A stretch of DNA of 64,000 nucleotides, taken from Flammeovirgaceae bacterium BBD 1991-12 (lineage in GTDB: Bacteria > Bacteroidota > Bacteroidia > Cytophagales > Cyclobacteriaceae). This document shows, one piece after another, positions 1 through 64,000 of this stretch (position 1 is the stretch's first letter; each line of letters starts with the position of its first letter). Made by a program: the position numbers and the translations under genes. The notes under the pieces are model-generated. The model searched no databases. It was not told where the DNA came from and saw nothing but the letters and a program-made list of their open reading frames with translations. Location of the stretch: NCBI GenBank assembly GCA_001657315.1, contig LYSV01000071.1, forward strand, positions 1 to 64,000, given 5' to 3'.

Positions 1-173
1 CAAACCACAACGCTGGTAAAGTCAGATCAACAAAATCAAAACGGCCATGGAAAGTTCACTATTCTGAAGTCCTCACCACCAAATCCGAAGCTTACCAAAG
101 GGAACTCTTCTTCAAAAGCTTCGAAGGAAGAAAGTGGCTAATTGAACAGAAAATCATTACACCTAAAGAGTAA
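1..173 (+). CDS. C-terminal fragment of a GIY-YIG nuclease family protein (gene starts before the window)
   Basis: Frame 3 reads NHNAGKVRSTKSKRPWKVHYSEVLTTKSEAYQRELFFKSFEGRKWLIEQKIITPKE*, matching the usual GIY-YIG C-terminal pattern (HN..G.T....PW.v.y.E...t..EA..RE..fK...GR.wl). Confidence 0.65.
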   Translation, partial: NHNAGKVRSTKSKRPWKVHYSEVLTTKSEAYQRELFFKSFEGRKWLIEQKIITPKE

Positions 174-309
174 CAAAATTGACTAAATGTAACGTGAGTT
201 TTGGGTTGAGACATGTATTAAAAATATATCTCAACAACAAATAAACGTCTTTGCGAGGCCTTTGAGTGGGTTTTGGTGTTGAAGCTGCTGAAACTACGCA
301 CAGGTCCAC

Positions 310-363
310 AGGACTCCGTGAGCAGGCAATCTCCTGAAACAGGGGGACTGCTCACGGAGTCCT
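310..363. repeat. Palindromic intergenic repeat: perfect 16 bp inverted repeat with 22 nt spacer
   Basis: aggactccgtgagcag (310-325) and ctgctcacggagtcct (348-363) are exact reverse complements; a related copy lies at 51140-51213. Confidence 0.85.
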
Positions 364-496
364 GCGGGCCACACCTTTTCCCACCCTCATAACGGCCGAA
401 AAGCCCGCAGTGACGATAAATAGTTGCTTTTGAGATTGTTATACACAAAACTCACGTTAAATGTATGAATCCGGTAAATAAACATTGAAATCGAAC

Positions 497-811
497 TTAT
501 TCACCCAAATCCTCCTCCACCCTCTCCCCCAACTCATCAAAACCCGGCCTCAGCATCTCCAACTGCTCAAAGAACTCACACAGCCGGGCATACATATAGG
601 CCATGTCGCTGGCTTCTATAGGGTCCGTTTTGTGGTCTTTGCCGGGATCGGTCGCCAGCATGAGCAGCTTCCACATTTGGTTTGCCAGCGCTGAAGCGCT
701 GATCCAGTCCAACTGCTGCTCTGCAAGGTTTTGGAGGAACAGTAGTTTATCCACCGACAGTAACCGGGAGATACCGGTGGTAGCCCTGCGGTTTGTGGTT
801 GGGTTACTCAT
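497..811 (-). CDS. Hypothetical small helical protein
   Basis: 104 aa ORF, overlaps the upstream ORF by 4 bp (operon-like). Confidence 0.6.
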   Translation of the reverse strand: MSNPTTNRRATTGISRLLSVDKLLFLQNLAEQQLDWISASALANQMWKLLMLATDPGKDHKTDPIEASDMAYMYARLCEFFEQLEMLRPGFDELGERVEEDLGE

Positions 812-1218
812 CGCTTCACACTTTGAATGGCGGATAATGCTATCTCCCCGATCTTCCCGAGCTGGTCCTGCGTTCCCTTCGGCATCTTGCTATAGGACAT
901 GGAGTGAATCTGCTCCAGTGCGTCCAGTAGTTTCCACAGCACCTCCGTTACTTTGTCTTCCTCCTGCTCCTCATGATCCGTGACCAGCTTATGAAGGAAG
1001 TTGTTCATCATGATCATGACCGTGGCCCGTGATGACGAGTAGTCACTCTCCTCCAGGGCCATGCAGTTCGCGCTGGTCAGCAGCTTTGTAAGGTCACGTA
1101 TGTTCTCCTCCATGTCCGTACTCTGGCTCCACTGAAAAAAGCTGGCAATGGCAATACGTCCCACATACCGCTCAAAGCCGGAACGGTCGGGGATGGGTGG
1201 TTTGTGTGTGTTTGTCAT
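808..1218 (-). CDS. Hypothetical protein
   Basis: 136 aa ORF, divergent from the XRE gene at 1336, translationally coupled to 497-811. Confidence 0.6.
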   Translation of the reverse strand: MTNTHKPPIPDRSGFERYVGRIAIASFFQWSQSTDMEENIRDLTKLLTSANCMALEESDYSSSRATVMIMMNNFLHKLVTDHEEQEEDKVTEVLWKLLDALEQIHSMSYSKMPKGTQDQLGKIGEIALSAIQSVKR

Positions 1219-1231
1219 GGTTGAAAGATGT

Positions 1232-1301
1232 GTTAGTAGTGTAATTCAATACAATAGTAGTATAATTCACACTAAACACAAAACAATAGTAGTGTTATTT
1301 A
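1232..1301. promoter_or_regulatory. Divergent promoter region with three operator-like direct repeats
   Basis: gttagtagtgtaattca (1232-1248), aatagtagtataattca (1253-1269), aatagtagtgttattta (1285-1301) between divergent genes 808-1218(-) and 1336(+). Confidence 0.55.
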
Positions 1302-1335
1302 CTACGGTTGATGTGATTTTATATATTTACGTATC

Positions 1336-1542
1336 ATGAAAGACTACAACCGTATACGTGTCGTTTTGGCGGAAAAGAAAATCTCTGTGGGAGAATTAGC
1401 TGAAATGATTGGACGACACCGAACAGTCGTTTCCAATTACGTGAACAATAAGACGCAGCCATCTATTGAATTGTTATATAAGATAGCGGAATGTCTGAAG
1501 GTAAACGTTCATGATTTATTAGAAAATCCAGATAAACTGTAG
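1336..1542 (+). CDS. Small XRE-family HTH transcriptional regulator
   Basis: MKDYNRIRVVLAEKKISVGELAEMIGRHRTVVSNYVNNKTQPSIELLYKIAECLKVNVHDLLE: Cro/C1-type HTH. Confidence 0.9.
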   Translation: MKDYNRIRVVLAEKKISVGELAEMIGRHRTVVSNYVNNKTQPSIELLYKIAECLKVNVHDLLENPDKL

Positions 1543-1548
1543 AAGTAA

Positions 1549-1568
1549 ACCACTGGGTGAGAAGTGGT
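1549..1568 (+). other. Hairpin just downstream of the XRE gene
   Basis: accact-gggtgaga-agtggt; similar hairpin after the paralogous XRE gene at 3977-3997. Confidence 0.5.
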
Positions 1569-1579
1569 GGTAACGAGTA

Positions 1580-1843
1580 ATGGGTTTGCTACAGCTACTT
1601 ACTATCTATTGTAGTATATTAGATTTTGTGAATAATCGGCATGCAGACGGTAGTAAAGTATATGTAATAGATGATCAGATTCGTGACAAAGGACCCTTTA
1701 CAATTATCGGCGATTACATTGAGGACCCGGAAACCAATGAGATTAGTTACTTGGTAAAATGCGGTGATGTAACAAGGATATATTTAGAAAGCCAGTTAGT
1801 CACTCAAAACCAAATGATTCTAATGAGATCAGGGAAAGATTGA
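1580..1843 (+). CDS. Hypothetical protein
   Basis: 87 aa ORF (YVIDDQIRDKGPFTIIGDYIEDPETNEISYLVKCGD...); start uncertain. Confidence 0.5.
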   Translation: MGLLQLLTIYCSILDFVNNRHADGSKVYVIDDQIRDKGPFTIIGDYIEDPETNEISYLVKCGDVTRIYLESQLVTQNQMILMRSGKD

Positions 1844-2041
1844 AACACCTTCAAAATGTTCCCGCAGGAGAAGTTAATTAACCGCCTTCAGAACCAACCA
1901 GAACTTTCACATTAAAATACCGAGGGTTGGGTATTGATTACCAAATTTTTCATAGCGTAAATTCATTTAATTAGCAACTCTGACATGAGCACGCTGAAGA
2001 ACATTTGTTTAAGTAGTTACAATTTATAACTTTGGTTTTAT

Positions 2042-2776
2042 ATGGAAGAGACAAAAAAATTCAAAAACCCACCATTGATTGAATCTGTTTTTGAGTTGTT
2101 TTTTCAGTCCAGTGATTGGAATCCTGCCATCCCTGGCATTTATTATTCTAAAGTAAATTCCACTTATCCAATAATAACTCAATCCACTGGTGGACTAGGA
2201 ATAGCTCTAGGTCCGCAAGGAGTACAAATTGGCTCTGGGCATAACCAGTTAACTCAATTTAAAAGTTCTGATAACTCTTCAATCATTCAACTATCAAATA
2301 ATCTTTTAACAGTTAATAAGTTGCCTAAGTATAATGGGTGGAAATCCTACAAGAAAATGATTCTTGATGCTGTTGATAATTTAAGTGAAACTCTCGATGT
2401 ACAGGCAATAAACAGGATTGGCCTCCGGGCTGTCAATAAAATTGATGTCAAAGCCCATGATCTGGTGAATTTCAAAGAGAGTTTCAATGTTTATCCAAAA
2501 ATACCAGAAGGAGTTGCAAATGATTTTAACTCTTTGCAGCTTAATTATGAAACACCGTTTCCCAATAATGAGGTACTAGCAATCAAATTTACCACAGTGC
2601 GAAAAGAACAAGGCTATAACGCTCCAGTAATATTTACGTTACATTATGCTAAATTGAGTTCCTTGGAAATGAATTCGATTGAAAAATGGCTAGATAAGGC
2701 ACATATGAAACTTCACTCTGCGTTTAATAGTATTATAACTACGGGTAAGAAAAAAGAGTTTGACAATGAGCAATAG
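2042..2776 (+). CDS. TIGR04255-like family protein
   Basis: 244 aa; N-terminal FKNPPLIESVFELFFQS matches the characteristic start of the family; first gene of an overlapping operon. Confidence 0.65.
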   Translation: MEETKKFKNPPLIESVFELFFQSSDWNPAIPGIYYSKVNSTYPIITQSTGGLGIALGPQGVQIGSGHNQLTQFKSSDNSSIIQLSNNLLTVNKLPKYNGWKSYKKMILDAVDNLSETLDVQAINRIGLRAVNKIDVKAHDLVNFKESFNVYPKIPEGVANDFNSLQLNYETPFPNNEVLAIKFTTVRKEQGYNAPVIFTLHYAKLSSLEMNSIEKWLDKAHMKLHSAFNSIITTGKKKEFDNEQ

Positions 2777-3245
2777 TATATATCTTAACCAAATCCAAAA
2801 TTCATCATTAATTGATGATTACTATTCTGATGAAGAAACTATTAATTCCAATACTGAATTTCCTTTGTCGGTTCTTGATGAGGGATATCTCTTATCCATT
2901 GAGTTAAAAAGAGAGAAGGCCAAAAAAGAACTTGAACACTCATTCCACTTTACTACTATTAATAAAGAAGTAGATTTCATTTCTTCCGATCAAGATCTGC
3001 ACAATCTTCTGCCAAGCATTGGAGAATTTTTTCTAAAAGAAGTCTCAAATAACTCAAAATTAACACTGGAGTTGATGGAAGAGGAGAATAACTGGAGGAC
3101 TCTTTTCATAAACGTTCCGATTGACCGGCAGTCTGATTGGAAGAGCATAAACAAAATAGTTGATTCATTCTATGATACCATGTTTGATACATATCCGTCA
3201 GTTATGGAGAAACTAAACATTGATTTGGTTTCATATGAGTTTTGA
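2766..3245 (+). CDS. Hypothetical acidic protein, middle gene of TIGR04255/HEPN operon
   Basis: ATG at 2766 overlaps the previous stop (2774-2776) by 11 bp; alternative TTG start at 2760. Confidence 0.7.
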   Translation: MSNSIYLNQIQNSSLIDDYYSDEETINSNTEFPLSVLDEGYLLSIELKREKAKKELEHSFHFTTINKEVDFISSDQDLHNLLPSIGEFFLKEVSNNSKLTLELMEEENNWRTLFINVPIDRQSDWKSINKIVDSFYDTMFDTYPSVMEKLNIDLVSYEF

Positions 3246-3582
3246 TCCACAAAAATTCATTGATATATCAAAAGAACTTCAATTAAGTGCAACAACTGAG
3301 GCGCATTACAGATCAATTATCAATCGTGCTTATTACGGAGCTTTTGGTCATATAAGAAATAATCTAGGATTGTATGTCACTAAATCCAGTGTGCACCGGG
3401 CAGTAATTGATGCGCTTATAGCGTCTACTGACCTTTCAAAAAAGAAGGCCGGAAAATTACTTGAAACACTTTTCAAAAGAAGAAAACAAGCAGACTATGA
3501 GCATCGAACAGAGATCAGGGCGCACAACTGCGAACATTGCATTAATCAAGCTGAAGAAATTATAAAGTTGTTTGATTCCTGA
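3235..3582 (+). CDS. HEPN-domain-like protein (UPF0332-type)
   Basis: MSFDPQKFIDISKEL...AHYRSIINRAYYGAFGHIRNNL...RRKQADYEH...INQAEEIIKLF: RAYYgaF and R..ADY features; ATG at 3235 overlaps the upstream stop by 11 bp. Confidence 0.7.
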   Translation: MSFDPQKFIDISKELQLSATTEAHYRSIINRAYYGAFGHIRNNLGLYVTKSSVHRAVIDALIASTDLSKKKAGKLLETLFKRRKQADYEHRTEIRAHNCEHCINQAEEIIKLFDS

Positions 3583-3754
3583 TAGTTTTACTAATCCTAC
3601 AACATATCTAACTCAATCAGCAAATACTAATTTTAATCGCTTCTAAGCCCTTAAATTACTGCCGGGTTTCATTATCCTGTGGCGTGATCGTTCGCGGGAG
3701 AGACTTATCTGGGCCTGTAGGGGGTGGTAAGGGAAGTTTCCTCATATTAGTATA

Positions 3755-3946
3755 ATGAAATACAATCGAATCAAAGTAGTTCTGGCGGAAAAGGATGTTT
3801 CAGTCAGCGAACTAGCCGGGATGATAGGCCGGTCAAGGCCCATAGTATCTAACTATGTAAACAATAAGACACAGCCTTCGATTGAGTTACTATTTCAAAT
3901 TGCAAAGGCACTTGAAGTACCGGTGTGTAGCCTGTTAAATACATAA
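3755..3946 (+). CDS. Small XRE-family HTH regulator, paralog of 1336-1542
   Basis: MKYNRIKVVLAEKDVSVSELAGMIGRSRPIVSNYVNNKTQPSIELLFQIAKALEVPVCSLL. Confidence 0.9.
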   Translation: MKYNRIKVVLAEKDVSVSELAGMIGRSRPIVSNYVNNKTQPSIELLFQIAKALEVPVCSLLNT

Positions 3947-3976
3947 GTACCTCCCTGCGATCTGCCGGCCGATCCG

Positions 3977-3997
3977 CCACCGGGTAAGAAATGGTGG
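3977..3997 (+). other. Hairpin downstream of second XRE gene
   Basis: ccacc-gggtaagaaat-ggtgg; matches the position and sequence type of 1549-1568. Confidence 0.45.
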
Positions 3998-4283
3998 TAA
4001 AAGATATCCCAACAACACCGGTTTCCTAAATGAGATTGTCACTAAGACGAATGCCTGTTGTATAAACATTCTCCATAAGGATTTACTTAAGCACATCGTA
4101 TTCATTAGCTCTTTTAAGGCAGTTACCCCAAAGAATAAAACACACCCTCCTGGGATAAACAGAAGAAAAATCTAGTTTTGTGATCGCCTGAGATACAGGA
4201 GGTGAAATTAGAATTACACTTCCATCAGACTTTATTACGATCACCGACGTTGATAAACCTAAAACATACACCCACACACCAAT

Positions 4284-5207
4284 ATGGTAGTTTTCGAAAG
4301 TATTTCTCTCCCCGTTATTCTAAAATTCAATGGAAAAAGTATTCTCATTCTTGCCGGAATGGCCGGTATGACATGGTTAACCAGTATTTTCATAAAAGTG
4401 CAGGAACCAACAACCTTGCTCCCCTCTACAGCCGTTTTTGGTACGATCATGTCTTTGTTCCTGGCTTTCAAAACCAATGAGGCCTATAACAGATGGTGGG
4501 AAGCGCGAAAAATGTGGGGACAATTGGTCAACTCCAGCCGTACTTTTGCCCGGCAGGTGTTAAACCTGATCACCCTCCACCCTGATCAAAACATACATGA
4601 TCAGGATGAACTGAAGAATATCCAAAAAGAGCTGATCTACCGGCATATAGGGTATATAAATGCGCTCCGTCTGTCACTGAGAAGGGAGCGCAGCTGGCAG
4701 GAGCTGGACCCATTTGTTAATAAAAAGGAATTATCAGAAATTTCCGCACAAACAAATTTACCCACTCAGCTGATCCTGAAACAGGCTGAGCAACTGAAAA
4801 GCATTTTCAATGCCGGAGCTGAAAATGATTACCGCTACATGCAAATGGATCATACACTGAATGAATTCTACAATATCCAGGGAGCATGCGAACGGATCAA
4901 GAATACTGTATTTCCCAGGATCTATTCACTTTATACCACGTCATTCACCTGGCTGTTTGTTTTCATCCTCATATTCAGTCTTTTTGATGAATTTGATTGG
5001 CAAATACTTACGGTCAGGACTTTGGTGGGATATGTCTTTGTCAGCCTTGAAAAAATCAGCCGGTTTTTGAAGGACCCATTTGAAAACCGGATCTCTGATA
5101 CCCCCATGTCTGCCCTTTGCCGGACTATTGAGATCGATCTCAGGGAAATGTTGGGAGAGAGAGATATACCTGCTCCCGTCAGGCCGGTGAATGGTGTTTT
5201 ATATTGA
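4284..5207 (+). CDS. Bestrophin-family (UPF0187) ion channel protein
   Basis: LPSTAVFGTIMSLFLAFKTNEAYNRWWEARKMWGQLVNSSRTFARQV, typical bestrophin core. Confidence 0.9.
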   Translation: MVVFESISLPVILKFNGKSILILAGMAGMTWLTSIFIKVQEPTTLLPSTAVFGTIMSLFLAFKTNEAYNRWWEARKMWGQLVNSSRTFARQVLNLITLHPDQNIHDQDELKNIQKELIYRHIGYINALRLSLRRERSWQELDPFVNKKELSEISAQTNLPTQLILKQAEQLKSIFNAGAENDYRYMQMDHTLNEFYNIQGACERIKNTVFPRIYSLYTTSFTWLFVFILIFSLFDEFDWQILTVRTLVGYVFVSLEKISRFLKDPFENRISDTPMSALCRTIEIDLREMLGERDIPAPVRPVNGVLY

Positions 5208-5400
5208 ATTATTTAGTCTCCGGGAAGAGGAGAATCCCCCGCTTCTTCTTTTTTATATACCAGGTTTCACACCCATCTGTTATCTCCCGAACTGCCTTGT
5301 TTGACGGTTTATATCAAAGAACATCCTCGCAATCACAAACTTTTATTTCTACTTTTTCGCTTCGGGTTACCTGACGGGATCGGGAATTCTCGTTTGGTAG

Positions 5401-5431
5401 AAAGCAGGGTTTAGGTTATCCTGCTTTTTTT
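5401..5431 (+). terminator. Intrinsic terminator
   Basis: aaagcagg-gtttaggttat-cctgcttttttt: perfect stem followed by a T-tract. Confidence 0.8.
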
Positions 5432-5577
5432 GCATAAAAGAACAGAGATAAGAGGGTTCGACGCTTCCCTATGGGCCGACCCATAGGATTGACCATGGCA
5501 ATGATTACATCAGCCTACTATGGCATCTGTATCCCACGTTGAACAAAAAATTACCAGGTTAGCAGGGCATGGATGAC

Positions 5578-6684
5578 CTACTCAATAACCGAATTTATCA
5601 CTTCTACAGGAGTATCGTCATGCATGGAAATGGCCGGGTAAACCGGATACCAGGTCCCTCCGATGTTGTTTCTGATCACCGAATCATGGATCCTGATGTT
5701 TCCTGTATGGTCATTTGAGACGAAAAACAGGGCTGAACCATGCGCATTCACCTCATTGGATTCAAATTTTGAACCAAAAATGGTCAGCGTCATAGTATTG
5801 CCATCGTTGTAAATGGCCCCGCCGCTTCCACCTCCCGGAGTATTGTCCTGAGCAGGGTTACCCCCATTCCCAATGGCCCGGTTGTGCGTAAAAAGGCTGT
5901 TGATGACCGTCCACGAAACACCAATGCTACTCAGCGCACCTCCGTTGGAACCTACATTTCCATACCCTTCAGCACCGCCAAATGTACTGTTGACCACATA
6001 CACGGGCTGGTTGTTGTATTGGCTGAATACGCGTACCGCTCCACCGCCTACGTCGGGACCTGTGCTGGCGCAGACATTGTTAAAAAAGCGGCAATTGACA
6101 ATCTTAAACCTCCCGCCACGTACCCAAATGGCTCCACCGCCATCATATTCGGATTCAGCCGTTGAATTGCCATCAGCAAAAGTCAGGTTCTGAACTATTA
6201 GCCGTGGATGGTCCTGATTCTGACAGTGCGGGGTAGTCCAGTTTTGAGCCTGATCACAGGTATTCATGTACAGGATCCGGGTTTTGCCGTCACCGCTAAG
6301 GGTAATAAGTCCGCCGCCATCTATGACCACTACCGGGTTGGCATCGTTGAATACCTTAGCCGGCCGGTCCATGCGGATCACTACCGGGTCCGGACCGCAA
6401 TCAAAAGCGATTTTCCCACCCTGAGCAACGGCATTCACAAAAGCATCACAGGTACAGCTTTCAGGGGTACCATCACCCACCACCTGATCAGGGGAAGACA
6501 TATCTTCGGGGCCAGCTTCCGCGGGAATAGCGTAGTTACCATCAGGATTGCCCGCCGGCGGGCCGGAGACAGGATCTTCCAGTGGATTGTGAATTTTTAA
6601 CGAAGGTTCTGCGTCATCATCACCACAACTCCAAACCGACAATAACAAGACAATACATGGTACATATTTTTTCAAACCATTCAT
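5578..6684 (-). CDS. Lipoprotein with predicted right-handed parallel beta-helix repeats
   Basis: Signal/lipobox LLLSVWSCGDDD; repeated I.NCRFFNN, VVNSTF, VINSLFTHN motifs typical of beta-helix proteins. Confidence 0.75.
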   Translation of the reverse strand: MNGLKKYVPCIVLLLSVWSCGDDDAEPSLKIHNPLEDPVSGPPAGNPDGNYAIPAEAGPEDMSSPDQVVGDGTPESCTCDAFVNAVAQGGKIAFDCGPDPVVIRMDRPAKVFNDANPVVVIDGGGLITLSGDGKTRILYMNTCDQAQNWTTPHCQNQDHPRLIVQNLTFADGNSTAESEYDGGGAIWVRGGRFKIVNCRFFNNVCASTGPDVGGGAVRVFSQYNNQPVYVVNSTFGGAEGYGNVGSNGGALSSIGVSWTVINSLFTHNRAIGNGGNPAQDNTPGGGSGGAIYNDGNTMTLTIFGSKFESNEVNAHGSALFFVSNDHTGNIRIHDSVIRNNIGGTWYPVYPAISMHDDTPVEVINSVIE

Positions 6685-6993
6685 GGCTATTTTCTTTCAG
6701 TTGATTATTTCGGGCTACATGTTACCAGCAAACTTTCAAAAGATCCTTATGATGCAGGCTGTTGTTGAAATTGCAAGCCAAAGATGAATCCAATACGATT
6801 TACCTGGTGCAGCTTTTATTTTATACCTCTGATGTAAGCCCGGTAACACCCAATACCACAAAAAGGGACTGTTACTTCGGCATTTTAAATACACTCTTTA
6901 TGATCCGTTCCAATGAGAAGATCGATATGAAGAGAGACGATGTCCGGCTCCGGTATAAATAAAAAGTATTAAATTCATTGCTTTAAACTGCCT

Positions 6994-7818
6994 ATGAAGA
7001 TCATTCCTCTACATCCTTCCAGTGTCCTGAGCCCTTTGATCTGGCAAATGTGGATCATTGAGGAAGAGGCCGGCACCAATATTGATATCACATCTTTTCC
7101 CACCGGTTATCCTTATATCAATGTGGTGAGTGGCAACCCCTTCGTAATAAAAAACGGACAAAAAGACCCGATAGAGGTCAGAAGCTACCTGGCCGGGCAA
7201 GTACTTAACCCTTTTGTGCTATCCATGAAGCTGATCAGGCGGGCGTTGATCATACGGCTACAGCCGTATGCCGTACCCTTTCTGTTCCACCGGCCTGCGG
7301 CAGATATGGCCGGGGACATAATCCCACTGGATGCTATAGACCGATGGCTGGCCTGTGAGCTCGAAGATCTGATGAACAGTGAATTGACCAGTCAGGAAGT
7401 ACTGTTAAGAACGGAAGAAATATTTGGGCGTCGATTGAAGGAAGACAATTATGACCAGCGGCTACTCCATAGTCTCAGGTACATACTGGACAGGGGTGGT
7501 GACGTGGATATGCGTAGCATGGCGGAAGAGTCCAATCTGTCACAACGAAGAATACAGCAACTCTACAGACATTACCTGGGCTTAACGGCCAAGGCCTTCA
7601 GCCGGGTAGTGAAGGTACAAAACTACACCCTCAAGATACTCAATGGCAAATCCATGGAGCAGGTCATTCCGGAAAGTTACCATGATCAGGCTCATTTTAT
7701 CCATGATCTCAAGGGATTGACTCACATGACCCCAACAGAATATTTCCGTTATATCACTGATCCTGCACGAAGGGACGCCTACCGCATGTCCAACCTTTAT
7801 AATGTGCATCGGTATTGA
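6994..7818 (+). CDS. AraC-family transcriptional regulator
   Basis: C-terminal MRSMAEESNLSQRRIQQLYRHYLGLTAKAFSRVVKVQ...YHDQAHFIHDLKGLTHMTPTEYF. Confidence 0.88.
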   Translation: MKIIPLHPSSVLSPLIWQMWIIEEEAGTNIDITSFPTGYPYINVVSGNPFVIKNGQKDPIEVRSYLAGQVLNPFVLSMKLIRRALIIRLQPYAVPFLFHRPAADMAGDIIPLDAIDRWLACELEDLMNSELTSQEVLLRTEEIFGRRLKEDNYDQRLLHSLRYILDRGGDVDMRSMAEESNLSQRRIQQLYRHYLGLTAKAFSRVVKVQNYTLKILNGKSMEQVIPESYHDQAHFIHDLKGLTHMTPTEYFRYITDPARRDAYRMSNLYNVHRY

Positions 7819-8164
7819 TGTGCACTTTTAGATCATCCGGGATACATAATACGGAGGCTACAAGCCAACTATATCAGCACAATTTTCTAATGTTGACCAT
7901 GTCTATTCGCCTCATGTTCAGTTCATTGTAGTTTTCACACCTTCGGTGGCAAATAATCTACTTTTCGGATATGCATTTTGCAGGTAAAAGTTTGTGTATT
8001 CTCCATCTTTTTCGTCCGTTTGTCGCACAGATGTCAAACATGACAAAACGAAGAACTTTTTGACCTTATCCCCGTGGTATTAGAGATATTGGCTGATCCT
8101 ATGGCGGATAATATTGACAGAGGCCGGTCAGGACCAGTTATCCCTGAACCAATTAAAATACAAA

Positions 8165-9040
8165 ATGAAAAAACAAAACAAACTTGTTGCACTGGCTTTA
8201 TTTTCTTCTGTTCTTTTCGCACAACCCACTGTTGCACAGTCAATTGTTGATGGTTTCATGACTCCCAAAAACCAGGGTACTGTGAGCTTGTCCTATTCCT
8301 TTGAAAGTTATGATGAATTCTTTCTGGCCAATCAAAAAATGGATGCTCCTGATCGTCTGGGAGGACGAATAACCACCCAAAGTATTGGTTTATATGCAAA
8401 TTACGGCATCAGCGACCGGTTTAACATAGTGTTCAATTTACCCTACATCATCGCTCAGGGTGACGGCAGTGAAAGTACACCACAGCAGGACGGGTCATTC
8501 CAGGACCAGCAGGTGGCAGACTTCCAGGACATGGCCGTTTACATCAAGTACAGATCCTATACCCACTCCTTTGGCAGCGGACAGCTTTCGTTCATCCCAG
8601 CACTCGGATTTGGTACTCCGCTCAGTAATTATGCTGCCGATGATCTGCTTTCTGTTGGTAACGGAGCTACTTTTCTTGATATGCGGGGTATTGTTCATTT
8701 CAAGGCGGACGTTGGATTTTTCATTGAAGGACAGGCGGGGCACTCCTTAAGAAGTGATGAAGTGCCGGATGCATGGATCTTCGGAGGAAAGCTGGGCTAT
8801 GCTCATGAGAAGTTTTATGTAGACCTCGGATTCGAAACGCAGATCTCGGATAGCGATGCCCCGGATATTGGCGAAGCCGTATTCAGCGCGGTGCGAGTGA
8901 ACTACACGCAGCTGGCGCTGTCCGCTTACTACCCCATACTGCCTTCTATGGGTGCTACGCTTGGGATCGGTCAGTACATAGACGGACGAAATGTGGGCCT
9001 GGCTACGAGACTTTCAGGAGGAGTGGTCTACAGTTTTTGA
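8165..9040 (+). CDS. Outer membrane beta-barrel protein
   Basis: Signal peptide MKKQNKLVALALFSSVLFAQPTVAQ; alternating barrel-like strands ending VVYSF; internal ATG at 8165 preferred over 8114. Confidence 0.75.
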   Translation: MKKQNKLVALALFSSVLFAQPTVAQSIVDGFMTPKNQGTVSLSYSFESYDEFFLANQKMDAPDRLGGRITTQSIGLYANYGISDRFNIVFNLPYIIAQGDGSESTPQQDGSFQDQQVADFQDMAVYIKYRSYTHSFGSGQLSFIPALGFGTPLSNYAADDLLSVGNGATFLDMRGIVHFKADVGFFIEGQAGHSLRSDEVPDAWIFGGKLGYAHEKFYVDLGFETQISDSDAPDIGEAVFSAVRVNYTQLALSAYYPILPSMGATLGIGQYIDGRNVGLATRLSGGVVYSF

Positions 9041-9168
9041 GATATTCTTCATGTGCCCCCTGATCAGTTCGTTAACAACGCTCAGAAGATTATTAACAGA
9101 TCACAATAGCCTCACAGAATTTCGCTTTTTTACAATGAATACCAGGAGCATAGCGCTTATTTGGAGGA

Positions 9169-9915
9169 ATGAAATACTTGCTCATTTTCCTCTTTTTATC
9201 TACGACTATGGCCCAGAGTCAGAACAAATACTTTGCATTAACCTATACTACGGGCGATCGGTGGGACCGCTCGCTGGCCACTGATGAACAGCCCTATTTC
9301 AAGGAACATTCACGCCACCTTACTGAATTACGTAAAACGGGTAAGATAGCGCTTGGTGCCCGTTATGCAGATATTGGGCTGATCATTCTTAATGTGAAGG
9401 ACGAAAACGAAGCCAGGGATATTGTAGCTCAGGACATTTCTGTCAAAAACGGTACCTTCAAGGCATCTTTGCACGCCTTCAATACCTTTTACCCGGGCTC
9501 CGTGGGGCTGGATGACTCGCAGGAAGCGGACAGTGAAACCCCCATGAATACCGCCCAGAATTTTCAGATACCAGTAGATGACTTTGATCGGGCCCACCGG
9601 TTTTACAGTACCGTGATGGGGTATGAGCTGGTCAGGATGGAACATCAGGGAGCAAGTCTGGGTATTTTCCGGTTTAACGGACAGCAGGGAGGCGCAGGTG
9701 GAATGCTCATCAAAAGTGAAGGGTTGAGTCCTTCCAAAACCGGCACCATGGTCTACCTCGATACCGGTAAGGATCTTCAACCCTACCTGGAGCGTGTGAC
9801 GGTCGGCAAAGGGAGTGTGGTGATTGAAAAGACATCACTGGGACCTGATATGGGATATTTTGCCATATTTGACGATACAGAAGGCAATAGGGTAGGACTG
9901 TATTCTAAGGAATAG
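9169..9915 (+). CDS. Secreted YciI-like/VOC (glyoxalase) two-domain protein
   Basis: Signal peptide; N-terminal YciI-like segment; C-terminal NFQIPVDDFDRAHRFYSTVMGYEL...DTEGNRVGLYS typical VOC. Confidence 0.75.
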   Translation: MKYLLIFLFLSTTMAQSQNKYFALTYTTGDRWDRSLATDEQPYFKEHSRHLTELRKTGKIALGARYADIGLIILNVKDENEARDIVAQDISVKNGTFKASLHAFNTFYPGSVGLDDSQEADSETPMNTAQNFQIPVDDFDRAHRFYSTVMGYELVRMEHQGASLGIFRFNGQQGGAGGMLIKSEGLSPSKTGTMVYLDTGKDLQPYLERVTVGKGSVVIEKTSLGPDMGYFAIFDDTEGNRVGLYSKE

Positions 9916-10041
9916 ACCCGGCTTACTATTTAACCCAGTGGCAAATGCCTGATCATTGTATTGCGAAAGCACACAACCATCCACTCAGCTGTGAACCCTA
10001 TCCCAGCACCTTTTGCGTCTCCGCGGTGTTTGGAATTAAGT

Positions 10042-11313
10042 CTAATCCAGATAATAATTCAGCGTATCCAAAAGGTCAGCAGCTCTCAGGTCTTTCGCCA
10101 CTATCCTGCCCTCATCATTGATCAAAAATGAGGTCGGGTATCCGGTGATGTTGTAAAGGTAAACAATATCCTGATCCTTGTCTGATAAGATCTGCGGCCA
10201 GGTGATGTTGCGTTTTTCCAGTATATCCCTTAGCGCCTCAGGACGATCAGAGGCAACCCCCAGAAATTCAACTCTAGTGTGATCAATTTGATGATAGATA
10301 TCTATTAAATCGGGAAGTTCATCAATACACGGTTTGCACCAGCTTCCCCAAAAATCAAGGTAGAGATACCGGCCCCGGTAATCAGACAACCTAATGAGAT
10401 CCCCCGTTGTAAACTCGCTTGCTTCAAAAGGCCTGGCATGAAAACCCACCTGTGTAGAAAACAACACTGTGTCCGAAGGTAGTTTTTTCAGTTGTAACAC
10501 CTGCCTGTCATAATCCACACCGAGGTTCTGAAAGAAAGTGCCATTGATACCAAGGAACTCATTCTTTTCGACAATACCGCTGATTACAGAGGAGCCCGGA
10601 TCATACAATCCAACCACCGCCTCTTCACTAAAAGTGGGGTCACTGAACCCAAAACTTATTCTGAGTTTCTGTCCATCATAATCAGTGCCGGCATGCCGGG
10701 CAATGGAATATATCAGTGAGCTATCATATTGAGCAATTAAAAACGGGGCCTGAGCTTCGATAACAGCACCACTCATCATGACTTCATAGGACACCGGGAA
10801 ACTATACCGGCTGATTGAGTCGGTAACAGGCCATGCATGTATCAGAAATGGGATCATCTCATCTTCATCTGCAAGATCGAGATCATTGTCACTATCAATC
10901 TTATACCGGATACTACCATCGGGCAAGTGCCCCACCACAATATGTGTAAAGCATTTTATCGGCTCCTCTGACAGTTCCCGTTTTTCAGAGTCCACTTCCC
11001 AGTCTTTAAAATCCTCTTCCGTGATATTACCTGACTTATAATTCTGGAAGATCAATTGATCAACATCAAACCATATCTGAGTTAACACCGGGGCATGCCA
11101 GTTTTCCGGTATTCCGGTGACCTCGTTATTGGTATCCCCCCATAGACTCTTATTCTTTTTCAAATCCATGGACAGCATTCCGAATGAGGGCTCAAACGGA
11201 CCAAAACCATTGAACGCTGATATAGGAAGTTCCATTATCACGTCATCCTGAACACTATTTTCCGTTGAGCAGGATAGCAGGATCAGGAGAAAAAAACCAG
11301 TGTTTCTCAGCAT
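10042..11313 (-). CDS. TlpA-family thioredoxin-like lipoprotein
   Basis: YRGRYLYLDFWGSWCKPCIDELPDLIDIY (WCxPC); lipobox LLILLSC. Confidence 0.88.
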   Translation of the reverse strand: MLRNTGFFLLILLSCSTENSVQDDVIMELPISAFNGFGPFEPSFGMLSMDLKKNKSLWGDTNNEVTGIPENWHAPVLTQIWFDVDQLIFQNYKSGNITEEDFKDWEVDSEKRELSEEPIKCFTHIVVGHLPDGSIRYKIDSDNDLDLADEDEMIPFLIHAWPVTDSISRYSFPVSYEVMMSGAVIEAQAPFLIAQYDSSLIYSIARHAGTDYDGQKLRISFGFSDPTFSEEAVVGLYDPGSSVISGIVEKNEFLGINGTFFQNLGVDYDRQVLQLKKLPSDTVLFSTQVGFHARPFEASEFTTGDLIRLSDYRGRYLYLDFWGSWCKPCIDELPDLIDIYHQIDHTRVEFLGVASDRPEALRDILEKRNITWPQILSDKDQDIVYLYNITGYPTSFLINDEGRIVAKDLRAADLLDTLNYYLD

Positions 11314-11422
11314 TTTACAATTTTTTGATCAGGACTCTCTGAGCTACTTTTCCTACGCCACTCTTTATGGCTGCATTTGAAAAGCCGGCATATCCTCAAC
11401 CCTCAGGTCCGTTCCCCCGGCC

Positions 11423-13732
<2,310 letters not shown>

Positions 13733-13829
13733 TCAACGGGCCAGGAACGTCACGTTCTGCGTTTTGTTAAAATTGGTATAACCGATAGGGTAAAGGATTC
13801 GTTAGTACTGTCCATAAACATCTGAAAAA

Positions 13830-14405
13830 ATGTCGCAGATAACATTTTTTATTCTTTGCCTGATGAGTACCTTATCTCCGGTGACCGCTGAAACGTCGTC
13901 TGTGGATGTATGTCTGAGCGCTGAAGAAAAGAAGCTTTTTAAGATCATCAATCATTACCGCCGATCAAAAAAGCTGGAGGCTATTCCTTTTTCCGCCAGC
14001 CTTACCATGGTGGCTCAGGTACATGCCAAAGACCTGGCAGAGAATTATGACTTTGATCCCAGGGGTAAATGCAACCCACACAGTTGGTCCAACAAGGGCG
14101 AATGGGAAGCCTGTTGTTACACCAATGATCACAAGCAGGCGCAATGTATGTGGGATAAACCAATGGAAATAGCAGGATACAACAGCCCGGGATATGAGAT
14201 TGCCTATTTCAGTTCGGCTGGCGCCAATGCCGAAGAAGGATTATCGGGCTGGAAAAAAAGCCCGAGTCATAACCCGTTGATCCTCAATGAAGGTATGTGG
14301 GAACAGGCGAAATGGCGTGCCATAGGTGTGGGTATCTACAGGGAGTATGCAGTGGTATGGTTCGGACAACTGGACGATGATTCGGAGATAGAGCTTTGTG
14401 AATAG
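13830..14405 (+). CDS. CAP/SCP domain secreted protein
   Basis: EEKKLFKIINHYRRSKKLEAIPFSASLTMVAQVHAKDLAENY...WEQAKWRAIGVGI. Confidence 0.85.
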   Translation: MSQITFFILCLMSTLSPVTAETSSVDVCLSAEEKKLFKIINHYRRSKKLEAIPFSASLTMVAQVHAKDLAENYDFDPRGKCNPHSWSNKGEWEACCYTNDHKQAQCMWDKPMEIAGYNSPGYEIAYFSSAGANAEEGLSGWKKSPSHNPLILNEGMWEQAKWRAIGVGIYREYAVVWFGQLDDDSEIELCE

Positions 14406-14458
14406 CCGGTTTGTTCGATGTTCAAAGTTCAACGTTGAAAATTACCAGCGTTGAGAAA

Positions 14459-15277
14459 TCAGTACTGCTCATTTTCGTTCGGGAAATCCTTCGACTTAAC
14501 GTCCCGGATATAATTGCCCACGGCATCCGTGATCATGGCATCCAGATCCGCATAACGCCTTAGGAAACGGGGCTGGAATTCCTTGGTAATACCCAGCATG
14601 TCCTGCATCACCAAAACCTGTCCATCGACATGGGGGCCGGCACCGATCCCGATCATGGGAATGGAAACCTCTTCTGCCACTTTCTTTCCAAGTTCAGCGG
14701 GTATTTTTTCAAGCACAATACCAAAACAACCACATTCTTCCAGCAAATGCGCATCTTCCAGCAATTTGGCAGCCTCAGCCTCCTCCCTGGCACGCACGGT
14801 GTAGGTGCCAAACTTGTATATGGATTGCGGGGTAAGACCCAAATGTCCCATCACCGGCACACCGGCGCTTAGTATTCTCTCCACGGATTCCCTTATCTCG
14901 CTTCCTCCTTCCATTTTTACGGCATGAGCGCCGGACTCCTTCATGATCCTTATGGCGGAACGAAGCGCCTCTGTGGAGTCACCCTGATATGACCCAAAGG
15001 GTATGTCCACGATCACAAAGGCCCTTTCCACAGCACGTACTACTGAAGTGGCATGGTAGATCATATGATCAAGGGTAATAGGCAAAGTGGTTTCATTTCC
15101 TGCCATTACATTGGAGGCGCTGTCTCCCACCAGCAGCACATCTATACCGGCCGCATCAAGGATTCTTGCCATTGAGTAATCATAGGCGGTGAGCATGGAG
15201 ATCTTCTCTCCCCTGTTTTTCATTTCCTGAAGCTGATGGGTGGTGACCTTCTTTATATCTGCCTTGTGTATTGACAT
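14459..15277 (-). CDS. panB: 3-methyl-2-oxobutanoate hydroxymethyltransferase
   Basis: [51 protein letters not shown], PanB signature. Confidence 0.96.
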
Positions 15278-15280
15278 GAT

Positions 15281-16772
15281 CTATATTGTTGATAAGCTAT
15301 TGGGTATAGTGACCGTAAATGTGGTGCCCTCCAGTTCCTGGCTCTCAACCTCGATTGTGGCATTTAGTTTGTCCGCCACTTTTTTCACTATATACAACCC
15401 AAGCCCGGACCCCTCACTTTTTTCCGTGGCCCGATAGAACAAAAATATGAGGCAACTTGGATTGTTCTATCCCCTCTCCGTTATCTTCGACCTTCAGTAT
15501 CAGTTCATCTTCATTTACGATCGCCTCGATGTAAATGTAATGATTATCTTTATCATAACTCCGGTATTTGATAGCATTGGAAATCAGATTATTGAGTATG
15601 ATCCTCACCCGGGTAAGGTCAGATTTGAAAGCCGCTGGCTGAAGCACTTTTGTCTTCGTCTCCAGTCCACTGGTATTGGTGGCATTGTAATAGCTGGAAA
15701 TGGAGTGATTGATCTCCATGAGCAGGTTGATCTCTACGTGAGGGTCATTTACCCGGTCATTACGGGAAATACTCAACAGCTCCATAACCAGTGCATCCAG
15801 GCGTATTACACTGCCCTCAATCTTTTCAATGCACTCTTCCCGTATACTTGGATTTTGTTCCAGCCGGTAAAGATCGATCAGGCCAAGGATAGATCTAAGA
15901 GGCGAGCGCAGATCATGTGAAGCATGGTATACAAAGCTGTCAAGCTCAAAGTTTACCTTTTGCAGCTCCATCAGATTTTCCTTTGTCTGAGTGATGTCTT
16001 TCAGGATACACTCTATGACATTATCGTCAGCATACAAAATGGCGCTGCAGGAGACCCAACCTAATTCGTCACTATCCGTTTTGATTTGCAGCTCGAGATT
16101 ATCCACTGACCCGCCGTCTTCCAGCCGGTTCAGAAATTTCTTACGATCCCTTTCACGAAGAATGTTATAGAAATTTCCGGTTTCATCAGACTTCAGGGAG
16201 ATCAGTTCTCTGGCCTTGTCATTGGCCTCTATGATCCTACCCGTGGACATTTCACAACGGAACATGGCCACCAGGGAATTCTGAAATAAATGCCGGTACT
16301 TTTCCTCACTTTTCTTCAGTGCATTTGCTGCCTCCTTTTGTCTGGTGATATCGGTATGTGAGCCCGATAGCCTTAAGGCACGGCCGCTTTGATCCCGGAT
16401 CACCTGAGCCTTTGACAGGACCCACCGATATCCGCCGTCTGCATGTTTCAGCCGGAATTCCTGATGATAGCCGGGCTCGACCCCCCTGATGTAATCATCC
16501 ATTTTTTTGACTGCCAAAGCCTTATCTTCAGGGTGAAGCAGGTCTTCCCAAAAAGTGGACATATCCAGGGACGTATCATCACTGATCCCCAGCATAGCCT
16601 TCCAGGGCCGGGATACGAATGCGGTGTTGGTTTCAAAATCCCAGTCCCACAATCCTTCCGTGGCTCCATTAGCAGCAGCCTCATATTTATCCAGCTTCTC
16701 CTTCAGCAGTCTTATCTCAAGCTCTTTCTGAATAAGGATATCCCTTAAGTTTTCAGCATCACTTTTCACCAC
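15281..16772 (-). pseudogene. PAS-domain sensor histidine kinase with a frame break before the G2 box
   Basis: ORF 15414-16772 ends ...GIEQSKLPHIFVLSGHGKK*; another minus frame reads FYRATEKSEGSGLGLYIVKKVADKLNATIEVESQELEGTTFTVTIPNSLSTI* down to 15281. Confidence 0.75.
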
Positions 16773-16850
16773 AATTAGTTATCAAGTGTTTTCACTGGTC
16801 AAAATCCCTGAAAGATAAAGGGTGCCTTTTTCTATAACAAATCAATTTCG

Positions 16851-17354
16851 TTACAGAAGGTACACGGCTTTTTGACCCTTTTCCAACTGGACTTCAACGT
16901 GTTCCTTGATGGACGTGGCCAGCTCATAGCCGGTATATTGAGTAGATATTGGGAATTGGGTGTGGCTTCTGTTCACTAAAACGGCAGTTTCGATCTTCTT
17001 GACCCGGATATTCAGAAAGGGTTTCAGGCTGTAGGCCAATGTCCGCCCGGTATATAAAACATCATCAATCAATATGATGGTCTTGTTTTTAAGGTCTTCC
17101 AACTCACAGGTAAGGGATATTTCACTCTGTGTGGGTTTGAATTTATCCAGTTTTATGCCGATGAGCGTCAACTTTATGTCAGAGACTTCCCCAAGGGCTT
17201 TTTCCAGCATTTCCGCCAGCGCATAGCCCTTGTCCATAATACCGGCCAGGACAAGTTCCTTCTCCTTGAAGTTGTTTTCGTAGATCTCAAAAGCAATCCT
17301 TTTGATCTTTTTTCTTACCTGGTCGTCCGTAAGAATAAGGCTCTTTTCTTCCAT
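16851..17354 (-). CDS. Phosphoribosyltransferase family protein (PyrR-like)
   Basis: KTIILIDDVLYTGRTLAYSLKPFL PRPP-binding motif. Confidence 0.85.
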   Translation of the reverse strand: MEEKSLILTDDQVRKKIKRIAFEIYENNFKEKELVLAGIMDKGYALAEMLEKALGEVSDIKLTLIGIKLDKFKPTQSEISLTCELEDLKNKTIILIDDVLYTGRTLAYSLKPFLNIRVKKIETAVLVNRSHTQFPISTQYTGYELATSIKEHVEVQLEKGQKAVYLL

Positions 17355-17358
17355 TTGG

Positions 17359-17823
17359 TTACGGTATTGACAACACCTTGCTATCCTTAAAAGTAGACAA
17401 TATTACCATGGATTGCATATTATCCACCACATCGATATTGCTCACCTTTTCCATCATCAGTTTTTGATAGGTGCTGATGTCCTGTGAAATGATCTTGAGA
17501 ATAAAATCACTTGATCCTGTCACATGATGGCATTCGACGATCTCGTCGATCCTGTCTATGCTGTCAATGAATTTTTCAATATTGTCCTTATTGTGCCCTT
17601 TCAGTGATACCATTACAAAAGTGTTCACTCCCAGCCCCACGGTTTGTGCGTCAAGTTTGGCATGGTAGCTTCTGATGATGCCTGAATTCTCCAGTTTTTT
17701 TACCCTCTCAAGTGTGGGGGCAGGTGAAAGGCCAATTTCCTGTGCAAGTTGGGCGTTGGTGATTTTTGCATTGGATTGAAGTATGTCCAGTATTTTTCTG
17801 TCGGTTTTATCGAGTGCCTTCAT
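17359..17823 (-). CDS. Lrp/AsnC-family transcriptional regulator
   Basis: LDKTDRKILDILQSNAKITNAQLAQEIGLSPAPTLERVKKLENSGII. Confidence 0.93.
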   Translation of the reverse strand: MKALDKTDRKILDILQSNAKITNAQLAQEIGLSPAPTLERVKKLENSGIIRSYHAKLDAQTVGLGVNTFVMVSLKGHNKDNIEKFIDSIDRIDEIVECHHVTGSSDFILKIISQDISTYQKLMMEKVSNIDVVDNMQSMVILSTFKDSKVLSIP

Positions 17824-18021
17824 GTAAGTGCTGTCAGATTAAAGATGCGGCAAAAATAGTTAACAAAAACTATCTTGCGAAGTGCGACACCCATTTTAAC
17901 CACACCCTACTTTAACGGTTTGAGGATTAGCAACTAATCCCAATATTTGGAGGTTATCTCCTCCTGAAGGGCGGAGTTTGTACAGAGCACAGGATGGCAG
18001 GCTGTATTCCCCAGAGGCTGT

Positions 18022-19146
18022 CTATACGTAGTTGTTCAGCATCACCGGCATGACCAGCATCAGGATGTCCTCGTTGTCATCCTTCTCAAGAGGCATGATC
18101 AATCCTGCCTTGTTGGGCTCGGACAAGTAAAGCTCTACCTTATCCGTATCCAGGTTGTTCAGCATCTCGATAAGAAAGCGGGCGTTGAAACCAATCTCAA
18201 TATCCTCACCATCGTGCTCACAGGAAAGGCGCTCATTTGCCTCATTTGCGAAGTCCAGGTCCTCTGCTGAGATCTGAAGCTCACTTCCGGTTATCTTAAG
18301 TCTGACCTGATGTGTGGTTTTATTGGCATAAATGGCAATCCTCTTCAGTGAGCTCAGGAATTCGGACCGGTCGATGGTCATTTTATTGTTATTATCCAGT
18401 GGGATCACGTTTTCGTAGTCCGGGAAACGCTCATCGATAAGCCGGCAGATCATTTTGATATTGTCAAACTTGAAGAAGGCGTTGGATACATTGAATTCTA
18501 CCGTAACGCTTGCATTTTCTGTGGGTAGTGTAGTCTTCAGCAGGTTCAGCGCCTTTCTGGGAATGATGATCGTATTGCCATTGTCAGAAGCCACATCCAC
18601 CCGGCGATAGCGGATAAGACGGTGGCCGTCCGTAGAAACAAAGGTCGTATTGGTATCTGTCAGGTTCATGTACACACCTGTCATCGCCGGCCTGAGCTCA
18701 TCGTTGCTGGTGGCAAAAATGGTGTTGTTGATCGCGCTGGCCAGTACGTCGGTAGACATGTTTACCGAAAAGTCATCCGACACAGCAGGCACCTTGGGAA
18801 AGTCCGTAGCATTTTCCCCGGCCAGCTTGTATCGCCCATTGTCGGAGCTGATCTCCACACTGTAGGTTTCTTCATCAATAGAAAACGTAACGGGCTGCTC
18901 GGGCAGGTTTTTCAACGTCTCCAGCAGGATCCTGGCAGGCACTGCTATGTTACCACTTTCCTTTGACTCTACCTCCAGCTCTGTGATCATCGACGTCTGA
19001 AGATCAGAGGCGGTGACGGTCAATACCCCATCATTGATTTCGAACAGGAAATTTTCGAGGATAGGAACTACGGGATTGGTGGTGATGACGCCGTTGATAC
19101 CGGAAAGTTGCTTCAACAGGGCTGAAGAAGAGACGATGAACTTCAT
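18022..19146 (-). CDS. dnaN: DNA polymerase III beta sliding clamp
   Basis: MKFIVSSSALLKQLSGINGVI...RPAMTGVYMNL...VMPVML. Confidence 0.96.
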   Translation of the reverse strand: MKFIVSSSALLKQLSGINGVITTNPVVPILENFLFEINDGVLTVTASDLQTSMITELEVESKESGNIAVPARILLETLKNLPEQPVTFSIDEETYSVEISSDNGRYKLAGENATDFPKVPAVSDDFSVNMSTDVLASAINNTIFATSNDELRPAMTGVYMNLTDTNTTFVSTDGHRLIRYRRVDVASDNGNTIIIPRKALNLLKTTLPTENASVTVEFNVSNAFFKFDNIKMICRLIDERFPDYENVIPLDNNNKMTIDRSEFLSSLKRIAIYANKTTHQVRLKITGSELQISAEDLDFANEANERLSCEHDGEDIEIGFNARFLIEMLNNLDTDKVELYLSEPNKAGLIMPLEKDDNEDILMLVMPVMLNNYV

Positions 19147-19352
19147 GTACGTAAATATTTATTCTATTTTTTGAAAGGGATGTAATTAAAATTTATAAGG
19201 CGTAAAGGTATAAATAAAATCAATTTTTGGAAATGTGCCCTGAGCTTAATACTGTAGATAATTTGCTGTTTTTGAGCTCTGAATGCAGGTACATGTCATT
19301 TACGGAGATCATCCCGAAAACGGGTATTATATGAAAAGTCATATACATGGTT

Positions 19353-20297
19353 TTATTTCTCCCTTACTTCAAAGAAGTGCCTGGGACGAAGGATCTTCCT
19401 TACCTTTCCAAAATCGAACAAAGCATAACCGGAGGAATCAATACGTCCTATGATCAACTCATTATCTCCTGGGGTATCAAAGAACTCTACAGTATGATCA
19501 TTGCCTCCGACATCCGTGACGATGATGGTGGCCTGAGTGGTACGAAGCTGATCCTGCCAGTTGTTCAGTTCTTCCTGATGCAAATAGTCATTGACATACA
19601 GCAGTGACAGGTCTTCCATGAAGTCCGTGAGCTTTGTGGAATCGGACTGAGGCAACTGGCGAATACTGAGATGCCGGTCCTGAAAGATCACATCAAACCC
19701 GCTGTCCTCCCTGCCGGGGTACAACATGTTCACTTCCTGTAAATTGGCCCAGTTAAGATCAAAAACCAGTGGGTCACGCCAACCGTTTTCGTCCAGTTCA
19801 AAAATACCGGCCAGGTTCACACGGTAGCCAGGGATCTCCACCACGTAGCTCTCCCCTCCTTCTTCCCTAAAGTAGCTCAGTCCACTGTCTGGGTTGCCTG
19901 TTACACTGAAAGCTTTCCGCGTCTCTTTATCTGCGAGAAACCTGACTTCGACGCCACTCACAGTCATCAGACTGTCCACCTCGGCAGTTCGGTTTTTTGC
20001 CACCCTCCTGCGCACCTTATTTTGCTTCAGAATGGCAAACAACACTGTGATACGCTGAGGATCCGCCTTGTACCTGCCATTAACTGTCCAGCCACCGCCG
20101 GAAAACTCCAGCGTATTTTGCTGAGATGTACTCACGAGTTGTACCTGATCGATGGCGGAGACGTTCTGCAACGCAAAAAGATCACGGGGTATACTCAGCC
20201 TGTCCGAAGGGCCGCCGGCAAAATACACCAGAACAGTGGTCACCACTAAGATCATCCAGATAATGAGAAGACGGATATTTTTCTTTCTTTGACTCAT
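19353..20297 (-). CDS. DUF4340-type protein
   Basis: Overlaps gldG by 4 bp; N-terminal TM, DUF4340-like repeats. Confidence 0.7.
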   Translation of the reverse strand: MSQRKKNIRLLIIWMILVVTTVLVYFAGGPSDRLSIPRDLFALQNVSAIDQVQLVSTSQQNTLEFSGGGWTVNGRYKADPQRITVLFAILKQNKVRRRVAKNRTAEVDSLMTVSGVEVRFLADKETRKAFSVTGNPDSGLSYFREEGGESYVVEIPGYRVNLAGIFELDENGWRDPLVFDLNWANLQEVNMLYPGREDSGFDVIFQDRHLSIRQLPQSDSTKLTDFMEDLSLLYVNDYLHQEELNNWQDQLRTTQATIIVTDVGGNDHTVEFFDTPGDNELIIGRIDSSGYALFDFGKVRKILRPRHFFEVREK

Positions 20298-21988
20298 TCT
20301 GTTTTGAATCCGGTATATTTCCTTTTTCTAAGATAAAACCGTGCTACACCATACAGTATCACCAGCACAATGGGCAACACAAGATTGATAGTCTGCCATT
20401 TGAGCTTTTCCCGGTCCGTTTTAACCTTATTCAGCGGTCTTATTCTGATCTCCTTATTGCGTGCGGTAATGATACCATCTTCGTCCAGCATGTAGGAAAG
20501 GGCATTCATCAGAAAGTCTTCATTGGCAAATTCTGCAGGGGCAAAGGGATAAAAGCCCAGCGGTTGCGGCCTTCCGGTGCCGGGGCTTATTTCATTACGG
20601 GCTATATCCCCATCACCCACTATCAGCAACTTACCTTCTGAAATTGAAGCATCTGCAAAGCCCTCTTCCCTCACGCCCTCCGGCTTGAAACGGTTCCTGT
20701 AAACCGACTCAAACCGGCCTTCCAGCAGCCAGGCTACCGGCAGCGCGGAGCGGTCAAGCATTTCCGGAGTGAGATTCTTCCTCAGATCAGTGACCGATAC
20801 CCTGACGGGGGCTGTGACTGTTCTGGAATAATCAGAGGTAAACAGCAGCGGGGTCTTTTTTACACTTGTCGCTCTCACCGTATCAATGGTACTCACAAAT
20901 TTGCCCAGTATACCGTCCATATTATTGGTGACAGGATGATCCCCAAACCGGTTGATGATAGGATAGAACCACCATTTCATCTGCCTGATCTGAGGCTGAT
21001 CACCCACGTTGCCTATGTTTACCGGGTAAAAGGCAGCCGAATTGTCCTGAACAAGGTCAATGTTCACCCGCACACCATATTTAAAAAGCTGATCATCCAG
21101 GTTCAGTTCGTAGGGAAAGGCAAAATTACTTTCGGAAGATGCACTATCCATATTGGTCTGCAGCCTGTCTATAAGCAACATGAGCCTACCGCCTTTCATC
21201 AGGTACTGATCCAGATAGAATTTATCCTGCTCGGAAAATGGTGAAGTTGGTCTGGCTATGATCAAAGCATCAAAACTTTGCAGATCTTCCCGTGCCAGAC
21301 GTACTTCATCTACCTCATAGTTGGATACTAAAGTGAGATTAAAGCTCTCCACTTCCAGTGAATCCATCTCACCATGTCCCCGTACCAGACCTATCTTTTT
21401 TCGTTCGAGGGTGGTAAGACGCCGGATAGCGGAAGCCAGCTCAAATTCCACACCTTCTATGGACTGGTTAAGCTTCTCCTCTGCGGTAGCAGCCCTGTTA
21501 CCACCCAGCAGCATTACTCCTTCCTCTACTCCTCCATAGCTTATCACAGCACCTGGAAAAATCAGCTTCTCCACCCGCTGCCCTTCTTCCTGATCGATCA
21601 CATTGGTAGGCTGTATTCCCCTGGCCATCAGGTCCTGCATGAACTGTCCCCGGGCACTTTCACTCAAAGCAGCACCCGGATCACTGAACGTATATTGAAT
21701 ATTGTCTCCCGAATATACCCTGAACTCCTCTAAAGTCTCCCGGATAGATCGCTGGAGTCTTTTAAAACCAGCATTCAGTTCGCCAGCCAGATATACCTCC
21801 ACATAGACCACATCATCGAGTTCCCTGAGCATCGCTTTGGTGGCAGGTTTTATGGAATACCGCCCCTCTTCAGTCAGATCAAAACGATAGAATGACCTGG
21901 ACGCAATAATATTGGTAAGAACAATGGCTGTGATACCAATGAACAAAGTGAGCAAGTCCCCCAATCTCCGGCTATTCAGATCTACCAT
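20294..21988 (-). CDS. gldG: Gliding motility-associated ABC transporter substrate-binding protein GldG
   Basis: SRSFYRFDLTEEGRYSIKPATKAMLRELDDVVYVEVYLAGELNAGFKRL; in operon with gldF and gldA. Confidence 0.93.
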   Translation of the reverse strand: MVDLNSRRLGDLLTLFIGITAIVLTNIIASRSFYRFDLTEEGRYSIKPATKAMLRELDDVVYVEVYLAGELNAGFKRLQRSIRETLEEFRVYSGDNIQYTFSDPGAALSESARGQFMQDLMARGIQPTNVIDQEEGQRVEKLIFPGAVISYGGVEEGVMLLGGNRAATAEEKLNQSIEGVEFELASAIRRLTTLERKKIGLVRGHGEMDSLEVESFNLTLVSNYEVDEVRLAREDLQSFDALIIARPTSPFSEQDKFYLDQYLMKGGRLMLLIDRLQTNMDSASSESNFAFPYELNLDDQLFKYGVRVNIDLVQDNSAAFYPVNIGNVGDQPQIRQMKWWFYPIINRFGDHPVTNNMDGILGKFVSTIDTVRATSVKKTPLLFTSDYSRTVTAPVRVSVTDLRKNLTPEMLDRSALPVAWLLEGRFESVYRNRFKPEGVREEGFADASISEGKLLIVGDGDIARNEISPGTGRPQPLGFYPFAPAEFANEDFLMNALSYMLDEDGIITARNKEIRIRPLNKVKTDREKLKWQTINLVLPIVLVILYGVARFYLRKRKYTGFKTE

Positions 21989-22710
21989 TTCCTGCTACCC
22001 AAAATCAGTTTAGTGAACATAAGCATAAGTCCGATCATACTGGCAAAATAGACCACATCCCGTGTATCTATCAGTCCCTTACTCAATGCATTATAGTGGT
22101 AAAGTATACCCAGTTGCTCAAGGAAAGGTGACCAGTTCCCCCATACATCAATGGATGCCAGGGATTGAAAACCTGAATAGAAGATGAAGCAGAGGAATAC
22201 CGCTGTGATGAACGAGACTATCTGATTGGTGGTAAAAAGTGAGCTGAGAATACCAATAGCCGTAAAGAGCCCTCCCAACAGGATAAGGCCTACATACGAA
22301 CCTATGACCCCGGCAGTATCAACATTACCCACGGGATCTCCCAATTGATATACAGACCAATAGTATACAAGGGTAGGCAGAACAGCAAAAATGACCAGCA
22401 GCCAGCCGGAAAAGTATTTACCCAAAATGATCTGCCAGTCTGTAAGAGGTTTGGTCAAAAGCAGCTCTATAGTACCGGCTTTTTTCTCCTCGGCAAACAT
22501 GCGCATGGTAATAGCAGGGATCAGGAACATGAAGACATAGGGGCCCAGTGTGAAAAGCGTTTCCATGTCAGCATAGCCATATTCCAGTACGGAGGTATCT
22601 GGAAATACCCACATTAAAAGGCCTATACCCGTGAGGAACACCGCAATGACAATATAGGCGATCAGGGAGTTGAGGAACCCGTTCAATTCTTTAACCAATA
22701 TCTGGATCAT
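21982..22710 (-). CDS. gldF: Gliding motility-associated ABC transporter permease GldF
   Basis: ABC-2 type permease, MFLIPAITMRMFAEEKKAGTIELLLTKPLTDWQIILGKY. Confidence 0.92.
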   Translation of the reverse strand: MIQILVKELNGFLNSLIAYIVIAVFLTGIGLLMWVFPDTSVLEYGYADMETLFTLGPYVFMFLIPAITMRMFAEEKKAGTIELLLTKPLTDWQIILGKYFSGWLLVIFAVLPTLVYYWSVYQLGDPVGNVDTAGVIGSYVGLILLGGLFTAIGILSSLFTTNQIVSFITAVFLCFIFYSGFQSLASIDVWGNWSPFLEQLGILYHYNALSKGLIDTRDVVYFASMIGLMLMFTKLILGSRKW

Positions 22711-23633
22711 TTCCCTTTGCTGGATTTGGTCAGTTCCTGAAATATATTCTCCATGGTCACCTCCTCCTGTTGCAGACCTACCAGAGTAAGTCCATGGTTG
22801 GACGCAAACTGGAAAATAACGGGCCTGATGTCCTCTTCCACAGTAGCCTCAAGGGTATATTTTGTATGATCTGTCTGATCCACTTTTGTGACTCCTTTAA
22901 TGGCGCTGAGCTGTTCAATATCCACAGCTTCGGAGAATTCCACATGGATCACGGCTACCTGCACCTGCTGCAGCTTAAGCTGATCGATCTGGTCATTGGC
23001 CACCAACTGTCCCTTGTTGATCACAATCACCCTGTCACAGAGAGCCTGCACTTCCTGCATGATATGGGAGCTGAAGATGACGGTTTTGTTCTTTCCTATC
23101 CGCCCTATAAGATTTCGTATTTCTATGATCTGGTTAGGGTCAAGACCCGTGGTTGGCTCATCCAGGATCAGTACCTCCGGATCATGGATAAGCGCCTGAG
23201 CCAGTCCAACACGCTGACGGTAACCTTTGGAAAGCGCCTCTATTTTTTTGTTCTGCTCACGGGACAGGCCACACATTTGTATGATCTCATCGATCCGGGG
23301 CCGCAATTCATTACCCCGAAGTCCATGCAGCTTACCAATGAACTGAAGATACTCCCGCACATACATGTCAAGGTAAAGAGGATTGTGCTCCGGCAAATAA
23401 CCGATCCTTTTCCTTACCTCACCAGGCTGGTCTACCACATCATAGCCGCATACCTCCACTTTACCACTGGAAGGAGGTGAAAAACAGGTAGCAATCTTCA
23501 TAGTGGTGGATTTGCCGGCTCCGTTCGGCCCCAGGAAGCCAAGGATCTCGCCCTCTGTTACTTCAAATGAAATATTATCCAGCGCCTTTTGTTCTCCGAA
23601 AGTTTTTGTGAGATTACTAACAAGAATCGACAT
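22707..23633 (-). CDS. gldA: Gliding motility-associated ABC transporter ATP-binding protein GldA
   Basis: Walker A GPNGAGKSTT, signature LSKGYRQRVGLAQAL, Walker B LILDEPTTGLDP. Confidence 0.92.
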   Translation of the reverse strand: MSILVSNLTKTFGEQKALDNISFEVTEGEILGFLGPNGAGKSTTMKIATCFSPPSSGKVEVCGYDVVDQPGEVRKRIGYLPEHNPLYLDMYVREYLQFIGKLHGLRGNELRPRIDEIIQMCGLSREQNKKIEALSKGYRQRVGLAQALIHDPEVLILDEPTTGLDPNQIIEIRNLIGRIGKNKTVIFSSHIMQEVQALCDRVIVINKGQLVANDQIDQLKLQQVQVAVIHVEFSEAVDIEQLSAIKGVTKVDQTDHTKYTLEATVEEDIRPVIFQFASNHGLTLVGLQQEEVTMENIFQELTKSSKGK

Positions 23634-23735
23634 AGCCCTAAATGAACGACAAAGCTATTAATATGGTGCGACTATGCCAATAAATTTGGGAAAGAACGAT
23701 TCCGGCGTCTGTGGCCGGAATCATGAAGGGTTAAA

Positions 23736-24284
23736 CTATTGATTTTCCGCGTGGAATGTCCCCTGAATACTGGCAAAGTTACCTGTCACATCATTAATGA
23801 TCTGTACATCAAACTCACCTTTCACCCCCTCTTCAGTGATCTCGTTGATCTTAACAATTCCGGTATTGTCTACAAACCTGTAGGTATCAGAGCCAAAGAA
23901 ATAGGCCTCCGCCACCGGTGGCTCTACATTGCTGACCGGGGATATACGCGCAAGCGGGTAACTGCCGGTGATCCAGTGTCCGTCATCACCATCAATAAGT
24001 ACATTAATAATAAAATCAGGATCATTATTACTTCCGCGCAGGTCAATTTTATGACGCAGGGTGTTATTAATGAACCGGTCAGCGCCCTTGTAACGGGCCT
24101 CGCCTTCCATAACCACCTCTCTTCCTGCATCAGTGATGGTAAGACTGAATGATCCTAATTCCGGTCCGGCGGCAACACTGCCGTCATCATCGCCACAGCC
24201 AGACAGCAGACATATTAACAAGCCCAGGACCAGGGGCAACGGCATAAACAATTTTTTCATGGTTTTCATTTTAAGGTTTAACAA
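23736..24284 (-). CDS. Hypothetical lipoprotein
   Basis: LLICLLSGCGDDD lipobox; start may be 24260. Confidence 0.7.
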   Translation of the reverse strand: MLNLKMKTMKKLFMPLPLVLGLLICLLSGCGDDDGSVAAGPELGSFSLTITDAGREVVMEGEARYKGADRFINNTLRHKIDLRGSNNDPDFIINVLIDGDDGHWITGSYPLARISPVSNVEPPVAEAYFFGSDTYRFVDNTGIVKINEITEEGVKGEFDVQIINDVTGNFASIQGTFHAENQ

Positions 24285-24434
24285 TTGGAAATAAGATGGG
24301 CTTTATACCATTACCTGAGGAATTGTAAACCTGATATCATTACCCAATACCAAAAATTAAGAATTCCTTAACCCTGTACCCTTTCAGCTACCAAAACAGT
24401 TTATTTTATTTGGGAAAATAGCTCTGAGCATCAA

Positions 24435-25016
24435 TTGAATAGAACGGGTAAAATATCGGATCAAAAGCTTATCAAACACATTACAAAGGGAAATGAAGTG
24501 GCTTTTTCCCAACTGTTCGATAAGTATTGGAAATCGCTTTCCAACGCAGCCTACAAGGTGCTAAAGGACAGGGAGGTGGCACATGACATCGTCCAGGAGA
24601 TCTTTACCGACCTGTGGTCAAAGCGAAGATCCCTTTCTATCGATCATGTATCATCTTATCTCCACACCGCGGTAAAATACAGAGTGATCAATCATATCCA
24701 GAAACATGAGATCCCTATGCTCAGCCTCGATTTTGTAGATGGCTTCAGGAATCTCAACACTACCGAGGAGCTGCTGGACCTGAAGGAGTTGGACCACCTT
24801 CTCAGGCAGTCTATTGATCAACTACCCGAACAATGCGGTAAGGTATTCTGTATGAGCCGGTTTGATCATATGAGCAATAAGGAAATAGCCGACCGGTTGA
24901 ATCTTTCCGTTCGAACCGTCGAAAATCACATTTCCCGGGCTATTCGGTTGCTCCGGCCGAAGGTCACCACCACCACACTGTACCTGTTACTTGTGTGCTA
25001 CGGCTGTCTCTCCTGA
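24435..25016 (+). CDS. ECF-type RNA polymerase sigma-70 factor (Bacteroidetes FecI-like)
   Basis: AFSQLFDKYWKSLSNAAYKVLKDREVAHDIVQEIFTDLW...MSNKEIADRLNLSVRTVENHISRAI; TTG start in the track. Confidence 0.93.
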   Translation: MNRTGKISDQKLIKHITKGNEVAFSQLFDKYWKSLSNAAYKVLKDREVAHDIVQEIFTDLWSKRRSLSIDHVSSYLHTAVKYRVINHIQKHEIPMLSLDFVDGFRNLNTTEELLDLKELDHLLRQSIDQLPEQCGKVFCMSRFDHMSNKEIADRLNLSVRTVENHISRAIRLLRPKVTTTTLYLLLVCYGCLS

Positions 25017-25286
25017 TCCTGTTTTGGATTGGGACCGGAACAGGAAATAAAATCAGAAGTCAGAAAATACAGGGATATCTGTTCATTCTCATATTTTCCT
25101 CCTTTGTGGCACTTAGGAAAACAAGGTTTAATGTAGCTTGAAAGTGGACGATTTTCGGATAAAGGACTGATCCCTGTCATTGAAGTCTGTTACCCGAAAG
25201 TTATCCAAAGATTAATAATCATGTTTTTTCATAATTACATTGAGTAGTCGTCACGGTTATCTTGACTCACTATTAAACGGTGAGCA

Positions 25287-26249
25287 ATGACGGGAAAAGA
25301 ATTCCATCACATACTTAGAAAATATCTGAAAGGCAAAGGGACTGCTGAGGAAGAGCATGTTATTGACCAGTTCTATGCACGGAATCAAAGCAAAGATCTT
25401 CTGGACGATTATACAGAAAAAGAAGAGGCTGAGGCGAGGCGTCATATTAAGTCCAGGGTGCTTGATGCCATAAGGTCAGAAGCATCAGCAAACAAACAAG
25501 CTGTTAGGCACCGGTTTATGAAAGTGGCAGCATCCGTGGTTATAATATTTACGGTAAGTCTGGGAGTATATAAGGTGTTGACTTCTGAAACTGAGGTCGT
25601 TTATCTCACCAAGACCACTCAAAAAGGTCAAAAAGCGACCATAACGCTGAGTGATGGTTCTGAGGTGAAATTAAACGCTGAAAGTACCCTGATATATCCG
25701 GAAGCTTTTACCGGCGATATCAGGAACATTCAGCTAAAGGGGGAGGCTTTCTTCAACGTGGCAAAAGACAGGAACAGACCTTTCACGGTGAACTCATATG
25801 GAGTAGTCACTACTGTATTGGGCACAAGTTTTAATGTATCGGCATTCCCTGAAGAGGACATAAAGGTCACGGTGGCCACCGGAAAAGTGAGCGTATCATC
25901 CGAGGAGCAACAGGTTGAATTAACTCCCGGCGAACAGGCGACATATCAGTTAACTGATAAACATCTTGTTCAGGAAAAAGTAGCTGTGGAGAGTTTCATT
26001 GCATGGAAGGACGGGATACTTCAATTCACCAAGAGTTCTTTACCTGAAATTGCATCTGCTTTGGAAAGATGGTATGGTGTTACCATCACATTCTCAGAAG
26101 CTCAAAGTGATCATTGCCAATTGAGGATGACCTTTGACAACCTCACACTCAGGCAGACACTTGAGCAGTTAGCCATAGTGGCTGATGTACGCTATCACTT
26201 CAGGAATAATGGCCAAATAGAAATAACCGGAGTGGGATGTTCAAACTAA
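25287..26249 (+). CDS. FecR-family anti-sigma factor
   Basis: TTQKGQKATITLSDGSEVKLNAESTLIYPEAFTGDIRNIQLKGEAFFNVAKDRNRPFTV. Confidence 0.93.
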   Translation: MTGKEFHHILRKYLKGKGTAEEEHVIDQFYARNQSKDLLDDYTEKEEAEARRHIKSRVLDAIRSEASANKQAVRHRFMKVAASVVIIFTVSLGVYKVLTSETEVVYLTKTTQKGQKATITLSDGSEVKLNAESTLIYPEAFTGDIRNIQLKGEAFFNVAKDRNRPFTVNSYGVVTTVLGTSFNVSAFPEEDIKVTVATGKVSVSSEEQQVELTPGEQATYQLTDKHLVQEKVAVESFIAWKDGILQFTKSSLPEIASALERWYGVTITFSEAQSDHCQLRMTFDNLTLRQTLEQLAIVADVRYHFRNNGQIEITGVGCSN

Positions 26250-26410
26250 ACAGTAAAACGAATGAAATAAAGCATTGACGATCAATCAACTGAGCTTACC
26301 AGGTAGGATCAGTAAACCCGGCCCCTGCGCCAACAGATAAACCGGGTTTTAAACTTATTACAAACTCATCCGGACTGCTATCCGGACAAACTTTATAACA
26401 CTACAAAACT

Positions 26411-29401
26411 ATGAAATCATCATTACTAAACCTATTGATGTTTATTTCCAGAAAAACGCTTCATATTTTCCTCGTCCAGGTAATGGTAATACAACTTTTG
26501 ATGGCCAGCTCATCCAATAGCCAGGAATTAAAGGACATCAAACTGGCCTTTGAGATCGAAAATGCCCGGTTGGAAGAGGTCTTTGAACAACTGGAAACCG
26601 TTACCTCTTTCAAGTTTGGCTACAGTCATAAGGTACTGTCGTCTCCTACGCGTTATACATTTCATGAATCCGAAATAAGCCTGGAAAAGATACTTAAGCA
26701 TATCGCTGAAAAATCAGACCTGAGCTTCAGAAGAGTGGGAAACCAGATACTTTTTTTCAAGGCCAGATCATCCTCAGAAAAAAGTAAAAAGGTAAGCCAG
26801 GACTATGGTTTCCTTTCGGGAATTATCCAAGATGAAAGCGGCAATTTTTTATCATTCGCCTCTGTCGCCATAAAAGAGCTGGGTACCGGTACGACTGCTG
26901 GACAGGACGGAAAATTCAATTTAAGGCTTCCAGAAGGAACCCACATCATATCAGTTAGCTATGTAGGCTATACAATAGCTGAAAAAAGCGTCCGGATATC
27001 TGCCAACCAAACTACGAGCACCACCATCACACTAAAGGAGGATACCGAGCAACTGGATGAGGTAGTTGTGTACGGGGTACTGACCAGGGGCCAGGCCAAG
27101 GCATTGAATGAACAAAAAAATGCGGACAACATTAAAAATGTGGTTTCCTATGAGCAATTCAGCAAATACCCCGACAGAAATGCGGCAGAAGCCCTTCAAA
27201 GGATCCCCGGTATCGCCATAAGCAGAGATCAGGGTGAAGGTGAATTGGTTTCTATCCGGGGGATGTCGCCTCGCTTCAATGCAGTGCAGGTAAACGGCCA
27301 ACGGATACCAAGTCCTGACCCTGGTACCGACCGCGCAGTAGGACTGGATCTTTTGCAGGTAGACCTGATGGAATCTATTGTTGTGAACAAAACATTGATG
27401 CCCGACATGGATGGCGATGCCATAGGCGGTACCGTCAACTTCAGGCTGAAGCAGGCGCCGGAACAGCCCATCCTGAACATATCAGCCAGTGGCGGGATCA
27501 ATCAGCAACAATCCGAGTTCGACGATTTTGGAAGAAGCCTGCAGGCTTACTCCGTGGTAGCCGGCAATCGTTTTTTCGACAAAAAGTTGGGGATCATCGC
27601 CGCTGCAAGCTATTACCGTACAGACCGGGGCTCCCTGCTTCACCAGTATACCTATGTAGACAATACCGAAGAAATAGAAGAAAAGCGGAATAATGATTAT
27701 GATGTACGTAGAGAGCGATACGGCATAACATTCAGCCCGGATTTCAGATTCAATGAAAACCATAGCCTGAAGCTGGTGGCAAACTATAATGTATATGATG
27801 ATGATGAGATCAGAAGACGGGTAGACTACCTGATAGGTGATGGAGAAGAAGAACGTGAAATACGCAACCGGGGCGAATATCAGACACATTACCTGTACCA
27901 GCTTATTGGTGAGCACAAGTTCAGGGCCTTTGACCTGGATTATAATGTAAGCTTTACTGAAGCCAGGGAAGAGATGCCCGACCGGACATATTGGAGATTC
28001 GCGAGGGACGTGGACTATTCATCACTTTCAAATGAAGAAAGATTCAACCTTACTGTGCTGGATAACCCCGGCGGGGACGATCCCTTATTCCTGAACAGAC
28101 TAAGGTTTGATAACAATGTCAACGAGGACCGGGACTTTTCCAGCAAGCTGGACATAAAAGTTCCTGTAAAGCTCTTTGGTTTGGAAAGTGAAGTAAAGGT
28201 GGGTGGAAAACTGTTGTACAAAGAACGCCTGAGTGACCAGATGAGATCAAATCTCAGTGTGGATTCCGATGTAAACCCGGTATCCTTCAACGGAGGTACA
28301 TTCTCCTTCGAAGACGTCAGATACAACGACCCTGAAGTGGCTGCGTTGGGTCTTGGCGAATTTGTTTTGGATGAAGACCGGGGTGACGGTCAGGATTACA
28401 AAGCAGAGGAGGATGTTCAGGCATTTTATGGAAAGTTTACCCTCAGGCTTACACAGCGACTTTCCGTCGTGACAGGTGCAAGGTTTGAAAGAACAGTCAA
28501 TAAATACACGTCTATACGAGCAGACGATTTCAATGAGATCAATTCATTTGATTATTCCAACATACTGCCATCCGCACAGTTCAGGTACACTCTTTCTGAC
28601 AATGCTCTACTGAGGATAGCCTACAGCACTGGTTTTACACGCCCTCCCTTCAGTTCCCTGATCCCCGGACCTGATAATATAGACGAAGATGAGCGGGTCA
28701 TTTTCCGAAGAAATCCGGAGATCGGGCCCAGTACAGCCAACAATGTGGATATCATTTTTGAGAAATACTCAAAAAACCTCGGTTTGATCTCACTTGGTGC
28801 TTTCGGGAAATTTATCGATGATCAGATCCTTACCCAACGGACGCTGGAAAATATTGACGGGACCAATTTCACCGTATTCCGTTCAATCAACGGAGAAAGT
28901 GCCAGATCCATAGGGGTTGAAGCCTCATTTGTTCACAAATTCATCAATGACGGATTTCCACTCCTGAAATGGTTTGGGATCAACCTGAATTATACGTACG
29001 CATCTTCTGAACAGAAACTTTTCAGCGTTGATGACGACGGACAGGTGGTGAGCAGGACACTGCCCTTTGAAAGTCCGGAACATGTTTTCAACCTGGGCGT
29101 ATTTTATGATAATCCCAATTTAGGACTGACCTTCACCATATCCGGCAACTACAGAGATGCCATCTTCATAGACCCCGGCAATGATGAGTTTTCTGATGTT
29201 TACTTTGACAGCCAGTTTCATATGGACGCTTCAGCAAGTAAAACGATAAAAAACAATTTTTCTGTGTTTGTACAGTTGAACAACCTCACAGATCAGTTGG
29301 AAGAAGAGGTCTTCGGCAACCCCACGGAGGATTTCTCCAGGATACACCAGACTGAGGGATATGGTTTTTGGGGATCGGTTGGTCTAAGGTATAAATTGTA
29401 A
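26411..29401 (+). CDS. TonB-dependent receptor with N-terminal STN and carboxypeptidase-like domains
   Basis: STN-like LEEVFEQLETVTSFKFGYSHKVL; plug DRNAAEALQRIPGIAISRDQGEGELVSIRGMSPRFNAVQVNGQRIP; C-terminal GSVGLRYKL. Confidence 0.94.
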   Translation: MKSSLLNLLMFISRKTLHIFLVQVMVIQLLMASSSNSQELKDIKLAFEIENARLEEVFEQLETVTSFKFGYSHKVLSSPTRYTFHESEISLEKILKHIAEKSDLSFRRVGNQILFFKARSSSEKSKKVSQDYGFLSGIIQDESGNFLSFASVAIKELGTGTTAGQDGKFNLRLPEGTHIISVSYVGYTIAEKSVRISANQTTSTTITLKEDTEQLDEVVVYGVLTRGQAKALNEQKNADNIKNVVSYEQFSKYPDRNAAEALQRIPGIAISRDQGEGELVSIRGMSPRFNAVQVNGQRIPSPDPGTDRAVGLDLLQVDLMESIVVNKTLMPDMDGDAIGGTVNFRLKQAPEQPILNISASGGINQQQSEFDDFGRSLQAYSVVAGNRFFDKKLGIIAAASYYRTDRGSLLHQYTYVDNTEEIEEKRNNDYDVRRERYGITFSPDFRFNENHSLKLVANYNVYDDDEIRRRVDYLIGDGEEEREIRNRGEYQTHYLYQLIGEHKFRAFDLDYNVSFTEAREEMPDRTYWRFARDVDYSSLSNEERFNLTVLDNPGGDDPLFLNRLRFDNNVNEDRDFSSKLDIKVPVKLFGLESEVKVGGKLLYKERLSDQMRSNLSVDSDVNPVSFNGGTFSFEDVRYNDPEVAALGLGEFVLDEDRGDGQDYKAEEDVQAFYGKFTLRLTQRLSVVTGARFERTVNKYTSIRADDFNEINSFDYSNILPSAQFRYTLSDNALLRIAYSTGFTRPPFSSLIPGPDNIDEDERVIFRRNPEIGPSTANNVDIIFEKYSKNLGLISLGAFGKFIDDQILTQRTLENIDGTNFTVFRSINGESARSIGVEASFVHKFINDGFPLLKWFGINLNYTYASSEQKLFSVDDDGQVVSRTLPFESPEHVFNLGVFYDNPNLGLTFTISGNYRDAIFIDPGNDEFSDVYFDSQFHMDASASKTIKNNFSVFVQLNNLTDQLEEEVFGNPTEDFSRIHQTEGYGFWGSVGLRYKL

Positions 29402-30753
29402 TGCGTAAGATTAAAATACCTGCCACCTGTTGGCTAAGCATCTTCCTTATTTCCGGATACTGTTATGCCCAAAGCACTGTTGGCAACCCGCGAGTGATGC
29501 AGGGCCCCATGATCGGGGTCACTTCTCCCACTTCATGCACTATCTGGCTAAGGATAAGCGGAAGTTTTGATACACAGGTTGAATATTCTGAATATGATAC
29601 ATTCCGCAATGCTTCAAGTACCAGGGTCCAAAAGGCTACAAAGGAAACGGATTATATAATACTCTTCAATATTGACAACTTGAAACCAGACACTGAATAT
29701 TATTACCGGGTCAGGGTCCACGATGGTTGGGACAGTTATCTCAGAAGGATACAACCTTTCCGATTCAAAACCGCTCCTGCCTCCGGAGATAGCAAAAATT
29801 TCAAACTGGCTTACGGGTCATGCGCCCGGTTTCAGTCCGATAGGGTGCAGCCCATCTGGCACGCCATCGAAAAAGAAGATCCCAACCTTTTTATATGGAT
29901 CGGGGACAATATCTATGGTGATGCGCTGGATCCGGATATATTGTTTGAAGAATATATGCGACAGCGTGAAATAGCTTCGTTGCAACCGGTTTTGAGAAAC
30001 ATCTCACATCTTGCCATCTGGGATGATCACGACTTCGGGTTGAACGACCACCATAACACCAATCCCATCAAGGACAAGGCCCTGGACGTGTTTAAAAGAG
30101 TATGGGCAAATCCAGGATACGGCATTCAGGCTGCACCTGGTGTATTCTTTAAATACCAATACGGGAATATAGACTTCTTCTTTGTTGATTGCAGATATTA
30201 CCGGGATCCCAATGAAATGAAGGATTCCCCTCAAAAAACGATGCTTGGCAAAGAACAATTCCAGTGGTTGACAGGGGAACTCAAAAAAAGCACAGCCATT
30301 TTCAAGCTGGTACTGTCTGGAAGCGGATGGTCTAAGGCCAAGGGGCCTGGCGGTGATTCGTGGGCATCATTTCTGTATGAAAGAGATCGTTTATTTGGTT
30401 TTATCAAAGAAAATCAAGTAGAAGGCGTGGTTTTGCTGTCCGGTGATACGCACGTCGGAGAACTCAATGCCATTCCCTGGTCAGAGAAGGGTGGTTATGA
30501 TCTTTATGATCTGGTTAGTTCTCCTCTGGCCCAGCCTACTACGGACTCATGGCTGGTGAGAAAACCGGAAAAACGCATCAGGGATGTATATTTTAAAGGG
30601 CCAAACTATGGACTGATAGAGTTTTACCTGGAAGAAGAACGACCCCACCTGAAATTCTCACTCAAAAATCCAAAAAATGAGGTGGTCATGAGCCCCTTCA
30701 CACTCTACGCGGATGAGTTGAAAAACGGTGTAAGTTCCTGGGAAGGGAAGTAA
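29401..30753 (+). CDS. PhoD-type alkaline phosphatase/phosphodiesterase
   Basis: GPMIGVTSPTSCTIWLRISG...WIGDNIYGD...AIWDDHDFGLND...LLSGDTHVGEL; start overlaps receptor stop (TAATG). Confidence 0.9.
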   Translation: MRKIKIPATCWLSIFLISGYCYAQSTVGNPRVMQGPMIGVTSPTSCTIWLRISGSFDTQVEYSEYDTFRNASSTRVQKATKETDYIILFNIDNLKPDTEYYYRVRVHDGWDSYLRRIQPFRFKTAPASGDSKNFKLAYGSCARFQSDRVQPIWHAIEKEDPNLFIWIGDNIYGDALDPDILFEEYMRQREIASLQPVLRNISHLAIWDDHDFGLNDHHNTNPIKDKALDVFKRVWANPGYGIQAAPGVFFKYQYGNIDFFFVDCRYYRDPNEMKDSPQKTMLGKEQFQWLTGELKKSTAIFKLVLSGSGWSKAKGPGGDSWASFLYERDRLFGFIKENQVEGVVLLSGDTHVGELNAIPWSEKGGYDLYDLVSSPLAQPTTDSWLVRKPEKRIRDVYFKGPNYGLIEFYLEEERPHLKFSLKNPKNEVVMSPFTLYADELKNGVSSWEGK

Positions 30754-30908
30754 TGGCTCTGTCTCAGATGAACTGGCCAACAGAGGCATTTTTCTGGGGA
30801 AAGGACAATATGCCAACTGGACCAGTGAAGGAGGATTCGAAGGCAGATGGGTACAGCTCTTCGCTGACTGATAATTAGTAAAAAGATCTGACGGTATTTG
30901 GAAATAAA

Positions 30909-30945
30909 GAAGGAGGCTGTCTCAAAGGGGCAGCCTTCTTCCTTT
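30909..30945 (+). terminator. Intrinsic terminator-like hairpin
   Basis: gaaggaggctg / cagccttcttc 11 bp stem (one GU) then ctttt. Confidence 0.7.
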
Positions 30946-31066
30946 TGCTCTGAATAGTATGTTTTCTTCCGATCTCACAAAAAGCATTCTCTTGAGACAC
31001 ATTCTTTTAGCTTTCAACTCTTTGTGATTATTTATCAGGAAGGTTATAATTGAACCATAATAAGGT

Positions 31067-32536
31067 TTGAAGCGTTCATTCATCGTTTATCAGGACATTA
31101 TGAGGCAAAAAATATTCTATCTTCTGTTTAGCACCCTGTTGATCAGTGGGTCTAATGTCCTTTCACAGGGCTACAAATTGGATTTCAGAATTGAAGGTCT
31201 TGCAGATACCACTTTTCTTTTAGGCAATTTCTTTGGCGAGAGCACATATGTCAAAGATACTGCTCAGGCCAACAGCGAGGGGGCATTTACATTTGTAGGA
31301 GACCAGCCCCTGGAGCAGGGCATGTATTTTCTGGTGCTGAACAAAACCCGGCTTTTTGATTTTGTGATCGGTGCTGATCAGGAGTTTAAAATGGCAACAC
31401 GGTATCCGGATTATATTCCCAACCTTAAAATTACCGGGGATGCGGATAACGAACTGTTTCTGAAGGATATGCTGTTCAATGCCGCCAGAAATGAAGAAGC
31501 CAAACCGTATGTGGATGTAGTAAAGGACAGCACTGCCTCCCAGAGCGAAAGAGAAAAGGCCAGAAAAGATCTCAATGCCATCAGCGCAAAGGTAGATACA
31601 CACATAGAACAGGTTATCTCCGAACATCCGAACAGTGTACTGGCTAAGATCATGAAGGCCAACCGGCAGGTGCAGGTACCAGATCCTCCTGTCCTAGAGA
31701 ACGGGAAGGTCGACAGCACCTGGCAGTACCAGTATTATAAAAGCCACTACTGGGACAACTTTGATCTGGCCGACCCTACCCTGCTACGACTATCACAGCC
31801 TGTGTACCGAAAAAAGGTAGAAGAATACCTGGACCGTCTGGTGATCCCCGATCCGGATTCAGTGATACAGGCTATTGATGCTATGGTGGCAGTAGCCGGA
31901 AAGAATACGGATACCTACAAATATCTGGTATGGAGTGTAACATTGAAATATCAGAACCCGAAGATCATGGGGCTGGACAAGGTATTCGTATCGCTGTATG
32001 ACCAGTACTTTGCCTCTGGGGAAATGGATTTCTGGGCCAATGACCAGCTGAAGAAAAACCTAAAGGAAAGAGCTGATCAGCTAAGACTAAGCCTGATTGG
32101 CATGACAGCTCCTAACCTTATCATGCAGAACACTGAGCTTCAACCCCGGGAGCTGCACCATATGAAGAACAAATACACCGTTATCTATTTCTATGATCCG
32201 GATTGCGGACATTGTAAAAAGGAAACTCCGCAGCTAAAGAAGTTTCACGAAGAAAGTAAATACGATGTGGGGGTCTATGCCGTATCCGCAGATACCTCCC
32301 TGGTAAAAATGAAGGACTACATAAGGAATATGGGTATAGCAGACTGGACAAACGTAAATGGGCCCCGTACCTATACAGTAAGCTATCAAAAGCAATATGA
32401 TGCCATGACCACACCTACGATCTATGTACTGGACGAAAGAAAAAAGATCATTGGCAAAAAAATACCGGCTGAGCGTCTTGAAGAATTTCTAGGGCAGTAC
32501 GAAAGAATAGAAGCGAACAGAAAAAACCAAAATTAA
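31067..32536 (+). CDS. Thioredoxin-like (TlpA/DUF5106-type) secreted protein
   Basis: C-terminal YTVIYFYDPDCGHCKKETPQLKKFHEE; signal peptide after internal Met; start may be ~31100. Confidence 0.85.
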   Translation: MKRSFIVYQDIMRQKIFYLLFSTLLISGSNVLSQGYKLDFRIEGLADTTFLLGNFFGESTYVKDTAQANSEGAFTFVGDQPLEQGMYFLVLNKTRLFDFVIGADQEFKMATRYPDYIPNLKITGDADNELFLKDMLFNAARNEEAKPYVDVVKDSTASQSEREKARKDLNAISAKVDTHIEQVISEHPNSVLAKIMKANRQVQVPDPPVLENGKVDSTWQYQYYKSHYWDNFDLADPTLLRLSQPVYRKKVEEYLDRLVIPDPDSVIQAIDAMVAVAGKNTDTYKYLVWSVTLKYQNPKIMGLDKVFVSLYDQYFASGEMDFWANDQLKKNLKERADQLRLSLIGMTAPNLIMQNTELQPRELHHMKNKYTVIYFYDPDCGHCKKETPQLKKFHEESKYDVGVYAVSADTSLVKMKDYIRNMGIADWTNVNGPRTYTVSYQKQYDAMTTPTIYVLDERKKIIGKKIPAERLEEFLGQYERIEANRKNQN

Positions 32537-32635
32537 ACTTATTTGTAACTTGTTAAAGTGATAAACGTCTTACCTTTATGGGGTTGTAACCCCCGTATTG
32601 GGGTATAACCAGGTCAAAACACAAAATTTAACAAC

Positions 32636-33097
32636 ATGTCTTTTATCAAAAATCTTTTCGGTAAAAAGAAAAAACCTTTCAGAGCCTCATGTGACATCAG
32701 CAAGGAACCCATAGAAAAGGGCTTCGGCTACCTGCTGACTACAGTGCAGGTGGTGTCATCCAAAAAATTCTGGGATAACGTAATGACTGAGCCTGAGACC
32801 ATGTCCTACACGGTATCCCATTTCAAGCAAAATGATGAGATGGCAACAAAAATGAGGTTCATGATCTTTGAGAAGCACAGCACTGTAGACAAGCCATGGA
32901 TGGTGTCCGATTCATACATCCACCTTTTCGATGTGGACAAAAAGGAAGCCAGGGACAATGCCAATAAATGGTGGGAGCAGGAAGGTGCTTTTTCTCCTGA
33001 TGCTATAGGCAAGGCGGAAGATATGATGGAATCCGGCCAGTATGAAGAGATCAAGAAATACGCTGTGATGGAAGCCGGCAGGGAAAGGGTAGCCTAA
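32636..33097 (+). CDS. Hypothetical protein
   Basis: 153 aa ORF with lysine-rich N-terminus. Confidence 0.7.
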   Translation: MSFIKNLFGKKKKPFRASCDISKEPIEKGFGYLLTTVQVVSSKKFWDNVMTEPETMSYTVSHFKQNDEMATKMRFMIFEKHSTVDKPWMVSDSYIHLFDVDKKEARDNANKWWEQEGAFSPDAIGKAEDMMESGQYEEIKKYAVMEAGRERVA

Positions 33098-33423
33098 CCA
33101 GTCTCCTTTATTTCGTTCATTTTCAGGGTTTCGTTCCACCCAAAGATTTTTCGGTCTTTAAGTATTCGATATATTCTATCGGTAATACGTATGGCCTTGT
33201 CCTTTCCTTTTTGACCCGTTGTGGAGATCATAAAAATGCGGCCTGAACTGTACCAAACTAAAAAGGAGGTGTTTGGGAAAAGACTAAATTAGTTGCTGCA
33301 TACCTTTTCCAGGGCAATTTGTCCAGGAAAGGCATGCCGGTCTTGCGTTAAAACCTGAGTTTCGATAATCATTTCCGGCTTTGAGGATATCCAGGGTAGT
33401 TTTATCCATCACACTTAGTGAAC

Positions 33424-33485
33424 CTTTGTGCTTTCGTGCCTTTGTGGCCTGGAAAGCTTCGCCACAAAGGCACGAAAGCACAAAG
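33424..33485. repeat. Long palindromic intergenic element, perfect 25 bp arms, 12 nt spacer
   Basis: ctttgtgctttcgtgcctttgtggc (33424-33448) and gccacaaaggcacgaaagcacaaag (33461-33485) are exact reverse complements. Confidence 0.9.
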
Positions 33486-33653
33486 AATCACAAAAACATT
33501 TTCTTTCTCGTTTAATTCCAACGTATTATTAGATCGAAACTCAGGTTATAAGTGGATTGTCTGCCCCATGCATGGCTTCAGCAGAGACTGACTAAAGCAC
33601 TCAGACCCTAAACCTCCTTATCCTGTTTTCAAATAATTTACCTCACATCTGCT

Positions 33654-35420
33654 CTAATCAGCCGCTCCGTCCTTACTGCCTACCTGGTCCATGTCGTTCT
33701 TTCGCATGTATTCCAACAGTCCCCGCGCCTCATCGATCGGGATGTTTTGGTTGGGCATACGGGTGAGGCACTCCTCCAGCAGCTTTCGGGCTTCTTCATC
33801 CTCCTCGAGCATGACATCTACATTGGTGATCATATTCATGATCCACTCCGGCGATCGTTTGTTGGTGATCCCGGCCCAGCCGGGTCCTACCACACGTTCA
33901 GCATTCAGTTTATGACAGCCGGAGCATTTTGTTTCGAATGATTTTTTTCCAATACCGATCAGCCTGTCTACCAGGGGGTCAGTCAGCTGTATGTCCTCTA
34001 CCTGCCCTACTCCCTTAGATACTTCCTCCTTCGGAGTGGATTCCGGCTGGTCCGTTTCAGCATTTTTTGTTCCGCCACCACAGGCGAAAATCACCGAGCC
34101 TAAAGACAGCATAAAAACAGATTTGTAAACTTTCATTGCGATTTGGTTTAAGGTATTCAATTTAATTAACTCCATCACCTGACCCGTAAAGGCACAAAGC
34201 ACTCCCACAGGCAACAGGCTGCTGGCAATAAAAATAATTACATAATAACCAGGCATAAAGCCAAGTCCGGTCCAGAACATGGTTCCCTGACTGAACAAAA
34301 CAAGTTCCATCAGTACAAAACCCGCCAGTATCAACCACCAACCCACTTTCGAGATCAGCTTATTTGTAGTAAAATACTGCTTTTGCAAACCATAGGCAAT
34401 AAGAAACAGGGTGATCATCCCCAGTAGTATCAGGTGAAAGAACCCAATTACATACAAGCGTATGGTATAGGATATGACCGCTACGGAAGGAATGACCACC
34501 AATAATTGAATGATAACTTTCAAAACGAACGACAGCAGCGCCGCACGGCTGAAGATCCTTACCATCAGGTTTACATTGGACAAATACGCTCTACCTGCAG
34601 AGCGTACAATGCGAAGAAAAAAATACAATGCTCCTACCTGGAGTACCACACCCAGGCCGTTGACGTAAAACATTATTTCATCGGGTGCCGCCCATGACAA
34701 GGCCAGCGCGAAGGTTAGCAGTGTGGACAGCATCAGGAGCACAAAAAAGGTTTTATGATCCCTTGGGGAAAAGGAAATACCAAACTCTTCCATCACTCTG
34801 AAAAAGAGGGAAAGTGCCGCAAAAGTGAACCATCCGTTGAATTGAAAATGCAGAAAGAACTGAACGGATCCATGATAGTAGGCAAAATATTCATTCCCCT
34901 GAGACATGACCACTGCCAGCGACCAGATACCTGCCGTAGAAAGTACCAGCCAGAGGAGTGCCGCGCGGAAAAAAAGATCACCTCGTGACTTTAGCCATAC
35001 CTTGCGTACAAAGGCATAGGCGAGGAAAAGGTAAATAGTGGAAAAAACTATGGAAACCGGACCATAACCCTGAATAGGAAATGAAACCAGCATACCCAAA
35101 ATACTGGCCTGAGTTAAAAAAAACAGAATGAAAAAGGTCTTGTCCGGTGCACGGTCCACTGGACGATGGTAAAGAAAAACAGTAAGCAACAGATACAGCC
35201 AGCCCAGCATGGCCACATGAGAATGGCCATGAAGGACGTTCTTATAACTCAGGCCGGAGATCTCCTGGATAAATGCAAACCTGAGCAGTAGCCCGAGGCA
35301 GGCCGCCGCAAAAAGGTTAAAAAGAGGGACAATCCCCACCCATTTGTATTGGTTTACAAAAGAATTCATCCTGATTGGTCGAGTTCTATATTCAAATGAC
35401 AGATCCCGATGGGCTGCCAC
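33654..35420 (-). CDS. Polytopic (heme-copper-oxidase-like) membrane protein fused to a cytochrome c domain with an internal lipoprotein signal
   Basis: Many TM segments with VLHGHSHVAMLGWLYLL and FHLILLGMITLFLIAYG; then MKVYKSVFMLSLGSVIFACGGG and KCSGCHKLNAERVVGPGW (CxxCH). Confidence 0.8.
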   Translation of the reverse strand: MAAHRDLSFEYRTRPIRMNSFVNQYKWVGIVPLFNLFAAACLGLLLRFAFIQEISGLSYKNVLHGHSHVAMLGWLYLLLTVFLYHRPVDRAPDKTFFILFFLTQASILGMLVSFPIQGYGPVSIVFSTIYLFLAYAFVRKVWLKSRGDLFFRAALLWLVLSTAGIWSLAVVMSQGNEYFAYYHGSVQFFLHFQFNGWFTFAALSLFFRVMEEFGISFSPRDHKTFFVLLMLSTLLTFALALSWAAPDEIMFYVNGLGVVLQVGALYFFLRIVRSAGRAYLSNVNLMVRIFSRAALLSFVLKVIIQLLVVIPSVAVISYTIRLYVIGFFHLILLGMITLFLIAYGLQKQYFTTNKLISKVGWWLILAGFVLMELVLFSQGTMFWTGLGFMPGYYVIIFIASSLLPVGVLCAFTGQVMELIKLNTLNQIAMKVYKSVFMLSLGSVIFACGGGTKNAETDQPESTPKEEVSKGVGQVEDIQLTDPLVDRLIGIGKKSFETKCSGCHKLNAERVVGPGWAGITNKRSPEWIMNMITNVDVMLEEDEEARKLLEECLTRMPNQNIPIDEARGLLEYMRKNDMDQVGSKDGAAD

Positions 35421-35629
35421 AGTTACATCTCAACTCAATAAATATAAAGCTTGTTAAAGAGGTCGGGGATATTTGCAATCACTTAGCAAACTGATATTTA
35501 TCAGTTTACGAAAGAACGATTTTAAGCATATGGGCCGGATGTACTTCAGAAGAAAGTTATAAGAGGAAGTGGGGCAGATCAGACATCGATTTTTGTGATA
35601 ATCAGTGATTTAAGGCACAACTTCTCCGT

Positions 35630-36199
35630 TTACTGGCTTTCCTCAAGTCCGCTTACTCCACCACTTACTACAAATTTCATGGCAGCTGTGGCTTTCATAT
35701 TTAGCGGCTTCACTCTGTTTTTTTCTACAAGAAAATGATTCCCCGAGAAGTTATAGGAATGAGGCATATACACCGATACATACCCAGGCAGGTTGATCTC
35801 ATCCAGGTCTTCCCGGGTGATAAAACCCACCTTAAGTATCGTTCCGTAATCATCAAAGGATACCGTGACCGGTGCGTTGAACTTTTTATGGTCACCTACA
35901 AAAGCCCCTATAAGGTCTTTTATGGAGCTGTAGAGTATACTGACCAACGGTATTTTTGTAAAATACTTTTCAAACAGGACAAATATCGGTCTCGTGATAA
36001 AGAAAGAGGCGAGGTAACCCAGAACGGTGATGGCGCCAATTATGATCAAAAGACCCAGCCCCGGGATGTCCAGAGGAATAAGACCGTCCAGCCATTCCAG
36101 TCCCTGAAAGATGATATAGATCGTGAGCGCCAGAGGTACTACAAAGAGCAGGCCGCGCAGAAAATAGGTTACAAACCGGTTAAAGGTAAATTTACTCAT
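35630..36199 (-). CDS. DUF502 family membrane protein
   Basis: FVTYFLRGLLFVVPLALTIYIIFQGLEWLDGLI...IPLVSILYSSIKDLIGAF. Confidence 0.88.
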   Translation of the reverse strand: MSKFTFNRFVTYFLRGLLFVVPLALTIYIIFQGLEWLDGLIPLDIPGLGLLIIIGAITVLGYLASFFITRPIFVLFEKYFTKIPLVSILYSSIKDLIGAFVGDHKKFNAPVTVSFDDYGTILKVGFITREDLDEINLPGYVSVYMPHSYNFSGNHFLVEKNRVKPLNMKATAAMKFVVSGGVSGLEESQ

Positions 36200-36401
36200 G
36201 GAAGCTCCGTTTTGATAGTAGTTAATCCCATAAAATTATTCACTCTGAGACCAACATCACTATGAAGCCGGGAGGTTTTTAAGTTTCTGAGTAAGAATGG
36301 TTAAAGGCGGGCGGTTGGAAGAGCGTATAAAACCCCATTATAAAAAAGGAAGTAAGGTATCATCGTGCCATCAATTAAATCTGATGGCACGATGCTATAG
36401 T

Positions 36402-37340
36402 TTAAACCAGGCTCATTTCACCCAGTACACTGTTCATTTTTCTGACAGCTTCTGCGCTTTCATTGAACTTCGCCTGCTCTTGATCGGACAGCTTATAGTC
36501 CACGATCTTCTCCCAGCCGTTCCTTCCTACGATTACCGGTACGCCAATGCAGATATCGGACTGACCATACTCGCCATCAAGATATACACAACATGGGAAA
36601 AGCTTCTTTTGATCCCGTACAATGCTCTCAGCCAGGTAAGCTCCTGCCGCTCCGGGGGCATACCACGCTGAAGTACCGATAAGTTTGGTGAGCGTAGCTC
36701 CTCCTACCATAGTTTCCTTCACCACATGCTCCTGCTGCTCAGCGCTCAGAAAATCAGTCACCGGAGCGCTGTTGTAGGTAGCGTGATTGATCAAAGGGAT
36801 CATGGTAGTGTCACCATGACCGCCGATCACCACACCCTGCAGATCATTGGGAGAACAGCTTATAGCCTCAGATAACCGGTACTTGAACCGGCTGCTGTCC
36901 AGTATACCTCCCATACCTATTACTCGTTCCTTGGGAAGTCCGCTGGACTTCACGGAGAGATAAGTCATGGTATCCATAGGATTGCTTATCACCATCAGTA
37001 TAGTATTGGGAGAGTGCTTGAGGATGTTTTCAGTGACCGTTTTAACAATCCCGGCATTGGTGCCGATCAGCTCCTCACGCGTCATGCCCGGTTTTCTGGG
37101 AATACCCGAAGTAATGATCACAACACTGGAATCCGCAGTGGCAGTATAGTCATTGGTAGAACCGATCACCCTTGTGTCGTAACCGTTCAGGGTGGCACAC
37201 TGGTTCATGTCCATGGCCTTTCCTTCGGCCAGACCCTCTTTGATATCGAGGAGCACTACTTCTTCTACAAGTTGTTTTCTGGCGATATTTTCAGCACAGG
37301 TTGCGCCAACAGCTCCTGCACCTACAACAGTTATTTTCAT
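36402..37340 (-). CDS. mdh: Malate dehydrogenase
   Basis: KITVVGAGAVGATCAENIARK...SGIPRKPGMTREELIGTNAGIVK...VIGGHGDTTMIPL. Confidence 0.95.
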   Translation of the reverse strand: MKITVVGAGAVGATCAENIARKQLVEEVVLLDIKEGLAEGKAMDMNQCATLNGYDTRVIGSTNDYTATADSSVVIITSGIPRKPGMTREELIGTNAGIVKTVTENILKHSPNTILMVISNPMDTMTYLSVKSSGLPKERVIGMGGILDSSRFKYRLSEAISCSPNDLQGVVIGGHGDTTMIPLINHATYNSAPVTDFLSAEQQEHVVKETMVGGATLTKLIGTSAWYAPGAAGAYLAESIVRDQKKLFPCCVYLDGEYGQSDICIGVPVIVGRNGWEKIVDYKLSDQEQAKFNESAEAVRKMNSVLGEMSLV

Positions 37341-37426
37341 AGTGAAAAATATTTAAGGAGTACATAATAATTCGCCCGCAAAATTAACCATTGGAGCTGA
37401 TTATAGGTAAAGAAGATGGGTATAAA

Positions 37427-37966
37427 TTAGGAGCCATTCAAATAAACCTGACTTAGGTTGAAAAAACCCCCTGAGGCCTTGTAGGCATTGAATAAATTAG
37501 CGTTGTAGGAGTTGTATATTTCAGCCAGTGCTTCCAGCATTTTTACCTTTATTTTAGGGTTGCCGTCGAAGATATCAAATATGTTCCCCTGTGGGATAAC
37601 GTAGAACTCCGCTGTTTCTGAAGTAACAAAGGCGTTGAGCAGGCGTTTGGCCCCGTTCAGCAGGCAGCTCTCTCCCAAAGCAGTACCGGGGCCTACCCTG
37701 GTCAGGTTTTCAAAGCTGTCAGAATGGTCTATATCCAGCGACACCTCCCCTTTTTTCAAAAGGTAAAGCGCATGACTGGGGTCGCCCCTGAAAAAGACCA
37801 CCTCATCCTTCTCATATTTCCTGAGGTGCATATGGGGCAAAAACAAAAACATTTGCTTGTGATTCAGCTCCGAGAATAGCTTGAGGTTGGCGAGAAATAC
37901 AAAAGTGTTTTGTTCCTGTAAGGTATATGTCTTTTTGAATGGATTGATCATCTCAGATGACGTCAA
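37427..37966 (-). CDS. Cyclic nucleotide-binding domain protein
   Basis: YEKDEVVFFRGDPSHALYLLKKGEVSLDI...GPGTALGESCLLNGAKRLLNAFV. Confidence 0.87.
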   Translation of the reverse strand: MTSSEMINPFKKTYTLQEQNTFVFLANLKLFSELNHKQMFLFLPHMHLRKYEKDEVVFFRGDPSHALYLLKKGEVSLDIDHSDSFENLTRVGPGTALGESCLLNGAKRLLNAFVTSETAEFYVIPQGNIFDIFDGNPKIKVKMLEALAEIYNSYNANLFNAYKASGGFFNLSQVYLNGS

Positions 37967-39260
37967 TTTGATAAATACGTTGGGTCTTTGCAGTGACCTT
38001 GTACCGGTTATCCAGCCTGTGGCCCACTACCCATACAATGTCGTCGCCACTGACCAGCACACAAACCCTTTCTTTCAAGTTTAGGGGAATTTTGTTATCT
38101 ATCATAAAGTCGCTCACCTTTTTTTTACCGCCCATTCCCAGTGGGTAAAAATGATCCCCGGCCTCCCATCTCCTCAGTTTCAGCGGAAAGTTAAGCTTGT
38201 CCAGATCAATGCTGGCCCGTGTCGCTTCACGCGTGACCGGTGTATTGCCTCCCCTTATTTCAAAACGCAGGGAAACTAGTGCATTCATAACGGAACGATC
38301 TTCTTTTTGGATCATGACCTCCGACGGAGCCGGGACCACGGGGCTTACAATAAGACTGTCGCGGTCTATGTTCAGCTGCCATGACGTGCTTAAAAACCGT
38401 TTTCCCGTATTCCTGTCTACGGCTGCCTCAGCAATACTCTTCACCTGATCAAAATTAAAGCCAAAGGGCTCGAGAAGGTGCTCGAGTATCACCAGGTTTT
38501 GAACAGCCTCATGAGTGATCACCCAGTCCGTTCCTACCTTCCTCTTTAGTAATTTCACCTGATCTTCCAGCACATCTTTCAGGAGCCTCTCCGTAGCCTG
38601 CAGTTTCATCAGAGTATTCCTGAAAGTAGTCAGCAGGCCCGGGTTGATCTCACAGAGCAAGGGGATCACACGATTACGGATGAGATTCCGGCTGTACCTG
38701 TCAGAGGCGTTACTTACATCTTCTCTCCAGATTACCCCCTCCTGCCGGGCATACTCCATGATCTGTGCTTTGGTGAACGACAAAAGAGGACGTACCAGAT
38801 TCCCGTTTTTAGGTAGTATTCCCCTTAATCCGGCAAGCCCTGTTCCTTTCGTCAGGTTGAAAAGAACGGTTTCCAGGGAATCATCCAGATGATGGGCCAT
38901 GACCAGCCTGTCAAAAGGGTGGATAACTATCAGTTCGTCAAACCATGTATAACGCAGCTCCCGGGCAGCCATCTGAATGGAAATACCTTTTTCCCTGGCA
39001 TAATTCTTGGTATCAAAAAGCTTTGTGAAACACTGTGTCTTTATGGCCCGAGCCTTGTTTGAAACCATTTGTTCATCCTCATCGGAATCAGTCCCCCGCA
39101 GTTGGAAATTGCAATGGGCTACGGCAAAAGTGAATCCGGCAGCGTGTAGTAGATGCATCAGGGTCATGGAGTCCACTCCGCCACTTACCGCCAGTAGCAG
39201 GCGGTCACCTTTGGTAAACAACTGTTTATCTTCTATCTCTCTTAAAAACTCTTCAAACAT
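37953..39260 (-). CDS. tilS: tRNA(Ile)-lysidine synthase
   Basis: LLAVSGGVDSMTLMHLL PP-loop; FAVAHCNFQLRG; C-terminal FYPLGMGGKKKVSDFMIDNKIPL. Confidence 0.95.
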   Translation of the reverse strand: MFEEFLREIEDKQLFTKGDRLLLAVSGGVDSMTLMHLLHAAGFTFAVAHCNFQLRGTDSDEDEQMVSNKARAIKTQCFTKLFDTKNYAREKGISIQMAARELRYTWFDELIVIHPFDRLVMAHHLDDSLETVLFNLTKGTGLAGLRGILPKNGNLVRPLLSFTKAQIMEYARQEGVIWREDVSNASDRYSRNLIRNRVIPLLCEINPGLLTTFRNTLMKLQATERLLKDVLEDQVKLLKRKVGTDWVITHEAVQNLVILEHLLEPFGFNFDQVKSIAEAAVDRNTGKRFLSTSWQLNIDRDSLIVSPVVPAPSEVMIQKEDRSVMNALVSLRFEIRGGNTPVTREATRASIDLDKLNFPLKLRRWEAGDHFYPLGMGGKKKVSDFMIDNKIPLNLKERVCVLVSGDDIVWVVGHRLDNRYKVTAKTQRIYQIDVI

Positions 39261-39302
39261 CCCTGAGCGGAGTTTTTTACTTAGCTTTGCAACTTAACAA
39301 AC

Positions 39303-40970
39303 ATGGCCCAAATCAAAGTAAAAATAGCATTTATCTTTCTGCTGTCCGTAACTGTAGGAGGTACAGCCCTTGCCCAGAAAAAGGTAGAGTTGAAAAGGGC
39401 TGAAAACCTGTATGGCGGTGTGGACGAAAATGGTGAAAGCTTCAGCAGCCCGGTGGGAAGTGTGGTCTTCGAGCAAAATGAGACCACTATCTACTGTGAT
39501 TCAGCTATATTCTATGAAAGTACCAATGCCATACAGGCCTTTGGACGGGTAAAGATCACGGATGGTGATTCGGTCACTATTACCTCCAAAAGGCTTTTTT
39601 ATGATGGGTTCACCAAAAAGGCGGAGCTGCGGGAAAATGTGGTCTTCACCAAGCTCGATCAACTTACCCTGTACACTGAATTCCTGGATTACTACCGCAA
39701 TCAGCAGGAAGCACAATATTTCAATGGAGGTAAGCTGGTGGACAGCATCAATGTACTGACAAGTGAAAAGGGATATTACAGGGTAAACACCAATATGGCT
39801 TCGTTCAAGACCAATGTGGTAGGCACCAACCCTGACTACACTCTGGAATCCGATACGTTGCAGTATAACACCAAAACGAAAATTGTCTACTTCCGTGATA
39901 AAACCACCTTAACCGACGTAGAAGGTAGCGTATTCAACTATGAAGAGGGCCAGTACAACACCCGTATCAAAAGGTCAGACCTGGCATCAGGTGAAATAGA
40001 AAGTATATCCTACACCCTCACAGGGGATCAACTCTTTCTTGATGACATCCGAAAGTACTATACGGCCATTGGTAACGTGGAGATGATATCCAAGGAGCAG
40101 GATGTGATCATCACCGGCGACTCCAGCTTTTATGACCGGAAAAACGGTCTGGCCAAGGTATATGGCAATGCTTTGATGAAGAAAATAATGCAGCTTGATA
40201 CCCTGTACCTTACTGCAGACACACTCGTGGCCATAGAAAATGAAGATCCCTCAAAGGAAAGGATTTTGGCTTACCGGGATGTAAAAATATTCAAGCCTGA
40301 CCTTCAGGGCATATGCGATTCCCTGTCCTACATCAGTGTAGACTCCATTATTTACTTCTATAATGACCCCGTGCTGTGGACAGGAGAGAATCAAATGACT
40401 GCTGATTCCATTAATGTGGAAATTGCGAATAACACTATCGATAAGCTGAACATGAGAGTGAACTCATTTGTGGTATCCGAAGACAGCATCAGCAATTACA
40501 ACCAGATCAAGGGCAGGAATATGGTAGCCTTTTTCAATGACGGAGAGATCAAAAAAGTAGATGTGGACGGAAATGGCGAAAGCCTTTTTTTCGCACTGGA
40601 TGAAACAGACACCTATATGGTGGGTATGAACAAGATCATTTGCAGTAATATCACCATTAATTTCCTGCTGAATAAGGCCGATAATATTTCCTTCTACATA
40701 AAACCGGATGCCTCTTTTATTCCGCCGCATGAACTAAAAAGTGAAGACACACGGCTTAAGGGTTTTCAATGGCGTCATGAAGAAAAGCCTCTGCTTGCTG
40801 AAATGCTGGGGGAAAAACAACACGCCACACTGGAAATTGACGAAGAAACCAAGCCTGATCCAATACCTGAAGGCTTGCCGGAAAAAATAGAAAAAAAGAT
40901 CAATAAAGAAGATCTAAAGCCAGATCGGCTCCAAAAAAAGGGCAAAAAACTTAAAATCAATGAAAATTAA
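39303..40970 (+). CDS. OstA-like (LptA/LptD N-terminal-like) periplasmic protein
   Basis: VVFEQNETTIYCDSAIFYESTNAIQAFGRVKITDGDSVTITSKRLFYDG repeated OstA pattern. Confidence 0.85.
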   Translation: MAQIKVKIAFIFLLSVTVGGTALAQKKVELKRAENLYGGVDENGESFSSPVGSVVFEQNETTIYCDSAIFYESTNAIQAFGRVKITDGDSVTITSKRLFYDGFTKKAELRENVVFTKLDQLTLYTEFLDYYRNQQEAQYFNGGKLVDSINVLTSEKGYYRVNTNMASFKTNVVGTNPDYTLESDTLQYNTKTKIVYFRDKTTLTDVEGSVFNYEEGQYNTRIKRSDLASGEIESISYTLTGDQLFLDDIRKYYTAIGNVEMISKEQDVIITGDSSFYDRKNGLAKVYGNALMKKIMQLDTLYLTADTLVAIENEDPSKERILAYRDVKIFKPDLQGICDSLSYISVDSIIYFYNDPVLWTGENQMTADSINVEIANNTIDKLNMRVNSFVVSEDSISNYNQIKGRNMVAFFNDGEIKKVDVDGNGESLFFALDETDTYMVGMNKIICSNITINFLLNKADNISFYIKPDASFIPPHELKSEDTRLKGFQWRHEEKPLLAEMLGEKQHATLEIDEETKPDPIPEGLPEKIEKKINKEDLKPDRLQKKGKKLKINEN

Positions 40971-41103
40971 TCCCAAATCAGGCGTGTTCGGGCAAAAAGG
41001 TTACCAAAATGGCATTTTTTGGTATCTATTCAGCACTAAATTTCGTATATTCATCTGTTAACAAAATATAACGGTCGCTGTTAACCATTTATTGTATGCT
41101 AAT

Positions 41104-41814
41104 ATGAAAATATTTTTATCAGCTTTTTTTGCTTGTTTTCTGATCTCCGGGGTATGGGGTCAGAACTTCGAAGTAGTTGATAATAATATTACTCACAAAG
41201 GCAGTATCGGTCAGCAGATAAAAGCACCCGTCAAGATCAGGAACCTCACTGATAAGCCTATTCAGATCGTTGTAAGAAGACTGGATAAGGTTATTGGCAC
41301 AAGCCAGCAGAACTACTTTTGCTGGGATGGAGAATGTTACGATCCGAGCGTAGATGAGCTCCCTTTATCCAAACGGGTTGCACCGGGAGAAACTTCCGTA
41401 AAATTCGAAAGTGTTCTGGAGGCCGGACTGGTGGCGGGAATCAGCTCGGTCAAATATCTTATCTATGACAGAGATGATCCGGCCTATGCAGTAGAATACG
41501 AAGTAAATTATACCGTAAACGAGGACAGAGGTAAAAATGCCATTTTTAATTCTGAAGATCTGAGAATTAACGAGGTTTATCCCAATCCCGTGAGAGAGTA
41601 TGCTGTAATTGATTACAACATTCACAACGAGGAAATTGAGGCCAAGATCATGCTTCACAATGTTCTGGGTAGTGTGGTAGGTGAGTACGAGCTTTCATAT
41701 CTGGAAACGAAACTCAAGATCAATACAAGGGAACTGAACCCTGGTGTGTACTTCTACACCCTCTATCTCGATAACGATGGGGTCATCACCAAAAAGCTCA
41801 TTGTCAGAAAATAA
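41104..41814 (+). CDS. T9SS type A sorting domain-containing secreted protein
   Basis: C-terminal INEVYPNPVREYAVIDYNI...LNPGVYFYTLYLDNDGVITKKLIVRK. Confidence 0.9.
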   Translation: MKIFLSAFFACFLISGVWGQNFEVVDNNITHKGSIGQQIKAPVKIRNLTDKPIQIVVRRLDKVIGTSQQNYFCWDGECYDPSVDELPLSKRVAPGETSVKFESVLEAGLVAGISSVKYLIYDRDDPAYAVEYEVNYTVNEDRGKNAIFNSEDLRINEVYPNPVREYAVIDYNIHNEEIEAKIMLHNVLGSVVGEYELSYLETKLKINTRELNPGVYFYTLYLDNDGVITKKLIVRK

Positions 41815-41903
41815 ATATCCTTTCACCGGGTTTTTCGTATAGTTTTTGCAGGCGTTTCGTGTTTATTGTTTATTAGTTTGCTCTAACCTATATTTGCAAC
41901 CTT

Positions 41904-42716
41904 ATGTGGAATTGGGTGTTATTCAGGGGTTTTCTCGTCATTCTCACTACTTTAGCCGTTATTTCGTGCAGCAAATTCAGGAAAATTGAAAAAAGTACGG
42001 ACTGGCGGATAAAGTATGAAGCCGCTCTGAGATACTACGAAAACGAAGATTACTACAGGGCCACTGTGCTGTTCGATCAGATACTTCCGATAGTGCGGGG
42101 ATTGCCCGAGGGGGAAAAGGTCCAGTTCTATTCTGCCTATTCTCAGTATTATCAGAAATTCTACCTGCTTGCCTCACACCAGTTCAAGGTTTTCTATGAA
42201 ACCTATGCAAGAAGTGAATTTGCTGAAGAGGCTGAATTTATGTATGCCTATTCACTCTATGCCAATTCACCAGCCTACAATCTGGATCAGACAAGCAGTA
42301 TAGAGGCTGTGGTGGCCATGCAGAATTTCATCAATCGCCGTCCCCAAAGTGAATTCCGCGATGATGCCACAAAAGTGATTGACGATATCCAGCAAAAGCT
42401 GGAGAGAAAAGGCTATGAGAATGCAAAACAGTACTACAAGCTGGAGCGTTATGATGCGGCGGTGATCGCATTTGATAGTTTCAGCAATGATTTTCCGGAT
42501 TCGGAATTCAATGAAGAGATCGCCTTTTTAAAATTTATGGCGCAATACAACTGGGCTGAGAAGAGTATTACCTCCAAACAGCTGGAGAGGTATCAGCTGG
42601 CGAGGGAATATTACATCGAGTTCATCGATCGCTTTCCTACCAGTCAATACCTCAACGAAGCTGAAAAGAGATATGGCAACAGCCTGAATAAGATCAATGA
42701 ACTTGCAAAAAAATAA
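41904..42716 (+). CDS. bamD: Outer membrane protein assembly factor BamD
   Basis: TPR-like YENEDYYRATVLFDQILPIVRGLPEGEKVQFYSAYSQYYQKFYLLASHQFKVF; followed by rpoZ-coaBC-porD-recN. Confidence 0.88.
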   Translation: MWNWVLFRGFLVILTTLAVISCSKFRKIEKSTDWRIKYEAALRYYENEDYYRATVLFDQILPIVRGLPEGEKVQFYSAYSQYYQKFYLLASHQFKVFYETYARSEFAEEAEFMYAYSLYANSPAYNLDQTSSIEAVVAMQNFINRRPQSEFRDDATKVIDDIQQKLERKGYENAKQYYKLERYDAAVIAFDSFSNDFPDSEFNEEIAFLKFMAQYNWAEKSITSKQLERYQLAREYYIEFIDRFPTSQYLNEAEKRYGNSLNKINELAKK

Positions 42717-42730
42717 TAACAAAAACGAAT

Positions 42731-43054
42731 ATGGCTGCATACGCATCAATTGAAACAAGGGATATGGATAAGCTGGGGGAGAGCACCGGTAATGTTTATG
42801 AATCTGTAGCTATCATATCTCAACGGGCCCGTCAGATAGCGGTAAATGTGAAGGAAGAGCTGAATGCCAAGCTGGCGGAGTTTGCCTCCACCGTGGATAA
42901 TCTGGAGGAGATCTTTGAGAACAGGGAGCAGATAGAGATCTCAAAGTTCTACGAGCGACTACCGAAAGCTACCAACGTGGCTATCGAAGAGTTCCTTGAG
43001 GACAAAGTAATGTTCAGAGAAAGAGACGAAGAGCAGAACAAACTGGAATTTTAA
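42731..43054 (+). CDS. rpoZ: RNA polymerase omega subunit (Bacteroidota type)
   Basis: GNVYESVAIISQRARQIAVNVKEELNAKLAEF; syntenic position. Confidence 0.85.
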   Translation: MAAYASIETRDMDKLGESTGNVYESVAIISQRARQIAVNVKEELNAKLAEFASTVDNLEEIFENREQIEISKFYERLPKATNVAIEEFLEDKVMFRERDEEQNKLEF

Positions 43055-43067
43055 TTTTCACCATAGC

Positions 43068-44262
43068 ATGCTCCAAAACAAGAAGATATTGCTAGGAGTA
43101 TGTGGTAGTATAGCAGCCTACAAAGCTGCACATCTCACCAGACTGCTGATAAAAGAAGGGGTGGAGGTCAGGGTAGTTATGACCAACGCCGCCACTAAAT
43201 TCATTACTCCGCTGACCCTCGCTACACTTTCCAAAAATCCTGTTCTGTCGGATTTTGTAAAGGATAAGACCGGCCAATGGAACAACCATGTGGAGCTGGG
43301 GTTGTGGGCGGATGTGATGATCATAGCACCGGCGAGTGCCAATACCTTGGCCAAAATGGCCCATGGTCTGTGCGACAATCTTTTGCTGGCTACTTATCTT
43401 TCAGCACGTTGTCCGGTGATGATAGCGCCAGCTATGGACCTTGACATCTCACCCCTCCACAAAAACTAACCTGGAGAAGCTTGAAGGCTATGGCAACAGC
43501 ATAATAGAAGCAGAGCACGGTGAGCTGGCCAGCGGTCTGGTAGGAACCGGGAGAATGGCCGAGCCTGAACATATCCTGGAGGTTCTGGAAAAGCATTTCA
43601 ATAAAAAAAAAGCGCTGACCGGTAAACGGGTACTGATCACAGCAGGCCCTACCTATGAGGCCATAGACCCGGTACGTTTTATCGGGAATCATTCCAGTGG
43701 AAAAATGGGCTTTGCCATCGCTGAGTTCATGGCAGAGCAGGGTGCCAAGGTGCACCTCGTCAGTGGCCCCACACAGCTTTCCAGTACACATAAAAATATT
43801 AAAACCGAAAGGGTCACCTCTGCGGAGGAAATGTATGATGCCTGTGTGGAACAATTCGGCAATGCAGACATAAGTGTACTGGCTGCCGCCGTGGCCGATT
43901 ATAAACCGGTTGTGGCAGAAAGTCAGAAGATCAAGAAAAAAACGGACACGCTGCATCTGGACCTTACTAAAACGAAAGATATAGCCGCGGAGCTGGGCCA
44001 ACGGAAGAAAAACGGTCAGATGATCGTGGGGTTCGCCCTGGAAACGGAAAATGAGCAGGCCAACGCACTAAAAAAGATAAAATCCAAGAATTTCGACATG
44101 ATCGTGCTCAACTCACTCAAGGATGAGGGAGCAGGTTTCGGACATGACACCAATAAAATATCTATTATTGACAAACAAAATAATATTCATCAATTTGGGT
44201 TAAAGTCTAAAAGAGAGGTAGCTCAGGACATCGTGAATTCAATACTACATGCGCTTGATTAA
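43068..44262 (+). pseudogene. coaBC: Bifunctional phosphopantothenoylcysteine decarboxylase/phosphopantothenate-cysteine ligase, split by a frame break (true or sequence error)
   Basis: 43068-43469 reads MLQNKKILLGVCGSIAAYKAAHLTRLL...PAMDLD then runs out; 43441-44262 continues HPSTKTNLEKLEGYG...GKRVLITAGPTYEAIDPVRFIGNHSSGKMG. Confidence 0.85.
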
Positions 44263-45163
44263 TAACCTGATTGCTTTGATCCTGACAGGGATATCAGCCC
44301 TGGGTGTATCTGCTCAGGAAATAAACTGCAAGGTGACGGTAAACGCCGATCAGGTGCAGTCGTCCGACAGGAGTGTTTTCAGTGACATGGAGAATGCCTT
44401 CACCCAATTCGTCAGCAACCGTCAATGGACCGATGACGATTTTGACAACTTCGAGCAGATCAGGTGCAACATGATCATCACGTTGAACAACACCCAGACC
44501 AGTATCGGTAACTTTGAAGCCAGTGGTGTTCAGATACAGTATGCCAGACCGGTTTACAACACCAATTACGAATCCATATTGCTGAACTTTGCTGATCGTG
44601 ACTGGCAGTTTGAGTATGTGGAATCGCAGCCGTTGCAATTCAATGATAATACCTTTGACAGTAATCTTACATCCATACTGGCCTTCTATGCCTACATCAT
44701 CCTCGGGCTGGACTATGATTCCTTCAGTGAGCTGGGTGGTACATTGTACTTCCAGAAAGCCCTGGATGTGGTGAACAATGCACAACAGTCCAACCGGCCA
44801 GGGTGGAATGCGCTGGGAAGCACGCGCAACCGCTACTGGCTCGTGGAGAACTTCACCAACTCACAGATGGTAGAGCTTCGGAAAGGGATCTATAAATATC
44901 ACCGGCTGGCGCTGGATACCTTTGGGGAAGACCCTGAAAAAAGCCGCAGGCTTATTGTGGAGGTGCTGCGCGAATTTCAAAAGGTGAGGGACATTTATCC
45001 TAATTCCATTCTTATCATCTCTTTTCTGGACGCTAAATCCGACGAACTGATCAACATTTTTTCAGAAGGCAACCTGCAGGTGCGGCGGGAAGCGTACGAA
45101 ATTCTCATTGAAATAGATCCTGCCAAAACGGGAGAATACGAAAAGATCATCAAATCCAACTGA
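44249..45163 (+). CDS. porD: DUF4835 family protein, PorD (T9SS-associated)
   Basis: AQEINCKVTVNADQVQSSDRSVFSDMENAFTQFVSNRQWTDDDFDNFEQIRCNM. Confidence 0.88.
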   Translation: MRLINNLIALILTGISALGVSAQEINCKVTVNADQVQSSDRSVFSDMENAFTQFVSNRQWTDDDFDNFEQIRCNMIITLNNTQTSIGNFEASGVQIQYARPVYNTNYESILLNFADRDWQFEYVESQPLQFNDNTFDSNLTSILAFYAYIILGLDYDSFSELGGTLYFQKALDVVNNAQQSNRPGWNALGSTRNRYWLVENFTNSQMVELRKGIYKYHRLALDTFGEDPEKSRRLIVEVLREFQKVRDIYPNSILIISFLDAKSDELINIFSEGNLQVRREAYEILIEIDPAKTGEYEKIIKSN

Positions 45164-45167
45164 CCCA

Positions 45168-45392
45168 TTGGCAAAGCGGCAGATCAGACTGGATACTCCG
45201 GAAGGCATTCGAAAAATGCTGCCTGAAATCTCGGGTAAAAAAGTTAATATTGTAATGGTCTCCGGCGCGGTGTTTTTTGTGCTTGTCCAAAAAGTTTCAG
45301 ATAAAACCCTGATGGTTTCAGACATGAGGCTTACAAAAAATGAGCTGGAGATTGATCAGATTGCGGAAATTATTTTAGACGTCGAGGCGTAG
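45168..45392 (+). CDS. Small hypothetical protein between porD and recN
   Basis: 74 aa ORF with TTG start, ends adjacent to the recN ATG. Confidence 0.55.
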   Translation: MAKRQIRLDTPEGIRKMLPEISGKKVNIVMVSGAVFFVLVQKVSDKTLMVSDMRLTKNELEIDQIAEIILDVEA

Positions 45393-47051
45393 ATGCTCAA
45401 ACACCTTGTTATTAAAAACTATGCGTTGATCAAAGCGCTGGAGATCTCGCCTTCAGCGAACCTCAATATGATCACAGGAGAAACCGGAGCCGGCAAATCC
45501 ATCATGCTCGGCGCCGTGGGCCTGTTGCTGGGCAACCGGGCAGACACCCGGGCGCTGCTGAATGAAAATGAAAAATGCGTGGTAGAAGGTCATTTTGACC
45601 TCGGGGAGTACGACCTGGAACCTGTTTTCGAGCAGGAAGACCTCGACTATGAACGGCTATCGATCATACGGCGTGAAATAAGCACCTCAGGGAAATCAAG
45701 AGCATTCATCAATGACACGCCCGTCACCCTGGATGTGATGAAAAAGATAGGGTTGCGGCTGATGGATATCCATTCCCAGCATGAAACCCTACATCTTGGG
45801 AAAAGCTCCTACCAGCTCGACTTCATTGATGCATGGGCGGAAACCATAGACCTGAAAAAAGATTATCAGTCTTCATATCAGAGTTACGAAGCCGCCCGCA
45901 AAAAGCTGGAAAAGCTCCGTCAGGAAGCTGACGAGATGAACAAGGAAGCGGACTATGAGAGCTTTCTGCTGGAAGAGCTGGTCAATGCAAAGCTGGAGCC
46001 CCATGAGCAGGAGGAACTGGAGGGCATGGTACAGCTCATGGAACATGCCGAAGAGATAAAGACCAAACTCAACGCCACCCTGGAGATCCTTTCCAACAGC
46101 GATTTCTCATCACTGAACGGTTTGCAGGAATCCAACAGTCTGCTCAGCCAGCTGTCGAGGTTCTCCAAAAGTTTTGAAGAGCTGGGCCAGCGCCTGAACA
46201 GCGCCACCATTGAAATTACCGATATAGTAGCGGAATTGGAAAAGGCTGAAGAAGAAGTGGAGTTTGATCCTGAGCAGGCACGGCAGGCACAGGAAAGACT
46301 AAGCCTCATTTTTCATCTTCAGCAGAAACATAACGTCCAGGACATAACTGCGCTCATTCGTATGCAGGATGAACTGCAGCAAAAAGTCAACAGGTTCGGT
46401 AATATGGATGAGGAGTTACAGAATGCAGAACAGGAAATGGAACAGCTGTTCGCTGAGACGCAGCAGAAGGCAACGGTATTGAGTAAAAGACGGCTTGCCT
46501 GCTTTGGCTCACTTGAAGGGGAATTCGTGAAGTTGCTTCAAAAAGTCGGGATCCCTGAGGCGACTGTAAAAATTGAGAACACCACCGTGGACCCAGGACC
46601 CGACGGCATGGACCGGATCAGTATCCTGTTTAGTGCCAACAAGGGGATCCGCCCACAGGAGCTGGCTAAGGTAGCCTCAGGGGGGGAGTTCTCCCGGTTA
46701 ATGTTTTGTGTGAAATATATCCTGGCAGACAAGGTCTCACTGCCTACTATCATTTTTGATGAGATCGATGCCGGCATCTCAGGGGAGATTGCCCTGAAGC
46801 TGGGCGATATGATGAAAAACATGGCCGGAAAACATCAGCTCATCACCATAAGTCACCTGCCACAGATCGCCGCCCGCGGGGACCAGCATTATTTCGTTTA
46901 CAAGGACAGCTCCGATAACCGGTCCGTAAGCAAGATCAAGGCATTGTCAGCCGATGAGCGTATTGAAGAAATAGCAAAAATGATCGGTGGTGACCAGCCT
47001 TCTGTAGTAGCCTTTGACAATGCCCGGGAGCTGATGGGTATAAACAGATAA
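45393..47051 (+). CDS. recN: DNA repair protein RecN
   Basis: LVIKNYALIKALEISPSANLNMITGETGAGKSIMLGAVGLLLG...FDEIDAGISGEIALKLG. Confidence 0.96.
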   Translation: MLKHLVIKNYALIKALEISPSANLNMITGETGAGKSIMLGAVGLLLGNRADTRALLNENEKCVVEGHFDLGEYDLEPVFEQEDLDYERLSIIRREISTSGKSRAFINDTPVTLDVMKKIGLRLMDIHSQHETLHLGKSSYQLDFIDAWAETIDLKKDYQSSYQSYEAARKKLEKLRQEADEMNKEADYESFLLEELVNAKLEPHEQEELEGMVQLMEHAEEIKTKLNATLEILSNSDFSSLNGLQESNSLLSQLSRFSKSFEELGQRLNSATIEITDIVAELEKAEEEVEFDPEQARQAQERLSLIFHLQQKHNVQDITALIRMQDELQQKVNRFGNMDEELQNAEQEMEQLFAETQQKATVLSKRRLACFGSLEGEFVKLLQKVGIPEATVKIENTTVDPGPDGMDRISILFSANKGIRPQELAKVASGGEFSRLMFCVKYILADKVSLPTIIFDEIDAGISGEIALKLGDMMKNMAGKHQLITISHLPQIAARGDQHYFVYKDSSDNRSVSKIKALSADERIEEIAKMIGGDQPSVVAFDNARELMGINR

Positions 47052-47120
47052 CCAGTATGTTAAGATTGCCAAACGCAACCATATCATCACAATTCCTGAT
47101 CGCATTTTTACCAAAAACAC

Positions 47121-47699
47121 ATGCCTGAGGTCATAGATGGCTTTACGCATACCGAGTACCTTACGGTTTTTGTTGCCATTATTTTCGGCTATGTAGGTGC
47201 GGAGTACTTCGTAGGGTGGGGCTCCATGATACGCAACCGTGTGATCATACGGATCTACTGGCAGCACCTGATGTGGACCGTTTTCGCATTTCTGGTACTT
47301 ATTCAAAACTGGTGGGGAATATGGCCACGTACACGGGTGATCAATGACAACATCTATTACTTTCTTTATTCGCTGGTGCCCATCTTTCTTTTCCACCTCA
47401 TCAGTGTGATCCTGTTCCCGAATTTCATACAGCACGAAAAAACAGACATGAAGGAGTATTTCTACCGGAATTCGAGATGGTTTTTTGCGCTGCTTTCTGC
47501 CTACTTTGTGAGCACGATTATAAGCTCATTTGTATACCCTGACGTGGGCAATGTACTGGTACAAAACATCATAAGGTCAATGGGAGTCATGCTGGCGTTG
47601 GCCGCAGCATATTTTGACCAGGTGAAGATACTTCATTATATTTTGCTGATCATAGGCTACATTTCACTGGCAGGTTTTTTTATAGCACTACCGTCTTAG
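47121..47699 (+). CDS. Hypothetical integral membrane protein
   Basis: 192 aa, several hydrophobic segments. Confidence 0.75.
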   Translation: MPEVIDGFTHTEYLTVFVAIIFGYVGAEYFVGWGSMIRNRVIIRIYWQHLMWTVFAFLVLIQNWWGIWPRTRVINDNIYYFLYSLVPIFLFHLISVILFPNFIQHEKTDMKEYFYRNSRWFFALLSAYFVSTIISSFVYPDVGNVLVQNIIRSMGVMLALAAAYFDQVKILHYILLIIGYISLAGFFIALPS

Positions 47700-47705
47700 T
47701 AACAT

Positions 47706-49145
47706 ATGAATAGTAAAATCTCACTTACCAGGATCATAGGCTTTGCACTGGGCCCTCTCCTCTTTACTCTTGTCCTCCTTTTCAGCGAGCCTCCCAACGA
47801 AGAAATATGGAAGGTGCTGGCGCTGGCTTTGTGGATGATCACCTGGTGGATCACCGAGGCTGCTCCTATACCCGTTACAGCCCTGCTTCCACTCGTCCTT
47901 CTGCCCTACCTGGGCATATTTACCGTGGCTGAATCCACAGCACCCTATGCCAGCCCTATTATTTTTCTTTTCATGGGAGGGTTTATGATCGCCCTTGGGC
48001 TGGAGAAACACAATTTACACCAGCGTATTGCATTAAACCTGATACGCATCACAGGTACGTCAGGCAACGGTATTATCCTTGGATTTATGCTGGCCACGGC
48101 TCTGCTCAGCATGTGGATCAGTAATACTGCCACAGCAGTAATGATGCTGCCCATAGCCACCTCGGTTGTACGCCTGCTTATGAAGGAGCATGATATGAAC
48201 GGCTCCGAAAAAAGATTCGCGCTGGGACTCATGCTCAGTATTGCCTACGCTGCCAATATTGGCGGCACCATGACCATCATAGGTACGCCTCCCAATGTAG
48301 TGATGACCGGGTACCTGAAAGAGCTGGTAGACTTTGAGATGGCCTTCAGCCGGTGGCTTATCATAGGTATTCCTGCGGGAGTTATTATTCTGTCCGCTAC
48401 TTATTTCCTGATCACCCGCGTCCTGTTTGCCAACGGGATCCGTGAGATTGAAGGGTCCGGCGCACTGATCCATAAAAAGCTGGAATCCCTCGGCAGCATT
48501 TCAAGAGAGGAAAAACTGGTGACCGCCGTATTCACCCTGACAGCAGCATGCTGGGTCTTCAAACCACAGGTCAATGCTTTGCTGGGAGCTCCCTTTCTTT
48601 CTGATGCAACCACCGCTATGGCCGGGGGCATACTCATGTTCATCACTCCGGTAAGTTTTAACAAAAACAGGTTTCTGATGAACTGGGAGGACACTACCCG
48701 GCTACCCTGGGGAATTCTTATCCTTTTCGGAGGAGGTATGTGCCTGGCCAAAGGAATGGAAAGATCTGGGATCATCGAGGCCATCGGCGTATTTGTATCC
48801 GAACGTAGCGATCTTGGACTATTGAGTTTGATAGCCATCGTAACTGCCGTAGTAGTGTTCATGACCGAGCTGATGAGTAATGTAGCCCTTGTCACCATTT
48901 TCATACCGGTTATCATAGGCGTGGCCAACGGACTGGATATCAACCCGCTTTACCTTGTGATCCCCTCCACCATAGCTTCCAGTTGTGCCTTTATGATGCC
49001 TATATCCACACCTCCCAATGCCATCGTCTTCGCCAGTGGTCATATCCGGATCAAGGATATGATGAGAGCAGGGATATTGCTTAATGTTCTAAGCGTATTG
49101 ATCCTGGTGATCATTGGAATGGTACTGGTGCCATTGGTTTTTTAG
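47706..49145 (+). CDS. SLC13/DASS family anion:sodium symporter
   Basis: WITEAAPIPVTALLPLVLLPYLGI...IGTPPNVVMTGYL...PISTPPNAIVFASGHI. Confidence 0.93.
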   Translation: MNSKISLTRIIGFALGPLLFTLVLLFSEPPNEEIWKVLALALWMITWWITEAAPIPVTALLPLVLLPYLGIFTVAESTAPYASPIIFLFMGGFMIALGLEKHNLHQRIALNLIRITGTSGNGIILGFMLATALLSMWISNTATAVMMLPIATSVVRLLMKEHDMNGSEKRFALGLMLSIAYAANIGGTMTIIGTPPNVVMTGYLKELVDFEMAFSRWLIIGIPAGVIILSATYFLITRVLFANGIREIEGSGALIHKKLESLGSISREEKLVTAVFTLTAACWVFKPQVNALLGAPFLSDATTAMAGGILMFITPVSFNKNRFLMNWEDTTRLPWGILILFGGGMCLAKGMERSGIIEAIGVFVSERSDLGLLSLIAIVTAVVVFMTELMSNVALVTIFIPVIIGVANGLDINPLYLVIPSTIASSCAFMMPISTPPNAIVFASGHIRIKDMMRAGILLNVLSVLILVIIGMVLVPLVF

Positions 49146-49229
49146 TTGATAGTTGATGGTTGATCGGGTTGGTTGATCGTTGTTTGTGGTTTGTATCTGT
49201 CTACCAACATGAGGAGACAACCCATATTC

Positions 49230-49994
49230 TTAAAACTCCGTTGTAAATAAGTTCCTCGCACCCTTTATACCACACTTCTGATACCGATGATAGACCTGGG
49301 CGGCTCTCTCATCAATTTCAGCACCGGATTCATCACGTATCCAACCGTCCAGTGCAGATTTTAGCGTGTAGGCTTCCGGGGCCATCAGATGTGTTGTCCA
49401 AAGGAGAGGGTGGGCTCCAGCCTTGCGGATTTCCGGTCCAAAATAGTTTTTGCTGTAGCAGGCAAGTATCATAGCCTCTTTACGTTCATCGGTATTTTTA
49501 TCGTATTTTATATCTATATTGAAGTCCATCAGACCATCATGCCCGACATAAGCCACCAGGTCGGATGTTCCACCAAAATTCAGGCTGGAGGAACTGTAAT
49601 TGATCTTCAAAGCGTCCTGTCCGTTGGAAGCCTTTAGGAAATCACCTACACACTGCTTTATCTTTTCTCCATCATAGGCATCCGCCAGCATATAGACCTC
49701 CAGGGTCGAATGTTTGAATAATAATCTTTCCAATATGGCCGGATCGGTTGATTTGATCGTCTTTATCAGTTCCCAATCGGTGGTTTTGCCGTTGAAATAA
49801 GTCTTCACCCCATAGGCAGCACCCCAGTACAGGTTACGGGCGGGGTCCTTACCATTACCCAGCGACGCTGGAACAGGTACAATGCCTTGATACTTATTAT
49901 CACAAAGGGCCACGAAAACATGAACTGTTCTGTGCTGTCCAAAGATCAATGAAGACAGAAGAAGAGTAAAGATCAGACTAAAAATGGCTTTCAT
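49230..49994 (-). CDS. Hypothetical secreted protein
   Basis: 254 aa with signal peptide; HVFVALCDNKYQGIVPVPASLGNGKDPARNLYWG. Confidence 0.75.
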   Translation of the reverse strand: MKAIFSLIFTLLLSSLIFGQHRTVHVFVALCDNKYQGIVPVPASLGNGKDPARNLYWGAAYGVKTYFNGKTTDWELIKTIKSTDPAILERLLFKHSTLEVYMLADAYDGEKIKQCVGDFLKASNGQDALKINYSSSSLNFGGTSDLVAYVGHDGLMDFNIDIKYDKNTDERKEAMILACYSKNYFGPEIRKAGAHPLLWTTHLMAPEAYTLKSALDGWIRDESGAEIDERAAQVYHRYQKCGIKGARNLFTTEF

Positions 49995-50087
49995 ATTGAT
50001 ATTAGCAGATGATCCATTTAGCCCTACTTTGTCAAGTTAAGATTTCATAAGGTCATTTTAGCAAATTTGGGACAGTCACTGATTGTG

Positions 50088-50129
50088 GGTTGCCCGTTGC
50101 GGGTTCCTTTTAGCTGGCAACGGGCAACC
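50088..50129. repeat. Intergenic hairpin, perfect 13 bp arms
   Basis: ggttgcccgttgc (50088-50100) and gcaacgggcaacc (50117-50129). Confidence 0.85.
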
Positions 50130-50205
50130 GGTTTCCCGGAGAATAAGCACGCAAATGAACTATTCATTAGACTTAACTTAACAAAGTAGGATTAGTTGAT
50201 ATCCT

Positions 50206-51090
50206 CTATTTCAACGAAATATTCAGCTCACATATTTCAAAATTGCCATTTCTATACCCCGTGATCAGTAACTTTCTGTTGTCTGCAGACCAGTCAGGCA
50301 GTGTATCTCCATCTTCATTGTAGGTGATCCTCTGCCGATTTTTCCCATCGGCGTCCATGACATAGATCTCAGGCCGGATCTCCTCCATGGAAACCACATA
50401 GGCGATCCTTGATCCGTCCGTGGACCATGCCGGACAAAAATTATGTCTGGGCCAGTGCGTTAACCTTTTTTTACTGGAACCATCAACGCCAATAGAATAG
50501 ATCTCATCATCAGTATTGTCCGTCTCATGGCGGGAGAAAAACAACAGAGACTCCCCATCTGCAGACCATCTGGGGTAAAAGCTGCGGAAGCCATAGTCTG
50601 CCAGTCTGGTAACGATAATTCCGCTCCTGTCTACAATAACAATACTGGATTCCTCATCCGACCTCTTGCTGGAAAATGCTATCCTTTTGCCGTCAGGGGA
50701 ATACCTAGGAAACACCGGCTCACCATCAAGACCCTTAATATCCAAATGGCTGATATTCAAATTTTCCAGCACAAGCTCATAAAGTCCATTTTTACCACCA
50801 CGATTGGATTCAAACACTATTTTCGTACCATCCGGATGCCAGTCCGGTCGCCTGTCGTCACTATCACGGGTGGTTAGCCTCTCCTGATTACTTCCATCAG
50901 CATTCATAACATAGATATCCCAGTTCCCTTCCCGGTTGGACTCAAAAATGATCTGCTTCCCATCAGGAGAGTAGCTGCCGTACCGGTCATCTGCCTTATG
51001 ATGGGTCAGTATCTTTTCTTCCGCTCCCTGACCATAAACTGCGAGTGCCGTGACGAAAATAAATAAGTACGTATATAAAATCTTCACCAT
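50206..51090 (-). CDS. TolB-like WD40/PD40 beta-propeller protein
   Basis: Repeated YSPDGKQIIFESNREGNWDIYVMNADGSNQERLT units. Confidence 0.88.
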   Translation of the reverse strand: MVKILYTYLFIFVTALAVYGQGAEEKILTHHKADDRYGSYSPDGKQIIFESNREGNWDIYVMNADGSNQERLTTRDSDDRRPDWHPDGTKIVFESNRGGKNGLYELVLENLNISHLDIKGLDGEPVFPRYSPDGKRIAFSSKRSDEESSIVIVDRSGIIVTRLADYGFRSFYPRWSADGESLLFFSRHETDNTDDEIYSIGVDGSSKKRLTHWPRHNFCPAWSTDGSRIAYVVSMEEIRPEIYVMDADGKNRQRITYNEDGDTLPDWSADNRKLLITGYRNGNFEICELNISLK

Positions 51091-51139
51091 TGCTATATTG
51101 GTTTTAACGATTTTCTCCTTTTACCGGCTGATAAGTGCC

Positions 51140-51213
51140 GATTACCTGCTCATAGAGTCCTGTGGAGCCTCGGGGTTCCTCACAGAGTCCTGTGGGTCCA
51201 CAGGATTCTGTGA
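51140..51213. repeat. Palindromic intergenic repeat related to 305-363
   Basis: gattacctgctcatagagtcctgtgga (51140-51166) matches the reverse complement of 305-331 with 3 mismatches; tcacagagtcctgtgg/ccacaggattctgtga hairpin at 51180-51213. Confidence 0.75.
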
Positions 51214-51270
51214 ATGTAAGTGTGCCGAAACAAAGCAAAGGAATGCTGATGTTTTACGTCAGAAACAAAA

Positions 51271-51783
51271 CTAAATGTCCAACCCTGTACTTTCAGTCAT
51301 GAATCTGTGCAATGTCACCATTTGATCCTTTCCCATCCTTTTCCCGAAGTAAGCCACAAGGTAAAGGCTCAGAAAAACAAGGGCCAGCAGGGGAACCCAC
51401 CACAGTATCGCTGCCGGTTTACCCAACGACAGATAAGATATGCCCATAGTGCCCACCACCAGAATAGCAAAACCAATGGCAGTGTAAAAAAAGACGAACA
51501 TAGTCCATACAGTAGGTCGGGGCCCGTAAAGTCCTCTTAGCAGGGTGCCTTTGCCACTTTCCTCCAGAGTGAGATTCAACTGAGGTGACCAGTAGTGCCG
51601 CTCTTCCACCGGAAGATACAGTGTGACCTGGTTATACGCGAATCTTCCCTTGCAGGGCGCATCTTCCTTACCCAGGCCGGTCTTGATCTTTTTGGTCAGA
51701 TCTTCCACGGACAAGGGAGTTTCTATTCTAAAGCGTGGCCTGACCTGGTATACGGGGAAATGATCATTGTCGGTTTCGCTCAT
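51271..51783 (-). CDS. Hypothetical membrane protein
   Basis: 170 aa with two hydrophobic segments. Confidence 0.7.
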   Translation of the reverse strand: MSETDNDHFPVYQVRPRFRIETPLSVEDLTKKIKTGLGKEDAPCKGRFAYNQVTLYLPVEERHYWSPQLNLTLEESGKGTLLRGLYGPRPTVWTMFVFFYTAIGFAILVVGTMGISYLSLGKPAAILWWVPLLALVFLSLYLVAYFGKRMGKDQMVTLHRFMTESTGLDI

Positions 51784-51938
51784 AAAATAGTCCTTTCATG
51801 ACCATAAGGCAAATCATGGCAACATTCCGGTTTTTCTCTGAAATTCATAAGGATAAAATAACCATTTTTTGCTTGTCAGCCAATAATCAGTGATACCAGC
51901 TGATTTAAATCGGAAGGCCTGTCATACAATATTAAAAA

Positions 51939-52724
51939 TTAATGTTTTTCCTTCCCTATCACCATTGTGGAACAGACCATCTTTGTTTCAAGGACATCAT
52001 TCTCTTCAGCCTGTTCCCTGAGATATTTTTCGAAAAGTGTGCTTTTATGAGGATACGTTTCCATCAATTCATGGCATCTTTTTTCAAGATTTTTGAATAT
52101 ATCAACATCTGCGTCCTTCATCTCATCGCTACTGATTATAGTTTCATCCAACAAATGCATGTCGGCATCACTGATCTGCCTTAGAACATCCGCTCTTTTC
52201 TGGATCAGTGGATCACTGAAGTTACTTTCATTCTCAATGTAGCCGTCATCAATAACAATCACTCCATTTTCCGTCAGACTTTTTGAAAGTGTGATAAGGG
52301 TAGAATAATAATCTCCGAAAACCGGCCCTACAGCACCCAGGACAATTACGTCAAATTGGGGCAATTCTCCGATCTTTTTCCTGATATCACCTTGCTCGAA
52401 CCGGCAGGATTGGGCCACTCCATACTCCACAGCTTTTTTGTTTGCCTCTTCGATAAACTCCCCGATAGCATCGATCCCAAGACATTTGCATCCCAGTTCC
52501 TGCGCCAGCCTAACTGATACGGCTCCTTTTCCACAACCCAGATCAAGTATATTCAGGTGTGAATAATCCCGGGTGTGTTTGCGAACCAGTTCTGTAATCA
52601 CTTTTGGAGACGCTCCAATCTCCCACATGTCCTGAAGTATATAAGGTAAAAAAGGGAACAATGCCACATCAGTACCATCCATGGCATTTACAACACTTTC
52701 TTTCAGCGACTTCATGGTATTCAT
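51939..52724 (-). CDS. SAM-dependent methyltransferase (class I)
   Basis: LNILDLGCGKGAVSVRLAQELGCKCLGIDAI. Confidence 0.88.
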   Translation of the reverse strand: MNTMKSLKESVVNAMDGTDVALFPFLPYILQDMWEIGASPKVITELVRKHTRDYSHLNILDLGCGKGAVSVRLAQELGCKCLGIDAIGEFIEEANKKAVEYGVAQSCRFEQGDIRKKIGELPQFDVIVLGAVGPVFGDYYSTLITLSKSLTENGVIVIDDGYIENESNFSDPLIQKRADVLRQISDADMHLLDETIISSDEMKDADVDIFKNLEKRCHELMETYPHKSTLFEKYLREQAEENDVLETKMVCSTMVIGKEKH

Positions 52725-52977
52725 ATTATGGGTTAGGGGCCATATTGGGCTACTTTCATATTCACAATCTTAGATTTTACAGCAAAGCTTACCCAACGGA
52801 ACAGAATCTCTCCGCTCGGTTCTTTGAAGAGCAAGTCAGCCAGTCTGAAGTTATGTAATACCATAGCAATTTACAAAAATATCATGTCACAGGTCGCGCG
52901 TCCCTGCCCTCTCATTATAGTGCCTGATTGAAAAATAAGGCTGGTATTATGACAATCCGTGTCTGTAATCTTGACTG

Positions 52978-53871
52978 GTGTTGTTTTTTTTCTACCTTGT
53001 TCCAGGGCTGGTTTTAATGATCACAGGTATGACAGAGGTTGCCGGAAAAAGCTCAATATTAACATTTCGATGGAAATGGGTCATGCTTTTCAGGGAAAGG
53101 AAGATCCTGACCATATCGGCTATTTGCGGCCTTATGGCTTTACTGGGAACAGGACAGGATCTCGCAGATGCGTTGATCAATGGATATTCCTTTTATTTTT
53201 CGGAATCCTTCTCCTTTAAGGTATACTGGGCCTTGTTCATTCCGTTCTCCGGCATGCTATTGTTTCTGTCAAAACAGAGAAGGAACAGGTTTTCATGGAT
53301 GTACATAATCACAGGAGCTACTATTGTTGGTTTCTTACATATTATCGCTACGGCATTCGTTCTCTTTCTCATTTCCAGGCTTTTTTGGGATCACACCTTT
53401 CATTTCTCAAGGCTGGCAAACTATTTTTTTGCCAATGAATCAGCCAAAACACTTGCGATATATGGCGTATTGTTTTACGTGCTGTTTCGCCGGCAGCCCA
53501 TACCCCCACAGGATGATATTAAGGACAAACCCAAATTCCTGACCTTACCCATAGGTGGAAAGCTCGTACCCGTGGCTGTAGAAGACATCCAGTACATCGT
53601 TTCCGATCGTCCCTACATTGCCATACACACGGCAAAGAAAAAATACCTGTATGCCATGAGTCTGAAACAGATCCTTGAAAAACTGGATAGAAAGGATTTT
53701 TTTCAGGTGCACCGTTCGGGTATAGTGAATCTGAGGCATATCGCTTATTTCAGGTCCCGGTCCAATGGCGATTACGATATCGTGATGAAAAAGGGTCATG
53801 TGATCCGAATGAGCAGAAATTTTAGCAAACCTGTCAAAAGAGCTGTCAGAGCACCTCAGGTTAGCATCTGA
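52978..53871 (+). CDS. Membrane-anchored LytTR-domain transcriptional regulator
   Basis: TM segments then LVPVAVEDIQYIVSDRPYIAIHTAKKKYLYAMSLKQILEKLDRKDFFQVHRSGIVNLRHI; start uncertain. Confidence 0.85.
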   Translation: MLFFFYLVPGLVLMITGMTEVAGKSSILTFRWKWVMLFRERKILTISAICGLMALLGTGQDLADALINGYSFYFSESFSFKVYWALFIPFSGMLLFLSKQRRNRFSWMYIITGATIVGFLHIIATAFVLFLISRLFWDHTFHFSRLANYFFANESAKTLAIYGVLFYVLFRRQPIPPQDDIKDKPKFLTLPIGGKLVPVAVEDIQYIVSDRPYIAIHTAKKKYLYAMSLKQILEKLDRKDFFQVHRSGIVNLRHIAYFRSRSNGDYDIVMKKGHVIRMSRNFSKPVKRAVRAPQVSI

Positions 53872-53943
53872 ATCACTCATCCTGGCCTGGTCACATGATT
53901 TTTCAGGATCAGACCTCTTTATTTTGAACAGAAATGCCCGGCT

Positions 53944-54588
53944 ATGAAAAAGTATATTTTAATTTCGTGTCTTATCATTCTTTTCAACTCCTGCTCGCAT
54001 TCGCAGAATACGAATGACGCCAGACAGGTACAACCCAAGCCAGTAGGAGGCGCTTGTGAGGGTTGCGAAGCCCTGTTTGACTACGATCCCGCTCAACTGA
54101 ACCCGGTAGATACTCTGCCGGATTTTGGTGAAAGCGGTGAAAAACTTAAGATCCACGGGATAATTTACCAGCCTGATGGAACTACCCCCGCTCCAAATGT
54201 AATTTTGTATGTTTACCATACGGACCAGCAGGGGCTCTATTCCTTCCGGGATGAGGACACCACAAGAGATCACAGACACGGATACATCCGGGGGTGGATC
54301 AAAACCGACGAGACCGGTCGTTATGAGTTTTATACGCTGAAACCCGGTGCCTACCCCAGCAGAACCATCTCAGCCCATATTCACCCTATAATTCTGGAGC
54401 CGGATGGCAGGTATTACTGGCTGGGAGGATACCATTTTGAAGATGATCCGCTATTAACGGACAGGGAACGGTCGCCAAAGTCTCCCCGGGGAGGTAGTAC
54501 AGGACTATTGAAGCTAAAAAAAGAGGGAGGATTGCAGGTTGGTATCCGTGACTTTGTGTTGGGAAAAAACATACCGGGCTATGAATAA
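53944..54588 (+). CDS. Intradiol ring-cleavage dioxygenase-like lipoprotein
   Basis: HGIIYQPDGTTPAPNVILYVYHTDQQGLYS...RGWIKTDETGRYEFYTLKPGAYP...AHIHPII. Confidence 0.85.
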   Translation: MKKYILISCLIILFNSCSHSQNTNDARQVQPKPVGGACEGCEALFDYDPAQLNPVDTLPDFGESGEKLKIHGIIYQPDGTTPAPNVILYVYHTDQQGLYSFRDEDTTRDHRHGYIRGWIKTDETGRYEFYTLKPGAYPSRTISAHIHPIILEPDGRYYWLGGYHFEDDPLLTDRERSPKSPRGGSTGLLKLKKEGGLQVGIRDFVLGKNIPGYE

Positions 54589-55232
54589 CACCGGGTTCAG
54601 GTTATGCCTGTCACTTCTTTTGATCATGGCCGGATGTTCTGAAAAACCAGCACGACAGAAGGCAGACACTGAGGCCGGACCGCAAAGGGACAATAGTATT
54701 GTGACAAAGGTTAACATTGACCCTGTCCGATCAATCATCAAATGGAAAGGGACCAAACTCATGGGGACAGGAAAACATGAAGGCACACTTTAACTTTAAG
54801 AAAGGCATTCTGCATTTCAGTCACTCAGGGCTAAGCGGTGGGTATTTCGTGACGGATATGAAAAGCATCCGGGTGACGGATATGCCGGCAGCGGAAACAT
54901 CGGCCATTCAAAATCTTACCAATCACCTGAGCAGTGACCTTGGCACGGAGCAGCACCCGGTTGCAAAATTTACGATCACACAGGTAAGTGAGCATAAAAA
55001 CGGATACGGATTACAGGTTGCGGGTGACCTGACAATTAAAGATGTAACCCGAAATGTTGCGATAATTGTTGAAGAAGGTACTCAAAGTGAAGGCAGGCAT
55101 CACTATACAGCGTCGTTCAGTATCGATCGGTTTGACTGGAACATCGGCACAGATGGAAGCTGGCTTGAAAAGAAGCTGGTGGACAGGGAAATCACTCTTT
55201 GGTTGGATGTCCATACTTTTAGTAGTTTTTAA
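54581..55232 (+). pseudogene. YceI-family lipoprotein with a +1 frame break near 54790
   Basis: 54581 ATG: MNNTGFRLCLSLLLIMAGCSEKP...IKWKGTKLMGTGKHEGTL*; other frame continues NFKKGILHFSHSGLSGGYFVTDMKSIRVTD...SFSIDRFDWNIG. Confidence 0.8.
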
Positions 55233-55325
55233 AGCTGTATACGAGGTCATAGATGTTGGAGCTTTCTGTGAACATGTTACTTTTTCAGATGCTCTGTTAC
55301 TGCGCTTTCACGCAAATTAATACAA

Positions 55326-55369
55326 GAGCGCAAAGGCGGCAAATTCTCTTTGTGGCTGTCTTTGCGCTC
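55326..55369. repeat. Intergenic hairpin loosely related to 33424-33485
   Basis: gagcgcaaag (55326-55335) / ctttgcgctc (55360-55369). Confidence 0.55.
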
Positions 55370-55385
55370 CCGATGAAAGATTGTG

Positions 55386-55982
55386 TTACCCTTTGATCAA
55401 CTCCACACGGCACTCAATACGCACCTCCCTGCCAATGGCCAGCCCACCTGCCTCCAGCACGGAGTTGTATTCCAGGTTATAATCATAACGATCTATGGCT
55501 CCCCATACTTTCAGTCCGGCACGGGTGCCACCCCAGGGATCCTTTACTATTCCACCAAACTCAGCATCCAGACTCACTTCCCGGGTCACACCGTGCAACG
55601 TAAGCGTTCCGATCACCTTGTACTCATGCGCAGAGATCTTGCTGAACTTTTTCCCTTTAAAAACAATGGCTGGATGTTTTTCCACATCGAAAAAATCCGC
55701 ACTTTTCAGATGTTCGTCCCTCTTTTCATCCTTTGTATCAATACTTTTCGCTTCAATGATCACCTCGAATTCTGCATCAGTAAAATCGTCCTTGTCCGAT
55801 CGCACCGTCATAGTGTAGTCATTAAACTCTCCTACCGTTTCCGAAATGACCAGGTGATCCACAGAAAAGCCTATGGAAGAATGTGACCGGTCCAGATCCC
55901 AGGTAGTAGTCTGCGCATGAACGGTAGCCGAGAGCAGAAGCGCTCCTGCCAGCGTGCCAAGTGTGCTTTTTAAACGTTCCAT
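55386..55982 (-). CDS. YceI-family protein
   Basis: TTWDLDRSHSSIGFSVDHLVISETVGEFNDYTMTV...VKDPWGGTRAGLKVWGAIDRYDYNLEYN. Confidence 0.93.
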   Translation of the reverse strand: MERLKSTLGTLAGALLLSATVHAQTTTWDLDRSHSSIGFSVDHLVISETVGEFNDYTMTVRSDKDDFTDAEFEVIIEAKSIDTKDEKRDEHLKSADFFDVEKHPAIVFKGKKFSKISAHEYKVIGTLTLHGVTREVSLDAEFGGIVKDPWGGTRAGLKVWGAIDRYDYNLEYNSVLEAGGLAIGREVRIECRVELIKG

Positions 55983-55996
55983 GTCTGCTTCCTTTT

Positions 55997-56350
55997 TTAG
56001 TTTTTATAGTAAAATTTCTCCCGGATGATCTGCCCATCCTGCCATTCCTGAACTGATACCTGAGTGTAGTTCCGCTCGCCCCACTCCCTATGGGTAAAAT
56101 CATAGAGCCACTCCACCATGGAAATTCCCTCGCCTACGGTCACCTTTAAAGGTTTGGCTCCCCGGAATTCTTCCAGAGAAGCAAGAAATTCCTCTTCACG
56201 TTTCCGGTTGGCGGATTTCCCCACGGTGGGTGATTCTTCATTTTCCTGCATTACCACATCTTCATGATAATACTTTTCAAACGCTTCCATGACCTTGCCT
56301 TGTAGTACAAGGTCATTCAGGTCACTGATCTTTTCCAATAATGTTGTCAT
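55997..56350 (-). CDS. SnoaL/NTF2-like protein
   Basis: GKVMEAFEKYYHEDVVMQENEESPTVGKSANRKREEEFL. Confidence 0.83.
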   Translation of the reverse strand: MTTLLEKISDLNDLVLQGKVMEAFEKYYHEDVVMQENEESPTVGKSANRKREEEFLASLEEFRGAKPLKVTVGEGISMVEWLYDFTHREWGERNYTQVSVQEWQDGQIIREKFYYKN

Positions 56351-56568
56351 AAACTATTCATTTAAAGTGTATGACAAAGCTCCGTAACGGGACACAGGGA
56401 TGCGATGAACCAGATTAATAAAGGAGGTTAAACCAGATTAACCTGGATTGTTCAGGATGGGCAGGATCAGCAGGATTAAAATCTGATTTTAAGTGTTTTA
56501 CGATTGTATTGCAATACTTTTAGGGTCAATTCAGCCTTGATTGGAAAACAATAAAGTCCATGCATGTC

Positions 56569-57216
56569 TCAGGGTTCAAAGATGAGCTGGTTTCGGATCT
56601 TACTCAGGAATTCCTTCGTTATCCCAAGGTAGGAAGCGATCATGTACTGTGGTACTCTTTGCTCTATCTGTGGATATTGCTCCCTGAATCTGAGGTACCG
56701 CTCCTTTGCGGGCAGGCTGAAGCTGCCAATAATGCGTTTTTCCGACGCTACATAGGCCTTTTGAATGATGATCCGGAAGAACCGCTCCAGCTTCGGGACA
56801 AGCACATAAAGCTCCTGCAGTTGCTCATAGGGAAATTGCAGTAATTCCACATTCTCCAGGCACTGAACATTGTAGTCAGCAGGTGTTTGGGTGATGAAGC
56901 TACCAAGGTCGGCCGTCCACCAGTTTTCTACAGCGAACATGACAATGTGTTCATTCCCGTCATTGTCCACATAAAAGGTCTTCAGGCAGCCTTTGATGAC
57001 GAAGCTTTCGTACTTGCATACGTCCCCCTGCTGGACCACATACTGCCCCTTCAGGTATTTTCTGGAGACGATCCTGCTCAGCAACAACTCTTCTTCCTCA
57101 GCAGTGAGTTTTACATATTTATTAATATACTTTATGAGCGGTCTACTGTTCATTTCAGGTATGTCGTTGCTCATTTTACGAACATTCGGTGCTATTCGTT
57201 TTTTAATGGGGTACAA
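56569..57216 (-). CDS. Crp/Fnr-family transcriptional regulator
   Basis: GQYVVQQGDVCKYESFVIKGCLKTFYVD...KERYLRFREQYPQIEQRVPQYMIASYLGITKEFLSKIR. Confidence 0.9.
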   Translation of the reverse strand: MYPIKKRIAPNVRKMSNDIPEMNSRPLIKYINKYVKLTAEEEELLLSRIVSRKYLKGQYVVQQGDVCKYESFVIKGCLKTFYVDNDGNEHIVMFAVENWWTADLGSFITQTPADYNVQCLENVELLQFPYEQLQELYVLVPKLERFFRIIIQKAYVASEKRIIGSFSLPAKERYLRFREQYPQIEQRVPQYMIASYLGITKEFLSKIRNQLIFEP

Positions 57217-57298
57217 AGCTTTATTGAAATCATGGCTGATGAAACGTTACGGCGAAGAGTACACATCAAGATAACTCAAAAACGACTATGAGAAATGG

Positions 57299-57643
57299 TC
57301 AGGATTGATCAAATATCTCCAATACTCCCAGGTGTTCTTTTAGCAGGAGTCCTTCTATCTCTTTTTTATGTTTTTTGAATAATCCGGCAATGGCTGTGGT
57401 ATTTTGGTTGCCGGTTCTCAACAGTATAACCTTTGGTGGGTACCCTTTGCTTAACGATATATTCAGGAAATCTTCATCGTTAGTGGCAATAATGAAATTA
57501 TTGCTTTTTGCATACTCCCAAATGTCTATGTCTTTGGCAGGAACAGGCAAATCCGTTTTCTCTACATGAATGATTTGCTCACAATAGTCAGGCAAAAGGT
57601 TTACCAATCGCCATGAAATATTGGCATCCAAAAGGATTTTCAT
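57299..57643 (-). CDS. DUF5615 PIN-like protein (putative toxin)
   Basis: MKILLDANISWRLVNLLPD...IWEYAKSNNFIIATNDEDFLNI. Confidence 0.87.
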   Translation of the reverse strand: MKILLDANISWRLVNLLPDYCEQIIHVEKTDLPVPAKDIDIWEYAKSNNFIIATNDEDFLNISLSKGYPPKVILLRTGNQNTTAIAGLFKKHKKEIEGLLLKEHLGVLEIFDQS

Positions 57644-57871
57644 TTAGGCCACTACTTTGATCACCTCCTCCCGGTGAGCCGCAAAGAAGAGTGCCGCCCG
57701 TATATGCTCTTCTTTCAGTGAGGGAAAGTCGGTAAGTATTTCTTCTTTTGACATACCAGAGGCCATCCATTGTAAAATGTCCGAAATAGCTATCCTGGTC
57801 CCTTTAATGCATGGCTTGCCAAATCTTATGGAAGGATCTATAGAAATATATTGCAGATATTCCGTCTTCAT
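57644..57871 (-). CDS. DUF433 protein (putative antitoxin)
   Basis: YISIDPSIRFGKPCIKGTRIAISDILQWMASGMSKEEILTDFPSLKEEHIRAAL; TAA directly followed by the ATG of the DUF5615 gene. Confidence 0.87.
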   Translation of the reverse strand: MKTEYLQYISIDPSIRFGKPCIKGTRIAISDILQWMASGMSKEEILTDFPSLKEEHIRAALFFAAHREEVIKVVA

Positions 57872-58110
57872 CTTGATGAAATTAACGAAAATCCTCAAAA
57901 GATGGCCATCATTGCCAGACTTTTGAAGTTTTTAATAGAGTGATAATGCTAAAACTTAATTTTTAATGAAAACAAAGTTTTGGTGAAACGGATAATGAAA
58001 CGTTTTAATAAGGAATGGAGTAATATTGAAACAGATAATTAAAATCTGAGACCCTGAAATATTTCTCGTCTTTATAAAGACATCATAGCCAAGACATTAC
58101 CACTTTTCCG

Positions 58111-58135
58111 GCCACAAAGGCACGAATACACAAAG
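58111..58135. repeat. Half-copy of the 33424-33485 palindromic repeat
   Basis: gccacaaaggcacgaatacacaaag versus gccacaaaggcacgaaagcacaaag. Confidence 0.65.
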
Positions 58136-58160
58136 ACTTCACTAAGTTGTATCACGTCAA

Positions 58161-58454
58161 TTGCTCAAACAATTAAAACTCAATACCTTCAGACCTTCAA
58201 TGAACAGCCTGAAGTATATCATTTTTGTTGTAAGCTATGCCCTGTACCTGCTGTTCGGGGTTCTGCTTATTTCTGAGCTTATCTTTGATCCCGACATAGT
58301 AGGGATCGTGCTCATGCTGGCACTCACCTCTGGTGCATTTACAATCCAGAAAAGGTTTAAGGCTGAAAGTTTTTCCCGAAAGGAGAAGAAAGTTCAAAGG
58401 TTATTTCAAAAAGCAGGAGGACCATTACAGTCATTCTATATACCAGACAGATAA
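58161..58454 (+). CDS. Small hypothetical membrane protein
   Basis: 97 aa, two hydrophobic segments; start uncertain. Confidence 0.5.
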   Translation: MLKQLKLNTFRPSMNSLKYIIFVVSYALYLLFGVLLISELIFDPDIVGIVLMLALTSGAFTIQKRFKAESFSRKEKKVQRLFQKAGGPLQSFYIPDR

Positions 58455-58634
58455 AGGTAAGCCCATTTATACCCGGCGGAATTTGCATTAATGGTGAATT
58501 ATCTCAACATACCAGTTCAAATCAGCCCATCTTATATACGGGTGATCTTTTGAGCCGGTCTACTCATTGTTTAAAAGCCAAAACGAAGGACAGTTATAGT
58601 TCTTCAGGCAGGCAGAAGATCACAAGGACAGAGG

Positions 58635-59774
58635 TTAAAACTCATCGCCGAGATACTTTCCCAGGAGGTCATAAAAAGGTTCTATTTGATCACAATTCAC
58701 AAAAAAGACCAGACCATGCTTTTTCTCTTTGTAGAAACAGCCATAAGCCTGAAAGTCATGATTATTTCCTGTATGCATATACCTGATCCCATGAGCCGTA
58801 GGCCTTCTTGCAAAACCAAGACCCCAGCCCGTTTGTCCAAGCGCTATTAGCTCGTTGCCGGGTCTGAACTGATTCTGTTCCTTTAACATCTCATCTACAG
58901 ATCTTTTTTTCAGGTATTTGGGGTCCATCATTTCAATTAAAAACAAAGCAAAGTCACGAGCTTCCGTATGCAAGCTGTGCGCCGGACCAAAGGCCTTATA
59001 CCGGCGAATATCTGATGTTACCTTTCCTTTTCGATGTCCCATGGCTTTATAGGGTTCCATTTGGTCATTCCATACATAGAAGGTGTTCTTCATATTTAAA
59101 GGTATAGCAACTTCCTGTTGAAATACAGAGTCAAGACGACTTTCCCAGCCTATGTCCAACATCGTACCTATAGCTGCTCCTAAATGCTGATAGGCTTCTC
59201 CGGAATAGGAAAAACCCGTCCCAGGCTTAAACTGAATCTGAATGGGTTTCCCCCGGGCCCAATTCTGAATACCAGTGGAGTGACTGAGGGTCATACGTGG
59301 GGTAATCGATCTATAATGATCCAGAGAGGCACTATCTACGACCTCTGTAATGTTGCCTGGTAAAACGGTTGCCAAAGCAGGGAAGTATGGTTCATCCAGG
59401 TCGAGAACTCCTTTTTCCACCATTTTCATCACAAAATAGGCAAAAAGTGGTTTTGATAAAGAGGCCCCTTCGAAAATCGTTTTGTCAGTCACTGGTGTTT
59501 TCTTTTCGATATCAGTTACTCCAAAAGCCCTGTGGTAAACAATATTGGCATCATTGATTATGGCAATGGATAAGCCCGGCACCCCTACCGAATCCATAGC
59601 CTTAAGGATAAACTCATCAAGATGACCAACACTTAGTTTTTCTCCATTAATGGTTTTTATACTATCCGGCCCGGGTACCAGCTCAGATCCATACTGGCTT
59701 CCACTGATGCAAACGCTTAAGTCCGCAATCATGAGGAATGTGAACAAAGTAATTACATGAATGTTTTTTCTCAT
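58635..59774 (-). CDS. Serine hydrolase, class C beta-lactamase-like
   Basis: KTIFEGASLSKPLFAYFVMKM (SxxK), GFSYSGEAYQHLG (YxN-like region). Confidence 0.88.
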   Translation of the reverse strand: MRKNIHVITLFTFLMIADLSVCISGSQYGSELVPGPDSIKTINGEKLSVGHLDEFILKAMDSVGVPGLSIAIINDANIVYHRAFGVTDIEKKTPVTDKTIFEGASLSKPLFAYFVMKMVEKGVLDLDEPYFPALATVLPGNITEVVDSASLDHYRSITPRMTLSHSTGIQNWARGKPIQIQFKPGTGFSYSGEAYQHLGAAIGTMLDIGWESRLDSVFQQEVAIPLNMKNTFYVWNDQMEPYKAMGHRKGKVTSDIRRYKAFGPAHSLHTEARDFALFLIEMMDPKYLKKRSVDEMLKEQNQFRPGNELIALGQTGWGLGFARRPTAHGIRYMHTGNNHDFQAYGCFYKEKKHGLVFFVNCDQIEPFYDLLGKYLGDEF

Positions 59775-59952
59775 TCCGCTTTTTCCAACTTAGACCAGAG
59801 CGTTATTGGAATGGTTACAGTTAACCGAAATAAACAGAGCTTTGTTTTTTGAACTGGAAATAAGGAATTATCTCCAACACAGTTGAAGGAAGATAAAGAA
59901 TGTACAACTTTCCTCCTCAAACCTTTACATTTAAAAACTGAGCAGAATAGAA

Positions 59953-60384
59953 CTATATCACAGCCTGTGCCTCTATTTCTATCATGAACTCTTCACTGGC
60001 CAGACCTTTTACGCTTATCCATGTACTTGCCGGAGGTGATCCAGTTCCGAAAGTTTCCTTTAATGCCTCACTAATGATGGGACCGTCTTCCTGTTTGTAA
60101 TCAACTATATATATCCTTAGCATTACTATATCGTCCAAACTCCCTCCAACTGATCCAATAGCCAGTTTCAGATTATCGAATGCTTTCTTCGTTTGCTTTT
60201 CCAGGTCATTTTCTCCTGTAATTTTCGAGTTTTCATCCCACGCCACCTGACCGGATATAAATACCAACCTGCCCGGTTTGGCTTCTACAATTTGTGAAAA
60301 GCCATGTTGTATGGAATTGAATAGGTCTTTTGGGTTTGTGCTCTTTCGGGTCATTTTTGTTTTTTGCTCTTTAATGGAAGCCAA
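59953..60384 (-). CDS. RidA (YjgF/YER057c/UK114) family protein
   Basis: GFSQIVEAKPGRLVFISGQVAWDENSKITG...LRIYIVDY...PPASTWISVKGLASEEFMIEIEAQAVI. Confidence 0.9.
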   Translation of the reverse strand: MASIKEQKTKMTRKSTNPKDLFNSIQHGFSQIVEAKPGRLVFISGQVAWDENSKITGENDLEKQTKKAFDNLKLAIGSVGGSLDDIVMLRIYIVDYKQEDGPIISEALKETFGTGSPPASTWISVKGLASEEFMIEIEAQAVI

Positions 60385-60418
60385 TGATTTGTCATGTACA
60401 CATAATACTGTACAGACG

Positions 60419-60455
60419 CTAATCTAAAGGATATTTTACACGTTTGAAAAACTGT
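60419..60455 (-). promoter_or_regulatory. Conserved upstream element, copy 1 (upstream of RidA gene)
   Basis: ctaatctaaaggatattttacacgtttgaaaaactgt; near-identical to 62287-62322. Confidence 0.55.
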
Positions 60456-60557
60456 CAGGGGATCCCCTCCAGCCTCTCCACGAGCATAAGAATGGGTAAA
60501 CTTCCAGGAATAGTTCTTTCATTAACCGGAATGGAAAGGTTATTTATATAATGCTGT

Positions 60558-62213
60558 TCACATTTTTTGAAATTTGAGATCCTTCACCCTTCCGGCATCT
60601 AAAAGAAAACCTGTTACTGAATCACCTGTTCGCTGAAACCGCATAAGCATGTAGTTAAGAGAGAATTGATCCTTATCATAAGGTGTAATCCGTTCAGGCT
60701 CATTGTCATCTACAGTGACGGATAGTGAATCATCTTTCATTGAGACCTCATAAACAACATCCAGCTCTTCACTGTAAAATTTACCCACGAATTCATCCAT
60801 GTTAACAGAGGCAGGGTCAATTGTGGGGATTCTTTTGCCAACAGTTTTCCTGCCGTTCTGGAGGATCACCAGTTCTGAGGTACTGCCTTCCACAATATCT
60901 GAAAATGTGAATTTCAATTCCTCATTCCCTGGTATCTGAAATGTATTGCCTTGTATTCTGAAGATGCCATAAGTCGATCCGTTCCATTTCTGTAAGACAT
61001 TTAAAGAATCATTCTGTACACGGATTTCCAGGGCAATACCAGGTCGTACTTCATAGGTACCCACCAACTGATCCCTGTCAAATTCAGTCACCTGCACCGG
61101 ATCTGCATTTTCTCCACCGGACGATACATCCTCATCATCCATATAGTCTTTTAGCATAATATCCGCGACCTGAAAGCACTTGCCTGTTGGGTTGGCATCA
61201 GCACGATTGGCGAAAACAACCACTGACAATCTATGCTCAGGAAACCTTATCAGATCAGCCCTGAAACCCACAAATGCTCCTCCATGACTGACCGTCTTCA
61301 GCCCTTTATGATCGGCTATAAACAATCCTGCAGCATAATCGATCGTATCTCCATTGTTTAAAACTCCTTGTTCTGTCATAGCCGACCAAAAATCTGGTGT
61401 TAGAACATCTGAAGAATAAAAAGCATTGTCCCATTTAAGAATGTCGTTAACCGAAGTAAAAATGCCGCCATCACCGATCATATCCAGTGTAGTCATACTG
61501 ATCTTATAGGGTCCGTCACCTACTGGTCTGTATCCTGTTGCGCGATTCTTCACAATTTTTGTATGGTCGTTGTGAAAATGTGTTTCTGTCATTCCCAGAG
61601 GATCAAATATTTCTTCTTTAGCAAATTCAGCCATGTTTTTCCCAGCCACCTGATTGACGATCTGCCCTAAAAGCCAGTATCCGGAATTGCTGTAGAGATA
61701 CTCTGAGCCCGGAGCAAAATTCAGATCCTGTTGATTAACCAGCCATTTCATTATATCCTTGTCCTCGTAAAAGTCATCACCGCCGTATCCTTTAAGTGAG
61801 GACAGTGTGAGATAGTCCCTGATCCCACTGGTATGATTCAAAAGGTGTCGCACAGTGATGTTATCAGCATATCCAGGGAAATCAGGAAAAAACTTACTTA
61901 ACCTGTCCTCCATACTTAGTTTACCTTTCCCGGCCAAAAGCACGATGCATGCGGCTGTGAATTGCTTCGAAGTGGATCCTATTCTGAAAACCGAATGTTT
62001 GTCAATGGGAATATCATATTCCAGATTGGCCATACCGTAACCGTTGGCATAAATAAGATCGCCATCTTTAATGATCCCCAGGGCACAACCCGGGACATCA
62101 GGCTTGTCCCATTCCAGAAACAGACGGTCAATGGCTTCCTTTTCCTCAATTTGAGCAAAAGATGAACAGGAAAGAAAAACGAAACAAAGAAGGGGGTGGG
62201 CATATTTTTTCAT
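60558..62213 (-). CDS. Serine hydrolase, beta-lactamase family (D-Ala-D-Ala carboxypeptidase-like)
   Basis: SVFRIGSTSKQFTAACIVLLAGKGKLSMEDRLSKFFPDFP, LYSNSGYWLLG. Confidence 0.92.
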   Translation of the reverse strand: MKKYAHPLLCFVFLSCSSFAQIEEKEAIDRLFLEWDKPDVPGCALGIIKDGDLIYANGYGMANLEYDIPIDKHSVFRIGSTSKQFTAACIVLLAGKGKLSMEDRLSKFFPDFPGYADNITVRHLLNHTSGIRDYLTLSSLKGYGGDDFYEDKDIMKWLVNQQDLNFAPGSEYLYSNSGYWLLGQIVNQVAGKNMAEFAKEEIFDPLGMTETHFHNDHTKIVKNRATGYRPVGDGPYKISMTTLDMIGDGGIFTSVNDILKWDNAFYSSDVLTPDFWSAMTEQGVLNNGDTIDYAAGLFIADHKGLKTVSHGGAFVGFRADLIRFPEHRLSVVVFANRADANPTGKCFQVADIMLKDYMDDEDVSSGGENADPVQVTEFDRDQLVGTYEVRPGIALEIRVQNDSLNVLQKWNGSTYGIFRIQGNTFQIPGNEELKFTFSDIVEGSTSELVILQNGRKTVGKRIPTIDPASVNMDEFVGKFYSEELDVVYEVSMKDDSLSVTVDDNEPERITPYDKDQFSLNYMLMRFQRTGDSVTGFLLDAGRVKDLKFQKM

Positions 62214-62286
62214 ATGTATAGTCAGGTTTGCTGGCAGTAGTAATTCTGTATGTACAGCATGTGTTTTACCTACACTGTATTTTTCT

Positions 62287-62322
62287 CTAATCTAAAGGAT
62301 ATTTAACAGGTTTGAAACTGTT
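62287..62322 (-). promoter_or_regulatory. Conserved upstream element, copy 2 (upstream of serine hydrolase)
   Basis: ctaatctaaaggatatttaacaggtttgaaactgtt. Confidence 0.55.
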
Positions 62323-62415
62323 CAAAAGATGGTATCTGTAGACACATCTGCTTATAGGGCATGTCATCGGTCAGCCAAAAATACGCCGATTGCAAATCCT
62401 GTCTCACAACAGGAT

Positions 62416-63126
62416 TTACTTCCTTAAACCGTCCAAATACCGGGTAACATTTGATTTGTATAGTCTGCCTATAGTTAATTCCTGATTTTGGATAAATATT
62501 TTATTGTATTTGATCTGGTCAGCTTTAGCCATATTGGCTGCAAATGAACGATGAATTCTTACCAGGTCAGGCAGTTTATAAGTATCCAGAAACTCCTGCA
62601 GCCCGGAGTTAACAACAATCGTTCTGTTACTTGCCACGATCTTTAAATAATTTCCCTGTGATTCCACATAAAGAATATCAGAAGAAGCTACACGATGTAT
62701 CGTGCCTCCCGATCTTACGATAAGCTGATGATTGGTTTCCTTGCGGGTTTCCTGATGGGCAGATAGTCGCCTCACTGCCTTTTGTACAGCCGATAAAAAC
62801 CGGGGAAAAGGAATGGGCTTAAGCAAATAATCAAGTGCCTCATATTCATAGCTATCCACGGCATACTCAGCATGGGCTGTGGTAAAAATGACAAGCGGAG
62901 GATCAGGCAAACTTTTTACAAAGTCAATTCCGGTAAGCTCCGGCATATTGATATCGAGAAATACAAGGTTCACCCTGTTCTGATTTAGGAAACCAATGGC
63001 ATCAAGAGGGTTTCTGAACGTTTCAATGAGCTTTAGAAAGTCAATTTTCCGGGTAAAATTCTCAATGATGCCGAGAGCGCGAGGCTCATCATCTACAGCA
63101 ATACATGTTATGCAACCTGCATCCAT
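62416..63126 (-). CDS. LytTR-family response regulator
   Basis: ITCIAVDDEPRALGIIENF...LVFLDINMPELTGIDFVKSL...DILYVESQGNYLKIV. Confidence 0.93.
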   Translation of the reverse strand: MDAGCITCIAVDDEPRALGIIENFTRKIDFLKLIETFRNPLDAIGFLNQNRVNLVFLDINMPELTGIDFVKSLPDPPLVIFTTAHAEYAVDSYEYEALDYLLKPIPFPRFLSAVQKAVRRLSAHQETRKETNHQLIVRSGGTIHRVASSDILYVESQGNYLKIVASNRTIVVNSGLQEFLDTYKLPDLVRIHRSFAANMAKADQIKYNKIFIQNQELTIGRLYKSNVTRYLDGLRK

Positions 63127-64000
63127 AAATGTAAACTATAGTAGTCCTCGGTATTATCGATCTTAAGCCCATGCCTGCCTGGGTACCTGATCCTAAGCAG
63201 CTTTTTTGTTTTCACATTGCCGCCATTTTCATTATTCCTCCGTGCCCTGTTTGTATTTTTGACATACAGGTCCAGTTGACCATTTTTTTCACTCAGATCA
63301 ATGTAAATGCTGCTGGACAGACCATGTTTATAACCATGCTCAAAAGCATTTTCAATATAATTTAGCATGATCAACGGGCTGATCCTCAATTGTGGGTTAT
63401 CTATGGAAATATCGACACCAAGATGGACCTCTTTGGAGTCAAACCTTTCTTTTTGCAATTCAATATAACTTTCTATCGCTGATATCTCCTCGGAAACAGG
63501 AACATCATCTTTATCGGAAGACCCGATGGTATATCTAAGCGTATCTGTTAAATGGAGTAGTGATTGCTGGATCTTCTCCTCTCCGGAAGTCACGGCTACT
63601 TCATACATATTATTCAAGGTATTGAAGATAAAGTGAGGATCTAACTTTTTCCGAAGTTGTGTATAGGCCTGTTGAGAACTATACAGAGACTTCAGGTTTT
63701 GATATTCTTCCATCCAGTTTTTGGCAGCCACAAGAATGACCGACGAAAGGCCATACCCCAGGTAAACTGAAAAGACATCAAAAAATCCATAGTTCCAGCT
63801 AATCCTGAGATCTCCAGAAATGTCAGATTTCAGATACCAGAAATAACCTTTTGCTGCTAAATATTCAAGGCCCACCATCATCAATGACAGAATGAATATT
63901 CTGGTAAAAGCAGCACTATGAAAACCAAAATTCGGAAGTATGTAATGGACTATAGTGATTAAAAAAACCGCCTTTCCGATGGTAACCAGAACGTACCAGC
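63108..64000 (-). CDS. LytS-type sensor histidine kinase, open past the window end
   Basis: LRKKLDPHFIFNTLNNMYEVAV, SPLIMLNYIENAFEHGYKHG; frame stays open to 64000. Confidence 0.92.
   Translation of the reverse strand, partial: WYVLVTIGKAVFLITIVHYILPNFGFHSAAFTRIFILSLMMVGLEYLAAKGYFWYLKSDISGDLRISWNYGFFDVFSVYLGYGLSSVILVAAKNWMEEYQNLKSLYSSQQAYTQLRKKLDPHFIFNTLNNMYEVAVTSGEEKIQQSLLHLTDTLRYTIGSSDKDDVPVSEEISAIESYIELQKERFDSKEVHLGVDISIDNPQLRISPLIMLNYIENAFEHGYKHGLSSSIYIDLSEKNGQLDLYVKNTNRARRNNENGGNVKTKKLLRIRYPGRHGLKIDNTEDYYSLHLWMQVA

Follow-up and report, generated by a model that had tools for sequence, protein, structure and literature searches.

In a modular family of three-gene operons, TIGR04255 stays constant and the other two genes are exchanged; the partners include HEPN, PemK/MazF, and four or more unnamed families. 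The HEPN-bearing version described here—TIGR04255, an acidic middle protein, and a HEPN protein, together the trio—is a conserved, mobile, modular unit that looks like a new layout of a toxin–antitoxin or anti-phage system, and it is likely a toxin–antitoxin-like defense system with HEPN as its effector. It lies in the window, the 64-kb stretch of DNA analyzed here, which is the start of contig C54 in an 8.6-Mb Bacteroidota genome (Table 1).

Table 1. Features of the trio and its flanks (window coordinates)
Feature	Position	Strand	Remarks
Small XRE regulator 1	1336..1542	+	Neighbor, probably outside the system
Bacteroidota-type promoter, TTTG-N19-TAACTTTG	2004..2034	+	Putative; ends 8 nt before the first ATG
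TIGR04255 protein	2042..2776	+	244 aa; shared by all operons of the modular family; fold predicted as duplicated helix-grip/TBP-like
Acidic middle protein	2766..3245	+	159 aa; disordered N-terminus (1–34) and folded C-terminal domain pairing with HEPN; proposed antitoxin
HEPN protein	3235..3582	+	115 aa; HEPN-T/UPF0332 type, lacking canonical Rx4-6H; proposed RNase effector
Y33-Y34 codons	3331..3336	+	Invariant in 19/19; align with Y40-42 stretch of retron-Kva2 HEPN (PMC13405049)
H54 codon	3394..3396	+	Proposed catalytic His; invariant in 19/19; aligned to Kva2 H64
R83-x3-D87-Y88 codons	3481..3498	+	Invariant in 19/19; R83 is the proposed H54 partner (Kva2 R122 by analogy)
Small XRE regulator 2	3755..3946	+	Neighbor, probably outside the system

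The first-pass annotation, made from the letters alone, had described three open reading frames joined by two 11-bp overlaps, and both overlaps (2766–2776 and 3235–3245) are indeed of exactly that length. Cotranslation, which it considered likely, is supported. The third gene overlaps its neighbor by 11 bp in trios L063, L066, L035, and L070 as well; the figure is no rule, because across trios neighboring genes may lie up to 5 bp apart or overlap by up to 29 bp. The family assignments also stand: the first protein matches TIGR04255 over its full length (8.8e-32; 110.9 bits against a curated cutoff of 30; profile positions 1–245 of 252), the second is acidic (pI 4.3) and matched nothing in family profile searches, and the third is a marginal PF05168 match (23.5 bits against a gathering threshold of 22) whose family profile matches the solved HEPN structures 9xbd, 2hsb, and 36ht (3.5e-11).

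Upstream of the first gene lies the sole exact match in the window to the promoter pattern, with 1.05 expected. Sister locus L066 carries TTTG-N19-TATCTTTG, also 8 nt before the ATG, in surrounding sequence that is otherwise different. Position and conservation in L066 make the promoter credible even though about one chance match per window is expected, and its distance from the ATG would imply a short or leaderless transcript. The remaining sequence on this side of the trio holds a possible 87-aa frame between the first XRE gene and the trio (1580–1843), two overlapping small frames of 136 and 104 aa divergent from that XRE gene (497–1218, minus strand)—none of them with a family match—and, close to the contig end, a long inverted repeat around actccgtgagcag...ctgctcacggagt (298–385) that resembles a terminator or repeat element.

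Conserved co-occurrence of the three genes, proposed earlier as a check on the operon, was found: the same gene order, closely spaced and with differing flanks, recurs at 11 loci from Cytophagales to Kapaibacteria plus a Thermus plasmid, which argues that the arrangement is not due to chance. A search of the HEPN protein against 99 relatives gave four clear matches outside the window (L061, L062, L063, and L064), all in this order; at L064:4829-5549, TIGR04255 is split across two frames while the middle and HEPN genes are intact. Further trios occur in Candidatus Kapaibacterium (L069), a Bacteroidetes bin (L070), G003 (L035), a Thermus plasmid (L079), and G797 (L090). When the HEPN profile was later searched in 297 genomes of the family, five new matches appeared, two strong and three weak. 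One strong match is a full trio (L147); the other is a decayed one (L146:2366-3097) with HEPN intact, the middle gene reduced to a remnant, and TIGR04255 gone. In the three weak matches (L148–L150), HEPN is paired with a nucleotidyltransferase. Within the family, trios sit beside RecQ and single-strand-binding genes, a dnaX-like gene, an exonuclease, or a bestrophin-like gene (all named by eye), and these unrelated surroundings identify the trio itself as the mobile unit.

The two XRE genes do not travel with it. They are paralogous, as originally reported (70% protein identity over 61 residues), and closer to one another than to five other such genes found in the genome (38–47%). Their DNA identity is only 70% over 143 bp, so they are not a recent target duplication flanking a mobile insert. 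Their suggested role as regulators of the trio fails on distribution: an XRE gene lies near only 2 of the 10 HEPN trios examined (the window and the Chryseotalea trio L063) and near none of 49 other TIGR04255 loci. A single regulated cassette of XRE pair and trio, as first proposed, would account for the flanking pair here and for the one XRE gene adjoining the Chryseotalea trio; we consider it very improbable, since the trio carries its own candidate promoter, and that promoter is shared with L066, a locus with no XRE gene. The XRE genes are probably neighbors rather than components.

Exchange of the partners is seen across TIGR04255 as a whole. We classed 54 TIGR04255 loci by their third gene and built a tree of the 54 TIGR04255 proteins. 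The third gene encodes HEPN in 9, SNTCD in 14, NYSH in 11, GWP in 4, PemK in 3, ITRAKW in 3, and other proteins in 10; SNTCD, NYSH, GWP, and ITRAKW are labels coined here from conserved letters, and assignment to NYSH or GWP is weak in some cases. PemK in this slot is Pfam-confirmed (1.8e-12). Along the tree, third-gene type switches 16 times; at least 6 switches are required, and shuffled data give 34. The tests reject a one-time origin for the SNTCD partner (p-AU 9.6e-5) but not for the HEPN partner (P = 0.15). Comparison across classes showed no relationship among middle proteins or among third proteins, apart from the related NYSH and GWP middles, and the two genes therefore appear to be exchanged as pairs. 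The PanA hyperpromiscuous toxin–antitoxin network (PMC10440598) reportedly also joins many interchangeable toxins to a single invariant component; there, however, the constant part is said to be the antitoxin domain, whereas in the TIGR04255 family middle and third genes change together and TIGR04255 stays.

The genome studied carries two further TIGR04255 operons, both with SNTCD as third protein (L039, G000:C37:484-1176; L054, G000:C266:1553-2275). Each of its three TIGR04255 operons is no more than ~2 kb from a contig end, and on C266 what looks by eye like a transposase fragment lies close by; repeats thus probably broke the assembly. HEPN-type TIGR04255 was absent from the phage records and viral contigs searched. 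Viral contigs hold a few TIGR04255 genes of other types: a full GWP-type trio (L118:748-2392), an operon with a NYSH-like third gene (by eye; L119:2871-4512), and a TIGR04255 gene close to where the sequence examined stops (L120:3860-4720).

The constant protein is predicted to consist of two beta-alpha-beta3-alpha units. Its AF2 model (pLDDT 85) has 26 PDB matches at E ≤ 1e-3, the first an AdoMetDC prozyme and nearly all others TBP chains. Foldseek aligns the model to TBP with a probability of ~1.0 and E of 1e-4 to 1e-3, but with a TM score of 0.3–0.4 and an rmsd near 10 Å, so that only the topology is alike; the resemblance to TBP and TBP-domain proteins is one of fold and implies no role in transcription. 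By sequence, TIGR04255 had no significant PDB match and no detectable internal repeat. The P0002 structure had no significant match in the PDB. None of 25 TIGR04255 members matched a PADLOC model, and the open-access literature searched yielded no mention of the family.

Could TIGR04255 itself be the effector? It might act, for example, by binding nucleic acid through its TBP-like fold, with the exchangeable pair as a variable sensor or adaptor. Every component except TIGR04255 is swapped, a pattern that phage-driven diversification of sensors would produce, and the TIGR04255 model does resemble DNA-binding TBP. Such a reversal of roles is nonetheless unlikely: the third slot is occupied by two known toxin families, HEPN and PemK/MazF, the putative HEPN active site is intact, and among 25 TIGR04255 sequences only W100 and F228 are invariant, with no catalytic residue pattern apparent. 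We instead favor HEPN as effector and hypothesize that TIGR04255 serves as a sensor or chaperone.

The middle protein has features that suggest an antitoxin with an added tail. Its AF2 model (pLDDT 78) falls below 50 over residues 1–34, and its pI of 4.3 stands against 9.1 for HEPN; tail and charge contrast together prompt this reading. A profile model built from the middle proteins of other trios scores the window's protein at 112 bits and two proteins encoded before HEPN on cyanobacterial plasmids at 47–50 bits, the latter matching the C-terminal part only. That domain is preceded by 53–82 residues in trios against 14–16 in the TIGR04255-less homologues, which are only two in number and closely related. 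These Gloeothece plasmid loci (L080:3648-4375 and L081:3642-4390) carry the middle C-terminal domain and HEPN without TIGR04255, and possibly represent a minimal toxin–antitoxin pair. Across 396 genomes of the phylum, the sole strong match to the middle-protein profile was the window's own copy; this search was not exhaustive, because it missed the L035 type.

The use of one unvarying component alongside a range of toxin–antitoxin pairs recalls the toxin–antitoxin–chaperone systems. Antitoxins of these systems become chaperone-dependent through an extra tail (ChAD) that is transferable from one system to another (PMC5105189), and in the anti-phage system CmdTAC the toxin is released when the chaperone is lost during phage infection (PMC11618068). 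Like the SecB-linked and CmdTAC systems, the trio has three genes, and the long N-terminal extension of its middle protein may parallel the ChAD extension, which antitoxins carry only where the chaperone is present. The likeness is a functional analogy only: the trio's extension is N-terminal, its middle proteins match no known antitoxin family, and TIGR04255, which matches only its own family, was linked to SecB by neither sequence nor fold search, SecB being absent from the 50 best structural matches of its model, and showed no homology to other chaperones.

The active site of the HEPN protein differs from the one first suggested. The three R-x(4-6)-H motifs pointed out earlier (RKQADYEH, RTEIRAH, and RAHNCEH) are present in the sequence, but none is conserved among 19 HEPN proteins, which rules out the canonical Rx4-6H motif. 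Invariant in all 19, phage and cyanobacterial plasmid proteins included, are R26, R31, Y33, Y34, H54, L76, R83, D87, and Y88. This pattern is that of the HEPN-T group of AF0298, in which the Arg is kept, Asp replaces His in several cases, and a second conserved upstream His may form an alternative site (Anantharaman et al. 2013, PMC3710099): here R83 is kept, D87 stands in place of His, and H54 is the second conserved His upstream.

The same residues resemble a non-canonical site reported in a 2026 preprint for the HEPN protein of retron-Kva2. According to that preprint, the protein lacks the canonical motif; H64, R122, and Y40-42 come together at its dimer interface, and the conserved H64/R122 site is essential for T5 defense (PMC13405049). 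Our family profile aligns with the Kva2 protein across the Tyr stretch and H64; R122 falls outside the aligned part, so R83 corresponds to it by analogy only. Type IX retrons of the Kva2 kind share with the trio a site of His, Arg, and a Tyr stretch, and in them HEPN is held in a complex, whereas the trio has no reverse transcriptase or winged-helix partner and window positions 1–7000, searched for a noncoding RNA, had no Rfam match.

HEPN-MNT (type VII) toxin–antitoxin pairs and PDC-M05 use the same HEPN-T/UPF0332 type with R-x3-DY, and the three weak family matches above are such pairs; outside trios, relatives of this HEPN pair with MNT, a known HEPN antitoxin type. The trio has an acidic middle protein and TIGR04255 instead, and family searches found no nucleotidyltransferase among its proteins. 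In phage and prophage, two-gene units (L071–L078, viral contigs; e.g., L071:4102-5342) encode a ~270-aa protein followed by a usually overlapping HEPN of the same subfamily (phrog_5176); the ~270-aa partners are unnamed and unrelated to the middle protein.

Kinship with MNT pairs also raises the prospect that this HEPN is non-catalytic and that the trio, in the manner of domesticated MNT-HEPN proteins, assembles into a complex for regulation or nucleotide binding. Among the close relatives in HEPN-T are class II MNT-HEPN pairs, which are considered to be without the canonical RNase motif (PMC11586414); Rx4-6H is absent here too, and the L146 HEPN is intact without partners. Set against this are the invariance of H54, R83, and Y33-Y34 over 19 divergent sequences, the match of the conserved site to one reported necessary for retron-Kva2 defense, a sporadic mobile distribution, and PemK in the same slot, and we judge a non-catalytic HEPN to be improbable.

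The toxin or defense setting anticipated by the first-pass annotation gains from PemK in the third slot of other TIGR04255 operons and from defense genes adjoining two HEPN trios. At L035, BREX genes directly precede the trio (BrxHI-PglZ-BrxA-TIGR04255-middle-HEPN); at L147, the order is type IIG R-M-TIGR04255-middle-HEPN-HEC-01A-HEC-01B. A PemK-type operon (L036) lies between DUF499 and type I restriction genes. Strong defense matches (<1e-60) occurred in 2 of 20 TIGR04255 regions against 0 of 20 same-contig controls, an enrichment that is not significant alone and is suggestive only. Most TIGR04255 loci lie outside obvious defense islands, and this includes the window, whose surroundings look like housekeeping genes (by eye).

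By analogy with toxin–antitoxin–chaperone systems, we infer a tripartite toxin–antitoxin or abortive-infection module in which a TIGR04255-controlled acidic antitoxin holds a HEPN RNase, a model to which we give about an even chance. HEPN would act as a dimer that cleaves RNA, possibly tRNA by analogy, through the non-canonical H54/R83 site with Y33-Y34. Synthesized immediately ahead of HEPN by coupled translation, the acidic middle protein would use its C-terminal domain to bind and inhibit HEPN. In the role of sensor or chaperone, TIGR04255 would dock on the variable extension at the N-terminus of the middle protein and so make this inhibition conditional; infection or stress that titrates or alters TIGR04255 would then cause the antitoxin to fail, and the HEPN RNase would stop growth, providing phage defense. 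Other TIGR04255 operons would plug in other middle–effector pairs, including PemK/MazF. The intact HEPN beside decayed partners in L146 is hard to reconcile with a strongly expressed toxin. Also weighing against the model are the marginal Pfam score and missing canonical motif of HEPN, the lack of chaperone homology in TIGR04255, and the location of most TIGR04255 loci outside obvious defense islands.

For the family as a whole, we tentatively propose, at a little below even chance, that TIGR04255 marks an unrecognized class of defense or toxin–antitoxin systems, in which a bacterial protein of duplicated TBP-like fold serves as universal gatekeeper or sensor for exchangeable antitoxin–effector pairs, whose effectors would be HEPN, PemK, or members of four or more undescribed families of small proteins. 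The trio provides a second, independent setting for the non-canonical HEPN active site reported in a retron in 2026. If TIGR04255 is indeed a common control module, several undescribed small protein families would gain a testable function, and the third genes of TIGR04255 operons would offer a handle for finding new toxins.
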